Shown here one piece after another: positions 1-64,000 of a stretch of DNA of 64,000 nt; positions within the stretch are counted from its first letter, which is position 1; every line of letters starts with the position of its first letter. The notes under the pieces are model-generated. The model worked only from the letters and a program-made list of their open reading frames with translations, had not been told where the DNA came from and searched no databases. The DNA comes from Schizochytrium sp. TIO01 (taxonomy: Eukaryota; Sar; Bigyra; Thraustochytrida; Thraustochytriidae): assembly GCA_004764695.1 (NCBI GenBank), contig SMSO01000007.1, positions 1,743,270-1,807,269 of the forward strand, written 5' to 3'. A program made the translations under genes and the position numbers.

Positions 1-1
1 C

Positions 2-271
2 TCACCTCCTGCAACAACAACAATGTCTTCTCCTGCAAACACAACTATGCCTTCTGTACCTGCAAGTGGGGTGTCGCCAAGCGCACCCGCAGCTCAGGCC
101 TCACAAGCTGCGGCCCCTGCGCAGGTGCGAACGCCTATACCAGCGAAACCGCAGCAGCCTATGAGACACCCTTCAAACCCTGCCGCAAATACTCAAGGCC
201 GCCCTGGCCCTTACAATGTACCCCCTCCATCGAAACAACTGCCGCACCAACACATGCCTCCCCGACCTTGA
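2..271 (+). CDS. C-terminal end of a Pro/Ala/Gln-rich low-complexity protein (partial)
   Basis: The reading frame is open from the left edge of the window and stops with TGA at 269-271, so only the last ~89 residues are visible and the start lies outside. The peptide is dominated by Pro, Ala, Ser and Gln, with no folded domain; it ends in a Pro/His-rich stretch. Such tails occur in RNA-binding and transcription-associated proteins, but nothing here identifies the family. It could also be chance low-complexity sequence, although an open frame with this biased composition right up to a clean stop favours a real C-terminus. Confidence 0.5.
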   Translation, partial: SPPATTTMSSPANTTMPSVPASGVSPSAPAAQASQAAAPAQVRTPIPAKPQQPMRHPSNPAANTQGRPGPYNVPPPSKQLPHQHMPPRP

Positions 272-1370
272 GTGCTTGCATTTACATAACCCCCAAACCG
301 TTCGATAGTATACCCTCTAATAGTTGTTTAAGCATACAGACTCTCTTCAATTGTAACCTTCTTGTTTCGGACAATGATCACAAAAGTATTCACCATAAGA
401 TTTCAGGGTTTGCAGCTGGTGCCTCTTATTCCGCTTCTTCAAAGGAGCTCAGAATGGACCACCGTGCTCGCGTATTTTTATGTTCCTCGGTGCTATAAAC
501 TCCTTGGATCGCCTCTTGCCCTCGCATCTGACACATCTTTCAATCACAGACGAATATCACTCCAAGACTTCACATAACTGACAAACACGTGATAACTTGG
601 ACAGATTAACTTCTTCACTGCATGGCAGCACATTGCACAGATCAACCTTTACAATCAAACCCTCTGGATACTACTAGTTACTTATAGCTAGTTAGCTACT
701 TAGCAATTTGCCCGCAACAGTTTATCTTGGCTTCAATCTGCCTCTTCATGCAGGACCGACCACCACTGCCACGTACGTAAGTTGCCACGACGTTGCAAAT
801 TCACATTCGTGAACAAGCGAGCATCGACCCAACCAACCTTGCCTGCATCCCTGCCTGCCGTTGTCATCGCAACCATGATCGCTCTCGTCGTGTCCCAAGG
901 AAAGCACTTGCAATATCCGAGCACGCACGTTTTATTCTATTGCTTCCTCTCACTTGCACGTGTCGGGCAGCGTCCGGCCATCGAACAGTCAAGGTTTACA
1001 CATACTACCTCTGCCTACTACTACCTACAGCACCCAAACGAATGATCTTCGCTACCTTAGATCACAAATATCTCGACTCCCTGTAGGTATACCCCATCGT
1101 GACTGCTCTGCTCAGTCAGCTCTATGGGCACCGAATGAACGGAAACGATGCACCTCCAAAGAATTCGCGACGACTTGAAAGGATAGACAGTTCTTGGCTT
1201 TTCCTCTGTGTCCATAATTACTCAGAATAAAATGCGCAATTACAGGAACTGGCGCAATCGATGCCCATAAAGTGCTATTAGAGTACGAGCCATTAGCGAC
1301 GACTAAGCGGCCAGGCAGTCATTCAGGAAAGGTGCCATAACTCAATCGATCGCTCAACGCCTCGGCGGTG

Positions 1371-1394
1371 GAGCGAGCGAGCGAGCGAGCGAGC
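1371..1394. repeat. (GAGC)n microsatellite
   Basis: Six tandem GAGC units are visible about 310 bp upstream of the membrane-protein ATG. Confidence 0.9.
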
Positions 1395-1510
1395 AGTCAC
1401 GACGGCTTGCCGAGATCCGGGCCCTCAACTTCTCCGTGTGGCGGGAAGCAGCGCCCGCTCAGAGCCTTTGGTCCGCTAGGAAACACAAACAAACGACGCC
1501 CAGCTCCGCC

Positions 1511-1555
1511 TCTTGTCTTGTCTTGTCTTGTCTTGTCCTGTCTTGTCCTGTCCTG
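1511..1555. repeat. (TCTTG/TCCTG)n pentanucleotide microsatellite
   Basis: About nine tandem pentamers, mostly TCTTG with TCCTG variants in the second half, giving a strictly pyrimidine-rich strand apart from one G per unit. It lies about 150 bp upstream of the membrane-protein ATG and could affect promoter structure. Confidence 0.9.
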
Positions 1556-1704
1556 TTGTGGAGCCCGTCTCCATACGCAAAGAAATCAGAGGGGAAACAA
1601 ACAAGAGGAATAGCGCAAGTCTAGAACATACTTGGGCGTACGAACCGAGCTTAGGCTGGCGCTAAAATAGGTATATATTTTACGAACGTTTGTGCGTAAA
1701 CAGC

Positions 1705-2400
1705 ATGTGCTGTGGTATTTTTAGCCGACACATTACTTTGGTGCTGCTGGAGGTGGTCTTTGCGACGCCGTTCATCTTCTTATGGAAAGATCGTGCAGTC
1801 TATGGCCCCTCTGGCTTGGGATGGTTCCTTTTTGTCTGCGCTGTTTCGGTGGTAGGCTTGATTTTTACGGGTGTGCGAGGTTGCTGCAGCGGCCTTTTTG
1901 CAATTCGTTGGGCTGCAAATGTCATCTTAGTATTCTATATGATATGTCAAATTGGAATCGCAGGTGTCGCCGGATACTATTCTTACGTGTTTTGGTACCC
2001 GCTGTCGGGCGGCAGGCGGCGCCTATTCTATGATAATAATTATGCTGACTCACTCACGTTTGCTCAGTTCATGGCGCTCTTCATTATTGGCGGCGTCTGC
2101 TCGGTGATCCTCGGAACAATTGCTCTCGTTTCCACTGTGCACGCTTGGCATGTGGCACAGCTCCGCCAAAGCATTCAGCGTAGACTTGCCAGAAATCAAG
2201 AATATGATGAAGAAAAGGAACATTTTCTGGCCAAGAAACAACAAGAGGAAGAGAATGCTCACAACTCGGAGCAGAAGGATGAGATTCCCCAAAATATCCA
2301 TCACAGTGATAGTGTTGATAACCCGTACGCCTACTACACCAACGATTACTCGGACCCTTATGAAAACTATAGGGAGTATGGTCCGCCGAGTCGATTCTAG
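1705..2400 (+). CDS. Four-transmembrane-segment membrane protein, function unknown
   Basis: A 231-residue single-exon protein starting at the first in-frame ATG (MCCGIF...); the frame extends 15 nt further upstream without an ATG. Four hydrophobic segments are visible at about residues 9-27, 37-57, 70-96 and 119-148. They are followed by a charged, probably coiled-coil cytosolic stretch (residues ~150-185, rich in Arg, Glu, Lys, Gln) and an Asp/Tyr-rich tail with repeated N/D-PYxxY-type motifs. The four-helix plan with N- and C-termini inside recalls tetraspanin-like or claudin-like proteins, but the CCG motif and cysteine pairs of a tetraspanin large loop are absent, so no family is assigned. 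The tyrosine-rich tail could be a trafficking or phosphorylation region (inference). It is convergent with the WDR89-like gene downstream. Confidence 0.8.
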   Translation: MCCGIFSRHITLVLLEVVFATPFIFLWKDRAVYGPSGLGWFLFVCAVSVVGLIFTGVRGCCSGLFAIRWAANVILVFYMICQIGIAGVAGYYSYVFWYPLSGGRRRLFYDNNYADSLTFAQFMALFIIGGVCSVILGTIALVSTVHAWHVAQLRQSIQRRLARNQEYDEEKEHFLAKKQQEEENAHNSEQKDEIPQNIHHSDSVDNPYAYYTNDYSDPYENYREYGPPSRF

Positions 2401-3419
2401 ATGTAAAACTATGCATGAGCCCATAAAATTCCTCCTTTCAAACATTAGCTCAACTCCATATGTTGGTTCTTTGCGAGCCATGAACTGAGGTTGAATAATA
2501 GCCACGATTATTCACAGTATTACCACTACCAAGCAGCTACAACAACGACGATTTGAAAGGGCTCTTAATACACTGTTCAATGTACTTTATGTAATCTCGA
2601 GCCCCTGCCCCAACCCACGCCTCTCATCCACTTACTGTCTTGAATACCTTCCCTCCACCTTCCCTTTTATAAAAGTATCTTAGCTTTTGCTCCTATTTCT
2701 AATTCTTAAAAGAGATTGAAGTAGATTTTTTAATAGAGTTTTTCAGTGTGAGAAATCATTGTCCCGTTCAATTTGGCTCCTTTTGATCGATTAGTGACTA
2801 AGCGACCAAATCATCGAGAGAGAAAGCGTGTGCGTTCTTTTCTCGATTTTGCTCTCCTGGTCGTAGACAAACCATACATATTTGTTATACAAGGGATGAT
2901 AATAGATCAACAAAAGCCTAGGAATTTTAAATGTACTTAATTGGTATCTCTAGTTTCCTTCTAATCTGTCCCCGACTTAGGTGCCTACTGCATCAATATC
3001 TCAATCAAACTCTAATCACGGTGGTACCACATCTACCTGAGATAGATAGCAACCTCACCTATTGCTTTGCAGTGTTTGACGAATAAATGGAAGGATTAAA
3101 AAGGAGTGTAGGTTAGAACAATGAACAAAGAAAAGAGTAAAAACTACTATCCTTACAAGGAGTAAATAGCATAGTTTCCCATCTGTTCTAAGTCAACGTT
3201 ATTACGAGTTTGCCACATAGAGCATGCGCCATTTTACCAAACTCGCTGATCTCTCAGAAAAAAAGGGGCGCATGGCCATTTTGTGTGCAAAGTATATACT
3301 CTGAAAAATGACTCAAGACCAAACTTGTCTCATGGCTAGGGTATAAATTGTGAAGTGTGAACGCGTCTAACATTCTCATGCCTGCAGGCCGCGATAGATC
3401 CATGCAAGGATATTTCAAT
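2401..3419. other. Convergent 3' intergenic region
   Basis: This 1.0-kb AT-rich spacer holds the 3' ends of the membrane-protein gene (plus) and the WDR89-like gene (minus). Several AATAAA-like hexamers occur, for example near 3081. No coding signal was recognised. Confidence 0.55.
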
Positions 3420-5255
3420 TCATCGTCGACGACGACGCATAGGGCCGCGACTACGACCACTCTGATTTGTCTTGCTATGCTTCCATTCGCAAATCAAGCC
3501 ATCCTCGCCCCCTGAGAGTAGCATTGCAGGAGCGCCCGTGGTAGCATCAGGACGAACAAAAGCAACAGCACGAACATCCTTCTTGTGACCCAAATCGTTG
3601 CGCACCGTACAAAGTTTGCGCACTCCAGCAAGAGTCACATCACCCAAGCAAATGGTGCCTGAATGATCGCCAGACACGAGGAGAAGCGTCTGACTGCGAG
3701 ATCCGGGAGGGCCTTCAACATATGCACAATCAATAAGAAAATCTGACGGCATACCTTGTGCAGCCAAACTTTCACGAATCATAGGAAACTCTGCCATTGC
3801 CACAGCTTTATCCGCATGATAGAGATGGAGCGTCTCAGAGTGAGTAAGACAGAAAATACACTCCTGGGAAGGTCCGAAGTAACCGATCTTGCTCACCGGT
3901 GATTCAGCGTTCATAACAGACAAAAGGGCATCATCTTCCGTACTCTGACGAATATCAAAGTAACATACAAGACCATCCATACCAGCCGTTGCTAGCTCAG
4001 TTTTGCGAAGAGGATTGAATTTAACCTGAGACACACCCTCCATGTGAGACTCCTCGTACTTGCCAAGCTGTCGATTTGCGCGACGATCCCAGAACAGAAC
4101 CTTGGATTCGTCGTCTTCATCCGTGCCAGCGACAATAAGACTGTTTTCACAACCTGCATCAATGCTCAAAAAGGGGATCGGCTCTGCACCTGAAGCCGAA
4201 GCCCGAAACTTCTGTGCCATTTGTCCAGTTCGACGATCCCATACAGCTGCAATGCCATCCTCTGCACATGTAAATACCGCGTGGGGCTCGGAGTGGGAAT
4301 CTCCAAAACTGAGGCCTGTAATACGGTCTTCATGACCACTAAATACCTGGGTGCTAGCTGTGGTCACCCCTCGCTCTAGATCATACAGACGAACATTAAA
4401 ATCGGACCACCAGGTTCCAGCCAGAGTTCCATTCCAGTTTGTGCTCACATGCATTACGTAAAAGTCATCATCCAGGTCATCCCCATCTTCCTCATCCGCT
4501 TGATAGTTGTAATCACTTTCCATGTGTGCTTCAGGTTCCCCAGGGCCTGCTCCACGGTGTGTTTGTGCTCCTTCGAGACCTGCTGTGGATAGGTTTGGCT
4601 GTTGCTGTGCAAGTTGTTGCTGCCTGTGCATCTCCTCTTCATCACCATCATCCATAGAGTCGCCACTGACACCACTAAAATTTACTGGGCGTTCAGGATT
4701 CAACACTGATGGTGGAAGCGGAGGAGCAGGCGTCTGCCCTGCGCAGCTTGCCACACTATTGACCAGCTCGAAACCCCGAATCTGAGAATCATTACATATC
4801 ACAAAGCAAAATTACCAATAATGCGCATGTTAGTGTTTTCCGTGCAAACATGTAGAATACTGGTGTACTAATACCAGTTCTTGGAAACCGCTTCATCATC
4901 GATTTGAACTCAAAGTCATATCTTGTTTACCCTGTTTAGGGTCATATTTCTTATCTCGAAGCCATCATATAGAGGTTGTCACATCAAATCATCAAGAGCC
5001 CTACATTCGTCAAATCTAACAAAATATCGTCTCCACTATACAACTACGTACCAGTGAATGCGTGAGCGATTTAGCTGCATCTGCAGCAGCTCCCTGTACA
5101 CTACTTGAGCGATCTGAGGCATGTAGAGGGTTCGCTCTGGCATGCTGTACTTTTTGTGTGCCACCATGAGGTAATCTTGGCCCAAACTCAGCCGACTGCC
5201 GTGCCCTACGCTGCCCAGGCCTTGATGAAGCCCCGGAACTACCTCCTGTTACCAT
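3420..5255 (-). CDS. WD40-repeat protein, WDR89-like (two exons)
   Basis: Two exons on the minus strand: 5255-5052 (ATG at 5255, 68 codons) and 4781-3420, separated by a 270-nt GT-AG intron (5051-4782). Donor CTG|GTACGT and acceptor TTCTCAG|ATT are both phase 0, so the join is in frame and gives 521 residues. The N-terminus is low-complexity and acidic (Gln-rich, then a DEEDGDDLDDD run). After it come WD repeats with recognisable blades ending WDRRTGQ, WDRRANRQ, FDIRQ and the final GGEDGLICEW, then a basic tail ending in six arginines. Repeat spacing and the GGEDG-x3-W ending match the WDR89 family, a poorly characterised likely nuclear or ribosome-related scaffold. The start rests on the first ATG of exon 1 and the tidy splice phase. 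It shares a 0.9-kb divergent promoter region with the ITFG2-like gene. The basic C-terminus could be a nuclear or RNA-binding signal (inference). Confidence 0.85.
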
Positions 5256-6149
5256 GATATCTCAGTCTCAGGATCCCAATCACACAAAGGACCAGCGAGA
5301 ACTGCGTTTGCCAAGCATCGTACGTGTGCCTCCATCGCCAGAAAAGAACTCGACGACTGGTCGCTCTGACCACTAAACCCCCTTAACTATAACCGATACG
5401 AAACCTACTCCCGCTCGCATGGAATCCTTTTTTCCATGGTCGGTTACACTCCGATTGGAAGGAGGTGTTCTTACTGGATAAGGAACAATAAGAACATTAC
5501 TGCTTACTTATGTACTCTGTAAATTTTAGAATTCGCAAATTAGAAAAGGCTTCAACAAAGGTTATACTGTCACATTAGGGTTATGAGCTATGTTTGGATT
5601 ATGCCAAGGATATCGGACGCTGACAATTAAATGAAGACTTCAAATTGAAGCAAAACCCTATAATTAATTTAACAGAAACTCGACACAAGTCAATTTGTGG
5701 TCGATCCCTTTTAAGGGAATCTAGAACATTGCTGTCAAAGCACAAAAGGAATGCAAGCAACGAAATTTAATGGATGAACGCATGTCCATATGACATCATC
5801 AATTCACAACAAAACAACAATTTTCCTCACCAAATCTACGATTATCACATTAGTGTACGAACTTATATAGGGCTCCAAGTCCAGCTATTATCTTTTGGAC
5901 CGACTAAAAGAGCCACGTGAACAGATTGCCATGATGCAATCAGGGAGCTAGATTACCGTAGGTACCAAGCCCTGCAAAGTCTTAAGTTCGTGGTACATAC
6001 CGGTTAAATGAGGATTACAGAAGAGTGTGTATTAATATGCATAATTAGAATGTTAAGAAATAAAGAAATAATACATCCTAATCAAAACAAGATCGAGATT
6101 CAACCCGTGTTCAAGCTCTACAAAGGAGTGCGAGCCCGAGTGATTGACC
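5256..6149. promoter_or_regulatory. Shared divergent promoter region
   Basis: This 0.9-kb AT-rich spacer lies between two genes transcribed away from each other (WDR89-like, minus; ITFG2-like, plus), so it must contain both promoters. I see no specific element that can be named with confidence. Confidence 0.5.
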
Positions 6150-8033
6150 ATGGATCAGCGGCAGGTTAGCCTTGTGAACCGTGTGAAGGTTCCATTTAAA
6201 GGTAGCCTGCTCCCTGGAGCGTGCGTGCTCGGCGATGTTGATGATGACGGTGACCAGGAGCTAGTCGCGGGAAATTGTGATGGCAAGCTGTACGTGTACA
6301 AACATGGCACCCTGCGAGGAACTCGCGAGAGCCTGGGGACAATTGTGTCCGTGTTTGTATCTCGCACGTTCTTTCCGGCGACGAAGGAGAATAAACCTCA
6401 CATTGTGGTGGTGAATGCGGAAGGTGAATGCCACATCTTGGTGGTACCGCCTCTCCTCGGCGCGAATGAGGATCGCGAGGTGGACATTGAACTGTCCACG
6501 ACATTTGAGATTCCATGGAATGTTTCATGTGCGCAGCTCTTTGATTTCTACGATGATAATGATCGCGATGTATTGGTCATTGCCACGCATGATGGAGGAG
6601 CCGCGAGCGAGACAACCGTATTGGCACTGATAACCTCGAAATCGAATTCGAAGAACTCGTCCATGAAACGACGTTCAGGGGTGAAGTATGGACTACTGGA
6701 TGTATGTGACGAGTGGTGTGTCCCAGGAGTCCCGGCATCTATGTCATATGTGAATTCAGGAAGCACCCACAATGGCGGTGGGAAGCTCATCTTGCTTGGC
6801 CTCCAGTTTGGCGGTTTAGTATCCCTGACTCAGGACGGTAGCGTCTTGCAACATTGCCTTGACAACTCCAGTCGACGACCCATGAAAGCAAAGGATATTG
6901 GCGTTGCCTCCCCGGGCCGTGATGTCTTTTTATCTAGAGATACTGGCACTTCAGGCTTGGGTGTCTCTGGATCTACCAAAGCAAACTCTTCCCTTCTCGT
7001 GAATCGACCCATGGTAGTTCACGGTTTAAAGGCGCCGTACATCACCTCATCCGCAGAGAAACTGGCCACATCTTCTGTGACAGCGACGTCGCTCCCAGAA
7101 AGAACCAACACACCACAAAGCTTTGAGGAGAACTCACGGAGTGGTACACCTGTTGATGAAAAGTCTGTTATTTCAGACCCCTCTGGTATTCTACCTTCGA
7201 ATGGGAGCTACAAAGTCCCAGCTCGCCTTGTTGGGCATCGACGAAGCTTGCGCAAATACCTAAGCTCTCGTAGTGTTAAGTCGGATATCACAGAGGACGA
7301 TCGTGGAGATCTCGCTGTTCTATGTTTCGGAGGACGACTCCGTCTTGAAATGTTTTCGGACGATGGCTCAAAGGACTACGCCACTATTGCAAATCAACTC
7401 ATTTGGCAAGAAGAACACGACCGACAACTTTTTGCTGTACAGTCTTTAGATGTTAACCGTGATGGCGTTACTAATATTATCTCGTGCGCCTGGGATGGTC
7501 TCACATGTATCTATGACTTGGAAAATAATGTTGTCAGATATCAGTTTGAATCACGTGTGCAGGGATTCCTTGCTGGAGAGTACTCCCACGCACCCGGACA
7601 AACCTCTGTTTGCTTCATCTATGTCACTTTTGATAACTCAATTGTTATCTACCATGATGTAAACGAATGTGTTCAGGATATCCCAGCACTTACCCTTATT
7701 GATGTCCTCCGTAGACGTGGTCAGGCAGAGGCTGTTCTCAATACCCTTGATGCTGCATGCGCGCCTGCTGAAAAAGAGAAACTGCTGCAAAAATTGCGTA
7801 ATTTAGATAGCGAAGTTCATCTGGTTGCCTACTTTTCACGTCTTCTACACCAGCGTTTGCACCAGAAAATTTCCTCATTTGCGCCCAAGTCCCCGAAGCC
7901 TAGTCCTCCTTCACCTGCACTTACTAGCGAACCCTCATCCGCAGCATCGTCTTCATCATCATTGCCACCAGTGCCATTACCACACTCTCCCGTCCCAAGT
8001 GACCCTTCTAGCACAAAAGAGACACATAACTAG
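6150..8033 (+). CDS. ITFG2-like FG-GAP/beta-propeller protein (KICSTOR-type subunit)
   Basis: A single-exon 627-residue protein beginning at ATG 6150 in a good context (GACCATGG). The N-terminus (RVKVPFKGSLLPGACVLGDV, then DDDGDQELVAGNCDGKLYVY) closely follows the opening of animal ITFG2, with its GSL-P-A-LGDVD...ELV-G...GK-VYK pattern. FG-GAP-like DxDxDG motifs recur, for example FDFYDDNDRDVLVIATHDG and LDVNRDGVTNIISCAWDG. ITFG2 is a subunit of KICSTOR, which in animals recruits GATOR1 to lysosomes to restrain TORC1 when amino acids are scarce. A Ser-rich insert of ~150 residues (roughly residues 260-390) and a Pro/Ser-rich tail make it longer than the ~450-residue human protein. It is tandem with the zinc-finger/ARM gene 307 bp downstream. 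Family assignment is confident; the role in this organism is inference. Confidence 0.85.
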   Translation: MDQRQVSLVNRVKVPFKGSLLPGACVLGDVDDDGDQELVAGNCDGKLYVYKHGTLRGTRESLGTIVSVFVSRTFFPATKENKPHIVVVNAEGECHILVVPPLLGANEDREVDIELSTTFEIPWNVSCAQLFDFYDDNDRDVLVIATHDGGAASETTVLALITSKSNSKNSSMKRRSGVKYGLLDVCDEWCVPGVPASMSYVNSGSTHNGGGKLILLGLQFGGLVSLTQDGSVLQHCLDNSSRRPMKAKDIGVASPGRDVFLSRDTGTSGLGVSGSTKANSSLLVNRPMVVHGLKAPYITSSAEKLATSSVTATSLPERTNTPQSFEENSRSGTPVDEKSVISDPSGILPSNGSYKVPARLVGHRRSLRKYLSSRSVKSDITEDDRGDLAVLCFGGRLRLEMFSDDGSKDYATIANQLIWQEEHDRQLFAVQSLDVNRDGVTNIISCAWDGLTCIYDLENNVVRYQFESRVQGFLAGEYSHAPGQTSVCFIYVTFDNSIVIYHDVNECVQDIPALTLIDVLRRRGQAEAVLNTLDAACAPAEKEKLLQKLRNLDSEVHLVAYFSRLLHQRLHQKISSFAPKSPKPSPPSPALTSEPSSAASSSSSLPPVPLPHSPVPSDPSSTKETHN

Positions 8034-8340
8034 TGTCCTTGTAACGGATACGCAGAACACCAACTTTTCTTTTCTTTCAAATATATGTAATAATATTATT
8101 TTATTGAATTAACTACTGATTTTAAAGAAACACGTTCGAAAGAAACAAATCCAATCAGGAATAGATCGTCTGTCAAGCAGTCGAGTGACAGAGCAATCGC
8201 CTGTTTGACCGTCGCGCGATACATCAAAGCAACTCCAGTGGAGATAATTTCGTGCTGCTGACTTGTCAAAGGCCTCTTCAGTTGAAGGCTGAAGACTTGC
8301 TACTACAAAACGAGAGTATATTATTAGAGTGACCTTGAGG
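8034..8340. other. Short spacer between tandem plus-strand genes
   Basis: 307 bp holding the 3' end of the ITFG2-like gene (an AT-rich stretch near 8080-8115) and the promoter of the next gene. Nothing else was recognised. Confidence 0.5.
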
Positions 8341-9846
8341 ATGATTGCAGCATCAAACATAAGTTATTCCGTGTCGAGGCAAGGCTGTCAGTTGCAAATC
8401 AATGCTCGGGAGCGAACTTTCTGGACACATGCGCTATCTAGGGTTCCCGTAATGCCGCAGTTTGACGACGTCCCTGCGAGTGAAGTGATGCGTAGCTTGC
8501 AAACCAAGCTTCGTCAAGTACTCGGCGTACAAAGTAAGCCAATGTCCCCTGCTGAAAATGAGATATGGGTGCAACTGGGCCAGCTTGTTCGTCAAGCTCA
8601 GGAGGCTAGGAAGCTCATGAAACGCTTAGAAAAACATGCGGATGACACAGATGGCGTTCCTTCAAAGAAGCAAAACCGCAGTCTTGCACGGTCGGAACTT
8701 CTGATATCAAGTAACATGCAAGATGAACGAGAAGAGATGCAAAATGAGACGAAAATCAGACCAATTAAACAAGCTTCCGACATTGCGCCTCCTTCTCCAG
8801 TTCGAAACCTGCAAAATAAACCTTTCTGTGCGCGTGATATCCAAGCAACGCTGGAAGCTATGCGACGCCACAAGCTTAATGCTCGTATACAGGAGCAAGG
8901 TTGCCGCGCTATTATGGAACTCATTAAAGACGGTAAGAAGCGCCGTAAACTGCAACTTCAAGACCCTCCAGGATCTTGGAGTTGCGCGTCATGTCACTTT
9001 CGCAATGGGCCCTCTGAGAACGCATGCAAAATCTGCACGTGCACAATTCATTCCTCAAACAGCAATGATAGCTTGTCAAAAGGGGGGCATGGAGCTTCCT
9101 TACAACAGACTCCAGAGTGGCTGCAGGTCGAAACTCACGGAGGTGTTCCAACATTAATTGACGTCATTCGTAACTTCCGCTCAGATACCCGGATCTTACG
9201 TGTTGCAGCATTTGTGCTTGCACAACTCGTGCAAGAAGATGCATCAACAGTCCAGCGGATTGCTGCGGCAGGAGGTATTGGAGAAATCTTATCTATTATG
9301 CGCACACTGGGGACAGATCAAGAAATCCAGATTCAATGCATGGGAATCCTTGCTTCACCTGAGCTCGCTGCAGATGAGGTAGTTCGTATTGAGTCGGACC
9401 TTTTTGTACATGTTGTATGCGGTAGCATGCGTCGAGATCCAGGCATTGCTAGACTTCAGGCGCTTGGATTCCTCGCCCTGGCCAACCTTGGAGTCAAGTC
9501 AGATTCCCTCACAAACCTTCTTGTTTCAAATGTATATCGTGTTCACGAACTAGCGCTATATGCCTTGGAGAGCGATATACACAAAGATAATCCTCACGTA
9601 ATTGCTTCAGGCCTTTGGCTTTTGGTTTCGCTTTCAAGAGAGCTCACCAATGGAGGACACGATAAAATCCGAGAAATGATCGCTCGAAATGGTGCCGTTC
9701 AACTGACCATGGGCTTCCTCTCAAGATTTCCTACGCATCAAAGTGTTCAAGCAAATGGCAAACTTCTTTTGCAAAGACTTGGAGTATCCTCAATTGAGGA
9801 AATCTCTTCATTTTCTCAGGATGGTGATGGATGCCAAATTCAGTAA
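8341..9846 (+). CDS. RanBP2-type zinc finger plus armadillo-repeat protein
   Basis: A single-exon frame of 501 residues from the first in-frame ATG (8341). An alternative start at ATG 8452 (MPQFDDVP...) would give 464 residues, and I cannot exclude it because the first 37 residues are unremarkable. A helical region (residues ~50-200) with a VQLGQLVRQAQEARKLMKRL heptad stretch is followed by a RanBP2/NZF-type zinc finger at about 213-233, with the W-x-C-x2-C-x10-C-x2-C arrangement and internal Asn (WSCASC...CKIC). Armadillo/HEAT-like helices fill about 255-490. RanBP2-type fingers bind ubiquitin or single-stranded RNA; the ARM array is a protein-binding scaffold. The combination is not one I can name, so substrate and location are unknown. 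It converges with the giant surface-protein gene, with only 294 bp between the stop codons. Confidence 0.8.
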   Translation: MIAASNISYSVSRQGCQLQINARERTFWTHALSRVPVMPQFDDVPASEVMRSLQTKLRQVLGVQSKPMSPAENEIWVQLGQLVRQAQEARKLMKRLEKHADDTDGVPSKKQNRSLARSELLISSNMQDEREEMQNETKIRPIKQASDIAPPSPVRNLQNKPFCARDIQATLEAMRRHKLNARIQEQGCRAIMELIKDGKKRRKLQLQDPPGSWSCASCHFRNGPSENACKICTCTIHSSNSNDSLSKGGHGASLQQTPEWLQVETHGGVPTLIDVIRNFRSDTRILRVAAFVLAQLVQEDASTVQRIAAAGGIGEILSIMRTLGTDQEIQIQCMGILASPELAADEVVRIESDLFVHVVCGSMRRDPGIARLQALGFLALANLGVKSDSLTNLLVSNVYRVHELALYALESDIHKDNPHVIASGLWLLVSLSRELTNGGHDKIREMIARNGAVQLTMGFLSRFPTHQSVQANGKLLLQRLGVSSIEEISSFSQDGDGCQIQ

Positions 9847-10140
9847 AGTTTGTAAGAAGAGCTTGCTCTATCATTATTATTCAGGTGAAATGAGCACTTG
9901 ACAAAATAGTTCCATCACAACACTGTTAGAGAGTATACTGATCTTTAACAGATGTTGAGCATTAGTACTCTGTTACCGATTTATTACGAGTTACAACGAA
10001 ATTGTACAGTTTCATTTTCACCTTTTTTGTTAACATTTGATTTGAACTCCTACAGCATTCCGCAATGTAGGTAGAGAGTATAACTATTTGGGTATATAGA
10101 CACTGTTTAGAAGTTTGTACAATAGCCTTATCTTTATCTA

Positions 10141-13100
10141 CTAAATGACAGTAAAAGTTGTCCACAAGTCTGCATACGATGAGTCAAGAAGCAAGGGTGT
10201 ATCACCAGGTGCAGCGCCCAAAAATATGCAACGTCTCTGGTCGATCAGTGACTCCTCATAGCTTGTTACTGTTGCATTAGACTCCACCATACAAATAAAC
10301 TCATCTTCCGTAAAATATATATGAACTGCGCTATCAACACTTTGAGTTGAGCTAGTCACCTCTTGTAACATGAACTGCTCATATTCATCGAAATACACAA
10401 CATAAGACACATTGGTTCCATTCGAGGAAGGAATAGTTGCCTCAAGCTGGTTCAAAACATTGTTGAAAACAAAGAATTGACTATCGTCAGTCTCGTCACA
10501 CATATTGGAAATAAGCATACTGCGATACACGTTGGCCTCCAAGCAAATGTATTCACCCTTGATGCGAAGTGGGAATCGATTGCAGTCCACATTATAACAA
10601 TTGTAAACCAAACTGCTGCCTGTACCACAAGGGCAACCATTCTCTTCAAGAGTCTCATTGAGTGAAGGGAAATTGCTGCCAAGTGTGCAATCATCAGAGT
10701 ACTGTGCAATTGTAATTGGTCGAATCTGTCGATACATCTGTAGTTTTTCAAAATTGAGAACAATCTTCCAACTACTGGATGGTGGGACTTCGCTGTCTGA
10801 CAGGGCTACTGCAGTAGCATAATAGCCCGTGCTAGGTATTAAATCGGAATCAATATACCAAGCTTGGCTTGCATCGTCCTTGTACAGATGGATTTGTTCA
10901 TCTGCAGCTAAATACAAAGTATCCAGCATTGTATACCATGCTGCAGCGGACTTACTCGATGACCGCTTTTGGTATACTGTATAGTCATAAGCAGCATTTA
11001 TAGTTTGCGTAGTTAGACCTCCACACGAGTGAATACTAGTATGAAAACGACATTTCTTCTGTGTTTCTTGGGTATTTGAGTTTACATACTCGACGTACAG
11101 AACATCATCACAGTCATCTACCTCATCACATAGATCCATGCAAATTTGTGGACTGATCTCATCAGATGTTTCGTCTACAGTGATATACCAAACCTTTTTA
11201 CCAGTAGTAGGGTTCGTCACATAGGTTCTGCAATCAGAGTCAACTGCAATAAAATAACCAGGATACGCTCTGTAACCCGTCGTTGACGCATATCGTTTAA
11301 CGTATACACCATTCATGCCTGGAGTAGTTATACCATCTGAACGGGATGTCAACGTTTGTAAACCACTCACGCGCATGTATGTGCAGTTTCCTGTTGCTGG
11401 ACAGGATTCTGACATTGCAGTGAGCTCGCCACGCCATTGAAAATAACGAGGAGATGGAAACTCATGAACCTGGGGAGTACCTAAACTGGCATCTATGCAA
11501 AACGACCTATAGAAGGTTCCCGAAGCAGATGCGACCCCATCCTCATATTCATGACCGTCTAAATAGTTGATCGTATCCGTTGGGTCTGCAAGTTCAAATG
11601 TTTGCGATAAGCCACTGGTCGTGTAGACTTTAATGACGACGCCTGATTCTTCCAACGGGTCTACACCGCTTTGCAGGATTAATAACTCTTCAGCCGTCGT
11701 TCCGTTCGCCCAAAGTTCATACATATCGCGGTAGTCAATTGAATATTCAGATGAACAGTGATAATCTAAGGCTCCGCATTTCGTGTTCGGTCCACAGCAC
11801 GGTGAATCAATAGGGCAGGTAGCTAACTGGCCATCTTCGCTAAGATAGTCGGGTCGATTGCAATAGTTATCATCACGCGTTTGAGACATCCATGTATCGT
11901 TAAGAAAGCGACGATAATCGATGGAGTAGCGTGACTTACAAAAGGTGTTGCTTAGTCCACAAATTCCCATCGTTAAATGGCAACATGGACGTAGGTCTGT
12001 TTGTCCATCAGACCATGTTACCGCTACCGGAGGACACTGAGCTGCTTCACCGCTTGACAATGGATAGTTTGGTCCACAACGTGCATCATCGCGATGCTTC
12101 TTGTATGAGCTTGATGTGACTGGTTTAGTCCGCGAAACAAAGAACTTATAGACTGTGGAGCGAAATTGCGAAAAGTAGACCACTTGCATAGCTTTCCCGT
12201 TGCTTTGTAGGACATCGTCAGAACGTATGAGCTTTGCTCCACTGCAGCTGCAGGCATCATCAGAAAGCATTTTGCTACTGACCCTGCATGAATCTCCCTC
12301 TTCGCTCGCTTCAAACTCCACCGACATATCCACCTGGAGAGAAGTTGCTTCGAAGGCAACTAATAAGGTCCCCTCTTCTAAAACTCGCGCGACGTTGACG
12401 TCGAGCTCGGTGGTTCCATTCACAGTGAACATTTTGACTCGTGTGTGAAATTCTGAAGCACCAATAACTTGCACAGCTGTTGCACTATACCCAAGCGATG
12501 TTGCAGCAAGACCCGATTTATATGACACTACTAAAGTATACGCACCAGCTTCTAGATCAGGCAAAGAAAATGTGGAGTTTGATATTGCAACTTTTGTCAA
12601 CGAGGTTGTGACGTTGACATCACTTGAGCAGGAAGTTAGACCAGCTGGACTTACATCTATCAATGTTGAAGTTCCAAGAACTACAGCTTGTACATCTGCA
12701 TCACCGGAGTAAATTGGCTCAACGTTTTCATATGCAGGTACGGTGCCTCGGTACAAGTTTAGGGTTGCCTCCACTCCAAGACCTGCTTGGATATCAATAA
12801 TATTACCGGTTACACCATAGGTTGGTTCTGCCAAGCTTGATGATGAACCTGCCAGATCAGATGGAGTAAAGTATAGTTCATCTGCGACACAAATACTGAA
12901 CGAAAATTCGGATACGACAGGTGTCTTGCGACCAGCTACACCACAATACGACTTCGCCCACTTGTTTTGGTACTTTTGAATGTACTCAGAGGTACCTTGT
13001 TCGAGTGGCCTTGCATCTCGTGGAAAACCTACATCATCATCATAGTTTGCATAGTTCCAGCGATTCGTCTTGTTTGCCATATCAACTTCTGTAGGATAGA

Positions 13101-16100
13101 TTGCAAAGTTCTGATTGATCAGATGGGTCTTGTTGAGGCTTGACCAGTTGTCAAGCATCATAGAATATGCATCGAATGAGTCTGGCACTTCCTCATCTAA
13201 AAGTTCATAATATAGGTACGGGTCTCCAGCTATGTCGTATCGCCACTTGCGCCCAAGTTCGAAAAGTGCATTGATGATATATTCACCGAGGTTATATGTC
13301 ACGCGACAGTCTTTCTGATGAAAAACTGTTGTCCATGAGCCGTCAGGACAAGCTGCAGCACTTGAAGTTGTACCGTCATCTTCATACTCGCACAGATAAG
13401 GGTTTGATTCGCATGCATTATCTTGAGAGCAAATCGTAAGAAAGACCTCATACTCACCACCAGTAAGGCTTGCAATAGCTTCACTGGGCACACATTTTCG
13501 TGTAGGTGCTGTCGTAGGTCGTGTTGTGGGCTGCATACTGCAATCATAACCAATATAGCCACTATTACAATAACACGCACCCAGGTAAGGGCACTCTGCT
13601 GCAGCATATTTATCTGCATCGCAACAAATACCATTGTCGGAGCATGTTCTAGAATCTGGACATATGTTGACCTCCGCATTTTCAGAGCATGGTAACGTTT
13701 CTAAATAACTTGATGATGCAAGTTTGAGTCCCGCTAATGCATTTTGGATTGCAATAACTTTGGCATTGTACTTTTCTGCATAAATATTCTCCACTCTCAC
13801 TTCAACTGTATAAGTTCCCGAGCTGGAAATGAGCGTCGGAGCTGATATAGTAGAAAGATCAGCCCAACATGCCCCAGAGGTAGAGCGTAGTCGCGTCACA
13901 AGAGGATGGGTACCTGCGGCTACCTGAAATTTCGGAGATGCGGCAGCTCTGTCTAACAAATAGCCGTCACTAAGACCAACAATTGAAATACTCATCGTAA
14001 TATTGTAAACGTCATCCAATGCCAAAACCTCATCCACGGTGCATGTAGATACTTCACTAATAAGGGTACCACACCTTGCAGTAATTAGTGTTTCTTTCAG
14101 TTTTGATAGTTTGATTGTGCCACAATCAGCCAAACTTGTAACATCTATGGAAAATACTTCGGTCCATGCAGCTCGGAACTGTGAAAGACTCGCAAAGCTC
14201 GAATCACCAGTCTCACTCTTTGAAACTCTTTGCACGAGGCTTTGGATTGCATCATAGGCATCCTCCATCCATGTAAATTTGCAGCTCTCAAATGAAAACT
14301 CTGCAAATGGCTCGCGATACGTGGTAGGTCGAATCGTTGGGTACAATGTTGGGGCATGGGTCGGCGAAACTGTAGGCGATCTCGTAGGTGATGCGGTTGG
14401 GTCTAAAGTGGGGCTTAAAGTTGGGGAGTTTGTGGGACTCAACGTTGGAAACTCCGTTGGATATAGTGTCGGTGACAAAGTTGGTTGTGATGATGGGCTC
14501 AACGTTGGAAACTGGGTTGGCGCATTAGTAGGAGCATCCGTAGGAGTATTGGTTGGAGCATCTGTAGGGGCACTGGTTGGAGCATCTGTAGGAGCATTGG
14601 TTGGGAAATTGGTTGGAGATGATGTCGGCGATTCTGTAGGCGCATCTGTGGGATTCAATGTTGGAGCATTTGTTGGTGCGTCTGTAGGACTTTGTGTCGG
14701 CGCATCTGTTGGTGCGTCTGTAGGACTTTGTGTTGGAGCATTGGTCGGGAACAGAGTCGGGCTTTGCGTTGGAGTATCCGTTGGTGCGACTGTAGGAGTC
14801 AGTGTTGGGGCTTCTGTAGGGGAGGAAGTTGGTTTTTGCGTTGGAGGCGTAGGACTTTGAGTTGGATATAGGCTCGGCGATTGAGTTGGGGCTTCTGTTG
14901 GGTCTGTTGGTGCAGCAGTAGGGCTGACTGTTGGTGAATCGGTTGGTTTCAATGTTGGGCTCAAAGTTGGAGCCATAGTAGGGCTTTGAGTCGGAGCTAA
15001 AGTTGGAAACTTTGTTGGAAACTTTGTCGGGAGCATCGTTGGGTTGAGTGTGGGCGACAATGTAGGAAAGCTAGTAGGGTTAGGTGTGATCGTATTATCA
15101 CACGCCATATATTCCAGATACTGAGCACATGAAAGAGTATTTTCGATACAGTAACCCGTAACAGGGTTTTTACACAACCTTGTTGCTGTAGCCAGTAAGG
15201 AGGAAGCATAAGTTTTGCAACCACAAGGATTGAGATTTGCAGGCGCAAGACTTATATCATCTAACTCTACAATACCACCGGGCTCCATGTTAAAGGCATG
15301 GCCTTTACTTGTTGTGTAGTCATCATGGGTGATCGCCATTCCAAAATGATATTCAGAATCTGAATCTTGGGAAACAAACTCTGGGATACTAATTTCAAAG
15401 TAGCCATCAGAATCAGTGCTCTCAACTTGACTAGTGTCTGCTGCAGAGGTTCCAACACAAGAAGTCGTTGCGACTCCTTCTGTCTCATACCAAGTGCAAC
15501 ACGGGCTTGTGCAAGAACCATAAACACCACTATACTGGGTGCAGTCATCGGTACAGTCTTCATATGAAGAAGCGTTTGCGGACAAAGCACAGTCACCAGT
15601 GCGGATACTCCATAACCGTACCACAGCACCTTCAACCGGCTCTCCATTTGTACTAAGAACTCGACCACTAATTAGAGTGCTGCTAGCGACCCGAAAGGTA
15701 GCAACAGAAACGCTGGAATAGATGAGGAAGTACGAGGAGCAGTCTGTGGAGTCCGTACGTGTAATTGTAATTCCATCCTCATGGTCCGGGCTGCAATTTG
15801 TAGGATAAATTCGAACATCCGGAGCATAAGAGCCCCAGCCGCGCGTGACGATAAGTGTTTGTTTGTCGTACAAGGTTGCATTTGCTCCATTATCAGCTTC
15901 GATGACGAACCTATTTCCATCTTCGACGCGAAATATGGATTGTAGTGTACATAACATCTCCCAGGGTTCAGTAAGACTTGAAACATCAGTTCGACCCGCG
16001 ACAACATTAGAGGCTGAAGCTAATCGTCTGTGTTCATATCTTAAAGACCTGCGGCGGGTTGATTCATCATCGCTTGACTCTTCAACATCCTCATCTTCTG

Positions 16101-19100
16101 ATGAGCTTGTTGATGATGAAGATGTTGCGCGACTTTGTGGTAAGGGAATAGCAACCTGCGTATAGATTGTGGACAAAGATGCGCCATAGGTGAATGTAGC
16201 ACTGGGGTCATATTCAACAGTTAGCTTGACATAAGGCTGGCAGGTGTTTACATCGGGGATGTAAATCTCACTTAGGATATCAGTCACATTATAATAGTCT
16301 GCAGCAGCTAGAGCTGCATCAAGCTCCACCTGAGTCCAGCAAAAAGCGTCATCAATGCAGTCTGACGTAGAGAGACAGCTTGCGTCGTAGTCGCAACGAG
16401 TAGCGCATACTATACCTCCACAATCTACGTCTGTCTCATTGCCATCTACAATATTATTTTCGCAAGAAACGCACGTGCCACTTAAGCAAAGATTACTGTC
16501 ACAATCGCGGTCTAGTTCACAGCTAAGACCATCATCGCATGTAAGTCCAATAGTTGTGCACAGATTTCCGCCACAGTCAATATCAGTCTCTGTTTCACTG
16601 ACTTCTCCATCCGAGCAAACCTCTACGATATAGTTATATGCAGCGCTACTGCCTAAAATATCTGCGTCAAGGTCGGCATCTGCTATAGAATACACTGTTT
16701 CACAAACTCCAGCTGAACAAGTACCTGTTGAGCAGCTTGCTGAACATCTTTGAGTTTGACAGTCGTACATTTGTTCGCAGCCTTTTCCTACGCGACAACG
16801 CCTTGAACAAACTTGGCCTCCACAATCAATCCCAGTTTCATCCCCGTCTTGGATACCGTTTGAGCATGAGACACAGATACCTAAGGTCTCGTGGCAGACT
16901 CCACTTGAGCATTGTGATGGTGATGTGCATGTACTCCCATCAAGACAACGTCCGTTATCGTCGGCAGTTATGTTTGCACCAGCAGCTGAGACATTCGAGG
17001 GCTTATCATAAGGGTAATGACGATAGTAGTCAACGCACTGCGCAGAGCCACAATCTACATCACCTTCATCGCCATTACGTATACCATCTTGGCAACTAAT
17101 GCAAGTTCCATTGGAGCATGTCTGAGAGAGACAGTCAGCATCATTCGTACACGCAGCACCAAGGGGGCATAGAAAGGCATCACTGTCATTATATGAGTTG
17201 TAGGATGTATTTCCATTTACAGCGGAATAGAGGTATGATCTGCATTGGCCGCCACCACAGTCGATTGATGTCTCTGATCCATCTCGAATACCATTGGTGC
17301 ATTGTTCCACAAACGTTTCTTCACGGCAGAGACGTGTTTCTTCATTGCAATGTGAGGAAGAGCAGTCTGAGTCTTCAGTACATTTTCGTCCCAGCGCGCA
17401 ACGTGCGGCACAACCCCCGTTGTTAGAGTCCCCTCCACAATCAATGTCTGTCTCATTGCCATCACGTAAACCGTTAGAACAGGATTGAACATCTGCAGAT
17501 GTTGCGATGGGGGTTTTATTAACTGCATATGTATCTTTGTCGAGAGAAGCAATAATCTCAGAGGGAGAGATACGTTGTGTTCCAGTTGACACTGAGACGC
17601 CAATGATGATAATTGCAGCAAGCAGCAGAAGTAGAATAAGAGTAATCAAAATTCGAGCTCGATGCTTGCTCAAGCGTTTGACACGCTCCGTCTGGCGAAA
17701 ACGGTGGCGGATTAGCCATATATCAGAACGGAGGGCAATGGCTAGGCACAAGATTAGCATGACAAGTCCAAAAATCAAAATTGACATGAGCTGGGTAATC
17801 CCGTTAGAAAGTAGCTGACAGCATGAGAAATTGAGACATCCTTCAGGGTTGTAATTCACTGTGCTGTTGCTACTATTGGTCACGCCTGCCGTAGGGTCGT
17901 AAAATTCCCATGCAAATGCAACTTGGCTCTTGTTTTGGCAATTTGCTGAATCTCCGATACCTGATGTGGAGTAGACATATTGGGAGGTAGTTGTATTGTA
18001 CACCTCTACCTGTGCTCCCATTGCTGTTCCACCATACTTTGTGCAGCTTACCGTGGACTGCCACCATTCGTATGACATAATTTGGAGGACAGACCTGCAG
18101 CTACCTAGGATGGCAGAATTAACGTCTGCTACTAGGAGACCAATCATCAGGGATAAGATCGCAATAATTAGAATGATCATGGAGACTGCATGTGCTTTAA
18201 GTAAAGGAACATGCTCAATCATTGCAGCGCCGAACCCTACGACACTAAGAATGATTAGAACTAAGCACAATGTAAGAAAAAGATAAAGCGCTGCTAAAAG
18301 GGGCTTGCTATTGACAGCGTCATCGTCTAAGACCTGCGCATAGTTCAGTAAGGAGAAACTCAGACGAAGTCCTACGATCCCAAGTGTCACAAGGATAAGG
18401 GAGAAGCTTTCCAAAAAGCTCTGTGCCATTTCATAGATAGTCACAATCATGATAGTAGGTCTTAAGGAAATGAGTGTTAGCAAACAAACCAGAATGCTCA
18501 CACCAGATGAAATTCTCGCATAGTATTCTGTGTTACCATAGACATTGGCGGTAAGAATTGAGTTGTCGTCGAACAATGTAATAATACTGATTGGAAGAAT
18601 AACAAGATTCAAAGTGAACGCAAGGTGAAAATATACTTGAAGCAAGTATTGTCCAGGAGTCTCGATGCCATCATCATCTAGCTCCAGATCCTCACGAACA
18701 CGAATGGCTCCATATGCGCCCACGAGAGAAGAAAAAAGCATAATTGCTCCACAAAACATCATTACCTTTCCTACCGGCGAGCTGATTTCCTCGTCTACGC
18801 TAGCATTCGCTGACTGCAGTCCACACCAAATCAATACAACCGATGTGAGCCCTATTAGAGCAAGATTGCTGACGAGGTTTGCATGCGTCCATTTTTCTTG
18901 TACATGCTTGCGTGCCTCAACAAGAGGAGTTGATCCCTTGAGGTAAGCATTGCGAAACTCTGTTTGGGCCACGCTAAGGCGTTTGGCAGCTTCTCGAGGC
19001 ACCTGCTTCCCAATCCCCTGCAGAAACTCTTGAATAGCATCATCGTCGGCATCATTATCCTGCCTTTTTGTCGTCTCAATGACCTTGGCGGCCTTAACTT

Positions 19101-19125
19101 TCGGTGGCTCAGGGCCAACCTTCAT
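10141..19125 (-). CDS. Giant multi-pass cell-surface protein with Cys-rich repeats, Pro-Thr stalk and lectin-like modules
   Basis: A single uninterrupted exon of 2,994 codons. The first ATG is at 19125; the frame runs to an upstream stop at 19233 without another ATG. Order: a basic cytosolic N-terminus; nine hydrophobic segments (about residues 78-512), the loop before segment eight being Cys-rich like a tetraspanin large loop; six Cys repeats of the form C-x-N/D-G-x2-DG-x-E-T-D-I-D-C-G-G (about 549-910); an acidic Ser-rich patch followed by basic pairs (about 996-1035); a carboxypeptidase-regulatory/Cna-B-like beta domain (about 1150-1250); a Pro-Thr stalk with x-P-T every three to four residues (about 1346-1602); an EGF-like module (about 1822-1865); a second beta-sandwich (about 2100-2200); two chitin-binding-like Cys modules sharing YSIDYR (about 2347-2465); and a PAN/apple-like module (about 2628-2705). 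Nine spans from a cytosolic N-terminus would place the ~2,480-residue C-terminal part outside the cell. Adhesion or wall/scale attachment is inferred. Confidence 0.85.
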   Translation of the reverse strand: MKVGPEPPKVKAAKVIETTKRQDNDADDDAIQEFLQGIGKQVPREAAKRLSVAQTEFRNAYLKGSTPLVEARKHVQEKWTHANLVSNLALIGLTSVVLIWCGLQSANASVDEEISSPVGKVMMFCGAIMLFSSLVGAYGAIRVREDLELDDDGIETPGQYLLQVYFHLAFTLNLVILPISIITLFDDNSILTANVYGNTEYYARISSGVSILVCLLTLISLRPTIMIVTIYEMAQSFLESFSLILVTLGIVGLRLSFSLLNYAQVLDDDAVNSKPLLAALYLFLTLCLVLIILSVVGFGAAMIEHVPLLKAHAVSMIILIIAILSLMIGLLVADVNSAILGSCRSVLQIMSYEWWQSTVSCTKYGGTAMGAQVEVYNTTTSQYVYSTSGIGDSANCQNKSQVAFAWEFYDPTAGVTNSSNSTVNYNPEGCLNFSCCQLLSNGITQLMSILIFGLVMLILCLAIALRSDIWLIRHRFRQTERVKRLSKHRARILITLILLLLLAAIIIIGVSVSTGTQRISPSEIIASLDKDTYAVNKTPIATSADVQSCSNGLRDGNETDIDCGGDSNNGGCAARCALGRKCTEDSDCSSSHCNEETRLCREETFVEQCTNGIRDGSETSIDCGGGQCRSYLYSAVNGNTSYNSYNDSDAFLCPLGAACTNDADCLSQTCSNGTCISCQDGIRNGDEGDVDCGSAQCVDYYRHYPYDKPSNVSAAGANITADDNGRCLDGSTCTSPSQCSSGVCHETLGICVSCSNGIQDGDETGIDCGGQVCSRRCRVGKGCEQMYDCQTQRCSASCSTGTCSAGVCETVYSIADADLDADILGSSAAYNYIVEVCSDGEVSETETDIDCGGNLCTTIGLTCDDGLSCELDRDCDSNLCLSGTCVSCENNIVDGNETDVDCGGIVCATRCDYDASCLSTSDCIDDAFCWTQVELDAALAAADYYNVTDILSEIYIPDVNTCQPYVKLTVEYDPSATFTYGASLSTIYTQVAIPLPQSRATSSSSTSSSEDEDVEESSDDESTRRRSLRYEHRRLASASNVVAGRTDVSSLTEPWEMLCTLQSIFRVEDGNRFVIEADNGANATLYDKQTLIVTRGWGSYAPDVRIYPTNCSPDHEDGITITRTDSTDCSSYFLIYSSVSVATFRVASSTLISGRVLSTNGEPVEGAVVRLWSIRTGDCALSANASSYEDCTDDCTQYSGVYGSCTSPCCTWYETEGVATTSCVGTSAADTSQVESTDSDGYFEISIPEFVSQDSDSEYHFGMAITHDDYTTSKGHAFNMEPGGIVELDDISLAPANLNPCGCKTYASSLLATATRLCKNPVTGYCIENTLSCAQYLEYMACDNTITPNPTSFPTLSPTLNPTMLPTKFPTKFPTLAPTQSPTMAPTLSPTLKPTDSPTVSPTAAPTDPTEAPTQSPSLYPTQSPTPPTQKPTSSPTEAPTLTPTVAPTDTPTQSPTLFPTNAPTQSPTDAPTDAPTQSPTDAPTNAPTLNPTDAPTESPTSSPTNFPTNAPTDAPTSAPTDAPTNTPTDAPTNAPTQFPTLSPSSQPTLSPTLYPTEFPTLSPTNSPTLSPTLDPTASPTRSPTVSPTHAPTLYPTIRPTTYREPFAEFSFESCKFTWMEDAYDAIQSLVQRVSKSETGDSSFASLSQFRAAWTEVFSIDVTSLADCGTIKLSKLKETLITARCGTLISEVSTCTVDEVLALDDVYNITMSISIVGLSDGYLLDRAAASPKFQVAAGTHPLVTRLRSTSGACWADLSTISAPTLISSSGTYTVEVRVENIYAEKYNAKVIAIQNALAGLKLASSSYLETLPCSENAEVNICPDSRTCSDNGICCDADKYAAAECPYLGACYCNSGYIGYDCSMQPTTRPTTAPTRKCVPSEAIASLTGGEYEVFLTICSQDNACESNPYLCEYEDDGTTSSAAACPDGSWTTVFHQKDCRVTYNLGEYIINALFELGRKWRYDIAGDPYLYYELLDEEVPDSFDAYSMMLDNWSSLNKTHLINQNFAIYPTEVDMANKTNRWNYANYDDDVGFPRDARPLEQGTSEYIQKYQNKWAKSYCGVAGRKTPVVSEFSFSICVADELYFTPSDLAGSSSSLAEPTYGVTGNIIDIQAGLGVEATLNLYRGTVPAYENVEPIYSGDADVQAVVLGTSTLIDVSPAGLTSCSSDVNVTTSLTKVAISNSTFSLPDLEAGAYTLVVSYKSGLAATSLGYSATAVQVIGASEFHTRVKMFTVNGTTELDVNVARVLEEGTLLVAFEATSLQVDMSVEFEASEEGDSCRVSSKMLSDDACSCSGAKLIRSDDVLQSNGKAMQVVYFSQFRSTVYKFFVSRTKPVTSSSYKKHRDDARCGPNYPLSSGEAAQCPPVAVTWSDGQTDLRPCCHLTMGICGLSNTFCKSRYSIDYRRFLNDTWMSQTRDDNYCNRPDYLSEDGQLATCPIDSPCCGPNTKCGALDYHCSSEYSIDYRDMYELWANGTTAEELLILQSGVDPLEESGVVIKVYTTSGLSQTFELADPTDTINYLDGHEYEDGVASASGTFYRSFCIDASLGTPQVHEFPSPRYFQWRGELTAMSESCPATGNCTYMRVSGLQTLTSRSDGITTPGMNGVYVKRYASTTGYRAYPGYFIAVDSDCRTYVTNPTTGKKVWYITVDETSDEISPQICMDLCDEVDDCDDVLYVEYVNSNTQETQKKCRFHTSIHSCGGLTTQTINAAYDYTVYQKRSSSKSAAAWYTMLDTLYLAADEQIHLYKDDASQAWYIDSDLIPSTGYYATAVALSDSEVPPSSSWKIVLNFEKLQMYRQIRPITIAQYSDDCTLGSNFPSLNETLEENGCPCGTGSSLVYNCYNVDCNRFPLRIKGEYICLEANVYRSMLISNMCDETDDSQFFVFNNVLNQLEATIPSSNGTNVSYVVYFDEYEQFMLQEVTSSTQSVDSAVHIYFTEDEFICMVESNATVTSYEESLIDQRRCIFLGAAPGDTPLLLDSSYADLWTTFTVI
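14322..15090 (-). repeat. Pro-Thr stalk-coding tandem repeat inside the giant gene
   Basis: About 770 bp of degenerate 12-nt repeats encode the units APTD, SPTx, TPTx, FPTx and similar, read on the minus strand. The other strand shows an open frame of VGASVGAL-type repeats, which is a shadow of this array and not a gene. Repeat units diverge at third positions, which suggests old, selected repeats and not a fresh expansion, although several units (GCATCTGTAGGAGCATTGGT-like) are nearly identical and could still recombine. Confidence 0.9.
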
Positions 19126-20993
19126 CTGAATACAGCTTTCTTTGAGACGTAGACCAAAAAGGATATGGGGCCAATGCCTGGCCTGCCCGACAGCGCGCGG
19201 AGCTTTAGTCAAAAGGTTTTGGCCGGCAAACTAAGATTTTCTAATCCCTAAATATCAGCAATCAATGCTTTTCAATGCTTCACTATGCTGCAAACAGCAT
19301 AGAATCTCTACATGCGCTGAGCTCGGTCTATGCTAAGGTTTCTGTACTTTATTTGCCAAGGCGTCAAGGAACTTGGTCTCTTCTTCAGTTCCCAATAGCT
19401 TTCACTCGTAAAAACGCAGCCTTTTCAGACCTGGCTGCTTGCAGTCCCAGGTTTAGACGCCGAAAGATCAGACTAGGGACAGTCTGAGCTGGCTGGAGTA
19501 GAGAGTCTTTTCTGATTGCACTAATGTAACCCATGTAGACTGATGCAATCTCGCCAAGGAATACAAAGCATACTTTTTGTCCCAGATGAACCGTTGAGAG
19601 CCCTCTACTTTATTATCGTGCACGATATTGATTTCACAAAAAGAAAAAAGAAAAAAGACAAAGACAAAGAAAAAGAAAACAACTTCTGCGGACAATATGA
19701 AGGGCGCTTGATAGTGAGTAGAAGGGTTTGTGCGAGATTTATGAGGCAGTTCGGGACACTCAGGGATTCCAAGGCCGAAATCAGTGCATGTCCTGAGAAG
19801 TTGCCGAATCTGGTAGTAAACTTATATGCGTTATTGTGCACGGAGGTCTGGTTCATCTCCGGTTCAGAAGGGAAGGGAGGCATTGCTGAGTGCTGCTTGA
19901 TCGCTTGGCAGGAAGGGGGTTAGTTGGTTCGTTCAACGGTTGAGCTAAGCAAATGTCTAGGCACTACTAGCTAGTGCTAATTTACCTCCTAATCGACAAA
20001 GGGCTCTGAGAACCATTAAGTGGAGTTCTTCTCTTGCCTTCGCAAGATTGCATCTGGGGCACTGAGGAAGACGGTTAGTTATTTAGGCTGAAAGAAGTAA
20101 AACCCGGATGAATCACGATTACAATATCGGCGTTCATGACGAAATCTAATCTAGCGTTGTTCATGTTGGTCAGGGCGCCACTTTACTGCGTTGAAATAGA
20201 TTAGGTTAGCGTGACTTCTCATAAAAGGGAACCAAATAGACTTCCACTCGACGAAGTCTAACTAAGAGGATGGAAGGATCCTTTGTTACCAAATTTGAGC
20301 GTTTTGAGGGGTGTTTGTTTTGTATCCAGAGATAAGATGATGGAATTATGAAAGGTATAGGCATATTTCTGAAGTGGGTTAAAATAGCCATGAACCTTTC
20401 CGCCCCCCTCAGTTTTCGTGATGTTAATTTCTCAGGTCCAGGGTGAATAAATATGTTTCATATTCATGAGTGTGTTGACTCATGAAAAAGAAAAGACCCT
20501 ATGGAATGTTGTAAACATTAAAAATGAACCTTTACAGGGGGTTCTTGAAAGAAAGTTAATCAGTGTTTTCTCAGTACACAAAATAGATCCCTGACAGGCA
20601 TCTATGGATGACAGAAACTGATGAGGAAACGGCTCTACGAAAGCCCATTCTCTCAATCATGATTATGGCTCAGGTTTGTCTTCTTATCAAGAACCAGTTC
20701 ATTTTGAGGTACAATGTAAAAAACGCAGTACTCTTGCTAATTAGAAACAGTCCATAGCAATCTTCTACTTTATTTGAAAAATTCAAGTCAAAGCAAGTGG
20801 TTAAGTCTGCAAACGAAAATTAAGCGCATTCAATAGTAAATCTAAATTTGGTGCAGTAAGTAAGAATAAATTTGAAAATTCAGGAGAAATGTCGAACATA
20901 AAAATTAGAGGTCAGGAAATGAATCAATACAAGGACATAGAACCAGTTGGCGAATACGCCTACAAAATATGCGAAAAGTTCCTTTGTCACACA
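19126..20993. other. Intergenic region upstream of the giant gene
   Basis: 1.9 kb between two minus-strand genes. It should contain the promoter of the giant gene (right of 19125) and the 3' end of the START-like gene (left of 20994). An A-rich AAAAAG/AAAGAC tract lies at 19637-19680. No coding or RNA gene was recognised. Confidence 0.55.
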
Positions 20994-21641
20994 TTATGAG
21001 TCTTCACTTTCCGCGAGCCGTTTGAGGCGATCCATGAGCTGGATGTGTGAATGGAGAGCCTCTCGGAAAATGTACCAAGATATAAACTTTGGCGCACGAA
21101 TACTTAGTTCTTCATGAACCATCACTTCTCCATCACGCTCAGTTAAACTCCACACAGCAGTAACTCGAACACCCATTGGGCGGTAGGAGGCAGAAGCAAC
21201 TCGATTTTCGTGCGTCCGAAGCATGCTTAATCGATACTTGTGGGAGAAGTGAATAAAAGGCAAAAATCGAGTCAAAGAAGAGGATTCTCTGACAATATAC
21301 CGGTGAAGTTTGTAGTTCGCTTTCGAGGTAGGGAAAGCTGAGCTTGATGAGGATACAGAACCTTGAGCCAAGGAACGATCTGATCGGGAGCGCTGTAATT
21401 GTACAGGTGATTCAACAACAAATTGGCTCATGCGCTCTTTAGATTCTTTCACAGTCATGGCTAAGGATTGCTCCTCTTCGTGCTCCCAAGGTGTGTCCAC
21501 GGTTGGGTCATCAAGGGGCACTACCTCCACAATGTTTGGGTGAAGGCTGCTAATATGTCCAAAGCTGCTAATGAGATCCATTATTCGCTCTGCTGAGCTA
21601 TCAATAGAAACCACATTCTCCACAGACCTTGTGTCGTACAT
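20994..21641 (-). CDS. START/SRPBCC-like lipid-binding-fold protein
   Basis: A 215-residue single-exon protein with its ATG at 21641. The N-terminal pattern IDSSAERIMDLISSFGHISSLHPNI is typical of the SRPBCC (Bet v1/polyketide-cyclase/START) superfamily, in which the first strand leads into an alpha helix and a Trp or His at the pocket entrance. The C-terminal half (beta strands around GVRVTAVWSLTERDGEVMVHEEL, then a long helix ending HIQLMDRLKRLAES) fits the final strands and the long closing helix of that fold. A Ser-rich insertion at about residues 65-110 interrupts it. The superfamily binds hydrophobic ligands; the ligand cannot be told from sequence. It is divergent from the membrane-protein gene at 24489 across a 2.8-kb gap. 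Confidence 0.6.
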   Translation of the reverse strand: MYDTRSVENVVSIDSSAERIMDLISSFGHISSLHPNIVEVVPLDDPTVDTPWEHEEEQSLAMTVKESKERMSQFVVESPVQLQRSRSDRSLAQGSVSSSSSAFPTSKANYKLHRYIVRESSSLTRFLPFIHFSHKYRLSMLRTHENRVASASYRPMGVRVTAVWSLTERDGEVMVHEELSIRAPKFISWYIFREALHSHIQLMDRLKRLAESEDS

Positions 21642-24488
21642 TATATGACCGCACAGCTAGAAATGGTGAGGGTTAATACGATTAATCCTAGTAAACTCTT
21701 TAAGCTGATTGCGTTTTTGCTCCGCTGAAGTGGATATCACCTTGAGGTATTGGTCACAAGCGCTACTGCTGGCGCTTCCGGAGTTACCACAATTACCGTC
21801 AACACAATTCCAAGTTCTCCTATGCAGCTTCAGGATGGCTCGTTGCCAAGTAGGCGCAAAGGGGATTTGAGTTTACGAGGAGGCACTGTCGTGCTGCTCC
21901 TTTCAATGAGTCGAACGTCCTTCTTTCTTGTAGTATTCCCGTGCTTGCCCGAGTTCGATTCACGTGGCAGCCTTTTCTGGCGCGCGCCTACTGCTTCACC
22001 CACCAATCTTTGCCCACTCCTCTGATATCTCCACGTTATTGCTTTTTACTTTTCTCACGTCTGCAGATCCTTAATCTTGCACAGATGTTGGCCTCAAATT
22101 GCCTCGTGTCCTACCTAGTAATCCGCTTTTAGAGACGTTCTGGGTTCGTTGAGCCAAATTTCGATCACAACGAATAATGTGTTTGCAAATGAGCAAAAAT
22201 AGGTAAATGAAAATGAATGAGAAGCTGGCTTCTGCCCATTCGAAGGAACGATAATAGTTGCTAGTACGAGTGCTTCGACAACCTGCGGCTAGTAGACGAG
22301 AAACAGTCTTTCTCCCACCAAGCAATTCTCAATCTGGAGCCCAAGCTGGCGCTTATCCCAAGCAGGTCTTTCGAGGACTGCACGCGCCAACGCCAGGAAT
22401 GTCTCAGTCTTGCTGCCTCAATGAGAACTTCTGCTACTCACCTTCGAAGAGCTCCGTGTGGCTGCTGGCCGCGTGAGTACTCGCAACAGGTAAGTGCTTC
22501 GGTGGAGAGAAACAGTTTTGCTTACAGACTTTTGCCTCCCCACGAGGCTTGCGCGCGCGTGCACAATTTAGTTAATGCGGCTGAGAAGTACTTTTTTTCT
22601 TTTTTCAAAGAAAGGAAGAAGAAAAGCAAAGTAGGTACACCTTCAACTTTGTGGCTTTCACCGTTGCATTCAGCTTTCAGGTATCCTGCGAGTCTTGACT
22701 CAGCTCGAACGTAGTGTCACGAGCATCCCATTCACGTGCCTCTCTTTTCACATCTGAATATAGCTTTGCATCAACTTCCACAACTGCTGTCAGTTAGTTA
22801 GCATTCCATTTTTTATGCACATCATAAACAAGGCCTTCTACAGTGAAGTAGTAGATACCTGGGTACATGTATTATACACATATAAATTTGCGCAGGCAAA
22901 CAACCCATCCTTTCTGGCGAAGGACTACCGTCTCTAGTATAAAAGCTCCTCTTGAAGGCCTGGGTACCTACCTACCTACCTGGAGAGGGAGGTCGGAGTC
23001 GAATGCCTAGTACACACCTCCATCTATCTGATGTCATCATACGGTGACCCCTCACGAATGACCCATACTAGAATGTAGAAAATCGACAACACCTTCAATA
23101 CAGGAACCTGCCTGATTATTGGTGCTTACTGCGGCTCAAGCTCATGACATTTCTGCCACACGTGGGGCCAAGATGAACCTCTGCTCAATGAGGCTGTAGT
23201 ACTGCTGAAACTCTTCGCAATGAGGAGTGTGAGTTAAATTGAAGAGTGAAGTGGTTTACTTCCCTCACTGATACCTACTTTCGTACCTAGTACCTACGTT
23301 TCCTGAGAATACCGGTAGAATATGAAGCAGTGACAAACAAATATGCAAACTGTTTTTGGTTTCTCATGTTATGATGTAGTACAGTAGAGCATGCTTTAAT
23401 CTCCCTTTCGCAAGTGAGAGATATTGTCCCATTTTAGGAGTAATTGTCATTAGGGAGGCGTGCGACTACAGTTATTTGCAAAACCGAATGAGCCAGAAAA
23501 CTTGAATACTATTTAGATGAGAACTACAAGAAAATAGATACTCGGAGTTGCAGATTTGTTCAAAGAAGGTATAGGTAGGTGGGCACCTACGTAATCTAGA
23601 CATCTGTAATCAGTTTGTTGATTTCTTCATGTAAACTATGCTTCGTTGAGGAAGAAGCAGTACGTAGGTAGAGATAGTCAGACAGCATGTAATACTTAAA
23701 AAAAACAAAAAACGCAGCATGTTAGCTAAGCTACTTTGGCTATTGCAAAAGGTCCTTTGGATTAAAAAAGTAAATGGGTAACATATGAACCTTGAAATCG
23801 TGCATACGGCGAGGCCAACTTCTAAGGTATAATGTCGAAAGCACAGCTGGTTTAAAGTTCATTTGCTGAGACTTTGACCAGCTCGTTCTCTAATCACTAA
23901 GCCTGACAGTCACTCAAGAAGGCTCCCAATACTCCGAAACCTAATCATGATTATATAAAAGTAATGAACAAACGATGGGATACTAACTTTGGAGGATCCA
24001 ACAATATCATGCACTTGCGACAACGATAGAATCGGCCTATTTACTGTTTTAATTTAGGAGTAGTCGCCTCTTTTTACGATACAGCGCAATTGCTTTTTGC
24101 TCTCAACTTCCTTAGCCTTAGAGGAGATACTCTTTCTTAAGCTAACGCATATATACCAACAACTACTACTACTAATGGGAGCTACCAGGTCGTTAAAATT
24201 GATGAGAGCGTCGTTTGATAGTCTCTGCTATTGCAACCCAATTGGTTTTCATCCAGACCGAGGCAGTCCCAGAAAGAATCACACCATCGTTGTGGGCGAG
24301 TGAGACAGTCGGCGAACTTGATAGCTGACAGCTCTTTACTACGGCTGAGCGAAACCTTGTAAACACAGAAAAATTGAGGGAGATTTCCCTCTTGCGAGCA
24401 AAGCGAAACTAAAGCGAATCCGCTCTTCAAAACGCGACTGTTCAGATACTACTCAGTGCTGGACTGAGTTTGCAATCTCTGCTTGAGG
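21642..24488. promoter_or_regulatory. 2.8-kb divergent intergenic region
   Basis: The region separates two divergent genes and must carry both promoters. It holds several TACCTACC/GGTAGGTA-type motifs (22962-22980, 23281-23298, 23571-23590, 23661-23670). A good splice-donor-like site (CAACAG|GTAAGTGC) lies at 22485-22495 on the plus strand and might mark a 5' untranslated exon of the downstream gene (inference). The short frames here have no recognisable content. Confidence 0.4.
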
Positions 24489-25709
24489 ATGATTGCTTGC
24501 CCAGTGCTTACGATGCGAGACGTCAGGGCAGAAGCCTGCCGCGAAGATCCGCCGCCACAAAGTAAAAATGCTAAAGGAGCTCATCCTCGTGTGCTTCCGC
24601 TTGTAGGATTTTGGATGCTGACTGGCTACCTTGCTCAAGCTATGGAGGAACATGCTGTCAGCAGGGCCATGGATTCGAAGATTGCTTGCAAAGGTCTTCC
24701 GGATTTTGTCCACGATCGAGTTACTCAAGTGCGCCCGATGGCGTCTTTTGGCATGGACATTTATGCTCCCGATGCACTTGTGTTGGGTTGTTTTCTGCCG
24801 CTTCTTGCACTTGTGCTGGAGCGTGTTTGGATGCAAAATCAAACTTACTTCGCCCGAATCGTGCGGCGGATTTTATTTCTTCACAGTCTCTTTATTTTTC
24901 TTCATGCTGTAAGTTGTGGGTCATTTTTAAAATTGAACCGTTCATGTACAGGCTCTTCTAGCGAATGAATTCTGACAAGGTTTTCGTTTGTATACATGTG
25001 AGTACATCTCTCTCTCTCTGTCTATATGTATATACCTGTACCTGCGATACTATAGTGCTGTTGTATGGCTACAATTATGCCGCTACTCGGTTCAACGCAG
25101 AGCGCCTCAATGGTTGCATTCTTGGCACCACCGCTAATTCACGTAGGCCAGATTGAGCTGATCATCATTACTTCTTTCTTGGTGTTTTGGAGTGATCTCT
25201 CACCTGCCACTAAAATTGTGACTCTTATTATGGGTCCATTCACTGCTTTCGTTAAAATTGCCTCAGGTGACTTGTATTCCATCGATGTAGTTATAGAAAT
25301 TTGCTACTGTGTACCATTCATCTTACTTCATCGCGAGGAGCTTATTCACTGGCTAAAGGCTCAGCCTTCAAAGTCTGGTCTTCGATCTTGGAAAATTTTT
25401 GTGGGTCCTACTACAAATGGCGATGAACTGTTGACTCTCTGTCCCAGAGAAAAACGCGTTTTTGGCCGGCAAGACCTCCCATCTCGTTGGGTCTCCCGTG
25501 CTCATCTTCTGGTCTCTCACGATCCTACCTCAAGCGAGACTATCAAATGCGAATGCATTGGTCAGGCAGGTGTTATTGTGCATGATGAGACTAAAAACTT
25601 ATCGTGGGATGTTTCAGGAGGCTCTTCCTTCAATTGGTCTACGGATTACACTGTTGAAGTGCCTGCGTCCGAAGGAGAGGCTTATTTTCTCACACTAAAG
25701 CAGATGTGA
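24489..25709 (+). CDS. Multi-pass membrane protein with a possible FHA-like C-terminal domain (two exons)
   Basis: Exon 1 is 24489-24908 and exon 2 is 25056-25709. The 147-nt intron has donor GCT|GTAAGT and acceptor ACTATAG|TGC; both junctions are phase 0 and the join gives 357 residues. ATG 24510 is an alternative start. Several hydrophobic segments follow one another from about residue 95 to 235, including LVLGCFLPLLALVLERVW, IVRRILFLHSLFIFLHA (crossing the splice), IIITSFLVFWSDL and VVIEICYCVPFILL. The last ~110 residues are predicted soluble and beta-rich, with FGR at about 276-278 and SRAH at 287-290. Those are the two core signatures of a forkhead-associated phosphothreonine-binding domain, though the spacing between them is short, so the FHA call is tentative. 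Function is unknown. It converges with msrA. Confidence 0.6.
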
Positions 25710-26079
25710 TAAAATACGCCTAACAACGAGAGCTGTCTTATCTATTCATGAATTGCCAACAGGCTTGTTGGTTTAATCTTTACGCAGCCTTTCATGAAAG
25801 TGTAGGACTTAAGACGCGAATGTGGCATTTATCAATTTTTCACACGTCTTCCCGAAGATTGGATTTGCTTTCGAGCTGAACGGTGCAAATGTTGATGGAT
25901 TACGTACGTATCTTGCAAGATCAATAATTTTTTTTAAATAAGAACGAGCTGAACACTATCGTCCTTGCAAGCTTGGCTTTTTATCTAGATTAAGAAAGAT
26001 TGAAGTATTTCAGAAAGTTCTTGTTATTTTATATTGTTGTTTTATTGCCCCCTCCTTTTAAAGAACGGTGTATTTGCAA

Positions 26080-26107
26080 AGGTGTTTTCATTTGAATGAA
26101 GACACCT
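26080..26107. terminator. Stem-loop, 12-bp stem with TTGA loop
   Basis: AGGTGTTTTCAT and ATGAAGACACCT pair over 12 bp with one G-T wobble around the loop TTGA. It lies in the overlap of two converging 3' regions. Role as a 3'-end or transcription-separation element is inference. Confidence 0.4.
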
Positions 26108-26138
26108 GCGATCATGTGTCTGCCCACTTGACCTTTTG

Positions 26139-26164
26139 ATCAACTGGTCAAAAAACCAGTTGAT
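26139..26164. terminator. Stem-loop, perfect 10-bp stem with CAAAAA loop
   Basis: ATCAACTGGT and ACCAGTTGAT are perfect inverted repeats around CAAAAA. It ends 32 nt past the msrA stop codon and would fold in the msrA 3' untranslated region. On the minus strand the loop reads TTTTTG. Confidence 0.4.
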
Positions 26165-26195
26165 TATTTTTTGAAGCATCTAGGTAAAAACAATG

Positions 26196-26915
26196 TCACT
26201 GCTTGGATGCTGGAGGCCACTCGATAGGGGTCTTGGGCTGGCGAATAACACAGTGCGGCGAGGGTGCATGGACAGCCCAGTAGTCTTCCCCAAGTTTAGG
26301 TGCGTACTTCTCCTTGAGATCCTCAGGAACCCATTTCTCCCACGACGCAAGTTGGATGCCAAGAGGCATAGCCGAGCAGTACGGGCGGCTGCCAGGTCTC
26401 GCAAGGTACTGCTGATGATACTGCTCCGCGTAGTAGAAGTTTTTCAGGGGCTCAACTGTTGTGGTAATGTCTCTGCCGATCTGGGTTTCGTACTGAGCAA
26501 TTGCGCATTCAGCAATCCGCCTCTGGTCCTCTGTCGTATACAGAACGATGCTGCGATATTGAGTGCCTCGGTCATTGCCCTGGCCATTGACCTGTGTAGG
26601 ATCATGACTTTGCAGAAATTGTCTCATGACGTCCACAAATGAAAGGTCTTCAGGTTTCCAAGCCACTCGAACTGCTTCTGCGTGTCCAGTAGTGCCGCTG
26701 CACACAGACTCGTACGTCGGGTTGTCCGTGTGGCCTCCTGCGTAAACAACTGCTGTTGAGTACATGCCTGGCATGCGCCAAAATCCAGTTTCAGACCCCC
26801 AGAAGCAACCGTTGCCCAAAACAATTGTCTCGCATCCTTCAAAGTCTCCTGTAACGGGTGTCTTCAGAATGTAGTGGGGCTCCGTCACTTCAGTGCTAGC
26901 CTTGTTGCCCATCAT
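26196..26915 (-). CDS. msrA: Peptide methionine (S)-S-oxide reductase MsrA
   Basis: A 239-residue protein that reduces the S-epimer of methionine sulfoxide in proteins and free methionine, using thioredoxin-derived electrons. The catalytic GNGCFWG motif is at residues 34-40 with C37 as nucleophile. Family motifs YAGG, GHAEAV and a QSHDPTQVNGQGNDRGTQYR segment follow in order, and further cysteines near the C-terminus (YCSAMP, HCVIR) could be resolving residues. Length is at the upper end for eukaryotic MsrA owing to a ~35-residue C-terminal extension after EKWVPEDL. The start is the first in-frame ATG. Upstream of it the frame stays open for 27 more codons with a basic, Ser/Ala-rich sequence resembling a mitochondrial presequence but without an ATG, so an upstream exon is possible. 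It diverges from the gamma-carbonic anhydrase gene. Confidence 0.93.
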   Translation of the reverse strand: MMGNKASTEVTEPHYILKTPVTGDFEGCETIVLGNGCFWGSETGFWRMPGMYSTAVVYAGGHTDNPTYESVCSGTTGHAEAVRVAWKPEDLSFVDVMRQFLQSHDPTQVNGQGNDRGTQYRSIVLYTTEDQRRIAECAIAQYETQIGRDITTTVEPLKNFYYAEQYHQQYLARPGSRPYCSAMPLGIQLASWEKWVPEDLKEKYAPKLGEDYWAVHAPSPHCVIRQPKTPIEWPPASKQ

Positions 26916-28697
26916 TCCCAATTGACGCCGTGCGACGCTGGAACTTGCGCCGCTGCGGGATAACTTCTTCGCAAGCGTTGCGAAAATCTTGCCAGGTTAC
27001 GAGCGCAAGCCCGGTTATCTACCACGAGAAAGTTATAAAGCTCGGCAAGAGGATCTCTGGCGTGTCAGCTTGCTTGTTTTGGATTTGCTTGCTTTAAAAC
27101 TTCTTCAAGAAACGCTCCGCAAAAGTATCCAGTTTATAAATTATTAACGAAAACAAAGAAGAGTAAATGAATATCCCAACAAGTAGGTACTGACCACCAT
27201 GAAACTATGAAGCCCTCAACGAGTGTGCGCACAACGAGCGAGTGAAAATCCAGAAAACTGAACAACGAAGCAATGTAAAAGCGCCGTCGAGCTTTCCCAG
27301 TTTCGTCGAGATTCATTTATCACCTCCGTTCGTTTGCACAAAAGAAGTGTGCTGCAATACTGCTTCTATTATGATCAATACTCAGCACTAGGTACTACAA
27401 AACCAAGCACTTCAGCAGTCACCAACAACGCAGCATTGCTATTTTGGCGAGGCGAGCTCAAACCTGGTGCTGGTCTGCTCGGTCCTTCGCAGGACGTGAG
27501 CAACTGGCTTGTTCAACCTGGCCTAGCCTGACGACGATGAGGCTCATCTGCGCTGCACTTGGGCTGCCAGAAAACGGAGCGTACTCTTGAAATTGTAATC
27601 GCAAAGCCTACATAGGACTAATTAAATAGACTATCGAGCATCGCATTGATCAGCTCGTTGCCCCTTTAGCGCCGCGCCATCGAGCACACTGGATGTGGCC
27701 AAGAAGAGCAACATCTGCACGGCGCCATATGATTAAACAATCACGAAGAGGGTGAACGGTCCACGTTGATTGATTGAACCTTGGGCCAATATCCAGAGCA
27801 TCAACTCAGGTATTCAGAGACATCACACGCATCCTCAGAATGCTGTCAAAGCAAGAAAAGTCTTAGCTAGGTAGTTCTACAAACTGTGCAAGTTTCATGG
27901 CACTTGGGGCCGAGATCAGTGCTCATAACTAGCGCTCGCCAATCTGCTCGTGGGTTGTGGAACTCCGATTGATCTCAATTCCGTGGCCTCAACTTTGATG
28001 TGCTAGTTCTAACACTCCAGCGACTGTGGGGTCTCCTAAAATGCCAAGTTCGACATTGGCATACACCAAACCACGATCTGCCGCTTCTTATCTTCCCGCT
28101 GCTGTTCTTTGACAAGCTCACTTGAACGTGCTCTTGATCCCAGAGCAATATCATTTTCCAGCCAAAGCTTGAACGGAAAAGCGGCTCTTACGCACAATTC
28201 CATCGTTAATCTTGGGAGGAATCCATGCCTCTCGCTCTTAAGTAAAACGCTAAGAGTCAGTCTGCTCCTTACTTGCATGAAATAGATAGGAGCAGAGCAT
28301 GGAGGTGCCTCTTATGCGCTACTCTAGCAATGGCTAAGAGTGCCTAAGAAGAGAGAAGACTGGCAGTATCGTAGTTACGATATAATATAGTGCTCACCTA
28401 GTATGTAGAAAGTAGTGCATCAAGGCAATCGCAGAAATTGGAGCTGGTGGGAAGACTTGACGGTACGTGAGCCTGGATTGCGCAGCGAGGAAGGACCTGT
28501 TGAGAGATGCCTCGACACGTACAGATTACTTCAAACTTACGTCAAAGGGCTGGTGCAGAAACGACTCTAAAGGAGAGAAGAATGACCGGCATTCCGCCCC
28601 AGTGGGCTCGCACGAAACCCGGGAACGCGTTAATAACTAACTTTTGGGTGATTGAAAACAGACCTGTAGATTTAAAGGCATTGGCTCGACACCCACA
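26916..28697. promoter_or_regulatory. Divergent intergenic region between msrA and gamma-carbonic anhydrase
   Basis: 1.8 kb that must hold both promoters. I see a short GTAGGTAC motif at 27184-27190 but no recognisable gene; the small frames here have no domains or biased composition. Confidence 0.45.
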
Positions 28698-29557
28698 ATG
28701 GCATTTGCGATTTGTGCAAGGCAGTTGGCACCCAGACACTGCGCACCAGTCCGCAAATCTGGACTCAGGCTCAGTCCTATTCTGCAACAGCAACAACAAC
28801 AACATGTGAGGTGCCTCAGCACAAAACATAAGACCAACAACCGGCACGAAGCTGCTGGACCTGGCCTCGCCGGTGGAATTTATGAGTTGGACGGCCCTGG
28901 AGATCACGCAATTTCACCTCGCATTGCTGACTCTGCATGGGTGGCACCGAACGCGATCATCATTGGAGATGTTGAGATTGGCGAGGATGCTAGTATCTGG
29001 TGGAACACTGTGATTCGCGGTGACAAGGATCTCATTCGTATCGGGGCACGCACTAACATCCAGGACGGTTGCGTTCTGCATACCGATGCCGGCATCAAGA
29101 TGGAGATTGGCGAAGGTTGTACAGTTGGCCACATGGCCATGCTCCATGGTTGTACTATCCACGACAACACTCTTATTGGCCTTGGTGCCACTATTCTCAA
29201 CAAGTAAGTTGGTAAGATATTGTAAAGGCGACCGGCGACTAGACCATGCTAGGTTTGAAATATTCTCAGCACAAAAGATCGTAATTGCTCGAGTGCTGAT
29301 TTGAAAACGTAATACTGACAAGCAACTATTTCCTGTACCTTAAACCTTGAAGAGCTGAGATCGGCCCGAACTGCCTTGTAGGTGCGAACGCTCTTGTCAC
29401 AGAGAACAAAAAGATCCCCGAGGGTTCTTTGGTAACAGGTGTGAACAAGGTTGCCCGGCACCTGAACGAAAACGAGATTGAGGGCCTTCGACGCAGCGCT
29501 AACGGTTACGTTGCTAATTCTAAGCGATACCAGAAAACGATGGTGAAGAAGAGATGA
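28698..29557 (+). CDS. Mitochondrial gamma-class carbonic anhydrase (two exons)
   Basis: Exon 1 is 28698-29203 and exon 2 is 29353-29557. The 149-nt intron (donor AA|GTAAGT, acceptor TTGAAG|A) is phase 2 and restores LNK-AEIGPNCLVGANALV, exactly the hexapeptide-repeat continuity expected of the left-handed beta-helix. The product has 236 residues. Residues 1-45 are rich in Arg, Ala, Ser and Gln with no acids, as in a mitochondrial presequence. The helix contains R107-G-D109, the NIQDG segment, and the three zinc histidines H128 (VLHT), H145 (VGH) and H150 (MLHGC), so the metal site is complete. In plants and many protists this family sits on the matrix side of respiratory complex I as a trimer; that role is likely here, with catalytic activity possible. 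It converges with the MYB gene. Confidence 0.93.
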
Positions 29558-30325
29558 TATGTTTGGTGCTCTATCACAACATCAGATGTTGCAATTATGC
29601 TTGCAACTTCTTGTCAGAGCAAGGAGTTTCCCGGGTGTCTAATTGTTTCTCTATCAAGCGATGCGTTAATTAAACTTTCCCATGGCCAGGCAGAGATACA
29701 GCTTGAACAAGGACGGACAGAATGCAGAAAGGATGAAATTGGGAGAGACAAGCAGCCAGGGAGGGTGAGTCACTCTATGCAAGCTAATAGAATTGAAGCT
29801 TACAAATACAACATATTATTACCTTGATGACTCACTTGAGGGGTTTAAACCTTACCAAGTCTTTCTTTTATGAAATAGATCTATAATATCATATATAATA
29901 TTATGTATTATAGTAGTGATTAGTAAAGTTGCAAAACATTCCTTGCAAATCAGAGTTTGAAAAGGTTAGGGTGTCACATTCAAGCTGATTAATTTTGTCA
30001 AGAGAGGAGAAAAAGGTAAAAGCCAAGACAGAAGACTGACTTGTGAAAAGTAAATTCTGAGACAAAAAACGTGAAGAAATCAATACAAAACCATCTTATC
30101 AAGCTACTCATGCAAGGTCCGTGCCATTGTTATGTCGTTGCTTTCCCTATTCCACTATACAGATGTAGTGAGGTACTGTCTCGATGTTGTAAAATCTTAC
30201 AACAGCGAAATATATTTTAGCTCGTGTATTTATCCACAGCATGAATAAACGAGCAAATTTACTTAGAGGTTGCATCTGGACCTCCAAGTAAAAGTTGTGC
30301 CAAAATTTACTACATTAGAAATCTT
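29558..30325. other. Convergent 3' intergenic region
   Basis: 768 bp of AT-rich sequence between the gamma-CA stop and the MYB stop. A run of ATATAAT/TATTATG sequence lies near 29882-29912. No gene was recognised. Confidence 0.55.
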
Positions 30326-33300
30326 TTAGGTGGGCGAAAACGGGAGATTGAGCGCCCCGGCAGCCCAGTTAACCCCGAAAGAGTCATCAGTCTTGGGGCC
30401 AGGACCAAGACCGTCAAAGTCACTCTCAAGCATTGAAAGCGTAAGGGATGCCATGCCACGGTCAAGATTGCCTCCTTCAAAATTATCCCAAGTAGGCATG
30501 GGACCAATGGGCGAAGGAGAAACCAAAGCATTGCCAGGAGCAGTGCGAGCACCACCTTGGCGCCTTTGGCCCTGAGAGAAGGGATGTCCCGAGGCGTGCT
30601 GTTTCTGACCAGAGTTTGAAGGAGTGTCACAACTCATCTGTTGACCATGACGAGGTGTCTGCAGCATGTGCTGGAGGCGTTGGTGTTGATGGTGTGTGTA
30701 CTTGGCCTGTTGCTGCTGCTGGTGATGTTGTTGCTGCTGCTGTTGCTGCATCACATACCGCTGAGAAGGTGTCGTCGCAAGCTGGTTAGCATGTTTTGTC
30801 GAACCAGGTTGCAGAAACAAATCCGTGTCAAGACCAAGGCTTGCAAAATCTGCCTGCGAAAAGTCAAGATTCAGGTCACTGCCATTAAAGTCCCACTGCA
30901 AGGGACCGATTGGAGAAGCTGCTGAGCTCATGGGTTGAGTGAATTGCATATCCAAAGGAGGAACAACTATTGGGATGGTAGTATTACTACTCTGCTGTCG
31001 CTGGTATTGACTCTGGGATGAGTACTGCTGGTGTTGTTGAGAGTTGCTACCATAGTTCCCATAGTGTTGTTGGTGGTACATTTGATCATGCATTTCAGCC
31101 TCGGCGGCAGCTTGATCTGCGGCAGCCTTCTTCTTAGATTGACGTGGCTTGCGAGGCTTAGCAGGGCCATCCTTTTTGGGAGCACGTGGTTTACGTGGTT
31201 TAGTGGCCTTCTTTGTTTTGATGGATGTCTCGTCAAGGTTAATGAGAGCCATGTCGTCCATGGTGAGTGAAAAGTCGGTACCCATGGGACACGGTGCAAT
31301 TGGGTTCATGTTTGCTGCGAGAATAGAGGCGCTTACAGCAGGTTCTGCCTTCTTCTTGGTAGGCTTGCGAGGCTTGCGAGTTACAGGAGCCGTAGTGCTT
31401 GTAACAGTCAGCATTGGGTCTGAGTAAGAGCCAGCAAAAGTAGTCATCTGGGCACTCTGTATTACCTTGGGCTTACGGGAAGCTGTGTTCTGGGATGACG
31501 ATGAAGTTGTGCTCATCATAGATGAAGATGACGATTTTTTCGCCTCAGAAATGGGTCTCGGGATAGAAATTTCACTTGCAGATGACTGGGCCGACCCATT
31601 GCCAGATCCTATCGAATGCGAAGCAACAGGGGCCGAAGATAAGCTTGCTACCGACATTGACGGAGTGGACGCAGACGAGATCATGTTGCTCTGTGACATT
31701 AGAATAGTCCTTGCTGTAGAGGCTTGCTGGTGCTGGTGAAGGTGTACCGGTTCCTGATGCTGGTGCTGGTGCTGGTGTTGGTGTTGGTGCTGATGCTGGT
31801 GCTGAGACTGGTGCTGATGCTGGTGCTGGTGCTTGTGTTGATGCTGATGTTGATGCTGATGAGGCATTTGCATGTGTGAATGAGAGGCTTGTTGCTGTTG
31901 CTGTTGCTGTTGTTGTTGCTGTTGCTGTTGTTGCTGCTGAGAATGATGAGAAGTTGCCGGCTTTTTCTTTACAACAGGAACAAGGGCTGGCAATGGAAGT
32001 GTGCTCGAGGCCTTAGAAGGCTGCGGCTCGATAGGTTTTCCCTTGTTGTCTGTGACGGTGAGCCCAAGTTTGAGCTGCCATTTACGGCGAATAGCAGAGT
32101 TCCAACGATTTTTGACTGCATTCTCAGGGCGACCTGGAAGAAGCTTGGCGATTTCGCACCAACGGTTGCCATATGTTGCTTGAGCAGTCACAAGAACCTT
32201 TTCTTCATCCTCTGTCCATGTTGAGTGGTCAATGGTGGGATCGAGGTGGTTAAACCAGCGTTCGCGACATTGTTTACCGATGCGTCCAGGAATTCGCTCC
32301 GCAATCTCAGACCACTTGGTAATCTTACGGTCAATACAGGCACGAATCATATTGTCTTCCTCTTCAGTCCAAGGACCCTTCACAAGGCCGGGTCTCAAGA
32401 CCTTTTGCCACCGGTGCAAACATTGTACATCAGACCTTCTGCCACCAAGATATTCTTCACTGATTTTTTTCCACTTGGTTGCGCCAATAGCGGTAACTCC
32501 TTCCCGAAGCTTCGCGTCCTCCTCGCGGGTCCAGCGACCTCCGCCTCCCAATCGCGGCTCATCGCTTTCGGACTTCATTCCCATAGCATTCATAGAACTA
32601 CTCGAGGACGAGGAAGCACTCATAGGCCTTCCCGACGACTGCTGTTGTTGTTGTTGTTGTTGCTGCTGCTGCTGTTGTTGTTGCTGTTGAGGCTTCGCCA
32701 TAGGCATAGGAAACGCATTAGCCTTCTTCACAGGTTGAGATGGTGCACCAAATGAATTGGTGTTTGCATTATGCATATTTTCGCTGTTGTTGATGGACGC
32801 AACCATGTGCGAGTGTGTATGCGCATGCGAATGCGTATGGATCCTATGAACATGGTGGCCTGTCTGTGTTGCCACACCGTAGCCCATGTTTTTATCATTC
32901 ATGCTCATGCTGGAGTTACTCGTAGCTTGGGAATTGTTGTTATTGTTGCTGTTTGAACTACTGATGTTGGCCGTGAGGGTACCAGTGGAGCTAACTGAGA
33001 TATCGCTATCATGAGTGTTGTTAATGTTGCCGCTTGAGCTCTGGTTATCATTTGAATGTGGCTCCTGCTTGGAGTTCTTGGACGCAGGAATCTGAATCAA
33101 GGCAGGGGTATCTGTCAACTTCATATGCTGAGCAACTTGTTGACGTAAAAGTTCATGGTGGGGCATCTGCGTGCGATGGAGAGGCGAAGGTTGAAGGTTC
33201 TGACGCTTAGCATTGATGTTTTTCGTGAAGGCGAAGCTAGCCAATCCGGCTGGCGAGAAGGCTGGCGAAGGAGGCTCATCGCGCTTTGTCACTAACGCAC

Positions 33301-33328
33301 GTGGTGAAGGGTCCGGGCGGCGATGCAT
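30326..33328 (-). CDS. Three-repeat (R1R2R3) MYB transcription factor
   Basis: A 1,000-residue single-exon protein with its ATG at 33328. Three consecutive MYB repeats lie at about residues 262-415: RWTREEDAKL..., PWTEEEDNMI... and TWTEDEEKVL..., each with regularly spaced tryptophans (the third W of R3 is in NRWNSAIRRKW). R2 and R3 carry the conserved recognition helices GKQCRERWFNHL and ENAVKNRWN, which in animal c-MYB and plant 3R-MYBs read the AACNG core. Outside this region the protein is disordered. It has polyQ tracts near residues 213-230 and 461-482, a His-Gln run (about 490-530), basic PRKPRAPKK-type segments (about 670-750) that may be AT-hook-like or nuclear signals, and an acidic or hydrophobic C-terminus that may activate transcription. 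3R-MYBs commonly regulate G2/M genes; that role is inferred. It diverges from the acyl-CoA dehydrogenase gene. Confidence 0.93.
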   Translation of the reverse strand: MHRRPDPSPRALVTKRDEPPSPAFSPAGLASFAFTKNINAKRQNLQPSPLHRTQMPHHELLRQQVAQHMKLTDTPALIQIPASKNSKQEPHSNDNQSSSGNINNTHDSDISVSSTGTLTANISSSNSNNNNNSQATSNSSMSMNDKNMGYGVATQTGHHVHRIHTHSHAHTHSHMVASINNSENMHNANTNSFGAPSQPVKKANAFPMPMAKPQQQQQQQQQQQQQQQQQSSGRPMSASSSSSSSMNAMGMKSESDEPRLGGGGRWTREEDAKLREGVTAIGATKWKKISEEYLGGRRSDVQCLHRWQKVLRPGLVKGPWTEEEDNMIRACIDRKITKWSEIAERIPGRIGKQCRERWFNHLDPTIDHSTWTEDEEKVLVTAQATYGNRWCEIAKLLPGRPENAVKNRWNSAIRRKWQLKLGLTVTDNKGKPIEPQPSKASSTLPLPALVPVVKKKPATSHHSQQQQQQQQQQQQQQQQQASHSHMQMPHQHQHQHQHKHQHQHQHQSQHQHQHQHQHQHQHQHQEPVHLHQHQQASTARTILMSQSNMISSASTPSMSVASLSSAPVASHSIGSGNGSAQSSASEISIPRPISEAKKSSSSSMMSTTSSSSQNTASRKPKVIQSAQMTTFAGSYSDPMLTVTSTTAPVTRKPRKPTKKKAEPAVSASILAANMNPIAPCPMGTDFSLTMDDMALINLDETSIKTKKATKPRKPRAPKKDGPAKPRKPRQSKKKAAADQAAAEAEMHDQMYHQQHYGNYGSNSQQHQQYSSQSQYQRQQSSNTTIPIVVPPLDMQFTQPMSSAASPIGPLQWDFNGSDLNLDFSQADFASLGLDTDLFLQPGSTKHANQLATTPSQRYVMQQQQQQQHHQQQQQAKYTHHQHQRLQHMLQTPRHGQQMSCDTPSNSGQKQHASGHPFSQGQRRQGGARTAPGNALVSPSPIGPMPTWDNFEGGNLDRGMASLTLSMLESDFDGLGPGPKTDDSFGVNWAAGALNLPFSPT

Positions 33329-34019
33329 GATGCCAAATTGATTATAGTTGCAAGTAAGTCTTGATTTAGCTGCACTCTATAGACGACTGAATATGTTGAA
33401 GTTGTAGTAGAAGAAGTTTTGGTTGCGAATGTATAGCCTGTACGTATCAAAGACCAAACAGTGTAGCAAAGTCCTTTGCGTTAGTTGAACAATTCTCTCG
33501 CTGTTGGGCAAGGATCGGGTTTGACGAATTAAGGAATGTTTGATTGAGTGCATGTCCAAGCGTCGGCGCTTGCTTGGTTGTCAGCTCAGTTTTGCCTGAA
33601 CCAGCGAGACGAGCGAACCCACAATTCAGGGGACTGTTGCTTCAGCAAATTCGGTCTCGCGCTCAAGCCCAAGAGAGTCACAAGCCCATCTAAAGCTGTC
33701 ACATCCAGATCACTATTACTTACTGCACAAGCCACACGAACCACCCTGCTTACCACCAGCGAGGTCGCACCACCGGCGTCCTCGCGAGTCGAATGCCGAG
33801 TTTTGGGTGTCCTGGCCAGGAATGAATGTCAGTCAAGCCCACTTTGCTGCTTGGCTGTCCCTTCTTCTTCTCAAGAGGGTCTCCTCGATTGCTTAACAAC
33901 CCCTTAGTGCTCCTTTACTTGCTTGCTTTCCCATCCCTACTCAACCTAGTTCTTTCCCAGTCCCCGTCTTACGTGCGTGCATAGCACCTTCATAGGGCTC
34001 TTCCTAAGTCCCAAGACCA

Positions 34020-34380
34020 ACTAGCCGTTACGAAGAGTAACGCTCACAGGTTGGCCCGCCTACCCCCCTCGGAGGGGGCAGCCTGGGAGCGGAAGGCTAC
34101 AACATTGCGCCCCTCCTTCGCTGCTGAGCGTGGGCGTGAATGAATAGTTAGCAGGAAGGCTCTCGCCTCTGCATGCTGACGCCCATATTTGGCTACCTCA
34201 TGCTGCCAAGAGGCCTGGATGCGGTGATCTGGCCTACTCGAAGCGAAACGCCAAGTGCTCTTCATGCGACCATCACCCTTACTGGTCGCTTAGCGCAAAA
34301 GCTAGCAGTCGAGAGGTACAGCGGACTAGCCCTCTCCCCGCTGCGATTAATTCCGAAAAGGTGCAGCGCACATGTTTAGC
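34020..34380. other. GC-rich, hairpin-rich island in an AT-rich spacer
   Basis: CGTTAC/GTAACG (34026-34031 with 34037-34042) and CCCCCT/AGGGGG (34064-34069 with 34073-34078) form compact stem-loops, the second inside a weaker CAGG/CCTG pairing. The island stands out in composition from its surroundings and carries no long frame. It might be a structured RNA, a relic element or a promoter CpG-type island. Confidence 0.25.
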
Positions 34381-37079
34381 TAAATTGCGCGAACCGGGCA
34401 CTTTTAGAGAGGAGGAGTATCGGCAAGGGCGATCCTGAAATGCCTGGCACGAAGAGGTGATCCATGTTTACTATTGGCCAATCTTAGGAACAAAGCTACA
34501 CGTTCAATCGCAACCATCTTCGCATTTCAACCCTACATCCCCCCTCATCTTGTTCGTCAATTGAACTTTGTGAATTACTGCAAGTGCTATTTTCTTAACG
34601 TTGAGCGGCTTGTCTTACATATTTAAGCCTTTTCCTTTTTCTTTTTTCTACGATGGCCAGTTTTTGATCCAAAATTAATATGGTGGTGATGGCGCTGTGG
34701 ACTCTGAAGGATATCGATGCATTTATATGTGCGAAAGCTTTGAAAGAATGACAAAGCGTTTTTTTTCTGAAAGGAATTTGCACACATAAACAAAAACTGT
34801 AAATGAAATGCGATTTTTTCTCCACCATTTTTCACAAAGCAAAGTATTCCTTACACTTGAACCTATCTTTTTTTATGTGAACTATTTTTCATACTGTAGA
34901 AATGATAGATGCGAAGGCACCACATTTGATCTCTTTTACAATGTTGAGAAACTTACTCATTGCTCCAGTGAAAACTTGCTTTGGAAAATCCAATAGACGA
35001 TTAATTTGGGAGCAAATAGCTCCAGGATCCTCACTGGATAACAGCTTACAGCTAGATATGTCAGATACACCTCTGAGGATTCTGCCTTCGTTGACATTTC
35101 TTCTGCTCTAAATGGTGGGTAATGAACGTATCTGAGTGACTACCACCATGTTGAGATATCAGAATGCCTTTATTCTGATAATTACATGTTGGAGTTTCTT
35201 AAACTATTTTGCAGTAGCTTCATGCACAACCAGAAGATGACTTTTCGTGCGCGAAGACGTGCTCGCACTGCTCATGCAACCGTTGCAAAATACTCGCCAA
35301 GTTTGACCAAGTAAGCGTTGGCGAGCAGTTCGCAATGGATAGTGAAGCTAACACAATGCGATTTCATCTTATGGACTGACGTTTGGGTTTCCCATAGAAG
35401 TTGGTTTTTGAAGTGGATATCAAAGCTTCCAATTTCTACATAGAGAAAGATTTGACAATATGAGTTTTTAGGAAATTACAGAGCCAGAAATCAATAAAGA
35501 TTTTGGAACATTTACGTGAAGGTTTCCAGCCAGGAAAGAGCGCCTCATAGGCTATTATTGCTTATCTTCGTTTGAAATTTTGTGTTGAAAGTAGCCAGGG
35601 TTTCTCATTTTTCTTGAATAGTACTTGGCGGAGTGTGGCGTTAGTAGGCGTGAGATATGATAAAACTTGCGATCTTCTCAACCAAATGTTAAATTGCAGG
35701 ATAAAGGCAAGATGCTTGAAGTCCGGGTGGTTTTTAGAAGCCTTCAAAGGGCTCTCCAAAATTAGGCATTGACATAAACGATCTGCAGACCAAGAATGCC
35801 AATTTAAATATGGAGTGGTATATAAGTTAATTAAAAAACTAACATAAACGCCATCTGAATTAAGCAGAGCTAAAAAGCTTAGGCTACTTGATCCCCTCTG
35901 CCATAAAAATCTTCACTTTATTTTGTAGATGTCTGTGAACCCGTAATTTCGTTTTTTTTTTTTTAAAACTTGTTTGACCTATTTCAGTCTAACCCTTGTA
36001 CAGTAGCACCTATGACTCTAGCAATGTCTTGCCCACATGATTGATTCTTTCATTCAGAATCTTGACAGTACGTTCTTTAATCAACACAGAATGAAAAATA
36101 CACCGCAGTTACTCTGAGTAAAAACACATTTTGAGCGCGAAGTAAGTACACTGTCAGACTTGCTGAATAGTTGCTATTATCATTCAACTTGTTAACTTTC
36201 AACAATGCAGAGTTCGTGCGCGCTTTCATTGAAGCATGATCATTATAGCATGAGGTGGTATTAGCGTTATTAACTGAAGGTACTGTTGGTGACAAACCCG
36301 GGTATTCTTTTATCATATATTTATTACACAAAGCCCAAGATCGTGCCTTGCGTCAGAAAGGTCTTTAATTTCCTCCGCTAAAGTTAACCATCGGAAAACC
36401 AAATCGACGATTCCAGAGTCCATATTGACGCTTTTCGTGTTAGAACGCTATACATTTTGGTACGGAACATGCTATGATATTTATATACTAGATATGTGAC
36501 ATATTCCAAAGCGGGGGACTCAGCTTTTTTGGATCGGACTTGAGCTGTGGATGTCGGACTATGAAACGCTACAGTAAAAAATTGATTGTGCATCAAGCCC
36601 CGAAAGCTCTGAGTTAAAGTTGGTGTTGCCAGTCTGTTCATCATGAAGTCGCATGTTCTTGTTGAACCGATGCAAAGCAGAGGCCAAAGACTCCTCAGTC
36701 TTGACAACAAACACTACTGCGCCTAGTAGTCTATCATCATTTGAAGAAGAAGGCGCAACATTTTTTAATAAGAACCCCATGATATTGAAAAAGTGGACAA
36801 AGATGAAGTAGTCAGGATACTGTTTCGATACTATCATGGCAGCTAAAACATACGCAATAAAGGGTGCAAAGCTTCTGAATTTATGGTTGACGTGTTGGGG
36901 CTTCTCGTTGCACGGGATGATTTGCAGTTTTGCAGAAGAAGGTTCAACTGATCTGTCGCCTTTGCAACTGAGACGACCTTAAAAAAAGCAAAAGAAAAGA
37001 TATTGTACCTGTATTACATAATCGTACTATGGGTCACTACGGTGGGACTGTGCAAAGTCAGTCCACCCGAAGTTAAGCC

Positions 37080-37126
37080 CTTTGGACCTTGGCCGGTCCG
37101 CGCCCTTGGACTTGGCGGGTCCAAAG
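37080..37126. promoter_or_regulatory. Inverted repeat upstream of acyl-CoA dehydrogenase
   Basis: CTTTGGACC (37080-37088) and GGTCCAAAG (37118-37126) are perfect 9-bp inverted repeats separated by 29 nt that contain further TTGGAC-type half copies. They lie about 200 bp upstream of the start codon. This could be a transcription-factor site pair or a 5' leader hairpin. Confidence 0.3.
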
Positions 37127-37321
37127 CAGCAAACCCCAAAGTATCTTTTGGTTTGGTAAGTAGTTGTGTAGTTCCGAATCGCCTGCCGAAGAGTCGCAGT
37201 GTTTGCTTCGTTTGAGCTTTGCGGTTGACCTTAAGAAATCTACAAAGACAAGGAAAACTAATCTCGTCGGTGGGGAAAGTACAGACCGGTATCTTTGTCA
37301 AGAAGACCACTTTGAGGCAAA

Positions 37322-38593
37322 ATGAAGAAGAGCCCACAGGCACTTGAGCCCTTTGGCGATCAACTCACCTTTGCGGAACCGTATTGGTGCCAAGGGTTCC
37401 CATCGCCGTACTACAAAAAGTCCCATGTTGAATTCCGCAACAAGGTTCGTGCTTTTGTGGAAAAGGAGATTATGCCCCATCTCGAGGACTGGCTCGATGC
37501 CAATGAGCTCTACCCGCTTGAACTGCACACCAAGGCCTACGAAGCCGGTATTTCTGGTGTTCTGTATCCTACAGAATGGGGTGGCACTCGCCCGGATGAC
37601 TTTGACTCTTTTCACGAGCTTATCCTTTGGCAGGAACTTGCGCGCCCTGGTGGTGGCGGTGCTCTTGGCCAATTGTCCATTAATTCGATGGCATTGCCGC
37701 CGATCATGCGTTTCGCATCGGACTATATCAAGCAGAAGGTTCTGCGCGATGTGATTACAGGCAAGAAAAACTGCTCGCTCATGATTTCCGAGCCCTGGGC
37801 TGGTTCCGATGTAGCAAACATTCGCACGACTGCCCGCCGCGAGGGCGACTACTACATTGTAGACGGCGAGAAGAAGTGGATCACAGGCTCTCTCATTGCG
37901 GATTACTGGACTTGTCTTGTTCGCACTGGCGGTGAGGGTGCAGGTGGTCTCTCTTGCCTGTTGATTGAAAAGAACATGCCTGGTATCAAGATTCGCAAGA
38001 TGAAGACACAATTTGACAACACGCACAACACGTGCCAAGTATCGCTTAATGAGGTCAAGGTCCCGGTGGAGAACCTCATTGGCGAGGAGGGTAAGGGTTT
38101 CACTTACCTGACGGTGAACTTTAATCACGAACGATTTGTCATTGCAGCAGGCACATGCATGAGCTCTCGCCTTTGCTACCAGGAGGCTTTCCATGAGGCA
38201 ATGACCCGCAAGACCTTTGGTCAGAAATTGATTGATTCTCAAATCATTCGTTTTAAGCTTGCCGAGATGGCACGACAAATCGAGGCTTTGCAGGATCACT
38301 TGGAACGAATTGCCTACGCTTTTTCTAATGGAGTGCCAGATGCTGCCTTGGGTCCTCAATGCGCTTTGCTGAAGGTGCAGGCTTCCAAGACATTCGAGTA
38401 CTGCGCTCGTGAGGCCGTCCAGGTGTTTGGTGGTAGTGGTCTTGTCAGCGAGGGTCGTGGACGCAAGGTAGAACGTTTGTATCGTGAAGTACGTGGCGCT
38501 GCCATTCCAGGTGGTAGTGAGGAGATTCTTGCCGATTTTGCTATTCGTCGTGCCTACGCAGAAGCACTCAAGAGCAAGTCTTCCCGTATCTAA
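37322..38593 (+). CDS. Acyl-CoA dehydrogenase family protein
   Basis: A 423-residue single-exon flavoenzyme that would oxidise an acyl-CoA at the alpha-beta bond and pass electrons to ETF. The FAD/substrate signature SEPWAGSDVANI is followed by a beta domain (IVDGEKKWITG) and the C-terminal helical signature QVFGGSGL...YREVRG...GG-x-EEI. At the usual MCAD catalytic position the sequence has Gly (IPGGSEE), but E270 in NHERFVIAAG sits where isovaleryl-CoA and long-chain dehydrogenases carry their catalytic Glu, so the enzyme should be active and belongs to that catalytic-base type. No clear mitochondrial presequence precedes residue 30, so it could be peroxisomal or cytosolic; the C-terminus (SSRI) is not a classical peroxisomal signal. 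The substrate is undetermined. It converges with the Asn-rich gene. Confidence 0.93.
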   Translation: MKKSPQALEPFGDQLTFAEPYWCQGFPSPYYKKSHVEFRNKVRAFVEKEIMPHLEDWLDANELYPLELHTKAYEAGISGVLYPTEWGGTRPDDFDSFHELILWQELARPGGGGALGQLSINSMALPPIMRFASDYIKQKVLRDVITGKKNCSLMISEPWAGSDVANIRTTARREGDYYIVDGEKKWITGSLIADYWTCLVRTGGEGAGGLSCLLIEKNMPGIKIRKMKTQFDNTHNTCQVSLNEVKVPVENLIGEEGKGFTYLTVNFNHERFVIAAGTCMSSRLCYQEAFHEAMTRKTFGQKLIDSQIIRFKLAEMARQIEALQDHLERIAYAFSNGVPDAALGPQCALLKVQASKTFEYCAREAVQVFGGSGLVSEGRGRKVERLYREVRGAAIPGGSEEILADFAIRRAYAEALKSKSSRI

Positions 38594-39632
38594 GTGCAAT
38601 TCTCCTTACTCTTGTTCCCATTTTCTTATCCCAGACGCTTATTTACAACTCCAATCCAACATTTCTTATCTCTATAAAATAATACACTGATTTTGTTTTG
38701 TGTATGTTGTATTTAAAATTATGTTTAATTCTCGTGGAAAGTTTGGATAGAGAAAAGTACCACCGTCTATTTGAAAGGGATCATTTATGTAGAACTGAAT
38801 CATTCCTTACGTACTCTTCAAGTGCAGTGCGCCAATATTCAACATTAATGTGCGATAAGCGTGAATTGCGACGTTAGAAAACCGGTTGCTGTCTCAGCTA
38901 AAGCTGCGACTAAATTAAAGATGTGCTTTTTACGTTTATGAAAATGCCTGGGAGGTCTACGGGAAGGGACTACGAAGGCGACGTATATTATTAAAGAAGG
39001 TGATGTGGTTTCACAAAGCTTTGGTATTAGATATTTGATGAGACCGCAAGTTGATCTGTTTAGATCAACAAAAGCTAGACAACACAAACGTTGTGCATTG
39101 CTACACGATGGGGAACCGAAGGCTCTTGACGAAATACAAGACATGAGGGAAAAGTACCAAAGTACCAATATATATCAAGGATGTATGATGGGATATGAAA
39201 GACTTTACTTTGGAAGTTGGAGAGTCTAAAATGGTACCTACATATACTTTATGATCTTGATTCAGGTTTAAAACAGAACAACACAGAAAACTAAGAATGA
39301 GAAAGACAGAAGGTATGGTGTATGCATATTTTAAGACAGGAACCTTTACATGTCTCTAGTTTTTAACAAACTAGGTGCATGTGTTCAAAAACATCAGTGC
39401 TAGTGTCCAAAAAAGTGAAGGGGTAGGGAGTAAATTGAATATAAACCAATCTCGAAAGAGGAAAGAATTGGGTAATGAAAGAGAGCATGAGCATGAAAAT
39501 ATTGTGGGTGTAATGAAAACAAATTTGGAAATATAACTCTACGTCGGTAGCATGCTGCTGCTACAGCTGTACAGTAGCCGAATCCGTAGAAGGTGTAGGT
39601 GGCTGGATAGGATTTGATAAGAAGGTATTCTT
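38594..39632. other. Convergent 3' intergenic region
   Basis: 1.0 kb between the acyl-CoA dehydrogenase and the Asn-rich gene. ATAAAATAATACA at 38674-38686 may act in 3'-end formation. No gene was recognised. Confidence 0.55.
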
Positions 39633-41288
39633 TCAGCCGTCTATTTTTTCGTGTTTCATGTAAGCGTTCATCCACTTACCGTAGGAGCTCCGAGTGACAG
39701 GCTCACTGGAAAGAACAATGTCAGTGGGCCCATGAGACTGTGCGTCCATGTTACATGAGCGAGAATGTTTTTGACATTTTCGGTGAAAGACAACGATGGT
39801 GCATCCTTGGCCAGACGAGTTTGTTTTCTGATTACCAGCAAGGTTACTTGCAGTGGATGACGCGGTTGAATATGCCTTCTTCTTCAGTGACCTGATTTTC
39901 TTGGTGAAAAAGTCAGCAGATGTTTTCTTTTTGTGGAAGCGGTCAGCACGGCGCTCTCGATCTTTGACGACGAGCTCAAGCTGCTTGAGTTTGTGGTCTT
40001 CGGGGACAAAGCAGCCCGTGTTAATCAGAGACATCGCTTCCACAATCTCATCCATCGAGGTTTCCAAAACAGGCTTCGAGAGCACCTCGGCGAAGTTACT
40101 TGGCTGCACTTGAACTCGCTGAGGCGGGCGCTCGGCAATAGGGGATACACATTCGAGCCTGCGTTTTTTATGCTCTACTGCCATCGCACTACTGAACCCG
40201 CTTCCAAGGCCTCCGCTGAGAGAACGTGCAGCCAGTGCAGCAGTGAGTGGGGTGTGAACACCTCTGCGGTCGATTCCGGTGGAATCCTGATTGTGGATAA
40301 TATTGCGAAGGAGCTCGACGGAGCTCTCTGACATTTCAGACATGCCACTGTGGAGAGCATTGATGAGTGCTTTAGGGTCAGACGTGCTGCGGAACATCTG
40401 GGGATTTGAAAGTCCTGAGTGTTGAAAGGTAAAGTTATTGTTTTGACCGTTTCCTCCATCGTCAACATCCATGCCACTGAATCCACGGCGCTGTTGTTGC
40501 TGTTGCTGTTGCTGGTGCTGGGGACCGCCACCTTGTGGTTGATTTGCAGGAGCTCCACGGCTTCCGAGCGAGCTCCATGGACTCATCAAGTAGTCGTCGT
40601 TCTTGCGAATATTAAAGCTGCTAAGTAGGGGCATTTTCGAGTACAATCCAGACATGTTGCTGCCAAAGTGCTGCAGAGTGCCGGAGTTAAAATGCTGAAG
40701 CGATCCCTCGCTATTGTGTGACTGCATGGCGTGCGGATTATGGAGTTGAAGGGAGCTACTGTTATATGATTTGAGGAGGGTTTTGTTGTTGTCGTTGCTA
40801 TTGTTGTTCTGGCCCGATGAGAAATTAAGCGAGCTAGGTGTTTCCAGAGAGGAGGACATAATATCGCTGTTGTTGTTATTAACAAATGAGTTGTTAGGCA
40901 TGTTTTGGTTGCCTCCTGCATTGTTGATGTTGGTGTTATGGTTGCCATGGTTGTTGTTGTTGTTGTTGTTGTTGTTGCCATTGTTGTTCTTATTGAGTGA
41001 GTTGAGGTGCATATTGAGATTGAAGCCACTGAGGCCGGGAATACCACTGAGGCTTTTGGTGTTTCGGCCAAAGTCATTTCCGGGATTGTTGGCGTGCGGG
41101 TTGTTATTGTTGTTATTACCGATGCCATCGCCACCGCCGCTCATATTATTGTTGTTGAGATTTCCTGTGTTCATGTGGGCATTCGAAACACCAGGTCCAT
41201 GATTCAGGTGCGAATACGAGCTCGTGTTGAGCCCACTTCCACTGAGCGTCATGTCTTCGTGAATAGTCTGATCTAGCCTCCCTTGCAT
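39633..41288 (-). CDS. Asn/Gln-rich nuclear-type protein with a basic CCT-like region
   Basis: A 551-residue single-exon protein; the ATG at 41288 is the first in frame, though the frame stays open 15 nt further with a GTG. The N-terminal ~270 residues are extremely Asn/Ser/His-rich, with several runs of six to nine Asn (encoded by AAC/AAT mixtures), and a polyQ run follows at about residue 265. A folded segment seems limited to about 330-490. It includes a helix around KALINALHSGMSEMSESSVELL, a basic nuclear-signal-like EHKKRRLE, and a region (RERRADRFHKKK...FFTKKIRSLKKKAYS) that resembles the CCT/Jas basic motif of transcriptional regulators, although the match is loose. Probably a transcription-associated regulator (inference). 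Upstream lies the largest gene-free region of the window. Confidence 0.75.
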   Translation of the reverse strand: MQGRLDQTIHEDMTLSGSGLNTSSYSHLNHGPGVSNAHMNTGNLNNNNMSGGGDGIGNNNNNNPHANNPGNDFGRNTKSLSGIPGLSGFNLNMHLNSLNKNNNGNNNNNNNNNHGNHNTNINNAGGNQNMPNNSFVNNNNSDIMSSSLETPSSLNFSSGQNNNSNDNNKTLLKSYNSSSLQLHNPHAMQSHNSEGSLQHFNSGTLQHFGSNMSGLYSKMPLLSSFNIRKNDDYLMSPWSSLGSRGAPANQPQGGGPQHQQQQQQQQRRGFSGMDVDDGGNGQNNNFTFQHSGLSNPQMFRSTSDPKALINALHSGMSEMSESSVELLRNIIHNQDSTGIDRRGVHTPLTAALAARSLSGGLGSGFSSAMAVEHKKRRLECVSPIAERPPQRVQVQPSNFAEVLSKPVLETSMDEIVEAMSLINTGCFVPEDHKLKQLELVVKDRERRADRFHKKKTSADFFTKKIRSLKKKAYSTASSTASNLAGNQKTNSSGQGCTIVVFHRKCQKHSRSCNMDAQSHGPTDIVLSSEPVTRSSYGKWMNAYMKHEKIDG

Positions 41289-42594
41289 GATCTTGCCGCG
41301 CACGCGGCTTCTTCAGCAGAGACAGGTCCTTTTCCCTGCGTACAGAGTGTATATATATGGAGCAAGCAGGCAAGCACTATACTTGACTTGACCAAACAAA
41401 TGAGACGCCTACGGCCTTGATCCTCACAAAGTTGGCACGCACAGTACGGAGGTATAGCTCTTTCAAGTCGAGCTTCGACTCGGTGCTTTGCGTGGTCTGT
41501 GCAAGTCCGTCGCGGGCTCGCCCAAACCTAAGGAAAAAGGTAGAAGAAGAACGAGCAAGCAGAAGAAGGAGAAGAAAGAGGTCGAAAGATGCCCGATGCG
41601 GTGTCTTCTAGCGGCTGAAGAGTCTTACAGCCAAATGGACCGGTACGACTGGGATGCGCTGCTCGCTGCTTTCCTTGCTCCGCTCTCGCTTTCACGGACT
41701 GTCTGGTGGCAGTGGTTGCAGAGACAGCTTGCCACCGAAGGCAATGGACTCGTGAGGATTCAGAAATTGAATGAGAAAGATTGACAAAGTGAAAGAGCGC
41801 CTTTTTATAGCAAGTGAATGAGCCAGCAGCACTGCTCGGCTTCGACGAAGCCTGCACGATCGGGTGACGAGCTGTTCGCTCGAGGGTTGGTCGGCAGCCG
41901 TTCGCTCGCCGACGGGGACGAGCTCGAGTTCGAGTTGTTGCAGTCGATGATTGTCTGCTGTTGTTGCTTATTCCTCCACGTCCATCCCAAGTGAAACTAT
42001 TGAAACTATCGAAACTTCTATTGAAACTACTCTAATACAATTTCTATTATTTTAATTTCCCTCCCAGTGAAAATAAGTATTACTCCCTATTTATTCGATT
42101 TATCACATAAAATAGAAATAACATATTCCTTTAAACAAAGAAAGACGTAGAATAATTTTTTAATCCTTAAAATTCTTTCATATCTACAAACCCTCACTTA
42201 CCATCTTTAAACTAAACATTGTTTACTCTATATATTTATTATTTTTGAAATAATATAAATAATATAAATAATATAAATATTCTTAAAATTAAAATTAAAA
42301 ATTAAAACAGAATTAAGACTAAAAATAAAACCAATTGGCACACGTCCATAAAAAGGTGTCAAAGAAAGTGATCGGGAAACGATATCAGTTTTTTCAATTC
42401 CCACTTTCTGATGAACGTCATTCAAATATGTGTAGGTAGATATTGCAGACTACCTCCCAACTTCTTCCAACCTATTGGTTGCTGTACAAATCTTGAAAAC
42501 CGAGTCTTTCTTCAAAGGACGTAAAAGACGGTAAGTTAGCTACTTACTTCCCTCTCCACGTTGCTATCTCTTTGTCTATCCACTATCCACTATC

Positions 42595-42631
42595 ATCTAT
42601 CTATCTATCCATCTATCTATCTATCTATCTC
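42595..42631. repeat. (ATCT)n microsatellite
   Basis: Nine tandem ATCT units with one ATCC variant. Confidence 0.9.
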
Positions 42632-42780
42632 GAAAAACACGAGTTCTCTCTCTCAAAGATCGATGACGAGGATGGTCGTCACAGCTTTGAGCACCTTCGA
42701 TGTTGCATGTGTATATGATGCCTGAAGGGGCTTTCTGCTGTAGTAGTGACGACGATCGTTCAGAATGATTGAATCCATTG

Positions 42781-42840
42781 TTGTTTGTTTGTTAATTTGT
42801 TTGTTTGTTAATTTGTTTGTTTGTTTGTTTGTTTGTTTGT
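42781..42840. repeat. (TTTG)n microsatellite interrupted by TTAA
   Basis: About 13 TTTG units with two TTAA interruptions. It is the reverse complement of the CAAA array about 300 bp to the right. Confidence 0.92.
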
Positions 42841-43133
42841 ATTCTGTATATCAGTCCCAATCCACACCATCGCTACTAACAGGTACCTTTCTTTGTCTTT
42901 GCATTTCGAATCAATCAAAATGGTGCATAGGTGGGTAGCTCGCTCTATAGTGCTAGTTACTATTTACTACCACTCCAAGTTTTTCCTTCTTTCAGTTTTA
43001 TCTACAAATAAACAAATAAACAAATAAATCGATTTTCTTAACTTTGAAAACAAAACAGCAAGTAAAATCATGCATAGATAAAACCTACTCAGCCAAGACA
43101 ACGAACGTGTGTGAATAAACAAAATTAAACCAG

Positions 43134-43239
43134 CAAACAAACAAACAAACAAACAAACAAACAAACAAACAAACAAACAAACAAACAAACAAACAAACAA
43201 ACAAACAAACAAACAAACAAACAAACAAACAAACAAACA
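43134..43239. repeat. (CAAA)n microsatellite, about 26 perfect units
   Basis: 106 bp of uninterrupted CAAA, the longest pure array in the window. On the minus strand it opens VCLF-type frames that are artefacts of the repeat and not genes. Confidence 0.95.
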
Positions 43240-43433
43240 GTGGAAAGCGCAAAGACGCGTTTCTCTGCGGCAGACTCAGAGATTCTTCGTCGTTCGGTCT
43301 GCGAACCGTTCCCTCCACACCTGTCGTCCCTCCTGCGCTCTGCTTTCTTGGGCCTACTTCTTAGTATTGCCATCCTCTGCGCTCCGTCTCCGTCCAACAT
43401 CAACCTGACCTGTTTGTTATCACCTGGGTAGTG

Positions 43434-43500
43434 AGTACATACTTACGTACTTACATACTTACATACATATTTACATACATACATACATACATACTTATGT
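43434..43500. repeat. (TACA/TACT)n degenerate microsatellite
   Basis: Tetramers TACA, TACT, TACG and TATT in phase, ending in five perfect ACAT units. Confidence 0.85.
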
Positions 43501-43650
43501 AGTGGTAGCTGCTTTCCACCTTCTTCTCCACAGGCAAATTCATCTCTTTATCAATCCGTCTATCTCCCTATCATTCTCTCATACATCCGCTATTTCTTGG
43601 GAAGAAAAGAAGACTTAAACTAAAAATAATACAAATAAAATGCTTATTTA

Positions 43651-43680
43651 ACTTAATTTAATTTAATTTAATTTAAATTT
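43651..43680. repeat. (TTTAA)n microsatellite
   Basis: Four perfect TTTAA units with degenerate flanks; entirely A/T. Confidence 0.8.
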
Positions 43681-43822
43681 ATTTTTAGAATTAAAGGATC
43701 TGTTAGTATTGTTATTCGATTAAGGTAGAGAAGGAGTGGGTTTCGCTTAGCTGAATAGAAGCTAACACTACTGCATAGTAGGTAAATGAAGTCTTTTTAT
43801 GATCGAGTGAGTGAGCGACTCG

Positions 43823-43850
43823 GAATGAATGAATGAATGAATGAATGAAT
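43823..43850. repeat. (GAAT)n microsatellite
   Basis: Seven tandem GAAT units. Confidence 0.9.
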
Positions 43851-46057
43851 CGAAAATCTTAGTTGTGACTATGGATGATGTGGTGATGGTTTTCATATAC
43901 TTGAGGCAGAACTGGGTTTCTGTTTGTTTTGTATTTCCTCCATAGTAGGTCTTCTTCATTCGTTCAAGCATGGCCGATCGATCCTTTCGTGGTAAGCGCA
44001 CGTTTCGCGAGCTTGAAACGAAAAGGAGAAACGTTTCTGCTTTTGGGTGAAAATGGCATCGACCATTGAAGTTTCAAGAAACTCTCCCACCGATGGATAC
44101 ATTTTACTTCCCAAAGGTGCGCAAGGATTCTGTCAAAAAGGAGGAGAAGCCCGACTCTTAGCACCCTTTACTCACTACTTGTAGATGAGGTATTTCTGCA
44201 AGTTCAAGGACTCTGCTGAGTACCGATGATCACTTGGGCTGTCTTAGTGACTGGTACGGTTAAGCATAAGAGGCTGCAGGAGTCTCTCCTCTCTTCCTTT
44301 TCTTCTGTGGAACTCAATCAGTAAACCCCAATATTGCAAGCACTTGGGTTCACAGTTGTGGATGTGCAGAAGCAGACAACTCCTGACCAACACTGCAAGG
44401 TACCGGGGCTTTATGGCCACGGCCATTTTGGTCTTGCTTCGAGGCATCAATCCACGTCACTCCGTGGGCAGGCAGCCTCCGGTCATTGAATGAACGCCAC
44501 GCCAGTCTATCATCGCTGTCTTGCAGTAAAGCAAAGAACCTGGGTCCCAAGGACCGGCCGTTCCGAGCTTCTTTCTGGAAAAAGAACAGCTCGCTCTGAG
44601 GCCCTATTCGAGTGCCGAATTCCGAGCACGCTGATGTGAACGCAACCTACTTCCCAACTCTCTATTGCGCTAATACAGGGGCGCATTCGAAGGGCTGCAC
44701 TGCATTGAGCGCTCACCAGCACATAGGACAGTCGTGCCTTTATCCTTCCCCCTATGGCACTTTACCAATGAACCATGAATGAAACTCATTTCTTAAAACT
44801 GATTAAAAGAGAGAAAGAAAGAAAACAACTTCTTATCGTCTTCAAAAGGCTAAGCTTTGATGAGAGGGACACTGCCATACAGCTCTCTTTCTTTTCTTTT
44901 CAGTTCATTTATGACAACAAACAAACAAAAAGGATAGCACAAACAAAAAAAAACTTTCTTAATTCAATTTATTTGTGTTTAACCAAAATTAAAAACAAAT
45001 TTAATTTTTAAAATCCAGCTTTCCTGCGATGCATATCCGCATCAATGAAAAATCTTAGTCCATACTTAGCCAGTAAGAAATCAACTCGAAGGGAGTGAAA
45101 TCTAGTAGGTCCTAGCCATCGCCTAGCCAGGTCCTAGCAAGCTTGGAGCCTGCCTGCGCGAAAATTCCCTTCGACGGAGCTCGTGCCTGCGAGAATGCTC
45201 ATAGGCTTCAGTCCGCCTCACGTTTTCGCGAGAGAAGTTCCCATTACCGCCTTGTGGCCGTGTTGCCGGTTCTCTTTCGACCTCTTCCGCGCGTATATCG
45301 ACGGCTGAGTCGGCTCAGTATTGAGATCTCTGTTGCGGGTTTCGCACTGATTGAAGTTGGACTTTGAAGAGAGCGCCGGCGGCGACTCCTACTGGGCGCC
45401 TAGCTAGGGCTTGGCACCGGGAGATCGATGAGCTTTCTAGTAGAGCTTTCGAGTCTCAGGGCACTCCTATGGTTAAGGGTAGCAAGGCAGTGTGCGCGAG
45501 TCGGGACCACTTTCGGCGGACTGGAACCATCTTACTCAGGACCTGGTCGCCTGCGTATCTGCTGGAGCAGTGCACATACTGTGCCAAAGTTGGCCTTATA
45601 AAATATGGAGGGTCTGTTCCAAAGATGTCCCCGCACGCTGTTGTGTACAGTGCCGGGAGAACGATAGAGTAGAATTTGGCAGGGCAAAGCTGCATACTGG
45701 GTCACGGTGCTGGAAAGGCAGAAATGGAGGTTTTCTCTTCCGGTAGCATCTATCTACGTATCCACTACGTATGGGCTGTATAGTCATAGCTACTTTTTAG
45801 AATGAGAAGAGTCATTCGAATGCATTGCATTGGTTGATTTAACTTTTCTGGCGCTCGAAGAATTCGGTGTTTTGTTTGTCCTTGGAGCAGCTATTCTTCG
45901 GCTCGCAGTGAGTAAGTGAGGTCATGACAGAGTAAATTAGTCGGTCAGTGAGTATGTACGTACCTCCTTCTTCCACAGATGCGATGCGTGCGGATCATGA
46001 GTTGACTGACTGCCAATCCGTTGGAGTCTTGAACGCGTACTGATGCATTTGATTATA

Positions 46058-46200
46058 TTTGTTTGTTTGCTTGCTTGCTTATTTATTTATTTATTTATTT
46101 ATCTAATTATTGATTTATTTGTCTATTTATTTATTTGTCGATTGGTTTGTCTATTGGTTTGTCTGTTTCTTTGCTTGTTTGTTTCTTAGTTTGTTTGTCG
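46058..46200. repeat. Compound TTTG/CTTG/TTTA microsatellite
   Basis: About 140 bp of in-phase tetramers that pass from TTTG through CTTG to TTTA and back to TTTG-like units, suggesting successive expansions of mutated units in one array. Confidence 0.88.
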
Positions 46201-48002
46201 ATTGGTTGATTGGTCATCTTACTGGAGTATTGGCTTAATTCCGCCCAACGTAAGTCGCCTTGTGCTTTGCGTCGCCGGTTGTGTGCTCTGCATCCGCTTC
46301 GCCTACGCTTTCCAGGCCCAGTCATCTGCGCAGACGCCACAAGTCCGAACACGCGCCCAATAATGTTAACTTTTAATTAAAAGTTTTGTAGATTGTGGAT
46401 TAAAAGTCATAAACTCTTTGCAGTGAGTCAAAGCGGCGAAGAGAGAACTTTGAAAAAGAAAGAAAGAAAAAAAGAAAGAAAGAGGACTGCTCTTTGTAAA
46501 AGAAAGGCGCTCTTTTCTCTCGAAAGATCGCTCCACCAGATTGTCGATCAGCCTTTGTGCGGTTCTAGGAAGTAGGTACCGGCCTTTGAACTGGTGTAGT
46601 CAGAGTATATTCATAGTACAAGTTGTTAAAGAAGTGACATATATTTGGTTAAAAAAACACATTGAAAAACACATGAACATAGTTAATTCAATATTTATAT
46701 ATATGTTCTCTAATTTATAAAAAGTATAAATTAAAAAAGGAAAGAGAAAAAAGCGAATGTTGGGATCGAAGATCATGATCAGGGTCCACGTTTGACTTGC
46801 ACGGCAGTGACATGACCGGGTCGATCTTGAGCTCAAAGAGAGGGCCTGGATGGATAGAGAAACCAACTTGAAGGCCGTGGCGGGGCGAGCAGACTTCGAG
46901 ACCGACCGTTCCAAACCAAGCTCAGGATGGCTCGTCGTCGTCCAGCTTCGTACTGTGCCAAGCACGCGAGCAATCCGGTGCTTTGGGACTACGTGACGCC
47001 TGGGCGCTTGCGCACCTCGCAAAGGTCTCCTTCTTCGCCTTGCACTTGATCCTCCCTGAGAGTTTGTTCACCACGGTGTCACTTCAGGCTCTTCAGCGAT
47101 CTTGGTTTTCTCGTCAGGTCGGCGAAGTAGAAGATGACTCCCAGAGTCATCCGCACAGCGGAGCTTGCTCGAGGCTATAAAGCTCCATGCCGTGGACTTG
47201 CGTGGGTCCCTACGTTGCCTCCCGCCGCGCTACGCACGCAGCGTCGCTCTCAGAAGCGGCGGATCGACCCTCTGGCCTTCGTTGTCCTGGGCGGTTCTAG
47301 CTCGAGCCCATGAGCGTAGCGTGTCCTGCCAGTGTAACTGCTGTCGAGTTCTGTCCTGCCGGGTCCACGGCAGGTGGCCACGGTGCGAACTCGAGGCATG
47401 CGTGCGCAGGTCCTGGAGGTCTTCTGCGGCGGCTTCGTTATGTGGGACGCGAGCAAGTTATCCTCGCTACGCCACACGTATCCTTGCGAATTCCGAGATC
47501 CCGCGCAGACTTATCACACGGTCAATCATCTACCCCGATCGAAGGCATCCATCTGAAGCGAAGATATAAACCTGGGCCAATCTCTCTGCATCATATCAGT
47601 TCCTGGGCGGACTCTCGAGCCCAACCAAGTTCAACTCGGACCTCTTTCCGTTGCCAGCTCCAGCTTCTTCGCCTCTTCGCTTGCTTGCGTGTGTTTATTT
47701 GTATGCTCTTGGTTTCGAGGTGTATGGATGGACTCATCGAACGATCGCCACAGAAAGACGTGCCGAAGAAGGAGGTCTATTGTGTCAAGAGAGCAGCAGG
47801 CCATCCATCCATCTCTCCAACAGAACCACTCCACTCACTCCAAATTAGGCTCACTCACTCACTCATACCTCCATCGATCGGAGAGCTCCGAAGAGGAAAG
47901 GAAATCGTCAACAGCCGTGTCCCAAGGATCTCTTCGAGCTTAAGAGGGACAGATAGCTGCGCTTGTGCCCTTAGGAGCACAGGCCAATCAGGCATTTACA
48001 GG

Positions 48003-48060
48003 CTTTCATACGTACATACATACATATACTTACATATACATACATACATACATTTATACA
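48003..48060. repeat. (CATA)n degenerate microsatellite
   Basis: Thirteen or so ACAT/ATAC tetramers with TTAC interruptions. Confidence 0.85.
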
Positions 48061-48993
48061 TAGCGGAGTAAGTCTTCCCGCACAGTGACTTGACCTGGAA
48101 TGAACTTATTTAATCAAATAAAAGATAATGATAGATAGATAACATGGTGAATGAATGAATGATTGATTGATTGATCTGCTCTGTATATTTGTTTGTTTGT
48201 CTGTTTATTTATTTATTCATGATAACAGCGGGTTAACAAAAGCAAGGACGCTTAATCTGGGAAGCGTGGCCTTACGGGATTGTTAGGAGCTTCTATGCTC
48301 TGGGAGTTACGAAAATCACGTCAGTGCGGAAAAGGGGAAAAAAGTGAAGGCGCAAAGGGGGGCAAATGAAGACACTTTCTTCTCTCAAGATTCCGCGACA
48401 GTCCATGCATTTCCTCTCTGATCGCCTAATCATTCGATTTCAATTTATGTCAAATAAAAATTTCAAATTTAAAAAAACAAAGAAAGAAAGAAAAAAAAGT
48501 TATTTTGTTTGGCAAAGAAAATGTCATTAAAGTAATAAAGTGCCAACAATTTGAGTTACGCGGATAAAGAATGAACCCCTCTGCGGAAACTCAGTTCATT
48601 TCACGAAAAGGAGGGCCCTTTCTTCTTCTTCTCCCGGAGTCCACGAGATTCGGCGGAGCCTGAAACAGTGACGATAACGATGACGACGAAAGGTACCTAT
48701 TGTGGCGATCTAGCTGTTTGTGTGTCTTTCTGTCTCTGTCTGTCTTCGAGTCGAAATTGAAGTTCGCATTGCCCTCTTCTTCTGCTTCGGTTCTCTCTGT
48801 GTTTTGGCTCCTTCTCGGCGTTAGACAGGAATAATGCGCCTCTTTAGCTCTTTAGAGTAGTTGGCCGTGACGAGTTTAATTCATTAAGCACAAAATGACC
48901 TGCTTGAAAGACCAACTTTGAGGCCCCTTTCTCTCTCTTTCTCTTTCTCTTATTGGAGGACCGCATAACCGCGTCCGTACGCAAAAAACAAAC

Positions 48994-49091
48994 AACTTGA
49001 AACAAATAACTTGAAACAAATAACTTGAAACAAATAACTTGAAACAAATAACTTGAAACAAATAACTTGAAACAAATAACTTGAAACAAAC
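48994..49091. repeat. 14-bp minisatellite, seven units
   Basis: Unit AACTTGAAACAAAT repeats head to tail from 48994. Six units are identical and the seventh ends in C and runs into a short CAAA array. It is the only minisatellite-scale array in the window outside coding sequence. Confidence 0.95.
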
Positions 49092-49206
49092 AAACAAACA
49101 GCTTAGAATCCGCGTCTTTTGCTGGCGGTGCCCACGAATGGCACATTACGCTATGTCAAAGTCAATAAATATACACCGTCGCAGCATAACGCTCTCTTTC
49201 AATCCC

Positions 49207-49246
49207 AAAAGCAAAGCAAAGCAAAGCAAAGCAAAGCAAAGCAAAG
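49207..49246. repeat. (AAAGC)n pentanucleotide microsatellite
   Basis: Seven tandem AAAGC units followed by AAAGAG. Confidence 0.92.
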
Positions 49247-52200
49247 AGAAGAAAAGGTTGTTCACTTCGGTGTGCATTTTATGATGACCACTGTGATAGA
49301 GCTGCTTTCTGAAGACGGTCTTCAACTTTAATCTAATTTGACAAGTTGAACAAAGGTAAAGCTGGTACATCAATAGAACACAACAGCACAGCTCAGCAAA
49401 GAACGGAACACGTTTGTTACGTTCAAGCAGAAAAGCGCTGCGCTGTCTCTCGTGTGCCAATGAGCAGAAAGGAGGTGCTCTTAGGCCTCCTTATGAGCTC
49501 TTTGCGGCCATTTCTTCACGTGGCGACCGGCCGAGCGAGTGTTTTCCCTCGAGAGATTGAGGAGTTCCTGGTCGCGGTCGCCTCGCTTGCAAAAGAACAG
49601 TAAGGGGCGTAAGCAGCGCAGTGGCTGAGGCGTTCTATTTCCCTTCCGGCGGAGCTGGGACCGTGACTAGGGACCCTCCCTAGTACCTGTTCTTTGGCGC
49701 GAAGAGAGACGATGAGACCGATTAATCTCATTCTCTGATTCCACTCACGGTGGCTTAGCACTTATGAATAGACTGCTAAAAGTTAGTAGCGTTTAGTTGT
49801 GATCAGAAGGTGTTGAGAGTTTTTATTTTGCTGTTGTTGTGGTTAAAACTATAAAACGCTTCATTTTGATATGAACAGTGCTTTCCATTCGGCAATCTTG
49901 GAACGTTTCCTTTTCTTTCAACTCGCTTCTTCAAAATTGTGTACATCAGTATTATCGTATCTTTCTTTCTATGAAGAAAAAGAAGAAAAAGATTGAAAGC
50001 GTAAAGGGGATTTTAAAAGTGTTTCTGATGAAAAAAAATTAAGAAAGTAATTGTTTTTCTTCTTTTTCTTGAAAGTTGCTGTTTCTATTTTAAAACATGT
50101 GAGTAAATATTATTGCAATTTCTAGAGATATTCTATCAAGATTAGGTACTTACTACCTACTACGTTCTTCCAAGCAACAAGTAGGTTTCCCGATATGAAG
50201 AACTTTGAGACTGGGGTAGACTGTGTTAATAATGAGGCAGTTTCTTTCCTCGCGACCTTTCCTGGCGATAATAACGTGGACGTGGCTGCCGACTATTCGC
50301 GAAGTTTGTTGGCCTTTGTTCCTTTCGACTCATGACAGGTATTTGTTTTTCTATAACAGCGACTCCAGTGGTAAACGGGGATACTGGATGAGCAAGAAAC
50401 AAATATGAACCTTTTTCAGTCAGATTGCTAGTCCGACACGTAGCAAGTCCTATGCGATGGCGCCGTTTATAACTTCTGTAAGAACGTTCAAAGTTTTTAC
50501 ACACAGCTCAAGCTGTCAGAAACATGTGAACTTTGCAACTTCGTGGATGGAGGATAACTCTATCGTCGCGAAAGCTTCGCAAAGATTACAAAAACCTCGA
50601 AACTTGAAGTGCTAACTTGCAACTCGACCAAGGAGCAGGCAGGCGGGTAGACATTTTCCTTGGAGATAGTTTATTAGATAAACTTGGACATGTATCTTAC
50701 AAACGCGTAAAAGGTGGATGGAAAAGCGAGATCTCGTCGGTTTACAACTCTTCAAGCTCGAGAGAGAGAGATTCGAAGTTGATTTTAATCTCCAGAAATT
50801 GATTGCCTCCTCCTCTTCGTTAGAGTTGATTTTGGTATATCTTGACTGAGTTCTGTCTCTCTTCTTATGCGCGTTACGTTGGAATGCATCAGCTTGAAAT
50901 GCCTCATAGTAGCTGAGCGTTTAAGCTCAATAGATCTTGTGGCAATCTGTGGCGGTTTCAATCTCGAGAAATAAAAGACTTTTGTTTTGCCTTTCTTGCA
51001 GTTCTTGCAGTTCTTCATGTTAACGTGTAGCGCAACTCGAACCACAACTCGACAGTAGAGATAAATAAACTAAACTCTGACCAAGATGGCGGATCGCTGA
51101 AGGATCTGATGCCATGGACACGCTGAAGAACTCTGCGACAAGCCATGGCTACGGTGACCTTGCTAGTGGTACAATACCATCAAGAGCCTCGTATCCCATC
51201 ACCCACGTGCGACTCGGAGAAAATGGACATCACAACACCAACACAATTCCAACTTATGGCGGTCTCTTCTGGGCTTTGTGGTATACGCGAAGAGAAAGAT
51301 TGGAAAGACAAAGCCCCGAGGACATTCACGAGGACGTCCATGAATAAAATCGCCAGCTTCGGCCTGAGATCGCCGAAACCAATTAAATTCAGTAGGATGT
51401 CTGTGTTCTGCAAATGAGCAAGATCTCTTGTTTATGAACATCATCATTACCGATCGAGCGTAGCTATTTCCTCATCAGTGCGTGCGATGAGTACCTCGTT
51501 CATGTCAAGTTATTTTAACGAGAACGACCAAAGGCAATCAATCTGTGGCAGCGGTTTCTTCGCTTGTCCTATCTGCGAGGAGTTCAAGCAAATAACCTGG
51601 AGGTACCTTGTGATGTACGATTGAAATACATACGTTCAATCGCTTGATTGAAATACTTTCAACCACTTGAACAATTAATTGCCAGCGGGCGGAAGTCTTT
51701 GGCAAACTCATGCCGTGGAGGACGAGAGCGGCCATCTTCGCACCCTGAAACCTGAGGTATGCGTGCATATCCACTCTCTAATTCCAAAGCGGACCGCATA
51801 TGCGCGGGTGTGTACCTCGATGGTACACTGGCGTAGTAGTCGAGCGGAAAATGAAGCGCCAGCCCCCTTTTAACTATGTTTGGGAATGAGCGGTGTTATT
51901 GGTACCTCCCTCAGGTAGAAATGGGTAATTAATTACAAAGTTACCTGCCGCTCACGGGTCTTGTCAAAGTAAACTAAGCTTTCATCTGTGAAGAGGCACT
52001 GATTGGCACTAGAAAGGACAGAACAGCAACACTCCAACCAACCCAAAACAATGCTTTTATCCATTTTGTAGTTTGGAGATGAAAAAGAAAAGAAAAAAGT
52101 CTTGAAAGCTCGCTGATCGTTGTTAGATAGAGGCGCACTACCTACTCTTAGAGGTGTGCTGGAGTGAAGAGAGAGAGAAAATGGAGAAGCGCTTTCTTGT

Positions 52201-52534
52201 TCACTCTGGGGTAGCAGCTGCTAGAGAAAGGCGTAAGATGCTGCTGGTGTTCTCCCAGGAATGAAAGAAAGCCTTGAAGCAAAGAAAGATCATCGACAAT
52301 ATGGTCTCTTTCTCTTTTAAAAGGTGGAACGCGGTCGTAGGTTTTATAGACAGCACAGCCGATTCGCTGAGTTGGCGGAACGTGTCTTATGTGGACACTA
52401 AAGCCTGAGCACCCGCGAGTCTGTTTGAGTATTCACACCGTCTTTTAGACGGCAATCTATTTCTCGATGAAGAATCGCCTCTTCAGTGATTTATAATGAT
52501 TTACTTTATTTTCAAGTTTGGTTTAATTGTAAGA

Positions 52535-52575
52535 AAGAACAAGAAGAAGAAGAACAAGAAGAAGAAGAAGAGGAG
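52535..52575. repeat. (AAG)n purine tract
   Basis: GAA/AAG trinucleotides with a few CAA units. A second GAAGGA tract lies at 52696-52730. Confidence 0.85.
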
Positions 52576-52783
52576 AAAAGATTTTCTTGCCTTAATTTTT
52601 CATTTTTCCATTTTTCATTTGAGGAACTGGAGGGAAACAGCTTTTCAAACTCAATGAGGAGTGGGAAAGTGGAAAGAGGCGAAAGGATGATTGACGAAGA
52701 AGGAGAAGAAGAAGAAGAAGGAGAAGAAAGCACCGTCTTTTTCTGCTCTTACCTACTGAGCTCTCTAGCTAGAGAGTCAGATG

Positions 52784-52804
52784 TTTTTTTTTTTTTTTTT
52801 TTTT
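52784..52804. repeat. Poly-T tract
   Basis: 21 consecutive T residues. Confidence 0.95.
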
Positions 52805-53618
52805 CTATATGGTTTTTAAAGTTTTTCCCCTTTTAAAGTTTGGCTGATGGGTAGGCAGGTAGGTGAACACTTACTTACTACTTACTGGTGGTGACTGCCT
52901 TGTTTCTTTCAAGTGTTTGTTTCTTTTGAAAGGAAAGAACTCACTTCTGTTTCATTTCTTTCCAATTCCATTCCGAGTCGTCGTCGTTTATTTCAAGTTG
53001 ACCATTTCTTTTCTTTCTCTGTATTTGTTAGCTGTGGCTTCAGGTTGTTAACCTGTTTAGATCGTTTCAAGAAGGCTTTCTGTCTGTGTTATTTATTATA
53101 GTTAGTATCTGTATCAGACATGGTGGCGATGATGGCTGACGAAATGGTGGTTTCGAGCTTACAATTAATTAACAAGTTCGCAGGCGGAGTTAGGTACCTT
53201 TGGTGGCGCGATCTGCGATTGGTCGAGTAGTTATTGAGTAGAGGCATCGATCCACGCGTAGGTACCTAACTGACTAGAGGCGGTTTTGTTCATCCTCACA
53301 AAGAAATGGCTGTGGATCCACTATTCCACTACCTCAGACAGTGGTATTCATAAAACGCAATGCTGTTTGTGCTTAAGTGAGGCAGAACAAAAGAAAACAA
53401 GAGAAAATAAGAGAAAACAAAGCAAAAGAAAAGAAAAGAAAAGAAAACGTTCTATTTATTTCTACTTTTTAAACAGAGTAAGCCAAAAAAATATCGATCA
53501 ATGTTAAAAGGCTGAAGAAGCGAAAGGGGATAAAACTTTACAATTGGAATATAAAGAGATTAAACAAAATGTTTAATGAAAGAATGAATCAAAGAGTGAT
53601 CATTACTAAGACAGATAA

Positions 53619-53643
53619 ACAGACAGACAGACAGACAGACAGG
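53619..53643. repeat. (ACAG)n microsatellite
   Basis: Six tandem ACAG units, followed at once by a GACTGTCTGTC segment of opposite orientation that could pair with it. Confidence 0.88.
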
Positions 53644-54143
53644 CTGACTGACGACTGTCTGTCATTCCTCCATCGCTACTAGCCTCGCTCGAGACAAGAG
53701 CGGCTCGCCGGGGCGGCGGGCTGGCTAGCTGGCTAGCTGTCCATATACTCCAATCAACACATTTAGTTATTCACCCATTCATTCGTCCAATTTTCCTTCC
53801 GGTCACCCCGTTGAGTGGGTTGCGAAAGAGGATCTCTTGAGATCTATCTACTAGGAATAGCTTCTTGTCCATAACTCAGCACGCACGGCGACTGTGTAGA
53901 CCTTGCCTCTCCAAGTTCCCTCGCTGGGTTAACCTTGGTCGCATCTTTTATCGCCCTCAGTGTAAAGTCCAGAGGACCCTATAGCCAAAGGCCCACTCTT
54001 CAACGACGGCTGTGAGCCTGACGTCGAGTCTGGCGTCATCGTCATCATCTTCATCATCCACACAAACAAAAAATTGACAAAGCAACATCAATAATCAAAA
54101 GGTCCTTGCGATCAGCATAACCTAGCAACCACCTGAGCACACC

Positions 54144-55319
54144 ATGAAGCGGAATCTCTCACTCTCAGGTGCTAATTTTGCAGCTGACGGCCAACAAAGG
54201 GTTGGCCATGGGTACTCCACTGATCCTCGATACAGACATGACCAGAACCAACTGCACGTACCTTCACAGCAACAGTATCTTGGCTCACAGCAAGGCAGAC
54301 ACAATGCTTACGGTCAAGGGCTCCCTGGACAGCAACAACAAATGCAGCAGCAGGTGCAGCAGCAAATGCAGCAGCTTCAATTGCACCAGTCATCGCAACA
54401 ACCTCAACAACAGCAACAGCAGGGAGGATTTCATAATAGCTCTGGCCAGCAGAGAGGATCAGATCTTCATGCTGGAAACTTTAGACCGAATATCGGGAAT
54501 GGGTCACAGGGAGACCAACCGACGCCGCAACCAATGTCGCAGGGCATGTCACAGGGTGCAGATCAGTTGGAGAAGCGCCTTCGTGAGCAACGGCAGTCAT
54601 CATCGAGCATGTTCACGCCACAATTACTGGCTGCATTCCAGTCCTCAGGGTCGTCTGGCCTCAACACTCTCCAGACAATGTTGGCATCACCCTCGCCCTC
54701 TCCTGCGAGTCCCCCACCCGCCTCAGGCATGAATGTATCAGGGTCAGGCGGAAATGTTCCAGCACAGGACCGCCCCAGCAGCAATAACTCGGCATCCCTC
54801 AACACGGCGCGCATCACTGATAGACAAACCTATAAGGAGGTTCGCGAACGCATGGTGGATATGGTTGACGATAAGCAAGTCCTCAGTAAGCATGACTTTG
54901 ATCAGCTTTATGTTGATTTACGCCGCACACAGGAATTTGCGCGACAGGTCAGTATGCCTGACAGGTCCAAGCTGCAGCTCAAGGACACAGGAAATATTAA
55001 CGTAGAAGAAGCTTGGCAACAGCTCTTGGAACGCAGTCTTATTGCAGAGAATGATGATGAGAACTTCATTCGCTTGCTTATTTGGCGTCAGCACCTGCGC
55101 CTTCACACAAGTAACTTTGAGCCTCCTACCTTTGCTGATTCACGCCAATGGACAGGTATGCTCTTTCGTCAGACACTCATGAACATGGTTGAGGAGACCC
55201 GCATCTTCAAAAACTCAAAACCACGTACGCGTAGTGAGCTCTTTCTGCGCCTTTACTTACTTGCGAAGGTTTCGGGTATTCAGCTGGAGTTTCACCACAC
55301 TGACTTCCGCTCCGGATAA
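54144..55319 (+). CDS. Gln-rich protein with a conserved-looking helical C-terminal domain, function unknown
   Basis: A 391-residue single-exon protein starting at ATG 54144 in a good context (CACACCATGA). Residues 1-150 are Gln-rich (several Q runs and QQMQQQ repeats) and residues 150-225 are Ser/Pro-rich. From about 230 to 385 the sequence changes to a charged helical domain with evenly spaced leucines and tryptophans (TYKEVRERMVDMVDDKQVL, VEEAWQQLLERSLI, FIRLLIWRQHLRLH, RQTLMNMVEETRIF, ELFLRLYLLAKVSG). This looks like one compact all-helical fold, but I do not recognise it. A long Gln-rich N-terminus before a single folded domain is common among coactivators and mRNA-decay factors; that is only suggestive. 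It has the longest upstream gap in the window. Confidence 0.8.
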   Translation: MKRNLSLSGANFAADGQQRVGHGYSTDPRYRHDQNQLHVPSQQQYLGSQQGRHNAYGQGLPGQQQQMQQQVQQQMQQLQLHQSSQQPQQQQQQGGFHNSSGQQRGSDLHAGNFRPNIGNGSQGDQPTPQPMSQGMSQGADQLEKRLREQRQSSSSMFTPQLLAAFQSSGSSGLNTLQTMLASPSPSPASPPPASGMNVSGSGGNVPAQDRPSSNNSASLNTARITDRQTYKEVRERMVDMVDDKQVLSKHDFDQLYVDLRRTQEFARQVSMPDRSKLQLKDTGNINVEEAWQQLLERSLIAENDDENFIRLLIWRQHLRLHTSNFEPPTFADSRQWTGMLFRQTLMNMVEETRIFKNSKPRTRSELFLRLYLLAKVSGIQLEFHHTDFRSG

Positions 55320-57817
55320 GGTACATCATCGCAAATCCTCCATGTTTTTTTATCATCTCTCGTTGATGTAAATCTTTTCTTTGGGATTTGGTCATGATCT
55401 TTTCCCCCGTCAATGCGTGGCTCGCTTCGCATCTACACACAGTGGACGTCATCACATGATACGCCTTGACCACATATTGTTCTTCTACCTGCCTGAACTG
55501 CCCTGCCTCCAACGAACCTGCTCTCACCGCTCGTGAGAGTCTTGGTCTTCCCCCTTACCGATCCCCCATGCATAGTAGATTTCCAAGGCTTTTTCAAGCA
55601 CATCTCTTCAATGTTTTAGCTTTTGGTTCCATAGCTCATTCGATGCCTCTTCTAGATCTTGATCTTATTACGTCTTCACTAGTATTTCGCTCAAATTTAT
55701 TCTCCATTAGCTCTCTCAAATCTAATTTGTATTTCTTCATTTAGTAATCCAACTTGCGAAACGAAGAGTGAATCGGGAATAAATTCACTATCGTTATAGG
55801 GAAAAGCGAAACATATCACCACCTTAAGGAAGCATGACCCTTGCAAGTTTTACTCTTTTCCCTCTCTTGGCAAACCTCGTCCTTTGCCTCCCTATACTGA
55901 TTTCACGCATACAGTAGACGGCAATATTTGCATGACATCCGAGAAGAAGCATATCTGCTGGATATTCGATTTTAATTCTAAAGAAAACAAAGATGAATCA
56001 TCAACGATTACCACTTTAGTTTGTACAGGCTAGAAACAAGGAGAGTGAGAACGAAAGAATTGTACGAGATGGCAACAACGAGCTAAAAGTTCTCTAGAGC
56101 TTCATTGCTCAAAGCTCATGAGAAGTTGGCACGCTCAAAGTTCTAACATTATAAGCAATATCAAATCATTTCGGATGTCACTTATGGTTATCTGAGAAGC
56201 CTTGTAACCCTTGACTAAGCCGATGGTCGATATTTGGAACATTGGCTCCTGATACTTAAAGAGAATTGTTTGAGCTAACACAAGAGCGAAATGAGACGAC
56301 ACCGTTGTGTCGCTAGCATATTGTTTTTTGCTTTCTTTTTGTTTTTCCAAAAACGGACAGTATCAAAGTAGTCCAATCAAATTATATATCCTAACCCTTT
56401 ATTCTAGACTGTTGGAATTGTGAATCTCTCTACAATTTTCGTAATCTCTGCTGCAGAGATGTAACTTAAGTAAAACATAAACAAGAGACGATACAAACTT
56501 CTGGTTTAGAGTGTTTGGTTGAAGCGAAACATATTGGCTATAAGTAACTGTATTACCTGATCCCAGTTCCAAAAATACCCACATGTCCACCCCTAGCAGA
56601 AACAAAGCCATCGTCAGGCAAACAAAAACAAATAAAATTTGCGTGCTATGCACACCTATCCAGGAAGTTTGTTCTTCGCAATCTCAAGATTAGCTTCAGC
56701 TCGGATTTTCAAAGTGAACATGGCAATGATCAAGACATTAATCGTTGAGAGGGGGCTATAAAAAGGCGAAACATCGAGCTTGTGTTTACGTCGCTACTTC
56801 ATACATATTCCAAGTTGGTCGTCGGAAATAGTTCACTGAGGCGAACGTGGGCTTGGCGATCTTGCCGGAAAGAACGCTGACCTAGTTTGAAGGAGGCCAA
56901 CCGGGACGCCGTCCGCACATTTAAAAACAAATAGAAGTTCAGGTGCCTAGTTGTGCAAATGAAGGTTGATGGAATATTCCCTCCTATTTGTATAGTCTTA
57001 TATCTTACAATCAAGCTATTATCATGGGATTCTGCTTATCTTTAAGTTAATTGTGGACATAATAACTTCAAGGAAAAGGTGATGCGTAGTCATTGCACCC
57101 ATGCTTGGTTCGCCTTTTCAGCCAGCAGCCTCTTTTGCGTGCCCTTGCGTTGGAAAAGCGAGCAAACTACTTCTGACTAATTAGGAATAGCCACATTAAT
57201 GAACTCGACTCCCTCCTCTCTTGAATGACGAAAACACCATCAAAATACACACTCTCGAAAAGTGAGGTGAAGCTTCACCAACTTGACTCTCTATTCGACA
57301 CTATCCATCATCCTCACAATCACTCACACGCGGTTCAGGAATTATTGCTGTATTCACCTTGCCTTTATACTACTTTGCGAAATAAAAGCTGTTCGCATCG
57401 TCTCGTAGGTCACTTAGAGCACATGTGTAAAGAGTAAACAATGTTCAATCAATATATTTAAATGTTCTTGTCTTAGTAGGATGCGTACAGAATCTTGACA
57501 GGAGCATGCTTTCTTCTCCTTTCGTTTTGGGAATCTCAATCACTTTATAGAAAATCATTGAACAATTCTGAACTTTTTACTTTATTATCATTTACCAGCC
57601 ATATAGCGTCCGTGTCGCCGGGATAATGTACCTCCTGTCTCTGTCTGTGGTCCTGGCTCCGTCGCACAGAGGAGGTAATCACTGTTTAACGTTTTCCCAA
57701 GAATGATGATTCTGCCCTCGCTCGTGCACCTCCATAATTCCAAAAGCTATCCAGGTAGGCACTGTGGAAGTTTCATGCAATTAAAGATACGTCTTATCTG
57801 TCTATAGTCATTCGCAA
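55320..57817. other. Intergenic spacer
   Basis: 2.5 kb downstream of the Gln-rich gene. It is AT-rich with no recognised gene. A broken inverted repeat (TACCTCC...CTCTGT with ACAGAGGAGGTA) lies at 57628-57677. Confidence 0.5.
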
Positions 57818-58477
57818 ATGGCTCAGAAACCCACCAAACTATCTATTCTATACCCACGGGCGTACAAACCAAGCCTGTGGCGGCCTGCGCACACACCCCT
57901 GTCCCAAGAGGCAACGAGAGCGCTGCCGCAATCATGCCTGCAAGAGGTTTCGAGTTTGCCAGAGATATTCATTCGTGTATTAACTCGAGCTAGAATAGCA
58001 TCCGCGTCCGACGGCCCTCCCGCACGCACAATCTATGCTAGCCCAGTCGGTCGTAATCTACGAATCAGAATAAAAGACGAAGCTCTCTCTAATAATCTTT
58101 TTAAGTTGGCAAATTACTATCGTGCACATAAATCTTACGTCGTGGGAGTATATAACTTGACCCAAGTACAGGCATAAGCTCCTGAAGGGTCTGTCTCAGA
58201 GTCTCCCTCCGAACCTCAAGTAGATTTCAAGGCGTTAGCATCATTCGAAACCTTCCATAAAGCCAAAATTCTGCGGTGGCTCCATGACGACGTGACTGTA
58301 GAAACTTTAGAAAAGTTCCTCGTGCCTGCAACTCGCAAAGTTTTCTTTGGAAAGGTAGACTCGAAGGTCGCTTCGCACACCTCCCTTCGCCAACCTCAGA
58401 ACCATAGTAATAGGTACCTATCACCATCAATTCCCTTGACATTTCACGACACGTCTATAATACTGTGCAGAACTTGA
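57818..58477 (+). pseudogene. Possible broken gene: one frame with a single internal TAA
   Basis: From ATG 57818 the frame runs 119 codons to a TAA at 58175-58177. It then stays open in the same frame for a further ~100 codons, to 58477. The part after the stop (for example APEGSVSESPSEP and FETFHKAKILRWLHDDVTVE) reads like ordinary charged protein, not chance translation, and the part before it is basic and Leu-rich. One stop in 220 codons suggests either a recently inactivated gene or transposon fragment, stop-codon readthrough, or chance. I do not recognise the product and no long terminal repeats were seen. Confidence 0.3.
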
Positions 58478-58940
58478 ACTGCTGAGTTGGATGGTGACGT
58501 GCTTGCTCTCAGGGTTCAAGTCTGTTGTGTTAGGTTCCTGAGTTTGCATACCTACCTACTTACTTCTCAGTTCGACTTGATTCACCTCCAACTCATTGCT
58601 ATAACATGATTTTCAACTCGCAGTCTCGCTCAATCTCTCCAAATCCCTCTCACTCGTTCACTTACACACAGAAAGACTGTGCACGTGCGTGTGTGCGGAG
58701 GTACCTACTGAGACTACCCTAGCTGCTACTTAGACAGATAGGTAGGTGTCTAGGTAGGTGCTGCTAGTACGTGTAAATCGAAGAGGTTGATTAAGTTCAA
58801 AAGATCCCTGAGGATAAAAAATCATTCTCCAAGCTCTTCTCTAGCGCATGCTACGTAGTGGGCATCAATGAATCGAATGCGGAAAAGCACATTGGTGGGC
58901 AACAATTAACTAGAGCAGTATCGAGTGAGCCTGTAAAATG

Positions 58941-58987
58941 GTTTGTTTGTTTGTTTGTTTGTTTGTTTGTTTGTTTGTTTGTTTGTT
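58941..58987. repeat. (GTTT)n microsatellite
   Basis: Eleven perfect GTTT units, the same motif family as the arrays at 42781, 43134 and 46058. Confidence 0.93.
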
Positions 58988-59506
58988 GAATATAAACATC
59001 TCATTTTCGTGAGAATGCGATTTTGGAAGAGGATAAGAATTGCAAGTGCAGACCCTATCAGCGCTGTAGGTACTCCTATGGCGCCAGCCCCCCCCGTTCA
59101 CGTGCCGCAATACATATCCTGTATCAAAAGATGCAGAGCAAGTTTTAAGTGCACACCCTGTGCGTCTGGGGATAATAATGTCATGGTAAAGGTTAGAAGG
59201 GCAGTGTGAAACGCAGATTGATTTAGTTGTGCAGAAAATCCCAGATCACGTTCACCTTGTAGGCGCATAGTGCAGCATAAATGACATTGATGCTGTGCTG
59301 AAGGGATACTTCATACAAGTTTCACGGAGGCTCTTTTTATTGGATAATCGATCAATCACAGATTGCAGACAGGAATCGCAACAGCAAACATAAATCTTGA
59401 GGCGGTTGGTTTTCTCTGGACAGCGGCTTTGGCCAAGACCAGGTGAGCATCACCAGCGACAGTCCCTTAAAGCGAGCTGCCCCGCGAGGAGAAGAAGAAG
59501 TACGTA

Positions 59507-59534
59507 AGTGAGTGAGCGAGTGAGTGAGTGAGTG
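59507..59534. repeat. (GAGT)n microsatellite
   Basis: Seven GAGT units with one GAGC variant. Confidence 0.88.
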
Positions 59535-61362
59535 TGGATCTATGTCAAATTAATGATCCTCCTTCTCAAGGTTGAGAAAGAAAAGAAGGTCTCCAGAGAT
59601 GATTTAGGCATCATAAGCGTCGAGCAAAGGATAAAAATGGGATTTGACAGGGAGTTCGAGCAGGCACGACAGCGAAGCTTGAGCAGTACACTGCTCCCCG
59701 GTGGGAGCTCTCGACATTGCTGCTGTTCTCGTCAAGGGCTTGGGCAATCGTTCGAGGCAGTGAATGAGGAGGAGGAGGAAGGAGCATAAGGTTAGTGTTT
59801 CTTTTCTTTTAACTTGAAGAGAGAATTAATTGCAAAGCGACCAAGTCCTCCGCTTTCTCGATTCTCAGACAGCAAAACCGATTGCTGCGCTGCGGCTGAT
59901 CATACTTTGACTGCTGCTAGAGCGAGCTGAGCCGTGTCCGGCGAGATCGAGGCGGTGAGTGCAGCGTACGGCGGCGGCGGCGGCCTTGCCAGGCGAGCTA
60001 GCTCCGCAGAAAGCGAGGGGCGCACGACTTGCATGAGTGATTGGGCTCCTTTGTTTGGCGACTGTGAATGTGTGAGAAAATGAGATCGAGCGAGTGAATG
60101 AAAGAGTGAATGAATGAACGCAGTTGCAGCGAGGGAGTTGGTTGTGCCGTGGGCGGGCGTGCGCCACTCCGGGCCGGGCTGGCGCTGCAGAGGATGGCAC
60201 CGTCGCGGCAAAACCGCCTGCGACGAGATGGTCCTCTGCAGCTGTTGCTTTCAAAGCTGCCTATGGCTCCAGCAGGAGAAAGAACCCCAGCTTGAGGTGT
60301 CTGCCCTCAAGAGTCTGTGTAGGTGTGCTCTTTCTTGGCCTTGTTTCGCTATGGCTTACTTTGCTTTGCGTTGCTTTGCGCGCTTTGTGAACGAAGTTCA
60401 CAATCGAGCTTGTCTTATTTGATTTGCAAACTCGATCCTGTGTTCGAGGGATGGCTTGATTTGCTGTACCTAGCTAGGTAGCAGCAGCGAGTGGCATGGC
60501 AATGGAGGAAGGGATATCATAATTGACGGCGGAGGTGACTGAGGCTTGGAGGAATGAATTGGCGGTGGTGTTTACTAGAAGGAAGCACGCACAGGTACAT
60601 ACATAGGCATGCATGCATGTGCACTACACCACGAACGAGTGCTACGAGTGAGTGCCTTCAATCAGTAGGATTGTGTACTGCGAGCCCTAATGCGAGAGTT
60701 GGATGTTTTCTTCTGTCAGGATCATGGGAGAATCCTGTGTCTGAGTTGTTGCTGTTGTTGTTCGAGTTCTGTGGTTGGTTCCTGATTTGATAGGGACGTG
60801 CTATACAAAAAAGGCTTGCGATAAAGAGGCAACAGGGGAAGGTAACGAAGCAGATATCGACTAGTCTGCGCTGCGTCACCATTCTCTTGGATGCACCCTC
60901 TCTGTCCTTGTTTAGTTGTTTCGTCTTGATGATGGTAATTCAGGAGGAGGATGGGATCTCCACATGGAAGTAGATCCCACCCCTAGAAACGATCATGCAA
61001 TCAAGCAAGCATCAAAGTATAGAATTAACCAAAACCCAAACAACAAAGTAGTAAAGAAAGCAAGAAAGAAAGAACGAAGGGGATCGTCCCTCGCTCACTA
61101 GAGCAACGGGAGTGAGAACAATTTCGCTTTCTATATCCAACAAAACGCCAACAACATAACAGCGAGCCCAATCCAGAGTTAAATACGACACGGACGTGGC
61201 GGTCTCCTCTGCCCACTCGCAATTAATTGTCATCGTGCGTGCGTCCGGTCGTGTTTTGCTGCCTGCCTGTTATCTATCGAGTTGTACCCAGACGTAGTTC
61301 GTTAGTGTAATTTGAGTGTGCTGTAGTATGTAATACGAAGTGAAGAAAGGAGAGGAGCGCGG

Positions 61363-61382
61363 GGAGGAGGAGGAGGAGGAGT
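61363..61382. repeat. (GGA)n purine tract
   Basis: Six GGA units about 170 bp upstream of the MOB1-like start codon. Confidence 0.85.
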
Positions 61383-61545
61383 GTCTTGACTGGCGGATTC
61401 CTTGCTATGATGAGATGAGCCTGAACTCCAAGAAGACTAACATCGATTGACCTATTGATCGATCTCAACTGCTTTCTTTCTGTTTTTGCCATGCTTGCTT
61501 TATTGCCATCGCGGCTCCCAGAAAAGCACACTCCTCGATCAATCC

Positions 61546-62235
61546 ATGATGATGCGACTTCAAGACATGTTCAAACGCGGTGAGAAGCAAACTCTCAAGC
61601 CCGTCAAGACACATGGCACCTTAAAGCGTGCCACCCTTTCCAAGCTGACCCAGCGCACCCTGGGTAGCGGCAACCTTCGCCTGGCTGTGGAGTGCCCCCC
61701 TGATGAAGACATTGATGAGTGGCTCGCCGCCAACACCGTTGATTTCTTCAACGAGATCTCTCTCCTCTACGGACTTGTGATCGATGATGCCGCCCAGTTC
61801 ACCAAGCCTGGTGAAGGATTCCCTCCCGGCTTCGAGTACCGCTGGGGCGAGAGCAACACCAAGAAGCCCATTCGTGTCTCATCCCCGGAGTACGTAGATT
61901 ACGTCATGACCTGGGTTGAGGATCAACTCGACAATGAGGCGATCTTCCCTACTCTCGAGGACGAAGATTTCCCCGACAACTTTATTGACTACATGAAGGA
62001 TATTTACAAGCGTCTCTTCCGGATCTTCGCCATCATGTACCACAGGCACTTCCACGTCTTCGAAGAGCTCGAAGCACAGGCACACCTTAACACCTGCTTC
62101 AAGCACTTTCTGTTCTTTTGCCTGCGCTACGACCTCGTTGAGGACAAGGAGCTCCTTGCACTTGAGGGCCCCGTGAAGCGTCTTAAGCAGGAGTACAAGG
62201 ACCAGGAGCTTGAGGGCGAGCACGTGATGGATTAG
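61546..62235 (+). CDS. MOB1/phocein-family kinase activator lacking most zinc ligands
   Basis: A 229-residue protein from ATG 61546; the frame is open a further 60 nt upstream but has no ATG. It matches MOB1 along its whole length: TLGSGNLRLAVECPPDEDIDEWLAANTVDFFNEISLLYG, then EYRW...KKPIRVSSPEYVDYVMTWVEDQLD and LNTCFKHFLFF. MOB1 binds and activates NDR/LATS kinases in Hippo and mitotic-exit pathways. The structural zinc site of MOB1 uses two Cys and two His. Here the Cys segment reads DDAAQFTKPGEG with no cysteine, the first His position is Ile (FAIMYH), and only the second (H168) remains, so zinc is probably not bound. The fold and basic kinase-binding surface look otherwise complete. It converges with the aminopropyltransferase gene. 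Confidence 0.93.
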   Translation: MMMRLQDMFKRGEKQTLKPVKTHGTLKRATLSKLTQRTLGSGNLRLAVECPPDEDIDEWLAANTVDFFNEISLLYGLVIDDAAQFTKPGEGFPPGFEYRWGESNTKKPIRVSSPEYVDYVMTWVEDQLDNEAIFPTLEDEDFPDNFIDYMKDIYKRLFRIFAIMYHRHFHVFEELEAQAHLNTCFKHFLFFCLRYDLVEDKELLALEGPVKRLKQEYKDQELEGEHVMD

Positions 62236-63094
62236 ATCATAACCCGGCCGGACCCAATCTTAGAGTCATCATCCCATTGCAGGCTTCTGCAACACTGCCC
62301 ACCTCTTCGCGGCGGATTTCCTCCTCGCCCTTGATATACTTATCACCACTGCGGCTCCTGTTGATTTCTCCTAAGTACTAGAGATCCGTCTTCCTCTTTT
62401 GTTGACCTCCAAAGATGTAAAAGTCTCAAATCGAAAAGAGCATACATCGAAGAAAGGAGGAGCACGGATTGCTCCGCTGTCATCCTGTCCCTTGGCTGTG
62501 CGCGCCTCTGCCTCTTTACCCAAGAAATACGCGCCCCAGTCGGCGACTTTTTGTTGTGTCCCCCCTACTGCATGAACTTTTCCAAAAAAAAAAATGGCGT
62601 TGTATAAATGCTGCCTTGCGATTGATTGACTTTCGTGACTAAAAATCATTTTTTGTTTAATCTCACTCCAATCTTTCCCTAATTTCGATACATGTCTTAT
62701 TGGAAAAGAGTTTGAAGGTGATTCCTGGTCTCTTGTATGTCTTGATGATTATTAGCAGGTTTAGTAGGAGAAGTTGCATATATGGGGAAGCAAATCCTTC
62801 AGAAAAAAATAAAAAATCAAGATACAGAACTCAACGTCAACATAGAAGTTGAACAAGATCAAAGACCAACAGATGCAAGGTTAATTTCAATATTCTGAGT
62901 GAATAGACTGGCTTAAACGGGCCAACTTTTGGCACCTCCCCAAAATATCACATTCACATTGCTTCGCCAATGTTTTTGTTTGTACTATGGAAACATAGCT
63001 TCACAAAAAATCATTGTCCAGCAGAGAAAATAACAAGTGCAACGAAAATATGAAAACGATCAAGCAAAAGGTGGGACAGGAAATGTAAGAAAGT
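62236..63094. other. Convergent 3' intergenic region
   Basis: 859 bp between the MOB1-like and aminopropyltransferase stops. A GAAAAAAATAAAAAATC stretch near 62800 may serve 3'-end formation. A poly-A run (62584-62594) is present. No gene was recognised. Confidence 0.55.
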
Positions 63095-64000
63095 TTAGCT
63101 GGAGTACATGAAGACAGGGTTGTCAATGGTCATGACACGGTCCTCCTCTTCGCAATGCTGGCGAATCTCCTTGGGGAGGCCAGTGAGACCACGGAAGGCC
63201 GTACCATCGAGGAAGCGCATGCCCTTCATGCCGCCCTTGATGCGCTTCTCAATCTCCTGGTTAAACTCATCAACGTCACGGTTGAGAGCGGCCTTCTTGG
63301 CCTCAGCAGCGTCACCCTCAGCAGCAAAGGCAAGGTTGAAGCCCCAGTTGCAGCCGAAGGAGGGCACGTCAACAGCGTACGGGATGACGACATCGAAGGC
63401 AGATCTCAGGGTGCTGTGGATGACAGTGAAGCACTCCTCCTTAGCGTTGTAGACGGCTCCGGGACCAGACTGAGTCACGAAGATACCACCGGGGTTAAGC
63501 TTGGTCTGAACAAAGTTGTAGAACTCGTTGGTGTACAGCTTGTAGCCAGGGCCAGCCTCGATCGGGTCGCAGATATCCATGATAACAATGTCAAAGGTCT
63601 CGTCAGTGTCCTCAAGCCACTGCTTAGCGTCCTGGTAGAAGACTTCGAAGCGGGAATCCTCGTAAGCACCACCGTTCCACTCGGGGAGCTGCTCGCGGCA
63701 GATATCACAGGCAACCTCATCAATATCAACCATGACACAGCGTTCGACACTCTCGTGGCGCAGGACCTCGCGGGCGGTGGCGAACTCACCACCACCACCG
63801 ATGAAGACCTTCTTGGGGTTCTTGTGCAAGAGCATGGCAGGGTGCACGAGGGACTCGTGGTAGATGTGCTCGTCAGCCTCAGCGCTCTGCGTCTGGCCGT
63901 CCATAACAAGGGTGCGTCCGAACTGGTTGGTGCGAATGACCTGAACACGCTGGAATGAAGACCGGGCATCAAAGCTAATTTCCTGAAGGGCGAGCTCCAC
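63095..64000 (-). CDS. Thermospermine/spermidine synthase-like aminopropyltransferase (5' end outside window)
   Basis: The visible 301 residues include almost the full catalytic part; the frame runs off the right edge, so the start is not seen. It transfers aminopropyl from decarboxylated S-adenosylmethionine to a polyamine. Visible motifs are DGQTQSAEADEHIYHESLVHP, the Rossmann loop GGGGEFATAREVLRH, the acidic VDID that binds the adenosine ribose, the catalytic-loop DICDPIE followed by GPGYKLYT, and GGIFVTQSG. SAE-DE-IYHESLVHP and DPIE-GP-YKLYT are the wording of plant ACL5 thermospermine synthases, as opposed to classical spermidine synthases (which have ERDEFSYQEM). So thermospermine synthesis from spermidine is the better guess. 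About 20-40 N-terminal residues are likely missing. Confidence 0.9.
   Translation of the reverse strand: MELALQEISFDARSSFQRVQVIRTNQFGRTLVMDGQTQSAEADEHIYHESLVHPAMLLHKNPKKVFIGGGGEFATAREVLRHESVERCVMVDIDEVACDICREQLPEWNGGAYEDSRFEVFYQDAKQWLEDTDETFDIVIMDICDPIEAGPGYKLYTNEFYNFVQTKLNPGGIFVTQSGPGAVYNAKEECFTVIHSTLRSAFDVVIPYAVDVPSFGCNWGFNLAFAAEGDAAEAKKAALNRDVDEFNQEIEKRIKGGMKGMRFLDGTAFRGLTGLPKEIRQHCEEEDRVMTIDNPVFMYSS

Follow-up and report, generated by a model that had tools for sequence, protein, structure and literature searches.

The genome of Schizochytrium sp. TIO01 contains at least five genes with a common nine-span, tetraspanin-like anchor, and together they suggest an undescribed family of attachment proteins. 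The window, by which we mean the whole stretch of 64,000 nucleotides that was analysed, carries one of these genes. From sequence comparison, we read this gene and its four or more relatives as coding for very large attachment proteins of the cell surface, and our confidence in this reading is evenly balanced. A literature search by titles and abstract starts, with subscription journals and preprints mostly outside its scope, brought up no description of such a protein, and a search on tetraspanins in thraustochytrids found nothing relevant.

The open frame and the nine-span anchor

The gene occupies 10141..19125 on the minus strand as one frame that runs from ATG to stop over 2,994 aa, in agreement with the original prediction, in which the term "single-exon" means an open frame in genomic DNA. 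No further ATG lies upstream in this frame, which is open as far as a TTG at 19212. At local composition, a stop-free frame of such length has a log10 P of about -72, and the remaining five frames contain 107 to 227 stops over 10141-19125. A scan for bacterial-type promoters upstream returned two sites (0.7 expected), a result that is uninformative for a eukaryote. Among the other genes, an Itfg2-like protein (PF15907, 3.1e-33) is encoded near the giant gene at window positions 6150-8033 (plus), and a three-repeat Myb protein with long poly-Gln and His-Gln stretches at 30326-33328 (minus), while a spermidine synthase frame (PF01564) and an overlapping antisense frame of about equal length lie at 63095-63904 (minus) and 63155-63958 (plus). 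A match to a PfaA-type omega-3 synthase above the family cut-off is consistent with a thraustochytrid origin of the DNA.

The anchor, common to the five genes, spans residues 81-515 (17581..18885, minus strand). A script that located the hydrophobic ranges between residues 81 and 519 found nine peaks, the number of membrane spans that had been predicted, and the single range outside the anchor, at 1700-1718, is marginal (KD 1.41). At homologous positions, four of the five family members likewise have nine peaks, whereas L011 has ten, two adjacent ones of which are read as one long segment. The first four spans, TM1-TM4 (residues 86-229; 18439..18870, minus strand), include a conserved DGxxTPGQ-type loop that is probably cytosolic. 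The next four, TM5-TM8 (residues 237-465; 17731..18417, minus strand), enclose the large TM7-TM8 loop (residues 338-440; 17806..18114, minus strand), which contains six Cys residues (343, 361, 396, 430, 435, and 436) and five of the six N-glycosylation sequons of the anchor. TM9 (residues 488-513; 17587..17664, minus strand) follows a basic loop with eight Lys/Arg and two acidic residues and would place the approximately 2,480 C-terminal residues outside. With the N-terminus inside, we infer from hydropathy and charge, the basis of this topology, that the part beyond TM9 is outside the cell, and both the odd number of spans and the external C-terminal part had been anticipated.

A family of at least five genes

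The genome that we searched comprises 64.06 Mb in 37 contigs. The Pfam Tetraspanin model (PF00335; curated cut-off 32.1 bits) identified ten places in it, nine above the cut-off and a tenth, on C35, below it; the window gene was not among the matches of this genome-wide search, in which the family was represented by the C35 relative alone. The C35 gene (L011:1939-5253) encodes 1,104 aa with a nine-span start like that of the window protein (23% identity over 470 columns, E 3e-11), and its DCGG repeat is single and its Pro-Thr stretch short. With L011 as the query, ten matches were obtained, of which five were via the anchor (L011 itself, the window gene, C34:4114453, C13:1563014, and C13:4400418) and five covered its DCGG/Pro-Thr stretch only, while the window anchor as the query returned, up to E 0.1, just the five anchor genes. 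These match counts, like the family size of at least five genes, are lower bounds. Four paralogs with a common anchor rule out that the window protein is an orphan, and viral carriage of the anchor was rejected because a search of viral contigs with the anchor alignment gave 78 pattern stretches and no confirmed relative.

In all five members, DCGG-type repeats directly follow the last span. Two members are co-linear with the window protein well beyond this point. L022 (C13:1563014; 2,902 aa) aligns with window residues 1-970 (33%), 1562-2627 (25%), and 1898-2788 (27%), and the C34 relative (L023) with residues 15-969 (45%), 1055-1359 (39%), and 1585-2994 (41%). The C34 relative is spread over two overlapping frames, and its last two aligned pieces sit in the second, which has 3,016 codons. 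At the junction (L023/L033, near 4117350), any of 25 canonical GT-AG introns could join the frames without a stop, and two of these, 41 and 146 nt long, have a GTAAG donor; besides an intron, an error in the assembly or a gene that is broken may account for the frame change. In the three co-linear members, the alignments give the order Cys repeats, RXL linker, beta module, Pro-Thr stalk, EGF-like module, and chitin-binding-like pair. Because the same module order is found in two genes on other contigs, the window frame is best read as one gene, as had been proposed.

The anchor, the DCGG repeats, and the Pro-Thr stretches are also present in the other two members, L024 (C13:4400418; 3,317 aa) and L011, which diverge beyond them, L024 with a kringle (3.2e-11) and a fibronectin II (fn2) domain, both above cut-off, and L011 with an Ig-like stretch (E 0.0021, below cut-off). 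Concanavalin-like stretches are present in the C34 relative (Laminin_G_3 1.9e-5, below cut-off). The post-stalk part as the query had four matches, namely the three co-linear genes and a weak one on C36 at 0.002.

A candidate processing site in the linker

Between the Cys repeats and the ectodomain lies a linker (window residues 970-1055) in which the relatives do not align, and inside it all three co-linear members contain an RXL/RRL cluster, with two RXL tripeptides in the window protein, two in L022, and three in L023. In the window protein, the cluster is basic and forms a candidate processing site at residues 1023-1036 (16018..16059, minus strand). RXL occurs over the whole ectodomain at a frequency near chance (7 versus 5.9 expected), and the argument is therefore one of place and not of number; moreover, because the three co-linear genes have a common ancestry, the cluster is closer to one observation than to three. 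In diatom silaffins, an RRL ends a domain that is removed by an unknown protease, and Sin1 may also lose its RXL domain (PMC5525289). The window protein resembles these proteins in having an RRL-type tripeptide that can be linked to proteolysis in a stramenopile; in Sin1, however, the RRL closes a stretch of 30 residues behind the signal peptide (PMC5525289), whereas the window protein, which has several spans, carries its RXL cluster beyond residue 1022. A cut in the linker of the window protein is possible.

If such a cut occurs, the protein could be a precursor whose secreted product helps to build the wall or net; the anchor would be a secretory carrier, and RXL cleavage would free the stalk and tip for scales, wall, or ectoplasmic net. 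The position of the cluster in all three co-linear members, within a linker that is otherwise unaligned, and the RXL domains that are removed from silaffins and may be lacking from Sin1 speak for a precursor of this kind. However, the two RXL sites of L011 are in a different context, L024 has no RXL between the Cys repeats and the stalk, with one far downstream at 2718, and a nine-span anchor that is retained in five genes would be an elaborate carrier. We therefore regard a secreted precursor as a minor, though real, possibility.

Resemblance of the anchor to tetraspanins

The original prediction pointed to a tetraspanin-like Cys loop inside the anchor; our comparisons support it and extend the likeness over the whole of TM5-TM8 and, more weakly, over TM1-TM4. 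The Tetraspanin score is 25.1 bits for the whole window protein and 27.3 bits (E 3.6e-6) for residues 1-530, both below the cut-off, and the match of residues 1-530 falls in two stretches. When the anchor is cut, the two pieces match separately, residues 70-240, with TM1-TM4, at E 3.4e-4 and residues 225-530 at E 1.2e-3; the Pfam stretch over TM5-TM8 covers residues 238-463. None of eight reversed or shuffled controls matched Tetraspanin. However, one of the eight matched another family at 0.0027, and single E values near 1e-3 are therefore weak; the cut anchor pieces also match DUF3611 (0.001) and SpoIIM (0.0047). Across the family, the Pfam model matches four of the five members at E 1 or better (best E 1e-4). 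In hhalign comparisons with a profile of nine tetraspanins from the same genome, TM5-TM8 reached 95.9% (reversed 23.5%) and TM1-TM4 60% (reversed 11%).

Controls were also run for each half in each member, with the reservation that the five members are mutually related and are not independent tests of tetraspanin likeness. The bacterial controls were 102 four-span segments from a six-frame reading of 80 loci, their status as genes unchecked; for each half, none of the 102 reached the score of the member in four of the five members, the exceptions being half 2 of L024 (reached by 6 of 102) and half 1 of L011 (11 of 102). Similarly, no more than one of 150 local shuffles reached the real score for each half in four of the five members, and the same two halves were the exceptions (L011 half 1, 46 of 150; L024 half 2, 36 of 150). 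For half 2 of the window protein, one local shuffle scored 39.0 against the real 37.4. Of six control segments taken from this genome, the highest reached 24.1, which is about the level of the half-1 values (22.4 to 28.6). The two halves do not resemble each other (pairwise score 45 against a shuffle mean of 36, sd 6; profile probability 0.5%), and a direct tandem duplication was rejected on this ground.

By definition, the large outer loop of a tetraspanin carries a CCG motif. This motif is absent from the loop in all five members, where the residue behind the CC at the loop end is Q, Q, D, S, or V. The anchor is like tetraspanins (PF00335) in the spacing of TM5-TM8, which hydropathy resolves as four spans with a 103-residue loop between the third and the fourth and which is kept in the family, in the large Cys-rich loop before the last of these four spans, and in a GC pair near TM8. 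It is unlike them in that the window protein scores below the family cut-off, lacks the CCG motif, and would have two units plus a ninth span; moreover, where tetraspanins have a cytosolic tail, the window protein is predicted to have an ectodomain of approximately 2,480 residues. On these comparisons the anchor appears tetraspanin-like, and we do not call it a tetraspanin; perhaps it consists of two four-span units plus the ninth span. A separate tetraspanin in the same genome, at G000:C13:4860142-4860900 (L026:822-1925, minus), has a Pro-Thr stalk inserted in its large outer loop and is another join of tetraspanin and stalk.

Alternatively, the anchor might be a transporter, a channel, or some other nine-span fold that is unrelated to tetraspanins and resembles them by convergence, and the protein would then be a sensor or receptor and not an adhesin. 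The scores below the cut-off, the dissimilarity of the two halves, the shuffle that outscored half 2 of the window protein, and a PDB search in which the anchor profile found no tetraspanin at E 10 or better are all in line with such a fold, but the separate matches of both halves, each in four of five members, at scores that none of the 102 bacterial polytopic controls attained, argue against it, and we consider it unlikely. A transporter or channel label for the anchor was rejected, as there was no above-chance match in Pfam, NCBIfam, or PDB.

Modules of the ectodomain

Beyond TM9, the six Cys repeats and the Pro-Thr stalk of the original prediction were both recovered. The six DCGG/DCGS repeats found by script (residues 549-930; 16336..17481, minus strand) start at residues 549, 609, 678, 754, 837, and 888, and the block has no Pfam or NCBIfam match. 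Similar repeats occur in bacteria; at least 429 relatives were confirmed among the 579 pattern stretches listed from prokaryote genomes, and for the best 80 of these, mostly Myxococcota or Deltaproteobacteria by record title, the identity is 29-36% across the greater part of the block, in a comparison over the repeats alone. DCGG is also present in two frames of the same genome with other architectures (5,665 and 1,065 codons), and the repeat is therefore not tied to the nine-span anchor. In the longer of these (G000:C31:667998-684143, minus; L130-L132), the 5,381 codons that were read contain 20 DCGG and one N-terminal hydrophobic segment, with a far end that is Calx-beta-like by eye. The shorter (L133:1846-5043, plus; G000:C31:2834000-2840000) starts with what looks like a signal peptide and continues with a long Pro-Thr stalk, a single DCGG, and several hydrophobic segments, which is the module order of the window protein reversed.

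The start of a carboxypeptidase-regulatory-like module follows at residues 1142-1173 (15607..15702, minus strand; PF13620 E 8e-4, below cut-off). The Pro-Thr stalk comprises 256 residues with 62 PT pairs (residues 1347-1602; 14320..15087, minus strand) and matches the PT-repeat model PF04886 at E 1.9e-23. A Pro-Thr stretch is also found in L027:1001-3262, plus (G000:C13:6496000-6501500), between a part that is sulfatase-like by eye and a Cys-rich tail. The stalk matches chain OCM3 of 9ufe at 1.1e-10, OCM presumably being an Ochromonas mastigoneme protein, but that the window protein forms the base or shaft of zoospore flagellar hairs (mastigonemes) with a multi-span anchor is very improbable, because the match is confined to simple P-x-x-P repeats, for which we reject this link, a Toxoplasma-labelled chain matches the stalk about equally (1.7e-9), and no further module suggests hairs. 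In Chlamydomonas, mastigonemes are reported to have a PKD2 anchor (PMC10846610).

Of the EGF and lectin-like modules that had been predicted, some hold better than others. The EGF-like module (residues 1827-1863; 13537..13647, minus strand) falls short in the window protein itself (E 0.06) and is borne out in the co-linear paralog L022, where EGF_2 scores above the Pfam cut-off (1.2e-5). After a weak second carboxypeptidase-regulatory-like stretch (residues 2185-2202; 12520..12573, minus strand; PF13715 E 0.03), the two chitin-binding-like modules lie at residues 2339-2405 (11911..12111, minus strand) and 2406-2467 (11725..11910, minus strand). In a PDB profile search, module 1 matched the N-terminal part of PGRP3 (4zxm, E 9.9e-6; 4z8i, 1.7e-4), which we take to be the hevein-like chitin-binding domain of an amphioxus protein. 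Module 1 combines the Cys pattern with a profile match to a solved chain, in keeping with a hevein-like, putatively chitin-binding domain; module 2 was assigned by the pattern PCC..CG..HC..SIDYR only. Each co-linear paralog retains all six Cys residues of both modules. The Pfam matches of the window protein include no chitin-binding family. The likeness to PGRP3 is the pattern GRCGPNYP...CC...G.CG...C...DY over approximately 60 residues; unlike PGRP3, the window protein has two copies, in a giant surface protein without a PGRP domain. The presence of a PGRP3-like module in the predicted protein is thus supported, and with it the lectin-like part of the prediction as far as the first copy is concerned, whereas the PAN-like stretch (residues 2658-2684; 11074..11154, minus strand) is not significant, at E 0.12 and a PAN_4 score of 12.8 bits against a cut-off of 27. 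The C-terminal tail (10144..10563, minus strand) resembles a piece of a beta-trefoil lectin by eye only, with no Pfam match to such a lectin.

Discussion

Our results support the surface-adhesin-like order of modules that was first read from the window, and we propose a model for a cell-surface attachment protein on this basis. In this model, TM1-TM4 and TM5-TM8 would be two divergent tetraspanin-like units, and TM9 would flip the chain such that approximately 2,480 residues are outside. The Cys repeats would form a stiff base, and the Pro-Thr stalk, which is probably O-glycosylated, would space the tip away from the cell, where the tip may bind glycans, either those of food particles or those of the cell's own scales or net. 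A cut in the RXL linker, if it occurs, could either leave the ectodomain tethered or set it free. Animal tetraspanins gather separate adhesion receptors sideways; in the protein modelled here, anchor and receptor would instead be one chain. We tentatively speculate, with less confidence than in a role in attachment as such, that a protist lineage fused two tetraspanin-like units to giant adhesion ectodomains and thereby generated at least five anchor-plus-receptor proteins with swapped tips and an RXL site, perhaps for the ectoplasmic net. A role of the window protein in the net is a guess.

Candidate proteins of the net have been proposed in Aurantiochytrium limacinum, where a study names 18 candidates and states that none of them has been tested, and a word search implies that this study does not mention tetraspanins (PMC12221091). 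One of the candidates, the micronemal-protein-like A0A6S8AHQ2, was matched to MIC4, an apple-domain adhesin (PMC12221091). Like the window protein, A0A6S8AHQ2 is a candidate surface adhesin of a thraustochytrid; unlike it, A0A6S8AHQ2 has a predicted signal peptide and is predicted to be extracellular, with no tetraspanin-like anchor reported in the section on these candidates (PMC12221091).

How labyrinthulomycetes attach to food and build the ectoplasmic net is little known at the protein level. The conserved anchor with its varied ectodomains defines a concrete set of putative surface proteins that can be tagged. If the tetraspanin reading is true, these proteins would join covalently what animals keep apart, a tetraspanin and an adhesion receptor.
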